From Candidatus Zipacnadia bacterium (lineage in GTDB: Bacteria > Armatimonadota > Zipacnadia > Zipacnadales > UBA11051): 41,692 nt of DNA. Where the stretch lies: the NCBI GenBank assembly GCA_029821145.1, contig JALGTY010000002.1:1-41692 (forward strand), given 5' to 3'. Below are positions 1 through 41,692 of this stretch, piece by piece (the first letter of the stretch is position 1; every line of letters begins with the position of its first letter). The position numbers and the translations under genes were made by a program. The notes under the pieces were generated by a model. That model had not been told where the DNA came from and made no database searches. It saw only the letters and a program-made list of their open reading frames with translations.

Positions 1-936
1 CACCATGTCAATGCCCTCAGGTAGCACCACCTCACCCGTCACATCGGTCGTCCGGAAGTAAAACTGCGGACGATAGCCCGGGAAAAACGGCGTGTGACGG
101 CCGCCCTCATCGTGGCTCAGAATATACACCTCTGCCTCAAACTTCGTGTGTGGAGTGATGCTGCCAGGCGCTGCTACCACCTGACCTCGCGCCACCTCGT
201 CGCGCTCGATACCGCGCAGAAGCACACCGATGTTGTCCCCCGCCTGACCGTCGTCCAAGATCTTGCGGAACATCTCCACGCCCGTTACCACCGACTTCTG
301 CGTCTCCGTGATCCCCACTATCTCGACATCGTCGCCGGTGCTAATCCTCCCGCGCTCCACGCGACCCGTCGCGTAGCTGTCAACCGCATCCAATAGCTCG
401 AAGATCGGACCGCACTTGTCACAGTCACGGCCCCCACAACCACACTCCATCGCCTCCAGAGCCGAGCCACGGATCACCGGAATGTCGTCGCCAGGAAACT
501 CATAGTCCGACAACTGCTCCCGTACCATCAACTCCACTACGTCCAGCAGGTCCGCATCATCCATCTCATCACACTTGTTCAAAAATACCACGATAGCAGG
601 CACGTTCACCTGACGCGCCAGCAAGATGTGCTCCCGCGTCTGCGGCATCGGACCGTCCGTCGCCGCCACCACCAATATCGCACCATCCATCTGCGCCGCA
701 CCTGTGATCATGTTCTTGATGTAGTCGGCATGACCGGGGCAGTCAACATGCGCATAGTGCCGATTAGCCGTCTCGTACTCCGCATGGTACGTCGCTATCG
801 TCAACCCCCGCTCCCGCTCCTCCGGAGCATTGTCGATCTGGTCAAAGTCCAGAGAAGCCGCACTCCCCTCGTCCGAGGCGCTCAGGCATTTCGTTATCGC
901 TGACGTCAGCGTCGTCTTGCCGTGGTCAACATGGCC
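1..936 (-). pseudogene. tuf: Elongation factor Tu, partial at window edge; N-terminus and domain I/II linker missing
   Basis: The reverse complement reads without stops [24 protein letters not shown]...[73 protein letters not shown]...ATGRVERG...[19 protein letters not shown]. No ATG/GTG/TTG start precedes GHVDHG in frame, and ~28 residues are missing at the [14 protein letters not shown] junction. It may be a pseudogene or an assembly artefact. Confidence 0.8.
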
Positions 937-941
937 ATAGT

Positions 942-3014
942 CTATTCCGTGCCTATTATCGCTTCCTGCCGTTCCTGCGACACGGGCCTGTGCGAGTGCG
1001 GCTCCATGCTGTATGTCGCACGCCCCTGGCTCAGAGACCGCAACTGAGTCGAATAGCCGAACATGGTGGCCAGCGGCACCAGGGCGGTTATGCTTTGGCT
1101 GTCGCCCGGCAAGGGTTTCATGCTGCTGATCTCGGCCCGCCGAGCGTTCAGATCGTTTATCACATCCCCCGTGTACGCATCCGGCGTGACGACTTCGACC
1201 GACATCACCGGCTCCAGCAAGATCGGCTCGCTGTCCTGGTAGGCCTCGCGAAAGGCCATGCTTGCAGCGAGCTTGAATGCCACCTCGGAAGAGTCAACAT
1301 CATGGTAGGAGCCGTTGGTCAAGCAGACGCGTATATCAACCACCGGATACGATGCCACCGGACCGGCTTCGATAGCCTCTTTGATACCGGCTTCAACGGC
1401 GGGCATGAACTCCCTCGGCACCACGCCGCCCTTAGTTCTGTCCTCAAACTCATAGCCTGTCCCTCGCGGCAGTGGCTCCAGCATCAGTGTTACGTCGCCG
1501 TACTGCCCGTGCCCGCCGGTCTGGCGCACAAATTTGCCTCTGGCGGTTGCCGGTCGCGTAATCGTTTCCTTGTAGGCAACCTGTGGGTTGCCTACATTGG
1601 CCTCGACTCTGAACTCGCGCAGCAGGCGGTCCTTGATGATGTCCAGATGGAGTTCGCCCATGCCGGAGATTATCTGCTGGCCGGTTTCGCCGTCGGTGCG
1701 CACTGAGAAGGTGGGGTCCTCGCTCATCAGGCGCTGTAGGCTTTCGATCAGCCGGCCCTCGTCGGTGGTCGTCTTGGGCTCGATGGCCATGGAGATAACC
1801 GGCTCGGGAAATTCTATACTTTCGAGAGCCACCGGGTGGTCCACCTGACTGAGCGTATCGCCGGTGGTGGCCTTGTTAAGGCCGACGACAGCCACGATAT
1901 CGCCGACGCTTGCGAGTTCAATGTTCTCGCGGCTGTTAGCATGCATTCTAAGAATGTGCGCAATCCGTGATTTTATATTATTCTGAGCGTTATAGACCGT
2001 CTGGCCCTTCTTCAGTTGGCCCGAATATATCCGCACATAAGAAAGCTGGCCGACGAAGGGGTCAGTTGCGACCTTGAAGACCAGCGCGGCCAGCGGCTCA
2101 TCCGGTGATGGCTTGCACAGCACCGGCTCTTGCGTCTTGGGCCGGAAACCGATGACGGGCGGCACCTCGAGCGGCGATGGCAAGTAGTGGACGACCGCGT
2201 CGAGAAGGGGCTGCACGCCCTTGTTTTTCAGTGAGCTGCCGCACAGTACCGGCACCAGCGCGTTGTCCAGGGCGTCCTCGCGGATCGCCGCACGTATTTC
2301 ATCTGGTGTCGGCTGCTCACCTGCAAAGTACTTCTCCTCCAGATGCGGATGTGTGTCGGCCATGGCAACGATCAGCCATTCGCGGAACAATTCAGCGCGC
2401 TCGCGCATCGGCTCGGGTATTTCGCGCTCCACAGCCTCAGCGCCGAGCTCATCTTCCCAGTAGATCGCCTTCATCTCGATGAGGTCAATGACGCCTTCGA
2501 ACTCCTCTTCCGCGCCGATGGGAATCTGTATCGCCAGAGCATTTGCGCCTAGCCGCTGCCGCATCTGGTGCAGCACGTCATGGAAGTCGGCCCCGGTGCG
2601 GTCCATCTTGTTGACGATGACTATGCGGGGGATATTGTACCTATTGGCCTGGCGCCAGACCGTCTCGGACTGCGGCTGTACCCCGCCGACAGCGCATAGG
2701 ATGGTAACCACACCGTCCAATACGCGCAGTGAGCGCTCGACTTCCACTGTAAAATCAACATGGCCGGGAGTATCTATTATGTTAATCGTGTAGCCTTGCC
2801 ACTCGCAGGTCGTGGCCGCAGACGTGATGGTAATGCCCCGTTCCATCTCCTGGGGCATGTAGTCCATAGTGGCATCGCCGTCGTCCACTTCGCCCATGCG
2901 GTGGACGCGGCCGGTGTAATACAGTATGCGCTCGGTAGTTGTGGTCTTACCGGCGTCAATGTGGGCCGCTATGCCAATATTCCTGGTTTTTTGCAGCAAT
3001 TTAGTCTGTACCAC
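942..3014 (-). CDS. fusA: Elongation factor G
   Basis: 690-aa ORF with [46 protein letters not shown] and [10 protein letters not shown]; located in the str operon. Confidence 0.97.
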
Positions 3015-3133
3015 GACTGAATCACATACTCCTCAGAACGTCCAATGTAACTGTTGCTACCAATACGGCTGATATGGCGCCATTGCGGCATGTCCGACTT
3101 GAGCTGACAAGCCGCAAGAGGCCGCCTGTGGGC

Positions 3134-3604
3134 CTACCAGCGGTAGTGCGAGTAAGCCTTGTTGGCCTCTGCCATACGATATGTTTCGATGCGGCGCCTG
3201 ACGGCAGCGCCTTCGCCTTTGGAGGCGTCGAGCAGCTCGTTGGCCAGCCGCTCTGTCGAGCGCCGTTCACTGCGATCGCGAGCAGCATTGACCAGCCAGC
3301 GAATCGCCAGCGTGAACTGGCGGCGGGCGTTGACCTCGACCGGCACCTGATAGGTGGCGCCGCCGACCCTCCGCGGCCTTACCTCGACAACGGGCCGAAT
3401 ATTGCGAATCGCCGCGCTGAGCACCTCAAGCGGGTTGTCGCCTGTCCCTTCGTGAATCTCTAGAAGGGCGCCATAGACGATGCGCTCCGCCAGACTCTTC
3501 TTGCCGCCCATAATCATCTTGTTGATGAGGCGCTGAACGATCGTGCTGTTGAATACCGGGTCTCCCGGTATTACCCGTTTGGGCACTTCGCCTTTTCTCG
3601 GCAT
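3134..3604 (-). CDS. rpsG: 30S ribosomal protein S7
   Basis: 156 aa, [47 protein letters not shown]...; between rpsL and fusA. Confidence 0.97.
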
Positions 3605-3661
3605 TCATCTGCTCCTCAGACCTAGCTGGCCGCAGGATGGCCTCACTGCGGGCGGCCGGAA

Positions 3662-4075
3662 CTAGCTGGGCTTCTTGGTCCCGTACTTGGAGCGTCCGCG
3701 TTTGCGACCGTCAACCCCTGCTGCATCGAGGGTGCCGCGGATCACGTGATACTTGACCGAGTTGAGATCTTTTACACGCCCGCCACGGATCAATACCACG
3801 GAGTACTCCAGAAGGTTCTGGCCCTCACCCGGAATGTATGCGGTGACCTCTTCGCGGTTGAAGAGTCGGACGCGAGCGACCTTGCGCAAGGCAGAGTTGG
3901 GCTTTTTCGGTGTCTGCGCCCAGACTCTCGTGCAGACCCCGCGGCGCTGCGGGGCCCCTGCGGTAGCTTTCGCCTTGCGCTTGAGGGCGTTCCATGCGAC
4001 CTTTAGGGCCGGTGTCTTTGGTTTTCTGGCCTTCTTCTTACGCCCTTTGCGCACTAGCTGACTGATTGTTGGCAA
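3662..4075 (-). CDS. rpsL: 30S ribosomal protein S12 (TTG start)
   Basis: [14 protein letters not shown]...[17 protein letters not shown]...GGRVKDL. The ORF track starts at 4132, but the conserved N-terminus begins at a TTG (4075..4073) preceded by AAAGGGAG. Confidence 0.95.
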
Positions 4076-4380
4076 GCAGGCCACTCCCTTTACAAAGATT
4101 TGAGTTCGTGGGCCACGCCTATATGCAGACACATGGAACCCCTCACAGCAACGAGGGGTTCACCAGACTTGACCATGAATTGCGAAGCATTCTGTCGGCA
4201 TCCTACGATGCCGTCTGCTGCTGTCGCCCCCTTACTGACAACACTTACAACGCCTGCCATTCGCCGATACAGACGTCAGGGCCTACAACCCCGTCCCGCA
4301 CCCTAAATATGCACCCGGCAGTTCACTGGTGCAACGGTATATCCTAAAGAGTGGCTTCTACACCAGTGCTTGTCGGGTAG
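4076..4380 (-). promoter_or_regulatory. Long structured 5' leader of rpsL (inferred transcript leader)
   Basis: About 300 nt between the predicted start of transcription and the rpsL TTG. Contains inverted repeats CACTGGTG/CACCAGTG (4324-4331/4361-4368), CGGCATC/GATGCCG (4196-4202/4207-4213) and GAACCCCTC/GAGGGGTTC (4136-4144/4153-4161). Confidence 0.5.
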
Positions 4381-4386
4381 AGTTGC

Positions 4387-4415
4387 ATTATAATAACTCT
4401 CCTGCTGCCTGTCAA
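4387..4415 (-). promoter_or_regulatory. Consensus sigma70-type promoter for the rpsL-rpsG-fusA-tuf operon
   Basis: On the minus strand TTGACA (4415..4410), 17-nt spacer, TATAAT (4392..4387); exact consensus. Confidence 0.85.
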
Positions 4416-4478
4416 TAGATGCCAGGCCACTTTGCGGCAAGATCCCAATTTTTTTGCGCGGTCCGACAATACCCGCAA

Positions 4479-9197
<4,719 letters not shown>

Positions 9198-9292
9198 TTG
9201 CTTTGCCTCCAGCCTTTTATGGGAACAGTTTCAGGCATCGCTGTACTGTCCCAACAGCTCTCGAATCTACGGGGCTCACGACCAGAGCGTAC

Positions 9293-12200
9293 TTATCGGA
9301 AATCGTCCTCAGCGCGCAGATCAATCTCGCGGCCGCTAGAGTCGTTTACCTTCACGTCCAGAGCCAGGCTCTGCATCTCTCTGACCAGAATCTTGAATGA
9401 TTCCGGAATCCCTGGCTCCTCCATGTTCTCATTCTTTACTATAGCCTCATAAGTCGCCACACGGCCGCTCACATCGTCCGATTTCACCGTCAGCATCTCT
9501 TGCAGCGTGTGCGCCGCGCCATACGCCTCCAGAGCCCAGACTTCCATTTCCCCGAAGCGCTGGCCGCCCATCTGCGCCTTGCCGCCCAGTGGCTGCTGAG
9601 TAATCAGAGAGTACGGGCCTGTCGAACGGGCGTGTATCTTGTCCTCAACCAGGTGCAGCAGTTTGAGTATGTACATGTGGCCGACCATCACCGGCTGATT
9701 GAACGGTTCCCCGGTACGGCCGTCGTAGAGCACCGTCTTGCCGGTCTCGGGGTCGAACTCCGCCGCGCCCGAGGCATTTTGCACTGCCCGCTCAACCAGA
9801 AGCGCGGCAGCCTGCTTGCCCGAAGCCTTTTCCCATTCCCTCTCAGGCACACTCAGCCATTCGGCCAGTTCCGCCAACTCCTGCTTGTCATGCGCGGCAA
9901 GCTGGCTCTTCATGTTCTCAACCAGCTCGTCAAAGCTAGCGGGCGCGTCGCGCAAGTCGAGAATCGGGCCGAAGGTATTCATCTCCGATTCGGCGTACGA
10001 TCTCAGCGCGTCATATCTCAGCTTTTCGGCGACCTCTTCCATGCCCTGTTTGATCTCTTCCAGAGTGAAGCTCTCAAAAATCGGCGTAATGAACACCTTG
10101 CCAAGATGCTTGGCTATCCACCCCAGGTGCGTTTCCAGAAGCTGGCCGATATTCATACGCGACGGTACCGAGAGGGGATTGAGACAGATATCTACTGGTG
10201 TGCCATCGGCCAGGTGGGGCATGTCCTCGACCGGCAGTATCTTGGCAATAACTCCTTTGTTGCCGTGGCGGCCCGTGAGCTTATCACCCATCATAATCTT
10301 GCGTTTCTGGGCGACATACACGCGCACGAGCTGGTTAACGCCCGGCTTGAGTTCATCACCGGACAGCTTCTTCAGCTCGCCGCCGCACCGGCGGCAAGTC
10401 AACGCGGCCTCCATCGGCCTTCCGTAGGCGAACTCCGCCTCGCACAGGTTGCACCTATATTTATATCGAGAAAATACCTTAGTAGCGATGACGATACCGC
10501 CCTCGCCGTGTGGAATGCGCAGTGACACGTCCCGCATCTCTTCGGCCTTCTTACCGAAGATGGCGATGACCAGTTTCTCTTCAGCCGTAAGCTCGGATTG
10601 GCCCTTCGGCGTCACCTTGCCGACGAGAACATCCTCGGGACGGACCTCGGCGCCGATGCGTATTACGCCGTCAGCGTCGAGTTCGCTCAGAGCATCATCG
10701 CCGACGTTGGGGATGTCGCGTGTGATCTCTTCAGGCCCCAGCTTGGTGTCGCGGGCCTCACATTCAAACTTCTCGATGTGGATTGAGGTCAGGGAGTCAT
10801 CCTTCACCAGGCGCTCGGATATGAGAATCGCGTCTTCGTAGTTGTAGCCCTCCCAGGGGATAAACGCAACCACCAGGTTCTTGCCCAGAGCCAGTTCGCT
10901 GTCCTTGGTGGCGGCGCCATCATAGATCGGCTGGCCCTTCACTATACGCTGGCCACGGCGCACCAGCCGCTTCTGGCTAACACAGGTGCCCATGTTGGTG
11001 CGCAGGAAGTTTTCGAGTTCGTAAGTCCTCTCCTCGCCGTTTGCATACTCGATGACAATGCGTTCGGCATCGGCCGCAAGGACCACGCCGTCATCTTCGG
11101 CCAGGACCACAGCCCCTGAGTCCTCGGCGGCCCGGCCCTCAATCCCGGTCTTGATCAGCGGCTGCTCGGTGACCATCAGCGGAACGGCCTGGCGCTGCAT
11201 GTTGGAGCCGGCCAGCGCCCGCACCGGCTCGTCGCTCTCCAGGAATGGCACCAGTGAGGTGGCAACCGAGAACACCTGCGTGGGCGAGACATCGCAATAA
11301 CCCACTTCCTCCGGGGCGACCTTCGGGAAGTCGCCGGCGCGCCGCACCGAGACTAGCGGGCGCGTGAAATAACCGTTCTCGTCCACTGGCTCGGAGGCGG
11401 TGGCGATGTTGTGGTGTTCTTCCTCGTCAGCGGCCAGATAGTCAATCTCATTGGTCAGTCGCCCGTTCTTTACGCGCCGATAGGGAGTTTCGATGAAACC
11501 GTATTCGTTGAGCTGTGCGTGTAGTGTCAGATAGCCGATCAGACCTACGTTGGGGCCTTCAGGAGTCTCAATGGGGCAGATGCGACCATAGTGGGAATGG
11601 TGGACGTCTCTTACCTCGAGCTTGGCCGACTGCTTGCTCAGGCCGCCGGGCCCCAGTGCAGACAGGCGCCGTTTGTGTGCCAGTTCGGCCAGCGGATTGA
11701 TCTGGTCCATGAACTGCGAAAGCTGGCCGCTGCCGAAGAAGCTGTTAATGGCGGCCGTGATCGGCTTGATGCTGATGACCGACTGCGGCACCATCTCGTC
11801 CGGGTCCAGGCTGGTCATCCGCTCACGTGCCACCCGCTCGGTGCGCAGAAAGCCGGTCCGCAACTGGTTCTGCAGCAGCTCCCCGACCGCCTTCACACGC
11901 TTGTTCTGCAGATGGTCAATGTCATCCACGCTGCCCTCGCTGCGCGATAGGCCCACGAGATACGCAACAATGCCCACCACATCGTCGCGGGTCAGTGTAT
12001 GAATCTCCATCGGCACCTCGCTGTCGAGTTTGCGATTCATCTTGTAGCGGCCGACGGTGGACAGATCGTAGCGCTTGACATCGAAGAAGTATGACTGCAG
12101 CAGCGACTGAGCGCTGTCAACAGTAGGCGGGTCGCCCGGGCGAATCTTACGATAGACCTCCAGCAGGCCCTCCTTATTTGTGTGAGTATCGTCATCCTCG

Positions 12201-13099
12201 AGCGTGGCGCTGATCTGGTGCGGCACGCGCAGCACTCTTACTTTTTCGGTCCCGGCCTTTTGCACGGCCTTGGCGATGCTCTCGGTGATATTGCCATAGG
12301 CCTCGACTACTACGACGCCTTCGCTGTCGCTCTGTCGCGAGGTGGCGTAGAATATGTCGTGCTCCTGTACCCCGGGCATGCTGCCGCGCTCGGCATCCTT
12401 GAGCTCTTTGAGGACCTGCTTGATCTCAACCGTCTCGCGGTTGCCGAAACATTCCAGTATCTCGGCGTCAGTGCCGGTGGGCGGCAAGTCCTCAGTTACG
12501 TCCTCGAACCAGTCCAGAGCCCGCAGCAAGGCCGTTACCGGGAACTTGCGGCTCTGGCCGATGCGCACGGTGATAACGCCACTGGCGGCCGTCTCGATCT
12601 CAACCCATGCGCCCTCGTTGGGTATCACCTGCGCGGCGTACAGCACGCGCCCCGCCGAATCTACACTGTCGCGGAAATAGACGCTGGGTGAACGGGCCAG
12701 TTGGCTGATGACTACGCGCTCGGCACCATTGATGAGGAAGGTGCCCCGGTCAGTCATCACCGGTAGCTCACCCATGTAAACCTCGGACTCCTTCATCTCG
12801 CCCGTCTCTTTGTTGACCAGCCGCACTTTGGCGTAGATCGGGGCCTCATAGGTGGTGTCGCGTTCCCGGCATTCTGCGATGTTCAGCGATGGCTCGCCGA
12901 TCCGGTAATCCAGGAAGTCCAGAGAAACGTTACCGGTGTAGTCCTCGATGCCGCTGAAATTCTCAAACAGCTCCTTGAGGCCCGTGTCGAGAAACCAGTG
13001 ATAAGACCGGGTCTGAATCTCGATAAGGTCTGGGAGTGGCAGGATGTCTTCGCGCCTACGCTTGGGGTACTCTACGCTGCGGGACTCAACCGTGGCCAT
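9293..13099 (-). CDS. rpoB: DNA-directed RNA polymerase subunit beta
   Basis: [85 protein letters not shown]. Likely start ATG at 13099 (MATVESRS) with AGGAGG upstream; the longer ORF begins at 13168. Confidence 0.97.
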
Positions 13100-13306
13100 T
13101 CGCTGCAGTGCCTCCTGGGTTACATCGCCTTGATTGTGATAACACCGCTGTCGCTGCAATTCGCTCACAAAAGCCGAAAAGTGGGCCGCCCAGGCATAAG
13201 ACTAGGTCCCCACTTTGGCATTCATGACGATAGTTCAGCGGAGTTCACGGGGTGAAGAATATGGAAGCGATGTATGTAGCAAGATAATATTAGCAGCTAG
13301 CAGGTA

Positions 13307-13336
13307 ATATTACCAAATGCCACAACAAAAAGTCAA
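13307..13336 (-). promoter_or_regulatory. Probable rpoB promoter
   Basis: Minus strand TTGACT (13336..13331), 18-nt spacer, TAATAT (13312..13307). The -10 lies inside the perfect palindrome GGTAATATTACC (13303-13314) in an AT-rich gap. Confidence 0.65.
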
Positions 13337-13409
13337 ATTTATTTTTGCCTGGTTGCAACTTTTTCCGCTAACCAACTGACTGGCGTCATCCGCCGGGGCC
13401 GGGTACTCT

Positions 13410-14048
13410 TCACAGTCGTTCTTCGAGTTGCCTCAGTCGCTTCTCGAGGCTGGTCTGGCGCAGCGCGTTGGTCAGATCGCCACGTGTTCTCTCTACCATG
13501 CCACGGGCCGCGTCAGAGCGTCTGCGCAATCCCAGGGTGATAGCGTCCGGGTAATCGAACGACATGATAATCTGATAGATGTCTTCCATTGCTGCCAGGA
13601 ATTCTTCGGCGCGCTCCGGCTCGCCCATGCGGATGAGGTCCAGCACATGACGGCGCAGTTCGCCCACCACCTCGGCCAACCCGTTGAGCCATACTGCTCC
13701 GCAAACGCCCAGCGTCTGGTTATTCGGCACATCTTCGCCGGCTATACAGGCGATCACTACTGCAGCCTCGACGTATTCCTTTTCCGCGTCTGCAACAAAG
13801 CCGCCGCGGCTGAGCTCGGGTGCGTCGGCGAGCGCATTCTGCATTTCGGCAACAAGGGCGGCGGTCGCGTCCAGTTGCCCGCGCGCCTCATCAACCTCGT
13901 TGCGGTGCATGTGCTTTATCGTTATTGAGGAGGAGCGCACGATCTCGCGCGACAGCTTGTAGGCCTTTTCGCGCGCGCCATCGAGTACGTTGAGCTCCTC
14001 ACGAATTGCATCGGCTGTCTTCTCAACTCCGCTAAGTATGGCGTCCAC
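13410..14048 (-). CDS. Translin family protein
   Basis: 212 aa; GFVADAEKEYVEAAVV, VVGELRRHVLDLIRMGE, MSFDYPDAITLGLRRRSDAARGMVERTRGDLT resemble archaeal-type translin proteins. Confidence 0.75.
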   Translation of the reverse strand: MDAILSGVEKTADAIREELNVLDGAREKAYKLSREIVRSSSITIKHMHRNEVDEARGQLDATAALVAEMQNALADAPELSRGGFVADAEKEYVEAAVVIACIAGEDVPNNQTLGVCGAVWLNGLAEVVGELRRHVLDLIRMGEPERAEEFLAAMEDIYQIIMSFDYPDAITLGLRRRSDAARGMVERTRGDLTNALRQTSLEKRLRQLEERL

Positions 14049-14097
14049 CTCCAGGGTTGTATTGTGACAGTGCCTTTGTGTTGTCTCCAGCTTGTGC

Positions 14098-14631
14098 CTA
14101 ACGCGCCTGTTCGGCGCCCAGGTTCACGGCCTGGATGTTCAACGGTATGTGTTTGTGGTGTCTTTCAGGTAAGACGGTCTTGAGTGCTGCTTCAAAGTGC
14201 GACAGTTGCAAGACGCCGCGGGCTTGCACATACGCCCCCAACAGGATGATGTTGGTTACCTGTTCGTTGCCCAATTCGGCGGCGATCTTGGTAGCGGGCA
14301 CCTCGATCAATTCTGCATTGGCTACGGTCAAGGGGCCGGTCAGGGAGGAATTGGCTACAATCAGTCCGCCGGAGCGTATCTTGTCGAGATGCTCGTCGGC
14401 TGCCCGCTTGTCAAACAGCAACAGCGAGTCCACCTCCCCGACAATCGGGCTGCCCACCTCACCGTCAGCGATTACCACAGTGGAAGTGACCCAGCCACCA
14501 CGCACTTCTGGGCTGTACACGCTGACATAGCACACTTCAAGGCCCTGCTCCAGAGCCATCTCAGCTAGCAGCGAGCCCGCCGAAACAACGCCCTGGCCGC
14601 CGGTGCCTGCCATGAATACCTCTTCGCGCAT
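14098..14631 (-). CDS. 2-oxoacid:ferredoxin oxidoreductase, gamma subunit
   Basis: 177 aa, EVFMAGTGGQGVVSAGSLLAEMALEQGLEV...YSPEVRGGWVTSTVVIADGEVGSPIV. Confidence 0.9.
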   Translation of the reverse strand: MREEVFMAGTGGQGVVSAGSLLAEMALEQGLEVCYVSVYSPEVRGGWVTSTVVIADGEVGSPIVGEVDSLLLFDKRAADEHLDKIRSGGLIVANSSLTGPLTVANAELIEVPATKIAAELGNEQVTNIILLGAYVQARGVLQLSHFEAALKTVLPERHHKHIPLNIQAVNLGAEQAR

Positions 14632-14643
14632 GCAAGCTCTTCC

Positions 14644-15411
14644 CTAAGCCTCGTATTCAACGAAAACCTGCAACGGGTACTGCTGCAGCATCTCCTCGCG
14701 GATCCAGGCTATGGCTTCCAGAGGTGTCTTGTACCACCACACCGGGCAGGTGCTGATCAGTTCGACGAGGCTGAACCCGGCTCCATCCACCTGTGCCTGG
14801 AACGCTTTCTTGATGCTGCGCTTGGCATTTCTCACTGTCTTGGGGTCTATCATCGTCTCACGTGCGAGGTACGCCACACCGGCGATAGACGCCAGAAGCT
14901 CACACACCATCATCGGCATGCCCGCAATTTGCGGATCGCGTCCCCGGGGCGTGGTCGTGGTCGTCTGGCCCGCCAGTGTCGTCGGCGCCATTTGCCCGCG
15001 AGTCATGCCGAATACGGCGTTGTTAATAAAGATAACGGTAATACTTTCACCACGTTGAGCGGCGTGTATGACCTCAGAAAGGCCGATGGCCGCCAAATCA
15101 CCGTCGCCCTGGTAGGTAAAAACTATGCTTTCCGGGGAGCTGCGCTTGACGCCGGTGGCCACCGCCGGCCCGCGCCCGTGAGCGGCCTGCACTGCGTCAA
15201 TGTTGAAGTACTTATCGGCATAGACCGAACATCCCACCGTCACTACTATCACCGTGCGGTCAATCAGGTCCAGTTCCTCCAGCACCTCGGCGACCAGTCT
15301 GTGCGCTGTCCCATGGGTACAACCAGGGCAGTAGCGCATCTGCACTTCGGTCAAAGCCGCAGGCCGCCGATACACCACCTCAGCGTCTGCTATATGTTCT
15401 GTGTCTGGCAT
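14644..15411 (-). CDS. 2-oxoacid:ferredoxin oxidoreductase, beta (TPP-binding) subunit
   Basis: 255 aa, RYCPGCTHGTAHRLVAEVL, GDGDLAAIGLSEVIHAAQRGESITVIFINNAVFGMTRGQMAPTT. Confidence 0.92.
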   Translation of the reverse strand: MPDTEHIADAEVVYRRPAALTEVQMRYCPGCTHGTAHRLVAEVLEELDLIDRTVIVVTVGCSVYADKYFNIDAVQAAHGRGPAVATGVKRSSPESIVFTYQGDGDLAAIGLSEVIHAAQRGESITVIFINNAVFGMTRGQMAPTTLAGQTTTTTPRGRDPQIAGMPMMVCELLASIAGVAYLARETMIDPKTVRNAKRSIKKAFQAQVDGAGFSLVELISTCPVWWYKTPLEAIAWIREEMLQQYPLQVFVEYEA

Positions 15412-15429
15412 TCTGGGCTCCTGTGGCGT

Positions 15430-15500
15430 GTCGGGCTGCCCTTCGACTTCACTCAGGGCCTGCGGGAAGCCCGACCTACGCGTTCCTCAATAATTGGGGC
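15430..15500 (+). repeat. Dispersed intergenic palindromic repeat, copy 1
   Basis: gtcgggctGCCCTTCGACTTCACTCAGGGCctgcgggaagcccgacCTACGCGTTCCTCAATAATTG; outer stem GTCGGGCT/AGCCCGAC. Confidence 0.75.
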
Positions 15501-15531
15501 TAGTGCGGGCGGCTGGGATCGTCCCTGCCGC

Positions 15532-16584
15532 CTACAGCAGTTCCTTGACCCGGGCGATGACTTCTTCGGGAGTCAGCACCACGCCGCCGGTATGCCATAT
15601 CAAATCAACCGGACATTCGCCTTCTATCGCCAGCCGCACGTCCTCCACAAACTGGCCCATGGACAGCTCGACGCACACGATGCGCTCAACCCGTTGTGCC
15701 CACTCGGCGAAAGGCTTATGTGGGAATGGAAACAGGCTTATGGGCCGTATCAGCCGGGCGCGGATGCCTTCCTCAGCCAGCCGGTCAATGACGGTCTTGC
15801 AGACGCGCGCCGATATGCCGTAGGCCGCGAACAGAAAAGCAGGATCATCCTCCCCATATTCTTCCCAGCGGGTTTCGTTCTCGGCCGCCTGCTTGAAGCG
15901 CTCCTGGATACGAATGTTGAGCGCCTCCATGACCGGCACGTCGGTCCACAACGAGTTGACGATACGCCGCGGCCTGCCGTTACGCCGCCCGCCGATCGCC
16001 CAATCCTGGTCACGTGGCGGCGGCTCCTGCCGCTCCCGGAGCCGCACCGGCTCGGCCATATTCGCCAGCAGTCCGTCACCCAGCAGCATCACCGGACACC
16101 GATACTTCTGGGCGATGGGAAAGGCCTCGAATGTCCAGTCGTACATTTCCTGGACTCTGTGGGGGGCGAAGGTCAGGCAGCGGCCATCGCCGTGCCCGGC
16201 TCCGCGAGTGGCCAGCCAATAGTCCGACTGCGCGGCACCGATATTGCCCAGGCCGGGGCCACCGCGGACCATATTAACCACCACACATGGCAGTTCGCTC
16301 CCCAGCATATACGAAAGGCCCTCCTGCATCAGCGAGATGCCCGGCGAAGACGAGCTGGTCATCACGTAGGCTCCGGTAGCCGCCGCGCCATAGACTAAGT
16401 TTATGGAGGCTAGTTCGCTTTCGGCCTGCAGATACACACCGCCCACTTCGGGAAGATGCTCGGCCATGTATTGTGGGATGGCGTTCTGCGGGGTTATGGG
16501 ATAGCCGAAAAAATATCTACAGCCGCTGGCAATGGCCCCTTCGGCCACGGCTTCATTCCCTGTCATCATCACGCGCTTGCTCAT
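15532..16584 (-). CDS. 2-oxoacid:ferredoxin oxidoreductase, alpha subunit
   Basis: 350 aa, MMTGNEAVAEGAIASGCRYFFGYPITPQNAIPQYM...TSSSSPGISLMQEGLSYM...RGGPGLGNIGAAQSDY. Confidence 0.92.
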   Translation of the reverse strand: MSKRVMMTGNEAVAEGAIASGCRYFFGYPITPQNAIPQYMAEHLPEVGGVYLQAESELASINLVYGAAATGAYVMTSSSSPGISLMQEGLSYMLGSELPCVVVNMVRGGPGLGNIGAAQSDYWLATRGAGHGDGRCLTFAPHRVQEMYDWTFEAFPIAQKYRCPVMLLGDGLLANMAEPVRLRERQEPPPRDQDWAIGGRRNGRPRRIVNSLWTDVPVMEALNIRIQERFKQAAENETRWEEYGEDDPAFLFAAYGISARVCKTVIDRLAEEGIRARLIRPISLFPFPHKPFAEWAQRVERIVCVELSMGQFVEDVRLAIEGECPVDLIWHTGGVVLTPEEVIARVKELL

Positions 16585-16749
16585 TATTCTACGCCCTCTT
16601 CTACGGGCTTAGTCCGAATTATTCGTGAGTGAAATCAGACACTTGGTAAGATTAGACAGACAGGCCGCCTACGGGTACGTAGAGCGGTTCTTGGTAAGTT
16701 GCGCAAAATCACAGACTGTCATCAGCCCAACGACCTCGGGCTGGAAGCT

Positions 16750-16769
16750 GAGAACGCTATCGCGTTCTC
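16750..16769. repeat. Short perfect hairpin in the alpha/ferredoxin subunit intergenic gap
   Basis: GAGAACGC-TATC-GCGTTCTC, 8-bp stem with 4-nt loop. Confidence 0.7.
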
Positions 16770-16770
16770 A

Positions 16771-16830
16771 CCTGCCCTTCGGCAAGCTCAGGGCAGGCCG
16801 AGCTACGCGTTTGGTGAATAATGTGGCTCA
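16771..16830 (+). repeat. Dispersed intergenic palindromic repeat, copy 2
   Basis: CCTGCCCTTCGGCAAGCTCAGGGCAGGCCGAGCTACGCGTTTGGTGAATAATGTGG; 8-bp stem CCTGCCCT/AGGGCAGG. Overlaps the 3' end of the ferredoxin-subunit gene. Confidence 0.75.
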
Positions 16831-17060
16831 TGGTCGTCTGCGACCGACAGTCGGTAGATTTCAATACACGCATCCGGGCACATCATGGCGCATTGCGCAC
16901 AGCCGGTACAACTGCCCTGGTCTTTGACTTCAGCCGGGTGGAAGCCGGCGCTGTTGCGCTGCTCCGATATGCCCAATACATCTTTGGGGCAAAACTCAAT
17001 GCACAGCCCGCAGGCTTTGCAGTGCTCCTGATTGATGATTACTCGGAAGCGTTTTTTCAT
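16803..17060 (-). CDS. 2-oxoacid:ferredoxin oxidoreductase, 2x[4Fe-4S] delta subunit
   Basis: 85 aa with two Cys clusters, CKACGLCIEFCPKDV and CTGCAQCAMMCPDACIE. Confidence 0.92.
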   Translation of the reverse strand: MKKRFRVIINQEHCKACGLCIEFCPKDVLGISEQRNSAGFHPAEVKDQGSCTGCAQCAMMCPDACIEIYRLSVADDHEPHYSPNA

Positions 17061-17073
17061 CTATCGTCAATCT

Positions 17074-18837
17074 TCAGCCCTTCCGTACCTTCGCTCGCAG
17101 TTTAGCCGCCTCGGCCAGCGCCTGCTCGGCATGTTCAGTCGCGGCCCTGTCGTCTATGTCCCCGTACATACGAGCGACTTCCGCTACCCGCTCATCTTCT
17201 GTGAGCTCGCGCACCACGATCTTCGTCCGTCCGCCGACCACCTGCTTATGCACCAGCAGGTGATGGTCGGCAAAATTCGCCACCTGCGGCAGGTGCGTCA
17301 CACACAACACTTGCGCGTCTTGGGCCAGGCCCATCAGCTTCTCGCCCACGCGTTGAGCCGTCACACCGCCAATGCCAACATCAATCTCATCGAATACGAT
17401 TGTCGGCACCTCAGCCCCGCGCGCACACAGCGATTTCAACGCCAGCATCAGCCGCGACAGTTCTCCACCAGAGGCCACCTTGGCCAGCGGCTTGACCGGC
17501 TCCCCCGGATTGGCGCTGAGCACAAAATGCACCTTATCTACGCCGTCGGGTGTTGCCTGCAGACGGCTGCCGTCGGGCATCATTACCCCATCGGCGTCCG
17601 GCGCATTGGCAAACTCGACCTCAAAACGCGTTCCGGCCATGCCGAGATGGCTCAACTCCTCGGCTACACCCTCCGCAAGCTCCCTGGCCAGTTTCCGACG
17701 AGCCTGGCTGAGCTTGTGGGCCTGCTGGCCGGCTTCGGACGCCAGCCGCTGGATGAGCTCTTCCAATTCACCCAGCCGCTCGGTGCTGCCGGAGAGTCTC
17801 TCCGCCTCCGCACGAGCATCTTCGAAGAATTGCAGTATCTCAACAATATTTCCGCCGTACTTGCGCTTCAGTCCACTAATGAGGTCCAGACGGGCCTCGA
17901 CTTCCTCGATCGCGGCCGGATCGAGGTCCACCGCCTCCAGGTAGTTGCTCAGCGCGCGTGCCAGGTCGTCGGCCTGGTAAGTCAGGCGCTGCAACTCATC
18001 AGCGGCTCTTGCAAGCTCCGGGTCCACGCCACCGACGCCTGCCAGCAGATTTGCCGCTTCCTGCAGGGCGTCCTTAGCGCCCAGGGCGGTGTCTTCGCCT
18101 GCTACGAGCAGCTCGCAGGCCGCGCCCAGCGCCTCCCGCAGCTTCTCCCCGGCTTGCAGGCGCTGGCGCTGGATCAGCAGTTCCTCTTCTTCGCCGGGCT
18201 GCAGGCCGGCGGCTTCTATCTCCTGGACCTGGAAGGAGAGTATGTCGAGACGCCGGGCCCGCTCCTGCTCGTCCATCTGCAGGCTTTGCAGTTCCGATCT
18301 GGCAGCGGCGAACTCGTCGTAGCTTTTCCGATACTGCTCGGCAAGTTGAAGCTGAGCTTTGCCGCCGGACTGGTCCAGATAGTGCAGGTGGTTTTCTTCG
18401 TGAATCAGGCTCTGGTGCTGGTGCTGGCCGTGAATATCGGCGAGGTGGCGGCTCACTTCTGACAGCAGACCCAAGGTGCTCGCGCGCCGGTTGACACGAT
18501 AGCGGCTGCCACCGGCGGCTATCTCACGCGAAAGGATGATGGTGGCGTTATTGTCCTCGGCCAGGCCGTTTTCGGCCAGTATTGCCATGGCCTTGGGCGC
18601 GTCGCCGGCATCGAAAACCGCCTCGGTTATGGAGGTGTCGGTGCCGCCGCGGATGACGTCCGAGCTGACTTTTTCGCCCAATGCGGCGTCGAGCGCGTCC
18701 ACGATAATTGACTTACCCGCGCCGGTTTCGCCAGTAAGAATCGTATAGCCCGGCTTCAGGCGCAGGACGAGCTCATCAATCAGGGCGAAGTTTCGAACCG
18801 TCAACTCGGTGAGCATTGCGGAAATTCCAACCGACAA
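17074..18837 (-). CDS. recN: DNA repair protein RecN
   Basis: MLTELTVRNFALIDELVLRLKPGYTILTGETGAGKSIIVDALDAALG, DIHGQHQHQSLI, KVASGGELSRLMLALK, FDEIDVGIGG. Confidence 0.96.
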   Translation of the reverse strand: MSVGISAMLTELTVRNFALIDELVLRLKPGYTILTGETGAGKSIIVDALDAALGEKVSSDVIRGGTDTSITEAVFDAGDAPKAMAILAENGLAEDNNATIILSREIAAGGSRYRVNRRASTLGLLSEVSRHLADIHGQHQHQSLIHEENHLHYLDQSGGKAQLQLAEQYRKSYDEFAAARSELQSLQMDEQERARRLDILSFQVQEIEAAGLQPGEEEELLIQRQRLQAGEKLREALGAACELLVAGEDTALGAKDALQEAANLLAGVGGVDPELARAADELQRLTYQADDLARALSNYLEAVDLDPAAIEEVEARLDLISGLKRKYGGNIVEILQFFEDARAEAERLSGSTERLGELEELIQRLASEAGQQAHKLSQARRKLARELAEGVAEELSHLGMAGTRFEVEFANAPDADGVMMPDGSRLQATPDGVDKVHFVLSANPGEPVKPLAKVASGGELSRLMLALKSLCARGAEVPTIVFDEIDVGIGGVTAQRVGEKLMGLAQDAQVLCVTHLPQVANFADHHLLVHKQVVGGRTKIVVRELTEDERVAEVARMYGDIDDRAATEHAEQALAEAAKLRAKVRKG

Positions 18838-18847
18838 GCCGGTGCCG

Positions 18848-19735
18848 TTACTCGGCCAGACCCGGCATCAGCTTATCCACGAGGTTTGTGAAGTAGGACT
18901 CCGGCCGCAGCCGTACGAGCCGTGCCCGGTGCGTGGCCTTGGTGATCACAACAGTACAATCGGGACAAACCACATAGCTCTCTTGGCCATCAACGGTGGC
19001 AAGGATCTGCGCGGGACGTTTCCCGTCCGGTGGCACATTGATCCGGACCTCTACTGAATCAGGCAGCAGCAAGGGCCGGTTGCACAGTGTGTGCGGGCAA
19101 ATTGCTGTCAGGACCATGCACGACATCCGGGGGTCAATGATCGGCCCGCCCGCCGAAAGATTATAGCCTGTTGAGCCCGTCGGGGTAGCCACCATCAGAC
19201 CGTCGGCGCAGTAAGTGCCAATCGTCTCGCCGTCCACCCATGTCTGTAGGCTGACCACTCTCCTCCCGTCGCTTGAGGATATGACGACCTCGTTAAGCGC
19301 GCTGTCCTCGGCGGTAATGCTTCCGTCGGCGTGCTGCACGGTGGCCTGCAGCATCAACCGTTCGTCAATGCAGAGATCGCCGCTGATGACCTCCTCGAGA
19401 TTATTGAGGGCCGCCTCCGGCGAATGTCTGGCCAGAAAGCCGAAACTACCCACATCCAGGCCCAACAGAGGTGTGCCTGCAGGGCCGGCGCAACGGGCCA
19501 TCGAAAGCAGCGTACCGTCACCACCCAGCACCATTATCAAGTCGCTTTCGGCGAGCAACGCCCTGTCACCGAAGGTGTACTTGCCGCTGCAGTGCGGGGC
19601 GAGCGCTTCGGCCAAGTTCACCGCCACGCCCAGTTCGGCCAGCCTTTGCGCAAACAATCCCGCCCACCGGACTGCTTCCGGCTTGTGCATGGCGGCTATG
19701 ATACCTACGGTGGCGATATTGTGACCGGATGCCAT
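18848..19735 (-). CDS. nadK: NAD kinase
   Basis: LGGDGTLLSMAR, NEVVISS, DGLMVATPTGSTGYNLSAGGPI. Confidence 0.94.
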   Translation of the reverse strand: MASGHNIATVGIIAAMHKPEAVRWAGLFAQRLAELGVAVNLAEALAPHCSGKYTFGDRALLAESDLIMVLGGDGTLLSMARCAGPAGTPLLGLDVGSFGFLARHSPEAALNNLEEVISGDLCIDERLMLQATVQHADGSITAEDSALNEVVISSSDGRRVVSLQTWVDGETIGTYCADGLMVATPTGSTGYNLSAGGPIIDPRMSCMVLTAICPHTLCNRPLLLPDSVEVRINVPPDGKRPAQILATVDGQESYVVCPDCTVVITKATHRARLVRLRPESYFTNLVDKLMPGLAE

Positions 19736-19758
19736 CCTGGTTACCTTCGCAAGTTGTT

Positions 19759-21219
19759 CTAGCCGGTCGCCGTCTCGGCGGCGGGTTCCAGACGCCGCAG
19801 GTTCTTCTTGGCCGGCTCACAGTCCGGGTCAATATTGAGGGCTTTGCGGTACATCCCCTTGGCCTCTTCGACCTTGTCCTGCCGCTCCAGAGCCACGCCC
19901 AGGTTGTTGGCGGCATTGGCAAAGCCGGGGTCCTGCTGCAGGGCCGTGCGGAAATGAACCGCCGCTTCTGCGAAATTGCTCTGCTCGAGGTAGATCAGGC
20001 CAACATTGTTGTGTGCCTCTGGGTTTTTCTCCTCGGTGGCCAGGGCGCGCAGATATTCCTGCAGCGCCTTGTCATTCTCGCCGCCAGCGTAGCAACTGTT
20101 GGCCAGGCCGAAATGGGCATCGGCGTTTTGTGGGAAGCGAGCGACCGCGTTCTCCCACTGCTTGCGTGCAGCGTCCTTGTCGCCAGCCTGCTCGTAGGCC
20201 AGCGCCAGGTTCACATGCGCCATATCCAGCCTCGGATCAGCCTCCACGGCCTTTTGCAGTGGCTCGATGGCTAAGTCGGGCTGGCCGCTTTGCTGCAACA
20301 CCCAGCCCAGGTTATTCAGGCACTTGGCGTGCTTGGGCTGCAACACGAGCGCGCCGCGGTATGTCTTCTCAGCCGCCTCCAGATCGTCTGTCGCGGCAAA
20401 TGCCAATCCCAGGTTGTACTTGGCCGCAAAGCTGGTTTCTTCCAGGGTGCTCGCTGCCGCCAGTGGCTGCACAGCGTCCGCGAACTTGCCCAGATTGTAC
20501 AGTGCGATACCCAGCCCCAGTTGAGCTTCGGCCATATTCGGGTCGCGCTCAACCGCTTGCTCGTATGCTCTGGCCGCGCCGGCATTATCGCCACTGTTGA
20601 GGCGCAATATCCCCAGCGTATTGAGCACCACCGGGTCATTAGGGCGCACTTCATTAGCCGCCTCGTATTCTCTGATCGCCTTGTCAATTCGCCCGGCCTG
20701 CCACAACGCGTGGCCGAAGTTCCTGTGGATGTCGGCATCGTCGGGTGCCAGCTTAACGGCCCTGTTGAACTCGTTGAAGGCCGCGTCCCATTTTTTCTGT
20801 TTGGCATAGAGGTTGGCCAGATTGTAGCGGGCGTCAGCGTAGTCCGACTTCTGCGCGATCGCCTTCTGGTAGTGTTGCTCGGCCAGGTCAAGCTTGCCCT
20901 GCGCCAGATACACGTTGCCCAAGTTATTGTACGCCTCCGGGTAATCGGGCTGTTTTGCCAGTACCTCAGTCAAGTACTTCTCGGCATCGGCCAGTTCCCC
21001 GGCCTGCAGCGACGCTGAACCCACCCAGCACATTATTACCATGTGACCGGGCTGCTCCTCGAGAGCCTTCAGGAAGAGGTCTCTTGCCGCTTTGAAGTCC
21101 CCCTTCTCATAGGCCGCAACGCCTTGGTCGAAAACTGTCGGCTCGTCGCCCCAGGCTGCGACGCCGATGCACAACAAAGCCGCCAACAGCAGACAGACAA
21201 TCGGTCTTGTGCTTCTCAT
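19759..21219 (-). CDS. Secreted or periplasmic TPR-repeat protein
   Basis: Many degenerate 34-aa repeats (PEAYNNLGNVYLAQGKLDLAEQHYQKAI...). Signal-peptide-like MRSTRPIVCLLLAALLCIGVAAWG if started at the internal Met; the longer ORF begins at 21249. Confidence 0.85.
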   Translation of the reverse strand: MRSTRPIVCLLLAALLCIGVAAWGDEPTVFDQGVAAYEKGDFKAARDLFLKALEEQPGHMVIMCWVGSASLQAGELADAEKYLTEVLAKQPDYPEAYNNLGNVYLAQGKLDLAEQHYQKAIAQKSDYADARYNLANLYAKQKKWDAAFNEFNRAVKLAPDDADIHRNFGHALWQAGRIDKAIREYEAANEVRPNDPVVLNTLGILRLNSGDNAGAARAYEQAVERDPNMAEAQLGLGIALYNLGKFADAVQPLAAASTLEETSFAAKYNLGLAFAATDDLEAAEKTYRGALVLQPKHAKCLNNLGWVLQQSGQPDLAIEPLQKAVEADPRLDMAHVNLALAYEQAGDKDAARKQWENAVARFPQNADAHFGLANSCYAGGENDKALQEYLRALATEEKNPEAHNNVGLIYLEQSNFAEAAVHFRTALQQDPGFANAANNLGVALERQDKVEEAKGMYRKALNIDPDCEPAKKNLRRLEPAAETATG

Positions 21220-21269
21220 CTTACCTACCTCCTGTACTACGCTTCTCACTCATTGATCTCCTATGCACG

Positions 21270-23183
21270 TCACCGGCTGACTGATGAATGTAACGGTGAA
21301 ATCGCGTGTTCGGCTCTGAGAAATTCCGCAGCCCTTTGTGCTATCGCCTCGGGTGAAAGCCCGGTGTTCTCCCACAGTGTCTCGACCTCGCCGTGTTCGA
21401 CGAACTCGTTGGGTAGGGCTACGCCGCAGACTTCAGCGTTGATCTCATTGCGTATCAGCGTCTCGGCGACGGCAGAGCCGAACCCGCCGGCGAGCACATT
21501 CTCTTCTACGGTCAGTATCTTGCCGCACTCGGTCGCCGTCTGGCGCAGGCAGTCTTCGTCCAGAGGCTGGGCAAAGCGCGCATTTATCAGGCGCGCGCGG
21601 ATGCCCTGAGCAGACAACAGCTCGACGGCCTGCCGCGCGTTTTGTACCATCCGCCCGATGGCGAATATGGCGATATCATTCCCGTGTGTGAGAACCTCAG
21701 CTTTGCCGATTTGCAGAACCTGTGGCTTTGCCGAGTAATCCACGCCAGGCCCTGGCCCGGCCGGGTAGCGGATCGCACTGGGCCCGTCGTGAGCCAGCGC
21801 AGTGGCCAGCATATCCTTGAGCTCCTTTTCGTCCTTCGGAGCCATAACCACCATGCCGGGAGCCGAGCGCAGGTAAGACAGGTCGAATACACCGTGATGG
21901 GTCGCGCCGTCATTGCCGACCAACCCGGCGCGGTCCAGACATAGCACTACAGGCAGATTCTGCAAAGCCACATCGTGAATTATCTGGTCATACGCCCGCT
22001 GCATGAAGGTCGAGTAGATGCCTACCACGGGGCGCAATCCTGCAGCGGCCAGCCCGGCGGCATACGTCACGGCATGCTGCTCAGCCATGCCGACATCAAA
22101 GCAGCGGTCCGGAAAGCGCTCCTTCAACTCCTGTAGCTTCGTGCCGACGAGCATCGCCGCCGAAATTGCGCAGATCCGCTCATCTTTCTCAGCCAGCTCG
22201 ATCAGCGAATCAACAAGTACCTTGCTGTAGCTGGGATTGGAATCTGCGGCCACTATCTCGCCGTTTTCTACTACAAACGGCTTGGTGCCGTGAAACCGCA
22301 AGGGGTCGGCTTCCGCAGGTTTGTAGCCTTTGCCCTTCCTGGTCAGCACATGAAGCAGAATCGGCCCCTTGATCCTGCCCGCGTGCCTGAACATCGCCAG
22401 CAGTTGCTCAATGTTGTGACCATCTATAGGGCCCAGGTAAGTGAAACCGAATTCCTCGAAAAGCATCCCGGGCACCACCAGTTGCTTGACGCTGTCGCGC
22501 AAGCGGTCCATAGCCTCCAGCATGGCATCACCCAGCCGCCAGCGCTCTAGCGCCCTGGCGACATCGGCTCTGGCCTGCCTGGTGCGCGAGTGCAGGGTGG
22601 CACGCATTCTCGCCAGATAGGATGAGATCGCACCCACGTTGGGGCTAATGCTCATCTCGTTATCGTTAAGCACCACCATCATGTCAATCTCTTGGTCGCC
22701 GGCCTGGTTGAGCGCCTCGAAGGCCATCCCGCCAGTCAAGGCGCCATCGCCGATGATGGCGATAACATTCTCATCCTCGCCGCGCAGGTCACGGGCCTTC
22801 GCAAAGCCCAGAGCGGCCGAAATTGAGGTAGAACCATGGCCGGTGCCGAAGATGTCGTATTCGCTCTCGCAGCGCCTGGGGAAGCCGGACAGTCCCCCCC
22901 ACTGGCGCAGGGTGTCAAACTCCTGGCCCCTGCCGGTCAGCAGCTTGTGGGTGTAGCACTGGTGTCCCACATCCCAGATCAGCTTGTCTCTCGGCATGTC
23001 AAAAACCGTGTGCAGCGCAATGGTCAGCTCGACTGTACCGAGATTCGGAGCCAGGTGCCCACCCGTTTCCGACACCGTCGCAATCAAGCGCTGGCGCACC
23101 TGCTCGGCCAGCGTCTTGAGCTCGGCAATACTCAACTCATTCAGGTCATCTGGCGATTTTATTGTATCGAGCAGTGAACTCAT
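21270..23183 (-). CDS. dxs: 1-deoxy-D-xylulose-5-phosphate synthase
   Basis: 637 aa; WDVGHQCYTHKLLTGR, GTGHGSTSISAALG, IGDGALTGGMAFEALN, DVGMAEQHAVTYAAGLAAAG. Confidence 0.97.
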   Translation of the reverse strand: MSSLLDTIKSPDDLNELSIAELKTLAEQVRQRLIATVSETGGHLAPNLGTVELTIALHTVFDMPRDKLIWDVGHQCYTHKLLTGRGQEFDTLRQWGGLSGFPRRCESEYDIFGTGHGSTSISAALGFAKARDLRGEDENVIAIIGDGALTGGMAFEALNQAGDQEIDMMVVLNDNEMSISPNVGAISSYLARMRATLHSRTRQARADVARALERWRLGDAMLEAMDRLRDSVKQLVVPGMLFEEFGFTYLGPIDGHNIEQLLAMFRHAGRIKGPILLHVLTRKGKGYKPAEADPLRFHGTKPFVVENGEIVAADSNPSYSKVLVDSLIELAEKDERICAISAAMLVGTKLQELKERFPDRCFDVGMAEQHAVTYAAGLAAAGLRPVVGIYSTFMQRAYDQIIHDVALQNLPVVLCLDRAGLVGNDGATHHGVFDLSYLRSAPGMVVMAPKDEKELKDMLATALAHDGPSAIRYPAGPGPGVDYSAKPQVLQIGKAEVLTHGNDIAIFAIGRMVQNARQAVELLSAQGIRARLINARFAQPLDEDCLRQTATECGKILTVEENVLAGGFGSAVAETLIRNEINAEVCGVALPNEFVEHGEVETLWENTGLSPEAIAQRAAEFLRAEHAISPLHSSVSR

Positions 23184-23210
23184 CTGTTTGCTCCGAGATC
23201 TTACGGCGCG

Positions 23211-23483
23211 CTAGCTGTCCCCAAAGGGGTCAACGTCATCTTCATCTTCGCCGCCCGCTGCAGCATCAGCCGCATCAGTATCGGCTGCCAACTCCTCTAC
23301 CGATGCCTCCGCTTCCTTGAGCAGTCGGGCGCAATGTTCGCTCAGATCTGTAGCCAGCTTGAAGGTCTCAAGGGCCTCGGCCAAAGGCAGGTCGCCAGTG
23401 TCTATCTTTTCAACCAGCTCTTCGAGCTTAGCAAGCGCCTCTTCAAATGACAGTTCTTCGACGCTGAGCTTTCCCATACACAA
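23211..23483 (-). CDS. xseB: Exodeoxyribonuclease VII small subunit
   Basis: 90 aa, LSFEEALAKLEELVEKIDTGDLPLAEALETFKLATDL; upstream partner is xseA. Confidence 0.9.
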   Translation of the reverse strand: MCMGKLSVEELSFEEALAKLEELVEKIDTGDLPLAEALETFKLATDLSEHCARLLKEAEASVEELAADTDAADAAAGGEDEDDVDPFGDS

Positions 23484-23521
23484 TTCCTTGTTACCACGTT
23501 GCCTTCAGCGGCACGGATCAA

Positions 23522-24730
23522 CTAGCTGGTAGAGGTCGCGCCGCGCACCTCGGCAGCGATCTCGCCGTCAGTCACAGCTATCGTCAGCGCGTCACCGCCG
23601 GCCACGGCCCTGACACTGGTAACCAACTTCCCGTCATCGGCCCGTCGCACGATGCTGTAGCCTCGGCGCAAGACCGCTCTGGGATCGAGGCTGGCAAGCC
23701 GAGCAGCAATGGTATCCAGCCGTGCGCGCCACAGTTGGCCGAGCTGACGGGCGTTAGTCGCTAACGTCCTCTGCAGATCATCCAACTGCTGCGCTTTGTT
23801 GTCAACCAGCAATCGCGGCCGCTCCAGCAGCGGGTGCGCAATCGTCGCTTGCAACCGCAAGCCATATTCCTGCAACAGCATCCTGAGCCGGCTGGACATC
23901 CGGTATCTGAAACCCTCCAGATAGCCCAACAGCTCCTCAGCATCCGGTACGGCCATCTCGGCGGCGTGCGATGGGGTGGCCGCCCGCGCGTCGGCCACAA
24001 AGTCAGTCAGCGCGTAATCGGTCTCGTGGCCGACGGCGCTGATTAGCGGCACCCGACTGGCAAACACCTCGCGCGCCACCGGCTCCTCGTTGAACGACCA
24101 CAGGTCTTCCAGCGACCCGCCGCCGCGTCCGAGTATGATCAGGTCCACATCGGCCCGGCTGGCGGCCCGCAGTGAGTTGACGATGCTCTGAGCCGATCCC
24201 TCGCCCTGCACCAGCGTGGGTATCAGCTTGATTCTTGCCAGCGGATAGCGCGAGCCGAGAATCGAAATCATGTCCCGCACTGCCGCGCCGGTGCCCGAGG
24301 TGACCAGCGCAATGGCCCGCGGAAACCGTGGCAATGACCGTTTGCGGTCCTCGGCAAACAGGCCCTCCGCCTCCAGCTTGGCTTTCAGCTTTTCAAAGGC
24401 CGCGGCCAGATCGCCTACGCCGTCCGGCCGCATGAAGCGAGTAATGAGCTGATAGCGGCCCTGCCGCTCATAGACTGTGATGTTGCCGCCGGCGATCACC
24501 TGCATGCCATCTTCGGGATCGAAGCCCAGACTTGCAGCATGCCCCCGGAAACAGACGGCGTGCAACACAGAGCGGTCATCCTTCAGCGAAAAATACATAT
24601 GCCCCGACGAGGGCCGGCGCAGGTTGGAGATCTCGGCTCGCACGATGATATCTGCAAGCACCTCGTCACGGTCCATTAGCCGTTTAACATAAGCCGTGAC
24701 TTCGCCGACACTCAGAATTGGTGTTCGCAT
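23522..24730 (-). CDS. xseA: Exodeoxyribonuclease VII large subunit
   Basis: MRTPILSVGEVTAYVKRLMDRDEVLADIIVRAEISNLRRPSSGHMYFSLKD...LGRGGGSLEDLWSFNEEPVAREVFASRVPLISAVGHETDYALTDFVADARAATPSHAAEM. Confidence 0.95.
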   Translation of the reverse strand: MRTPILSVGEVTAYVKRLMDRDEVLADIIVRAEISNLRRPSSGHMYFSLKDDRSVLHAVCFRGHAASLGFDPEDGMQVIAGGNITVYERQGRYQLITRFMRPDGVGDLAAAFEKLKAKLEAEGLFAEDRKRSLPRFPRAIALVTSGTGAAVRDMISILGSRYPLARIKLIPTLVQGEGSAQSIVNSLRAASRADVDLIILGRGGGSLEDLWSFNEEPVAREVFASRVPLISAVGHETDYALTDFVADARAATPSHAAEMAVPDAEELLGYLEGFRYRMSSRLRMLLQEYGLRLQATIAHPLLERPRLLVDNKAQQLDDLQRTLATNARQLGQLWRARLDTIAARLASLDPRAVLRRGYSIVRRADDGKLVTSVRAVAGGDALTIAVTDGEIAAEVRGATSTS

Positions 24731-24789
24731 TTGTGCCAATATTGTTGCCGCCCAACTGCTACACGGGGGTGAACCGGCCTGCTGGCCGC

Positions 24790-25263
24790 TCACGTAGGTT
24801 TCACTTCGGCCTCCTCGCTGCGCACAAAGGCACCGAGGATACCATTTACGAATTTGCCGGACTCTTCAGTCCCGTATATCTTGGCCAGCTCGACGGCCTC
24901 GTTGATGGTGGCGCTCACCGGCACGTCGGGCAAGTGCATCAGTTCGGCTATCGCCAGGCGCAGGATGTTGCGATCAATTCCGGGCATCCTGTGTATGGCC
25001 CACTCATGAGAAAAGCCTTCGATGCACTCATCAATCCTTTGGTTGTCCGCAAAGTATGCTTCGGCGAGGGCGACACCGAACTGCCGGATCGCAGGAAGCA
25101 ACTTTGCGCTCTCATCGGCCTCCAGACCCCACTGGCCGACCAGCACCTCTAGCACGTGGTCCACGACTTGCAGCGCCTTGGCCGTCGTTTGCTCGCCGAC
25201 ATCGGTAGCGAATAGTATGCTCAAAGCCAGTTCTCGGGCCTTGCGCCGTGCTCCTGTCCTCAC
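24790..25263 (-). CDS. nusB: Transcription antitermination factor NusB
   Basis: 157 aa; RRKARELALSILFATDV, RNILRLAIAELMHLPDVPVSATINEAVELAKIYGTEESGKFVNGILG. Confidence 0.92.
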   Translation of the reverse strand: MRTGARRKARELALSILFATDVGEQTTAKALQVVDHVLEVLVGQWGLEADESAKLLPAIRQFGVALAEAYFADNQRIDECIEGFSHEWAIHRMPGIDRNILRLAIAELMHLPDVPVSATINEAVELAKIYGTEESGKFVNGILGAFVRSEEAEVKPT

Positions 25264-25299
25264 TACATTCCTCCGGCCGTTGTCAAGCTGCGAAGTCGC

Positions 25300-25476
25300 C
25301 TATTCGCTGGGCCCGGCCGCGAAAACACCGGCCAGGGCTCCCAGCACAATGAAAACCAAGATAAACAGGGCTGCCCAGAAGCCTTTGACGAGCCATACGC
25401 CGCCGACTATTACTCCGAAAAGAGCGCCGACCGCAGCTCGCCAGAAAGGCGCTACGTTAAGGCCGTGGGCGTTCAT
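25300..25476 (-). CDS. Small two-TM membrane protein, DUF2273-like
   Basis: 58 aa, MNAHGLNVAPFWRAAVGALFGVIVGGVWLVKGFWAALFILVFIVLGALAGVFAAGPSE; position between accC and nusB matches DUF2273 context in many bacteria. Confidence 0.6.
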   Translation of the reverse strand: MNAHGLNVAPFWRAAVGALFGVIVGGVWLVKGFWAALFILVFIVLGALAGVFAAGPSE

Positions 25477-25486
25477 AGCCTGCCTC

Positions 25487-26836
25487 CTATCCCGTTGCCA
25501 TCCGCCGCTGAATGAAGTTGAGGTCCACCTCACCGCGCCGGAAAAACGCGTTGTCCAATATCCGCAACTGGTACGGTATAGTGGTGCGCAATCCGGACAC
25601 CCGCATCCCTCGCAACGCGGCCTGCATACGCCTGATGGCCGCTTCGCGGTTGGTATCCCACGTGATGACTTTCGCTATCATCGCATCGTAGTACGAAGAG
25701 ATCTGACTGCCGCAGCCGACCCCGCTGTCAACTCTGATGCCGGGGCCCAGCGGCAAACGCCACTCTTCGATGAGCCCAGGGGAGGGTGCAAAGCCCCGGT
25801 CGGCGTCAGCGGCCAGGATGCGGCATTCAATGGCATGGCCGTTGAACCATATCTTGCCCTGTTCGCATGACAGCTCTTCGCCGGCCGCGATCCGGATCTG
25901 CTCCCGCACGATGTCAATACCGGTGAGCATCTCTGTCACCGGATGTTCGACCTGGACGCGGGTGTTCATCTCGATGAAATAGAACTTGCCGCGCTTGTCC
26001 AGGATGAACTCTATGGTGCCGGCATTGACGTAATCAGCGGCTCTTGCCGCCGTCAGGGCCGCCTCACCCAGCCGTCTGCGCAGCGAGTTGGACACTCCCG
26101 GAGCCGGCGCCTCCTCCAGCAGCTTCTGATGCCGGTACTGTATCGAGCAGTCACGTTCGCCCAGATGCACCATGTTGCCGTGGGTGTCAGCGAGTATCTG
26201 CACCTCGATGTGCCGGGCCTCGGGAATGAATTTCTCCAGGTACAACTGGTCGTTGCCGAATGCAGCTTTCGCCTCGGCCTGCGCCGAGGCCAGGAACTGT
26301 TCGAGCTGCTCGCCGTTGTGCGCGATGCGAATGCCACGGCCACCACCGCCACTGACAGCCTTGAGCATTACCGGATAGCCCAGTTGCTCAGCAATGAGTC
26401 GAGCGTCGCGGGCGTCTTCAATAGGCCCATCACTGCCTGGCACCACCGGCACACCGGCTGCACTCATCGTTGCCCGCGCCTGGGACTTGTCTCCCATCCG
26501 AGCTATCACATCGGCAGACGGGCCGATGAAAGCGATCTTGCAGGCGTCGCATATCTCGGCGAACCTGGGCACCTCGGAGAGATTGCCGTAGCCGGGGTGA
26601 ATCGCCTCGGCCCCTGTGATAACTGCCGCGCTGATGAGGTTGGCAATATTCAGGTAGCTATCCGGGTTCGGAGGCGGGCCGATGCACACGGCCTCGTCCG
26701 CCAGTTTCACATGCAGCGCAGTGGCGTCAGCTTGGGAATATACCGCAACCGTGCTTATGTTGAGTTCCCGGCACGCCTGCAAGATACGGCAGGCAATCTC
26801 CCCACGATTCGCCACCAGTAATTTCCTGAACATCAA
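25487..26836 (-). CDS. accC: Acetyl-CoA carboxylase, biotin carboxylase subunit
   Basis: 449 aa; KLLVANRGEIACRILQAC, KAVSGGGGRGIRIA, RHQKLLEEAPAPG, FIEMNTRVQVEHPVTEMLTGIDIVREQIRIA. Confidence 0.96.
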   Translation of the reverse strand: MMFRKLLVANRGEIACRILQACRELNISTVAVYSQADATALHVKLADEAVCIGPPPNPDSYLNIANLISAAVITGAEAIHPGYGNLSEVPRFAEICDACKIAFIGPSADVIARMGDKSQARATMSAAGVPVVPGSDGPIEDARDARLIAEQLGYPVMLKAVSGGGGRGIRIAHNGEQLEQFLASAQAEAKAAFGNDQLYLEKFIPEARHIEVQILADTHGNMVHLGERDCSIQYRHQKLLEEAPAPGVSNSLRRRLGEAALTAARAADYVNAGTIEFILDKRGKFYFIEMNTRVQVEHPVTEMLTGIDIVREQIRIAAGEELSCEQGKIWFNGHAIECRILAADADRGFAPSPGLIEEWRLPLGPGIRVDSGVGCGSQISSYYDAMIAKVITWDTNREAAIRRMQAALRGMRVSGLRTTIPYQLRILDNAFFRRGEVDLNFIQRRMATG

Positions 26837-26873
26837 TTGCCCCTATAGGAACGCTTCAACTCAACCGTTGAAT

Positions 26874-27221
26874 TCAGTATTGCGGATGCGTCTCACACCA
26901 TACGCGGCCGGTGCTCGGATCGTACTTGTACTCCTTGCCGCTCACCGGACATTTGCTGATCACATCCATCTTCATCTCCGCCAGCGAACTCGGCGGCGGC
27001 TGTCCTTCCATCGTCTGCATGCTCACGACCTGCCGCAACTGGTTAAGGTTGCTCTGGCATTCTATCGATTCAGCTTTCTCCATGGCGCGGGCGGGGATTG
27101 ACTTCTTCTCACCATTGCCGCCTTTATCGCCGCCCAGCCCGTATAGACCCACGGCCAGTATCCCAATAATGGCAAGCACTACAAGCATGCCAACAATCGT
27201 GAAGCCGCATCTGTTGTTCAT
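26874..27221 (-). CDS. Pseudopilin-like protein with non-canonical class III signal (GFTIVGML)
   Basis: 115 aa, MNNRCGFTIVGMLVVLAIIGILAVGLYGLGGDKGG...SIECQSNLNQLRQVVSMQTMEGQPPPSSLAEM...CPVSGKEYKYDPSTGRVWCETHPQY. Confidence 0.75.
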   Translation of the reverse strand: MNNRCGFTIVGMLVVLAIIGILAVGLYGLGGDKGGNGEKKSIPARAMEKAESIECQSNLNQLRQVVSMQTMEGQPPPSSLAEMKMDVISKCPVSGKEYKYDPSTGRVWCETHPQY

Positions 27222-27244
27222 CCCAGTGGCCTCCAGAAGGCGGC

Positions 27245-27694
27245 CTACGCTTTTGGCCTGATCGCCAGCAGGGGATCGCCGAACTGCACGGGCGCACCGT
27301 CCTCAGCGATGATGCGCGCCACGGTGCCGTCAACCGGGCTTGTCACCTCGGTGAAGTTGCGCAACGCTTCGATGGTGCCGATGCTTTGCCCTAAAGCAAC
27401 CTCATCACCGACCTCCGCCAGCGGCTCGCCGCTGGGACCGGTGCCACGGTGAAACAGGCCCACTAGATGGGCCGTGATGATGGTGGCGTCCTCAAGAGAT
27501 TCTTCGGCACTCACTTCGGCGCGGCTCTCCTCGGCCGCCTCCGGAATTCTGCTAGCCGTCTCGACCGGATGTTGGGTCCCCTCGCGCTTACGCAATCTGA
27601 TGCGCAGGTCGCCTTCGCGTACCTCCAGTTCGGCCGCACTCGAGCTACTCAGCATATCAATAAGCTGCTTGATGCGTTCCTGATCCATCTGCAA
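27245..27694 (-). CDS. accB: AccB (BCCP)-like protein lacking the biotinyl lysine
   Basis: 149 aa; N-terminal IKQLIDMLSSSSAAELEVREGDLRIRLRK and C-terminal biotinyl-domain fold LGQSIGTIEALRNFTEVTSPVDGTVARIIAEDGAPVQFGDPLLAI. EALR replaces EAMK. Confidence 0.88.
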   Translation of the reverse strand: MQMDQERIKQLIDMLSSSSAAELEVREGDLRIRLRKREGTQHPVETASRIPEAAEESRAEVSAEESLEDATIITAHLVGLFHRGTGPSGEPLAEVGDEVALGQSIGTIEALRNFTEVTSPVDGTVARIIAEDGAPVQFGDPLLAIRPKA

Positions 27695-27707
27695 GCAAAG
27701 CTCCCAC

Positions 27708-28271
27708 TCAGTTGCTGACGCGCTCTATGTATTCGCCGGTCCCCGTGTCCACCTTGATGACGGCCCCCTGGTTGATGAACAGAGGCACCGTGACCGTGAC
27801 ACCGCCCTCGATTACGGCCGGTTTGCTGCCGCCCTGGGCAGTATCGCCGCGCAGGCCCGGCTCTGTCTTTGTTACGGTCCGCTCAACAATCTGCGGCACC
27901 TCCAGGCCCAACAGCTTGCCCTGGTACGAGGCCATCATCACTGTCTCGCCCTCTTTGAGCCACTGCGCAACCTCGGTGATTTGGGCTCTGGAGATCTCGA
28001 TCTGCTCGTAGTTCTCGGTGTCCATCAGATAGAAAATGTCGCCTTGGGAGTATAGATATTGCATGTTGCGCCGGTCCACGTGGGCACGCTGCACCTTCAC
28101 ACCGGCGTTGAAGGTCTTATTGAAGACCTTGCCACTCTCGACCTCCCGCAGACGGGTTCTCACCACTGCTTGGCCTTTGCCCGGCTTGTGGTGCTCGCTG
28201 CTGACTACCTGGTACACTTGCCCGTCCAACTCAATGGTCAGACCCGGCTTGAAATCATTGACCGGAATCAC
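27708..28271 (-). CDS. efp: Elongation factor P
   Basis: 187 aa; MIPVNDFKPGLTIELDGQVYQVVSSEHHKPGKGQAVVRTRLREVESGKVFNKTFNAGVKV. Confidence 0.96.
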   Translation of the reverse strand: MIPVNDFKPGLTIELDGQVYQVVSSEHHKPGKGQAVVRTRLREVESGKVFNKTFNAGVKVQRAHVDRRNMQYLYSQGDIFYLMDTENYEQIEISRAQITEVAQWLKEGETVMMASYQGKLLGLEVPQIVERTVTKTEPGLRGDTAQGGSKPAVIEGGVTVTVPLFINQGAVIKVDTGTGEYIERVSN

Positions 28272-28524
28272 TATATCATCACTCTCACTGACATCTCGCC
28301 TGAAACTCCGTAAACCCAGCGCCAGGAGGCTATCGTAGTGCTACAGTGTAGCGTAAAGCATATCCAAAGTCAAAGACAGGCCAAGACAAGGCAGCCTCTT
28401 GCGATACAGCAGAGAGGGGCGGGGGGCAGGGCTGGAAGCGCAAGTGCACAACGTGCGCAGTCTTGCCTTCTGTCAGAGTTGGGAATGACTTAACGATCGC
28501 CGGAAGCTGCAAATGTGGTGAAAC

Positions 28525-28556
28525 ACAAAAAGCCCACGTCATGCCGACGTGGGCTC
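28525..28556 (-). terminator. Intrinsic terminator downstream of the transaldolase gene
   Basis: Perfect 10-bp stem AGCCCACGTC-atgcc-GACGTGGGCT (28531-28555), followed on the minus strand by TTTTTGTGTTT. Confidence 0.85.
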
Positions 28557-28578
28557 AGTGCTTGTCAGGTGTTGTCTG

Positions 28579-29997
28579 TTACTCGGCGACCCAGGCGATG
28601 AACTCGTCATAGCCCTCGGCAAACTGGGTGAGTGTATTGACGACCGGCAGGTAGTCGTCGAACTCGTCCACCGTCATGCCATCGGGCTCGTAGCCCTGGC
28701 GGAAGAGCTTCGACTTGTAGAGCTTTTCGAGGTAGCCTTCGGGCAGTTCCGCCCACATGCCGTTGGGATCGAGTTCGCGCGGCTCCTCGTCGAACTCCTC
28801 GATGCGGTTGGGGAAGACAGTCAGAAAGATGGGCACAGGGCCATTTTGGATTGACCGCAGAATATTCCATGGCCCGCGTCCGGAAGCCGGCAGCGGAATC
28901 GACTTGGTGAAGCCCAGGCCGCCCTCTTCGGGAGGCAGGCACAACATCCGGTATTCGCGCTGCCGAATCGCCGTAGTGCACCACTTCTTTACCTCTTCCC
29001 AATCCGATACGCCGGCGGCTTGCAGTTCCTCGCCCACCGGGTCGTCAAGGCGCCCGTCCATTTGCGTCCGGTAGCAGACCTTGGTGGTGCTGTTGCTCTC
29101 AATGGCGCCGGCGAAAGCGATCTGCTGGGGCAGCGAGAAGTTGACGGTGACGTTTATGCCCATGGCCTCGGAGGTGAGCGTCTCGGCCACGGTGATGCCG
29201 GCCTTAGTGCCGGGGACCTTGAATACGCAGTTGGGGGTGCCACCGAGGCCGACTTCCAGCCGCTCCCAGACCCAGCGGGCGCCCTCGACCATGGCCTCGA
29301 CGTTGTGCGCCTCTTTGGGTGAGAGCTGCAGTGAAACGTAGCCCATCGCGCGATCAGTCAACTCCCAGATCGGGCGGAGCAGGCGGGCGTTAGACAGGAC
29401 CACCTCGATAGTCATCGCGTAGCCAAGCTGCATCGGGTCGTAGTCAGGATAGCTCTCCTGGAGGCGGTCGCGCACCGGCGTCCAGTAACCCGGGTCTTCG
29501 GTGCGGGCGACGTTGACCAGTACCGGATTGGTAGTGACCATGGCCGCGCCCTTGTGCATGGCCTGGCGCAGATGGGCCGCGTAGTCATTACCCCAGTAGG
29601 TGTTGACTTCGCCGGCCAGCGCCATCCTGGCTAGTCTGGCCAGGTTGCTGGATGCGATAGCCGCAATCTCTTGCCTTGCGCTGGCGATCAACTCGTTGCG
29701 CCCGAATTCCTCCAGGATAGCGATGCTCTTATCGCTCTCTTCGGCGAGTTGCTCGTCACTGAGCGCCTGGTCGCCGTGACGGGACCGGTTCTTTAGATTC
29801 CAGTCAGCAAGTACGGACTGGAGATCAACAGCGTTTTCAGCCAGCAGCTCGGCGGCCTCGTTGCGCAGCTCGTCGGAGGCTGCGCCCGCGTACTGGGCCT
29901 GGAGCTCCTCGCGCCAGGCTGCGAGCTGGTCGGGTAGGTCCTGGGGCAGTGTCCTGAACATGAGATTCTCTAGTCCCTTAAGCCCTAACTCGGTCAT
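28579..29997 (-). CDS. Transaldolase family protein
   Basis: 472 aa; AAMVTTNPVLVN, YVSLQLSPKEAHN, NCVFKVPGTKAGITVAETLTSEAMGINVTVNFSL. Confidence 0.85.
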   Translation of the reverse strand: MTELGLKGLENLMFRTLPQDLPDQLAAWREELQAQYAGAASDELRNEAAELLAENAVDLQSVLADWNLKNRSRHGDQALSDEQLAEESDKSIAILEEFGRNELIASARQEIAAIASSNLARLARMALAGEVNTYWGNDYAAHLRQAMHKGAAMVTTNPVLVNVARTEDPGYWTPVRDRLQESYPDYDPMQLGYAMTIEVVLSNARLLRPIWELTDRAMGYVSLQLSPKEAHNVEAMVEGARWVWERLEVGLGGTPNCVFKVPGTKAGITVAETLTSEAMGINVTVNFSLPQQIAFAGAIESNSTTKVCYRTQMDGRLDDPVGEELQAAGVSDWEEVKKWCTTAIRQREYRMLCLPPEEGGLGFTKSIPLPASGRGPWNILRSIQNGPVPIFLTVFPNRIEEFDEEPRELDPNGMWAELPEGYLEKLYKSKLFRQGYEPDGMTVDEFDDYLPVVNTLTQFAEGYDEFIAWVAE

Positions 29998-30067
29998 TCA
30001 CTGATGCTCCCATTCTCTAATGAATTCTGTCAACCGCCTGACAAACAGTCATATCCGCACAGCAACA

Positions 30068-30097
30068 ACCTCGGCAAAGACACAGTCTCGCCGAGGT
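30068..30097. repeat. Inverted repeat in the divergent tal / accessory-locus intergenic region
   Basis: ACCTCGGC-(14 nt)-GCCGAGGT, 8-bp perfect stem. Confidence 0.55.
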
Positions 30098-30269
30098 CTT
30101 GCGGAGACTGCTGCCATTTTACCACAAATCCCTCTGATGTCCAATGCCTGAGTGTTCCCCTTCATACGCGCAATTCCTTCACAGCGGCTACGGACTTTCT
30201 TGCGCGCAGGACAAATCGTTCGCTCAGCGAACTATACGTCAGCAAATACCATCAGTCCCGGAGGCTACC

Positions 30270-32042
30270 ATGTCAGAGTTCAAAGCCGCTATAGTTCACG
30301 ACGACAGCCTGCGCGCACAGGCCAATGCCGCAGGTCGCAACTACTGGCCGGTCTATTATCGCGAAATCCTCAACCGCATGGGCCTACCACATAGCCTGCT
30401 GGGCCCCGATGAATTGACAGCCGACGATTTGGAGCAATACAACATCCTGCTGTTGCCGCCACTGCCGCAAGAGTGCCTGACAGATGCGCAGGTGAAGGCC
30501 CTGTCAGAGTGGGTGACATTCGGCGGGCTGCTGATAGGTTTTGCCACTGGCGGCCTCGATGAGCTGTTTGGCATCAGCGTGGAGGGCGTGATCGAACAGG
30601 CCGGGGATGAGTTCACCCCTTCCGCTTGCCTCCGACTGTGCGACGAGGACTTCAGTGCGGCGCTGCTGCCGCCCTACGAACGCGGTGCCGCCATGCCGGT
30701 GCTGGCCCCGATGCAGCGGCTGCGTGCCCCGGACTGCCGCGAGCTGGCGCACCTGCTGTCATTGTTCGAGCAGGACCTGCACCAGCCGGCGGTTACGTAC
30801 CGCACTGTCGGCGACGGCGCCGCATGTTACTGGGCCTTCGACCTGGCGCAGTGCACCTGGGCGATGCAGCAAGGGCGTCCGGTCTATGAAGACTACGATG
30901 GCGACAACTCACTGCGCACCATGGACCAGATCACCACGCGACCCTGGGAGGCAAATGTACCGTATGCCGATCTGATGATGTTCGCGCTGCGGCGCATCAT
31001 CGCCGAGCATGGCGGAGTGTTCCTGCACCAGCTTCCGCCTGCCGCCGACGGCTCAATTCCGGACGCGGTCTTTCACTGGGGCGGCGATGACGAAGGGGCC
31101 ACCGATGTGCAAATCCCCGCCGCTGAGTTTATGGTCGAGATGAGTCTGCCGTACCACATCAATATCATGCAGTCGCCGGTGCCCATCCACACATTGTCGG
31201 CCGAGAAGTTCAACCAACTCAAAGAACTCGGTTGTGAGACCTCAATTCATTTCAACTTCACTACTGCGGGTCAGCAGCCCTACCGTATCACACGCCAGGA
31301 CCTCGCCGACCAACTCGACGCCTACTACGAGGCCTATGGCGAGGTCCCGGTTTGCACGGTCTTTCACTGCATGACCTGGACCGGCTGGGCTGAGCCGGCG
31401 CGCTGGCTGGCCGAGCTGGGCATGAAGGGCGACAACAACCGCGCACACTGGCGCTACCCGCCGTCCAACCCGGTCAACAAGTGCAACTTCGCCTTCGGCA
31501 CCTGCTACCCGTTCCACTACTATGACGACTACAGCCAGGATAACGGCCGCATTGACTTCACTTCACAACCCGTCACAGCCTACGAGTGCGGCTACATGGG
31601 GGAAAGTGCCGAATTCAGCCACTTGCACCGCGCCATCGAACTGGCTAAGTTCTGGAATCTGACGATGAATTTGTTCTTCCATCCCATCCGTCTTACCGAA
31701 GATGCGCCGCAGGCGGCGGTCAAGGAAGCCCTGGCATATATGCAGAAGCTGGAAATGAACCCGCTCCACTTCGGCACTGACGAGATGTGCCTGTGGTGGC
31801 ATGCCAGAGATGCGTCGGCGATTGAAGCCATAGAACGCGAGGAGCAACAAGTGACCGTGCGGACACAGACCGACTATCCGGCAGGCTGCATCATCCAACT
31901 GCTGTGGCCTGACGGAGAGCCGGGCTCTGTGGAGGTCAACGGCGAGTCGGCGCGATATGTGGTTCGCGAGCAGCACAACGCCCGGTGGCTGTATGTGGCG
32001 ATGCCGACGGGCAAGGCAGAGGCTGTCATAGCGCATGTCTAA
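30270..32042 (+). CDS. GATase1-like N-terminal domain fused to polysaccharide-deacetylase-like domain
   Basis: Start MSEFKAAIVHDDSLRAQ after CCGGAGG. N-terminal YNILLLPPLPQECLTDAQVKALSEWVTFGGLLIGFATGG (ThuA/GATase-like), then FHWGGDDEGATDVQI...ETSIHFNF...YGEVPVCTVFHCMTWTGWAEPARWLAELG (deacetylase-like). Confidence 0.6.
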   Translation: MSEFKAAIVHDDSLRAQANAAGRNYWPVYYREILNRMGLPHSLLGPDELTADDLEQYNILLLPPLPQECLTDAQVKALSEWVTFGGLLIGFATGGLDELFGISVEGVIEQAGDEFTPSACLRLCDEDFSAALLPPYERGAAMPVLAPMQRLRAPDCRELAHLLSLFEQDLHQPAVTYRTVGDGAACYWAFDLAQCTWAMQQGRPVYEDYDGDNSLRTMDQITTRPWEANVPYADLMMFALRRIIAEHGGVFLHQLPPAADGSIPDAVFHWGGDDEGATDVQIPAAEFMVEMSLPYHINIMQSPVPIHTLSAEKFNQLKELGCETSIHFNFTTAGQQPYRITRQDLADQLDAYYEAYGEVPVCTVFHCMTWTGWAEPARWLAELGMKGDNNRAHWRYPPSNPVNKCNFAFGTCYPFHYYDDYSQDNGRIDFTSQPVTAYECGYMGESAEFSHLHRAIELAKFWNLTMNLFFHPIRLTEDAPQAAVKEALAYMQKLEMNPLHFGTDEMCLWWHARDASAIEAIEREEQQVTVRTQTDYPAGCIIQLLWPDGEPGSVEVNGESARYVVREQHNARWLYVAMPTGKAEAVIAHV

Positions 32043-32043
32043 C

Positions 32044-32104
32044 CCGCGTTATTCATGAACGCGTGGCTCGGCCTGCCCTGAGCAACGTCGAAGGGCAGCC
32101 CGAG
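32044..32104 (-). repeat. Dispersed intergenic palindromic repeat, copy 3
   Basis: Reverse complement reads CTCGGGCTGCCCTTCGACGTTGCTCAGGGCAGGCCGAGCCACGCGTTCATGAATAACGCG; stem CTCGG.CTGCCCT/AGGGCAG.CCGAG. Confidence 0.75.
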
Positions 32105-32167
32105 GTCGTTCAGGTTATGCAGGCGAAGTTGTCATCCGTAACTCTCTCAGCCAAAGAGGTGACGGTA

Positions 32168-35100
32168 ATGCGTTGGTACGAATTGCTGATTGGCACACTT
32201 CTGTTGGCGTTTCTGGCGCTGTGTATCCCGGTGTTCGGTCAGGGGGATGAGATGATAGCGTACCAGCCCGACATCCTTGGTGTGAATCGCCTCTTCATGA
32301 TCGTGCTGAAGGTACCGACTGACGCGCCACAGATCAAGGTGACGGTGCCGGATGAAGTCGAGATGCTCGACCGCACACCACTTCCCACCAAACAGGACAT
32401 GCGCAAGTACTACTTCCGCAGCCTCACTCCGGCCAGGCAGACCGACATCGTCTTTGATCACCCAGCCGGCGAAATCACCATCTCTATAGAGATATGGTCA
32501 TTTGAGGACCTGCGGAGGTTTCGGGAGTTGAAGGGTGTGCAACTTCCGCGCCGCTGGCCGTTGGGTGAAGAGCTGCCCGAACTCAAGCAAGCCCAGACCA
32601 TCACTCCCGATGCTCTCAAAGAGTACATGAAGGGTCGTGGAGCGCCGGGCAAGAACTGGCTTAACTACACCGATGAAGAGATCTGGTCGGTGCAGCCGGA
32701 CAGTACCATTCGCCGTACTGGCTGGGTTAATCTGGAGAAGGGCTGTCCGGTTCACGGCAGAGAAATCTACCGCATCCGAGCCTACTATCCCTGGCACAAG
32801 GGCACTCCAATACCCGCCACGTGGAAAGTTCGCTGTCCGATCGGTGACGAAGAATATCCTTCCAACGATCTTGCCCATGATGATTTCACCAGCGGAGAGT
32901 TTCCTGATGACGGGATTACAAGCGGGTGCATACTCAAAGGCGAGGCATACCACTTTGTCGCTGAGCTCTGCCGGGAGTATTGCCGCAAGGCCTTGACGAT
33001 TGCCCCGGCTTGCGCTGATGGCTACTTGGCCACCGGTGATATAAAGTTCGTCCATAAGGCTCTGGTCATCCTCTGCCGTCTGGCGGAAGAGTATTCCTAC
33101 CTTGCCACCATGACTCATCACCGCTATATTGGTGAGATCTGGGCCAATGAGCGTTTTGTCGGCCCTCGTCGTTTTGCGGATGGGCCATTTCTCGCTGGCA
33201 GCGGCTTTACCGAGTATCACATCGCCCAGCCCGGGCCTCAATGGCGCAATGCCGAGGCCTATGACAAGATTTTCCCGGCCATTGACCAGGACGAGGAAAT
33301 CATTCCCTTCCTGCAGAGCAAGGGCTTCGACGTGAAAACTCATGAAGATGTGCGGCGCTTCATCGAGGACAACCTCTTCGCCGTGTGGATGCAGGGGGCG
33401 ATGGACGGGGCCACTTCCTCGAATGAGCCCTATGCCCAGCGCGGACTGGCGCGGATGGCGGAGTGTCTGAATTACAAGCGCGGCGACGAGTTCATGGACT
33501 GGCTTTACGATCACCCCCGCGGCAAGATGCGCTACTTTGTGACTAACACCTTCTTCCGCGACGGTGCTCCCTACGAATCCACCGGCGGCTACAATGGCAT
33601 GCATGTGACGGCCATTGGCCCCATCGTCGAGTCCATTGAACACCTACGCGAGATGCGCCCGGAAGTCTATCCGGACGATAAGTACCCCAATCTCAGCAAG
33701 AGCCGCCGCTACCACAGCATTTTTGACTTCTCCATGAATACTGTCAACATTGACCGCACCTATCCCAAGGTCGGTGACGGTGGCAGTTACCCACGATATG
33801 GTAAGCGGGGCAAAATACGCTGGCAAAATGGCGGCGTTGCGGCCTTTGAGCACGCCTACAAGATCTTCAAGGACCCTAAATTCGCGTGGGCGCTTGCGAA
33901 TCATACTGGCTGGCAGCCCTCCATGGAATTCCCTTACACCCGCGAGCAGATTGAAGCCGCTGCAGCGCAATGGCCTGACGAATTCAACGACCCAAGTTGC
34001 CTCCAGGACGGTTACGGTCTGGCGATGCTGCGTAGCGGTGAGGGTGACAACAAACGCGCGCTGTGGATGATGTACGGGCGGGCGCGCGGGCACACCCACG
34101 ATGATATCATGCAGATAGGGCTCGATGGCTACCAGTCCGAAATCCTGGGACACATGGGCTACCCGCGCAACTGGGGTTACTGGGAGCACTGCTGGATGAC
34201 GCAGATATTGGCCCGCCAGTTCCCCTACGTGCAAATGACCGCCACCTCCCAACTGTTCGCCGACGCCGGCCCGGTGCACGTCTGCGAGGCCTTGGCGCAC
34301 GGCTTCAGTGACAAGGTCAGCAGCGGCGAGGGCTATCAGGTCTCCGACGATAACTGGCAACGCCGGATGCTGGCCATTGTGGATGTATCTGACGACCAGT
34401 TCTACTGCGTGGATCTGTATCGCATTCACGGTGGCGAGGAGCACTGGTGGTCCTTCCACGCCCAGGAAGGCGACTTCACCACCGGCGGGATAGACCTGAC
34501 CAGGCAGGAGGGCGGCACCGTCGCCGGCCCCGAGGTGCCCTACGGTGACCCCGAGTGGCTCAAGGCTAACGGCTGTTCTCTGCACTCTACTTATGGCTGG
34601 CGCGGCCTGATGTTTGGCTTCGCACATCTGTACAATGTGCAGCGCGGGAAGTCTGAGGGGCCGTGGTGGGCTGACTGGGCGCTGGAGAATGCCGACGGCC
34701 TGCACTTTCGCATGACCGTCCCGCAGGCCGAGGGTATGGAGGCGATTGTCGCTGACGGGACCTCTCCAGCCGGTGGCGATCCATACGAAATGAAATGGAT
34801 TCTGCTGCACAAACAAGCTGAGGCACCCACCAGGACCCAGGTTATGAATGTTATGGAGCTCTACAACGGCGCGCCGGTCATCAAGTCGGTACGGCCCCTG
34901 GAAGTTTCCGGAGGCGATGAAGCCGGCTTTGAGGCTTACGGGTGCGTCGTCGAACTGACCAACGGTCGCACCGATACCATCTTCGCAGCCGCCGACCCGG
35001 ATACTGCGCACACGGCGGCGGGCGGCTTTGGGTTCGCCGGCCGCTTCGGCCTGCATTCCGAGCAAGACGGCGTGACGACCTCCCTGGTACTGGTCGGCGG

Positions 35101-35893
35101 TACCAGGCTCACGAAAAACGGAATTGGTATCACCCAGGAAACCGGCGAGTACCGTGGCGGAATCACCAAGGTGAATAGAGAGACGGAGACTATTACGGTG
35201 TCGCCTGCGCCCCAGAACCCGGCCGCCATGGTCGGCAACTACATCTACATAACCAACCCGGTGCGCCGCATCGCCTATAAGGTGCTCGAAGCGAAGGAAG
35301 TGGCCGACGGGGCAGAGTTGCGCCTGGAGTTCGACTCGCGCATCGGCACCGGCAAAGCGACCGGTATTGACGGGCCCAAGGTGCTCACCCCGACACCGTT
35401 CCACCTGAGCCGCTACCGGTATTATCATGGTGCACGCATCGTGAACGCCGACGGCACTGCCGAGTATCAGTTGGCCGGCGTGCAGAGCGCCAGGTTCGCC
35501 CTGATTGATGCCGGCGTGCATCCGGACCTCGATGCCGCTACATTGGAAACCGAATTCCCGGCGGACACCTGGTTCGATATCTATGACTACGGGGTCGGCG
35601 ATGAAGTGGTCTGGCCGCAGAGTGGTCTGGCCGCAGACGGTGAGCGTCACCGAAGTCGGGCCGGCGGCCTACCAAGTCACAGCCACGGACAAGTTCACTC
35701 TCAGTCTGCCGAAGAATGTCAAGGCCGGATTGGCGAGCCATTAGGCCTGCCCGCCAATCTGGCAAACGATGGGCCGCCCGCCGCTTCAGTCTGTGCAATA
35801 TCATCACAATTTTGGATGCTGCCCGGTTGCAGAAACATATTGACAGGGCGGCCGGCACAGGATACCATTCATTGGGTAGCTAACTTATATTAG
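32168..35893 (+). CDS. Heparinase II/III-like secreted protein, paralog A (C-terminus frameshifted)
   Basis: Signal peptide [95 protein letters not shown]. The ORF reads out of the conserved C-terminus after 35620; without the 16-bp duplication the CDS would end at 35744. Confidence 0.75.
35605..35636 (+). repeat. Perfect 16-bp tandem duplication
   Basis: AGTGGTCTGGCCGCAG x2 (35605-35620, 35621-35636), inside paralog A. Confidence 0.97.
35840..35868 (+). promoter_or_regulatory. Possible promoter upstream of prepilin-like gene 1
   Basis: TTGACA (35840-35845), 17-nt spacer, TACCAT (35863-35868). Confidence 0.4.
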
Positions 35894-35903
35894 AGGAGGT
35901 ATT

Positions 35904-36518
35904 GTGATGCGAAAGGGATTCACGCTTATTGAACTATTGGTGGTGATCGCAATCATCGCGATCCTGGCGGCGATACTGTTTCCGGTATTCGCCCGCGCTC
36001 GCGAGAAGGCGCGCCAGACTTCGTGCCTCAACAATCTTAAGCAGATCGCGCTGGGTCTGCACATGTATTTCCAGGACTATGACGAGCGCACGCCGTCCTA
36101 CCGCCACGAACTACCGGGCAACACGGGCATCAAGTGGCAGCATATGATCCTGCCCTATGTGAAGAACGCCCAGCTATACCTGTGCCCGAGTGGTGACCGG
36201 ACCTATGGCAGCGGGACCGTTGCGACTTCGCACTACGGCTGGAACTACTATTACCTGTTTTTTATAGCGATCGCCGAGATCACCAGGCCCGCCGAAACCA
36301 TCATGGTTGCCGAAAAACAGGCGGGGGGCTGGGGTGGGGTCGTCTATCCGCCGAGAAGCGCCTCTTGGAAAACGACCTACGTGGACGTTAACAACCGCCC
36401 CAGCATCCACAACCAGGGGTCCAACTTCGCCTTTTGCGACGGGCATGCCAAGTGGATGCGGGACAGCGAGTCCAGCGAACTCTCCTCCAACGCCAAGTAT
36501 TGGGTGGCCAGGAGGTAG
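35904..36518 (+). CDS. Prepilin-like protein 1 (N-methylation motif, C-terminal H-X9-DG)
   Basis: [54 protein letters not shown]...[29 protein letters not shown] at 35904 or ATG at 35907. Confidence 0.92.
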
Positions 36519-36681
36519 AAGCTGGCGGGCATGCGTTGGAGCCTGGCCGGAGCCGCCGCCATCTTGTGGCCTTGCGTACCTTGGCGATCAACCGGCGCTG
36601 GCGCCACTTCCGGTTCCACCACCTCCCAAGCGGGGGGTAATATGTTGTTAGCTGATTAATCTGAACCAGAGAGAGGGTGTT

Positions 36682-37254
36682 GTGATGCGAAAGGGGTTCA
36701 CACTTATTGAACTGTTGGTGGTGATCGCAATCATTGCGATCCTGGCGGCGATACTCTTTCCGGTTTTTGCCAGGGCCCGTGAGAAGGCACGGCAGAGCTC
36801 GTGTCTGAGCAATGTCAAGCAGATCGCCCTGGGAGTACTGATGTACGCACAGGACTATGACGAGCGACTGCTTGCTTACCGGAGCGAGACGGTGAAGATC
36901 AGTTGGGTAACACTGATTGACCCCTACGTCAAGAACTCGCAGGTCTGGTACTGCCCCTCCTACGGCAACGTCGGCGTCGGCTACGGATGGAACTACGAGT
37001 TCATCGTCTGGCATAAACTCGCCGAGTTTGGCCGGCCCTCAGAGACCATGATGTTCGGCGACTCCGGGGGCCACGTCCTTTATCGCCCGGGACGCTACGG
37101 CTACGCCCCCAACCCTAGCGACATTTACTGGCAGTACAACATGCTGGGAGTGCGACACAACGGCGGCGGCAACCTCGGCTTTGTGGATGGGCACGCCAAG
37201 TGGTACCACGAAAACCAATACATGTACAGCCATGATCTGTGGTCGCGCCACTGA
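36682..37254 (+). CDS. Prepilin-like protein 2 (N-methylation motif, H-X9-DG)
   Basis: [60 protein letters not shown]...[18 protein letters not shown]. Confidence 0.92.
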
Positions 37255-37303
37255 GGCCGCCGAAGTCTCCTCCAATGCCAGGTATTGGACGTCCAGGCGG
37301 TAG
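37253..37303 (+). pseudogene. Remnant of a prepilin-like C-terminus, out of frame after gene 2
   Basis: GAG GCC GCC GAA GTC TCC TCC AAT GCC AGG TAT TGG ACG TCC AGG CGG TAG = [16 protein letters not shown], matching gene 1 [13 protein letters not shown] and gene 3 [13 protein letters not shown]. Confidence 0.8.
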
Positions 37304-37361
37304 AAGCTGGCCGGACAGGATAGTATTCATTGGGTAACTAGCTTACGCTGGGGGAGGTACT

Positions 37362-38012
37362 GTGATGCGCAAGGGATTCACGCTTATCGAACTGCTGGTG
37401 GTGATCGCCATTATCGCGATTCTGGCGGCGATACTGTTCCCGGTATTCGCCCGCGCTCGCGAGAAGGCGCGGCAGACGACTTGTCTGAGCAACGTCAAGG
37501 AGATAGCGCTGGGTTGCCACATGTACGTCCAGGATTATGATGAGCGGTTGCCAGGATATAGGCATGAGCGCCCCGGCAACACTAACATCAAGTGGGCGCA
37601 TATGGTTTCGCCCTATATAGCTTCGTATGCTACTGACGCGTACATGCGACCGAGCGGTAGCGTCCACATATGGGTCTGCCCCAGCGGCGACCGTCACACT
37701 TCCAGCGGCAGAGTTGCGGCCAGTCACTACGGCTGGAACTACGTGTATGTGAATTGGATTGCGGTCGCAGAAATCACCAACCCAAGTGAGACCATCATGA
37801 TCGGCGAATGCTACGCCGTGGATAGGGGCGCGGGAGTTGTCTATGCACCGTATAGGGCCTCGTTTCTAACCCTCGCGGAGACTTACAACCGCCCCCGCAT
37901 TCACAACCAGGGGTCCAACTACGCCTTCTGCGACGGACATGCCAAGTGGATGTCAGCCAGCGAGGCCGTCTCACTGGCCGCCAACGACAAATACTGGAGG
38001 GCCAAGCGGTAG
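37362..38012 (+). CDS. Prepilin-like protein 3 (N-methylation motif, H-X9-DG)
   Basis: [60 protein letters not shown]...[17 protein letters not shown]. Confidence 0.92.
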
Positions 38013-38130
38013 AAGCTGGCCTGGGTTGCGGCCATCACGTTATCAGGGGCACAGTACAGAGGCCGGCCACGTCAGGCGCTTGCCCTGTTCACTGAAGCAA
38101 CTTGCATAAAGTCAAAGCTGGGGTGAGGCC

Positions 38131-41100
38131 ATGACCTGGGCGCGACTTGCTTGTGTTGCTGCTATGGTTTGTGCGGCCGCCGCATTCCCCGTCCACGCAG
38201 ACACCAACGACCCCGTTGCCTATCAACCGGATATCATTGGCGTTGGCCGGCTCTTCCTGATTGCACTGCGGGTCCCCCAGGACGCGCCGGAATTAGCGGT
38301 AAAGGTACCTGAATGTGTCCGGCTTCTCGACCGTACCCCCTTGCCGGCCAGGTCCGACTTGCGCAAGTACTACTTCCGCAGCCTCGTTCCGACCCAGCAG
38401 GCCGACATCGTCTTTGGTCACCCCGACGGCCCTATCACGACCTCCCTCGAGATCTGGTCCTTCGAGCAGTTGCGCGAGTTCCGCGAGCTGAAGGGCAAGC
38501 AACTGCCTCGCCGCTGGCCCCTGGGTGAGACGCTGCCCGAGCTGAAGCAGACCCAGACCATCACCAGCGAGGCGGTCAAGCAGGCCAAGCAGGGCCAGGA
38601 GGTGGACCTGAAGTGGGTGGACATGAGTGATGACGAGATCTGGGCCCTGCAGCCTGATTCCACCATCCCCAGGTTTCACTATGTCAACATCCGTCATGGC
38701 TGCCCAATTCATGGTAAAGAGATCTATTCGGTAAAGGCATGGTACCCGTGGATCAAAGACTCCAGTCTGCCGTTCAGTTGGAAGATCCAGTGCCCCATCG
38801 GCAAGGAGATCTACCCCAGCAACGATTTCGCCAACGATGATTTCACCAGTGGCGAATTCCCCGACGACGGCATCGGCGGCGGATACGTGGCTCCAGACGG
38901 CAAGCATTACGGCTTCATTGCTGACCTCTGTCAGGCGTATTGTCACAGGATGCTCAGTGTCGCCCCGCAGTGTGCCGATGCCTACCTGGCCACCGACGAT
39001 ATGCGCTACGTTCATAAAGCGCTGGTGGCAATGAGCCGGCTGGCCGTTGAGTATGCCTACCTCGCGACCATGACGCACCACCGCCACCGCAACAAGGCCG
39101 AGCAGGTCGAGCGACTTGGCCAGAGCCTTTTCAGCGACGGCCCCTTCCTCAGAAACAGCGGCTTCACCATGTATCGCATTGCCCAGCCTGGCTACCAGAT
39201 GAGCCACGCAGTGGCTTATAAAAAGATATTCCCCGCCATACAGCAGGATCAGGAAATCATGCCTTTCCTGCACTCCAAGGGCTTCACCGAGATTGAGAAC
39301 CATGAAGACTTGCGACGCTTTCTCGAGGAGAACTTGTTTGCTGTGTGGATGCAGGGCGCGATGGACGGAGCGACCTCCTCAAACGAGCCGCGTTCGCAGA
39401 TGGGTCTGGTACGGATGGCCGAGTGCCTCAACTACCAGCGCGGCAACGAGTTCATGGACTGGCTCTACGACCATCCGCGCGGCAAAATGCGCTACTTCGT
39501 GACCAATACCTTCTTCCGCGATGGCGCACCGTACGAGGCCACCGGCCACTACAACGGCGTACATGTGTGCACTATGACACCGATTGTTGAAGGTGTCGAA
39601 CACCTCCGCTCAATGCGCCCGCAGGTCTATCCGGAAGATAAGTACCCCAATCTCAGCAAGAGCCGGCGCTACCATAGTGTCTTTGATTTCTGCATGAACA
39701 CCGTCACCATAGACCGGGCCTATCCGAAACTCGGCGATGATACGGCGGGACGAGGTTACGATCGCGCCTATCCGTATTACCATAAGATGCCCCGGCGGAC
39801 ATGGCAAACGGGCGGTGCAGCCGCCTTCGAGCACGCCTACCAGATCTTCAAAGACCCGAAGTTCGCATGGGCACTGGTCAATGCGCCGGGCTGGCAGCCC
39901 TCCACGGACTTTCCCTACACGCGGCAGCAGATTGAGGCGGAAGCTGCCAAATGGCCGGATGACTGGAATGACAGGAGCTCCCTGCAGGACGGCTACGGCC
40001 TGGCCATGCTGCGCAGCGGCAAAGGTGACGCCAAGCGCGCCCTGTGGATGATGTACGGCCAATATCGCAACCATCGGCACAATGACATCATGCACATAGG
40101 GCTTGACGCCGAGCAGAGCGAGATACTGGGGCAGCTCGGCTATCCTCGCGGCGGCGACTGGACGTACTGCTGGATCACACACAATCTTGCCCGCCAGATC
40201 CCTTACGTCGGCCTGACGGCCACCAACCAGTTGTTTGTGGACGAGGGCCCGGTGCATGTCACCGAAGCCTTCGCCCGAGGCTACGAGGACGCAGTGAGCC
40301 CTGGACAGGGCTACCAGCTACTGCCCGATGACTGGCAGCGGCGCATGTTGGCGGTAATTGATGTATCGGATACTGAGTCCTACTACCTGGATTTCTACCG
40401 GATCTCCGGCGGCAAAGATCACTGGTGGAGCTTTCACTGCCAGGAGGGAGAATTCGTTACCCAGGGACTGAAGCTGGAGAAGCAGCAGGGCGGCACCCTG
40501 GCCGGCCCCGACATCGCGTATGGCCAGAACCTATGGGAGTCCGAGCCGCCGGTGCGCCCGTGGATAATCCGCCAGCCCGAGATGTACGGCTTCGTTCACC
40601 TCTACAACGTCGAGCGTGACCGCGCGCCTGAGCCAGGATGGTCAGCCGACTGGGCGCTGAAGAACTCCGACGGTCTGCATTTCCGCATGACCGTCCCGCA
40701 GGCCAATATCAACGAAGTAGCCATCTGTGACGGCAAATCACCCACGGGCGGATCGCCCTATGAGATGAAGTGGGTGCTGATGCACAACCAGCAGGAGACG
40801 CCCGCCCGCACCCAGATCGTCAATGTCATGGAACTGTATCGGGAGCAGCCGGTGGTCAAGTCGGTCCGCGCTCTGGAGGTATCGGGTGAGGACGAGGCCG
40901 GCTTCGAGGCCTATGGGTGCGTGGTGGAGTTGAGCAATGGCCGCACCGACACCATCTTCGCAGCCGCCGACCCGGGTACTGTGCACACGGCGGCGGGCGG
41001 CTTTGAGTTTGCCGGCCGTTTTGGCCTCTACTCCGAGCAGGACGGCGAGCCGGCTCAGGTGGTGCTGGTGGGCGGCACGCGTCTCACCAAGAACGGGCGT

Positions 41101-41692
41101 GGGGTCGTGACCGATGCGGGACAATACCAGGCAATGATCACCAGTGTGGACCGGGTCGCCGAGACCATCACCGTCTCGCCTCCCTTCGAACATCCGGAGC
41201 GACTGCTCGGTAAGTACATACATATCTTCAATCCGGTGCGGCGCGTTGCCTACCAGGTTCTTGAGGCGGAGACCACAGCAGCCGGCACCAAGCTACGTCT
41301 GGATCTCGATTCGCGGATCGGGACGGGCCAGGTCACCGGCCACAGCGATTACAAGGTCGAGACGAACACTCCCTTCGTTCTCAACCACTACCGCTATTAC
41401 GACGGCGCCCGCCTGGTCAACGCCGAGCGCACCGCAGATTACCGCATCATAGACGTGCGCGGAGGAGCGCTCATTGATTCACAAGCGCACCCGGAATGCC
41501 CACCCGAGAAGCTACAGGCCGAGTTCCCGGTGGGCTCCTGGTTTGAAGTGTATGATTATGGCGTGGGAGATGAGGTCTTCTGGCCGCAGGCCGTCAGTGT
41601 CACCGAGGTCGGGCCGGCGGCTTACAAGGTCACAGCGACAGCCAAAGTTGCCCTCAGCTTGCCGAGTAATACCGCGGCGAGATTGGCGAGCC
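38131..41692 (+). CDS. Heparinase II/III-like secreted protein, paralog B (runs off window end)
   Basis: MTWARLACVAAMVCAAAAFPVHADTNDPVAYQPDIIGVGRLFLIALRVPQ..., open to 41692; [50 protein letters not shown]. Not in the ORF track because it has no stop inside the window. Confidence 0.75.
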   Translation, partial: MTWARLACVAAMVCAAAAFPVHADTNDPVAYQPDIIGVGRLFLIALRVPQDAPELAVKVPECVRLLDRTPLPARSDLRKYYFRSLVPTQQADIVFGHPDGPITTSLEIWSFEQLREFRELKGKQLPRRWPLGETLPELKQTQTITSEAVKQAKQGQEVDLKWVDMSDDEIWALQPDSTIPRFHYVNIRHGCPIHGKEIYSVKAWYPWIKDSSLPFSWKIQCPIGKEIYPSNDFANDDFTSGEFPDDGIGGGYVAPDGKHYGFIADLCQAYCHRMLSVAPQCADAYLATDDMRYVHKALVAMSRLAVEYAYLATMTHHRHRNKAEQVERLGQSLFSDGPFLRNSGFTMYRIAQPGYQMSHAVAYKKIFPAIQQDQEIMPFLHSKGFTEIENHEDLRRFLEENLFAVWMQGAMDGATSSNEPRSQMGLVRMAECLNYQRGNEFMDWLYDHPRGKMRYFVTNTFFRDGAPYEATGHYNGVHVCTMTPIVEGVEHLRSMRPQVYPEDKYPNLSKSRRYHSVFDFCMNTVTIDRAYPKLGDDTAGRGYDRAYPYYHKMPRRTWQTGGAAAFEHAYQIFKDPKFAWALVNAPGWQPSTDFPYTRQQIEAEAAKWPDDWNDRSSLQDGYGLAMLRSGKGDAKRALWMMYGQYRNHRHNDIMHIGLDAEQSEILGQLGYPRGGDWTYCWITHNLARQIPYVGLTATNQLFVDEGPVHVTEAFARGYEDAVSPGQGYQLLPDDWQRRMLAVIDVSDTESYYLDFYRISGGKDHWWSFHCQEGEFVTQGLKLEKQQGGTLAGPDIAYGQNLWESEPPVRPWIIRQPEMYGFVHLYNVERDRAPEPGWSADWALKNSDGLHFRMTVPQANINEVAICDGKSPTGGSPYEMKWVLMHNQQETPARTQIVNVMELYREQPVVKSVRALEVSGEDEAGFEAYGCVVELSNGRTDTIFAAADPGTVHTAAGGFEFAGRFGLYSEQDGEPAQVVLVGGTRLTKNGRGVVTDAGQYQAMITSVDRVAETITVSPPFEHPERLLGKYIHIFNPVRRVAYQVLEAETTAAGTKLRLDLDSRIGTGQVTGHSDYKVETNTPFVLNHYRYYDGARLVNAERTADYRIIDVRGGALIDSQAHPECPPEKLQAEFPVGSWFEVYDYGVGDEVFWPQAVSVTEVGPAAYKVTATAKVALSLPSNTAARLAS

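Follow-up and report, generated by a model that had tools for sequence, protein, structure and literature searches.

A 16-bp tandem duplication that frameshifts a heparinase-like gene in a Zipacnadia draft genome is almost certainly an assembly error

Does the 16-bp repeat that throws a large secreted-lyase-like gene (gene A) out of frame in a Candidatus Zipacnadia draft genome belong to the organism, as a recent lesion or a reversible switch, or was it introduced by the assembly? The window, the whole stretch of 41,692 nucleotides that was analyzed, is the entire contig C304 of a fragmented metagenome-assembled genome (4.29 Mb, 603 contigs, about 87% complete, 7% contamination). Same-genus genomes in public collections are filed as bacterium CSMAG_1176, Armatimonadota and candidate division WS1, and a scan of genome contigs found none from the window's own species. 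The original prediction had named three options, a recent lesion, a slippage switch and an assembly duplication. As set out below, the assembly option gained support and the switch lost it.

The repeat unit, AGTGGTCTGGCCGCAG, was indeed present as two exact copies, back to back on the forward strand (35605-35620 and 35621-35636), with no divergence between them. The duplicated tract reaches one base further, to 35637, and the microhomology at its junction is one base. No other exact tandem duplication with a unit of at least 12 bp was found in the window; in random sequence of the window's size and composition, the expectation for units of 16-101 bp is ~2e-5. At 2.06 copies, the tract lacks the multi-copy or hypermutable character of a phase-variable repeat locus. 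Another suspected feature of the window, a palindromic repeat, was not borne out above chance level. Two sources of the duplication were rejected: slippage with microhomology, given the single base common at the junction, and a transposon footprint, as no trace of an element was found. A target-site duplication of 16 bp would also be of unusual length.

Gene A probably starts at position 32168 (MRWYELL...). This start, rather than 31985, lines up with those of the paralogs. Just upstream, at 30144-32042, lies a gene for a protein with a beta-galactosidase trimerisation domain (Glyco_hydro_42M). Downstream are three DUF1559-type pseudopilin genes, of which the first (35904-36518) was run against Pfam, and then paralog B, which has no duplication at the homologous site; its C-terminal sequence corresponding to the expected tail of A reads on up to the contig end (Table 1). 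Based on the 114-bp overlap between the window and contig C548, the locus is an array of large lyase-like genes and pseudopilins in the order A, three pseudopilins, B and C, with paralog C on C548 directly after B. Paralog C carries one copy of AGTGGTCTGGCCGCAG, in frame. As the sequence on either side of the duplication matches C as well, A and C would have a word of 25 bp in common if A had a single unit.

Table 1. Coordinates of features in the window (contig C304) and of frame-breaking duplications elsewhere in the same assembly.
Feature	Contig	Position	Strand	Basis
Gene A as deposited: secreted heparinase/alginate-lyase-like protein, shifted C-terminus	C304	32168-35893	+	
Exact tandem duplication of the 16-bp unit AGTGGTCTGGCCGCAG, 2.06 copies	C304	35605-35637	+	sequence
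Second unit and the C-terminal tail expected for A, in a different open frame that closes with a stop	C304	35613-35744	+	
Word common to A and paralog C; 22 bp as assembled (35600-35621)	C304	35600-35640	+	
DUF1559-type pseudopilin genes (three) between A and B	C304	35904-36518, 36682-37254, 37362-38012	+	
Paralog B, no duplication at homologous site, runs off contig end	C304	38131-41692	+	
Exact 114-bp overlap with reversed contig C548, the location of paralog C	C304	41579-41692	+	
Frame-breaking exact tandem duplication	C110	L129:3301-3414		
Frame-breaking exact tandem duplication	C300	L149:693-791		
Frame-breaking exact tandem duplication	C458	L163:501-570		
Frame-breaking exact tandem duplication, 16-bp unit	C566	L172:1489-1520		
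Frame-breaking exact tandem duplication	C85	L204:2257-2344		
Frame-breaking exact tandem duplication	C305	L219:227-363		
Frame-breaking exact tandem duplication	C530	L169:4002-4035		

Pfam and NCBIfam gave no match for A or B, and sequence searches of the PDB with gene A or its family returned nothing useful; the family was therefore placed by fold. An AlphaFold model of paralog B, built from 35 relatives (mean pLDDT 84), predicts an alpha/alpha toroid followed by beta-sandwiches, with the C-terminal tail forming the last few strands. In Foldseek, the PDB matches of this model were PL17 Alg17c, PL40 ulvan lyase, heparinase III and related structures, with E values of 1e-18 to 1e-7. The predicted fold of B thus resembles that of the heparinase II/III-fold lyases (PL17 Alg17c, PL40 ulvan lyase, heparinase III and BtPL33), although sequence identity to these is 9-15%, curated families fail to match, and B, at about 1190 residues, has a longer C-terminal beta region. 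The label "heparinase-like" in the original prediction is justified for these putative lyases by modeled fold, but not by Pfam or NCBIfam. The family (window 31985-41692, relatives A1 and A2) appears genus-wide, each genome having about ten of these large, secreted proteins with the heparinase fold. Further relatives occur in Planctomycetota, Verrucomicrobiota and Lentisphaerae genomes, and none is matched by Pfam or NCBIfam.

The predicted effect of the repeat on gene A held: the duplication shifts the frame, and the deposited reading frame continues to 35893. The frame that the relatives of gene A use stays open, from the second unit onward, until a stop codon at 35742-35744, in agreement with the stop predicted at 35744. 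In this other frame, the expected tail has a dN/dS of about 0.19 versus paralog B and so looks to be under purifying selection. Upstream of the duplication, dN/dS is about 0.17; by this estimate, purifying selection acts on the rest of gene A too, as expected of an intact gene. The tail that replaces the expected one is read-through into the intergenic region rather than a conserved alternative domain. The C-terminal tail is not universal among homologs: several, among them L059, L085, L039, L057, L069 and L102, end within ~10-20 residues of the duplication site. The duplication was absent from the homologous site in all 46 homologous 3′ ends from named genomes (0/46), and no repeat with varying copy number was found there in the relatives or paralogs examined.

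The draft proved to be full of similar repeats. We scanned 713 kb of the same assembly (G000), comprising the window, C548 and 100 other contigs, for exact tandem duplications with units up to 300 bp, counting those with units of at least 16 bp. The sample contained 21, with units of 16-101 bp, 17 of which had lengths that are not multiples of three; the longest was 101 bp despite the wider scan. By comparison, 400 kb of a same-genus genome, G002, held one exact tandem duplication, of 27 bp and in frame, and loci taken from many named genomes (543 kb) held one non-coding array. The rates are thus about 29 per Mb in G000, mostly frameshifting, versus 2.5 per Mb, none frameshifting, in G002 (units of at least 16 bp). 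With the window and a non-coding repeat family left out, frameshifting duplications numbered 13 in G000 and 0 in G002 (p = 0.002); adding the named-genome loci gave p = 1e-4. Separately, three places on contig C365 of G000 (L222:35-190, 1341-1506 and 12863-12962) hold long repeats that are related to one another, include palindromic sequence and are probably non-coding.

At least seven other duplications in G000 break long reading frames as in gene A (Table 1). At these seven sites, the long frame stops within 5-68 codons, and the frame offset by one unit length stays open over 61-821 codons. The duplications were indifferent to reading frame and gene function, the broken genes being unrelated and including a sulfatase, an MrfA/HRQ1-type helicase, Cas3 and a Hepar_II_III protein. 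In the sulfatase, the SGSH_C domain is divided between two frames. The helicase and the L172 protein, the latter broken by another 16-bp unit, are each encoded in a single frame in G002 (981 and 945 residues, respectively; 84-95% identity). Their pieces adjoin in the G002 alignment and overlap by roughly one unit length.

Because the draft is full of such exact repeats breaking unrelated genes, the 16-bp repeat is almost certainly an assembly error. Specifically, we consider it very probable that the second AGTGGTCTGGCCGCAG unit is an uncollapsed overlap between assembled pieces and is absent from the organism. Two pieces whose ends overlapped by 16 bp would have been placed end to end with the overlap left unmerged. 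The join would fall inside the word common to A and the nearby paralog C, where the two genes are identical and a short-k assembly would be ambiguous. The unmerged overlap would then have duplicated 16 bp, falsely frameshifting the last ~36 codons of gene A. Such pieces would have been joined throughout the assembly, the AGTGGTCTGGCCGCAG tract being one join among them. Indeed, a gap of 20 Ns in contig C362 (L155:1473-1492) has an identical 25 bp, CCGTTAGCGAGTAGCTCTCAGGCCC, directly on both lips; the other three sampled N-gaps of G000 had no identical lips. The duplication, its many counterparts across the assembly, their indifference to frame and the one N-gap with identical lips are shown; from this pattern we infer that the second copy of AGTGGTCTGGCCGCAG arose by the same route, and which assembler made it is likewise a matter of inference. 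When 17 units were tested for recurrence elsewhere in the sample, AGTGGTCTGGCCGCAG alone recurred (1/17); repeat-induced breakage was rejected as a general cause, as the other units did not recur in the sampled assembly, and is supported at the AGTGGTCTGGCCGCAG site only.

A review of metagenome curation describes a scaffolding error of this kind in IDBA-UD and CLC assemblies, in which Ns were inserted despite an overlap of the flanks, leaving duplicate sequence (Chen et al. 2020, PMC7111523). The present case resembles that error in the exact duplicate of overlapping piece ends, in the genes broken in a public draft, and in C362, which keeps Ns between its identical lips. It differs in that there are no Ns at 35605-35637, where the pieces would have been abutted. 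Two observations count against an assembly origin: the AGTGGTCTGGCCGCAG duplication sits well within a 41.7-kb contig free of Ns, whereas duplications in G000 are commoner in short contigs, and none of the other tested units shows recurrence that could have induced a break.

A real, recent duplication, in which a replication error doubled the 16 bp in the sequenced population, is improbable. As a minor rival, it would have cost gene A its normal last ~36 residues and added about 85 unrelated ones. Function may survive, as several natural family members (including the homologs named above) end soon after the site, and the exact copies and the tail still open in the other frame would fit a recent event. 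However, this lesion would be an exception among the 17 sampled exact duplications of frameshifting length, about a hundred genome-wide by extrapolation, several of which break unrelated genes, and its junction has a single base of microhomology.

That the repeat is a phase-variable switch, slippage gaining or losing one unit such that the C-terminus of A alternates between two forms in the population, is highly improbable. Slippage-based contingency loci likewise have a tandem repeat inside the reading frame with a unit that is not a multiple of three, and slippage loss of a 16-bp direct repeat is possible in principle, with promoter repeats of M. tuberculosis cited (PMC12817950). If the switch were true, the tail of one large secreted member of the lyase-like family would be toggled in an uncultured bacterium. 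This part of the original prediction is nevertheless not supported: the tract has two copies only and minimal microhomology, none of the homologs and paralogs examined has the repeat, the alternative tail is intergenic read-through, and the effect is genome-wide rather than limited to particular genes, with equivalent lesions in the helicase, sulfatase and Cas3 genes.

The 16-bp duplication at 35605-35636 is thus almost certainly not a real genetic feature. A simple cue for screening is an overabundance of exact two-copy repeats that shift the frame and measure at most about 100 bp. No pseudogene, frameshift or phase variation should be claimed from this genome without first treating its exact two-copy tandem duplications as assembly errors. 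Should the sampled rate (about 29 per Mb) apply to the whole draft, roughly a hundred of its sites would be falsely duplicated, and many genes falsely broken.
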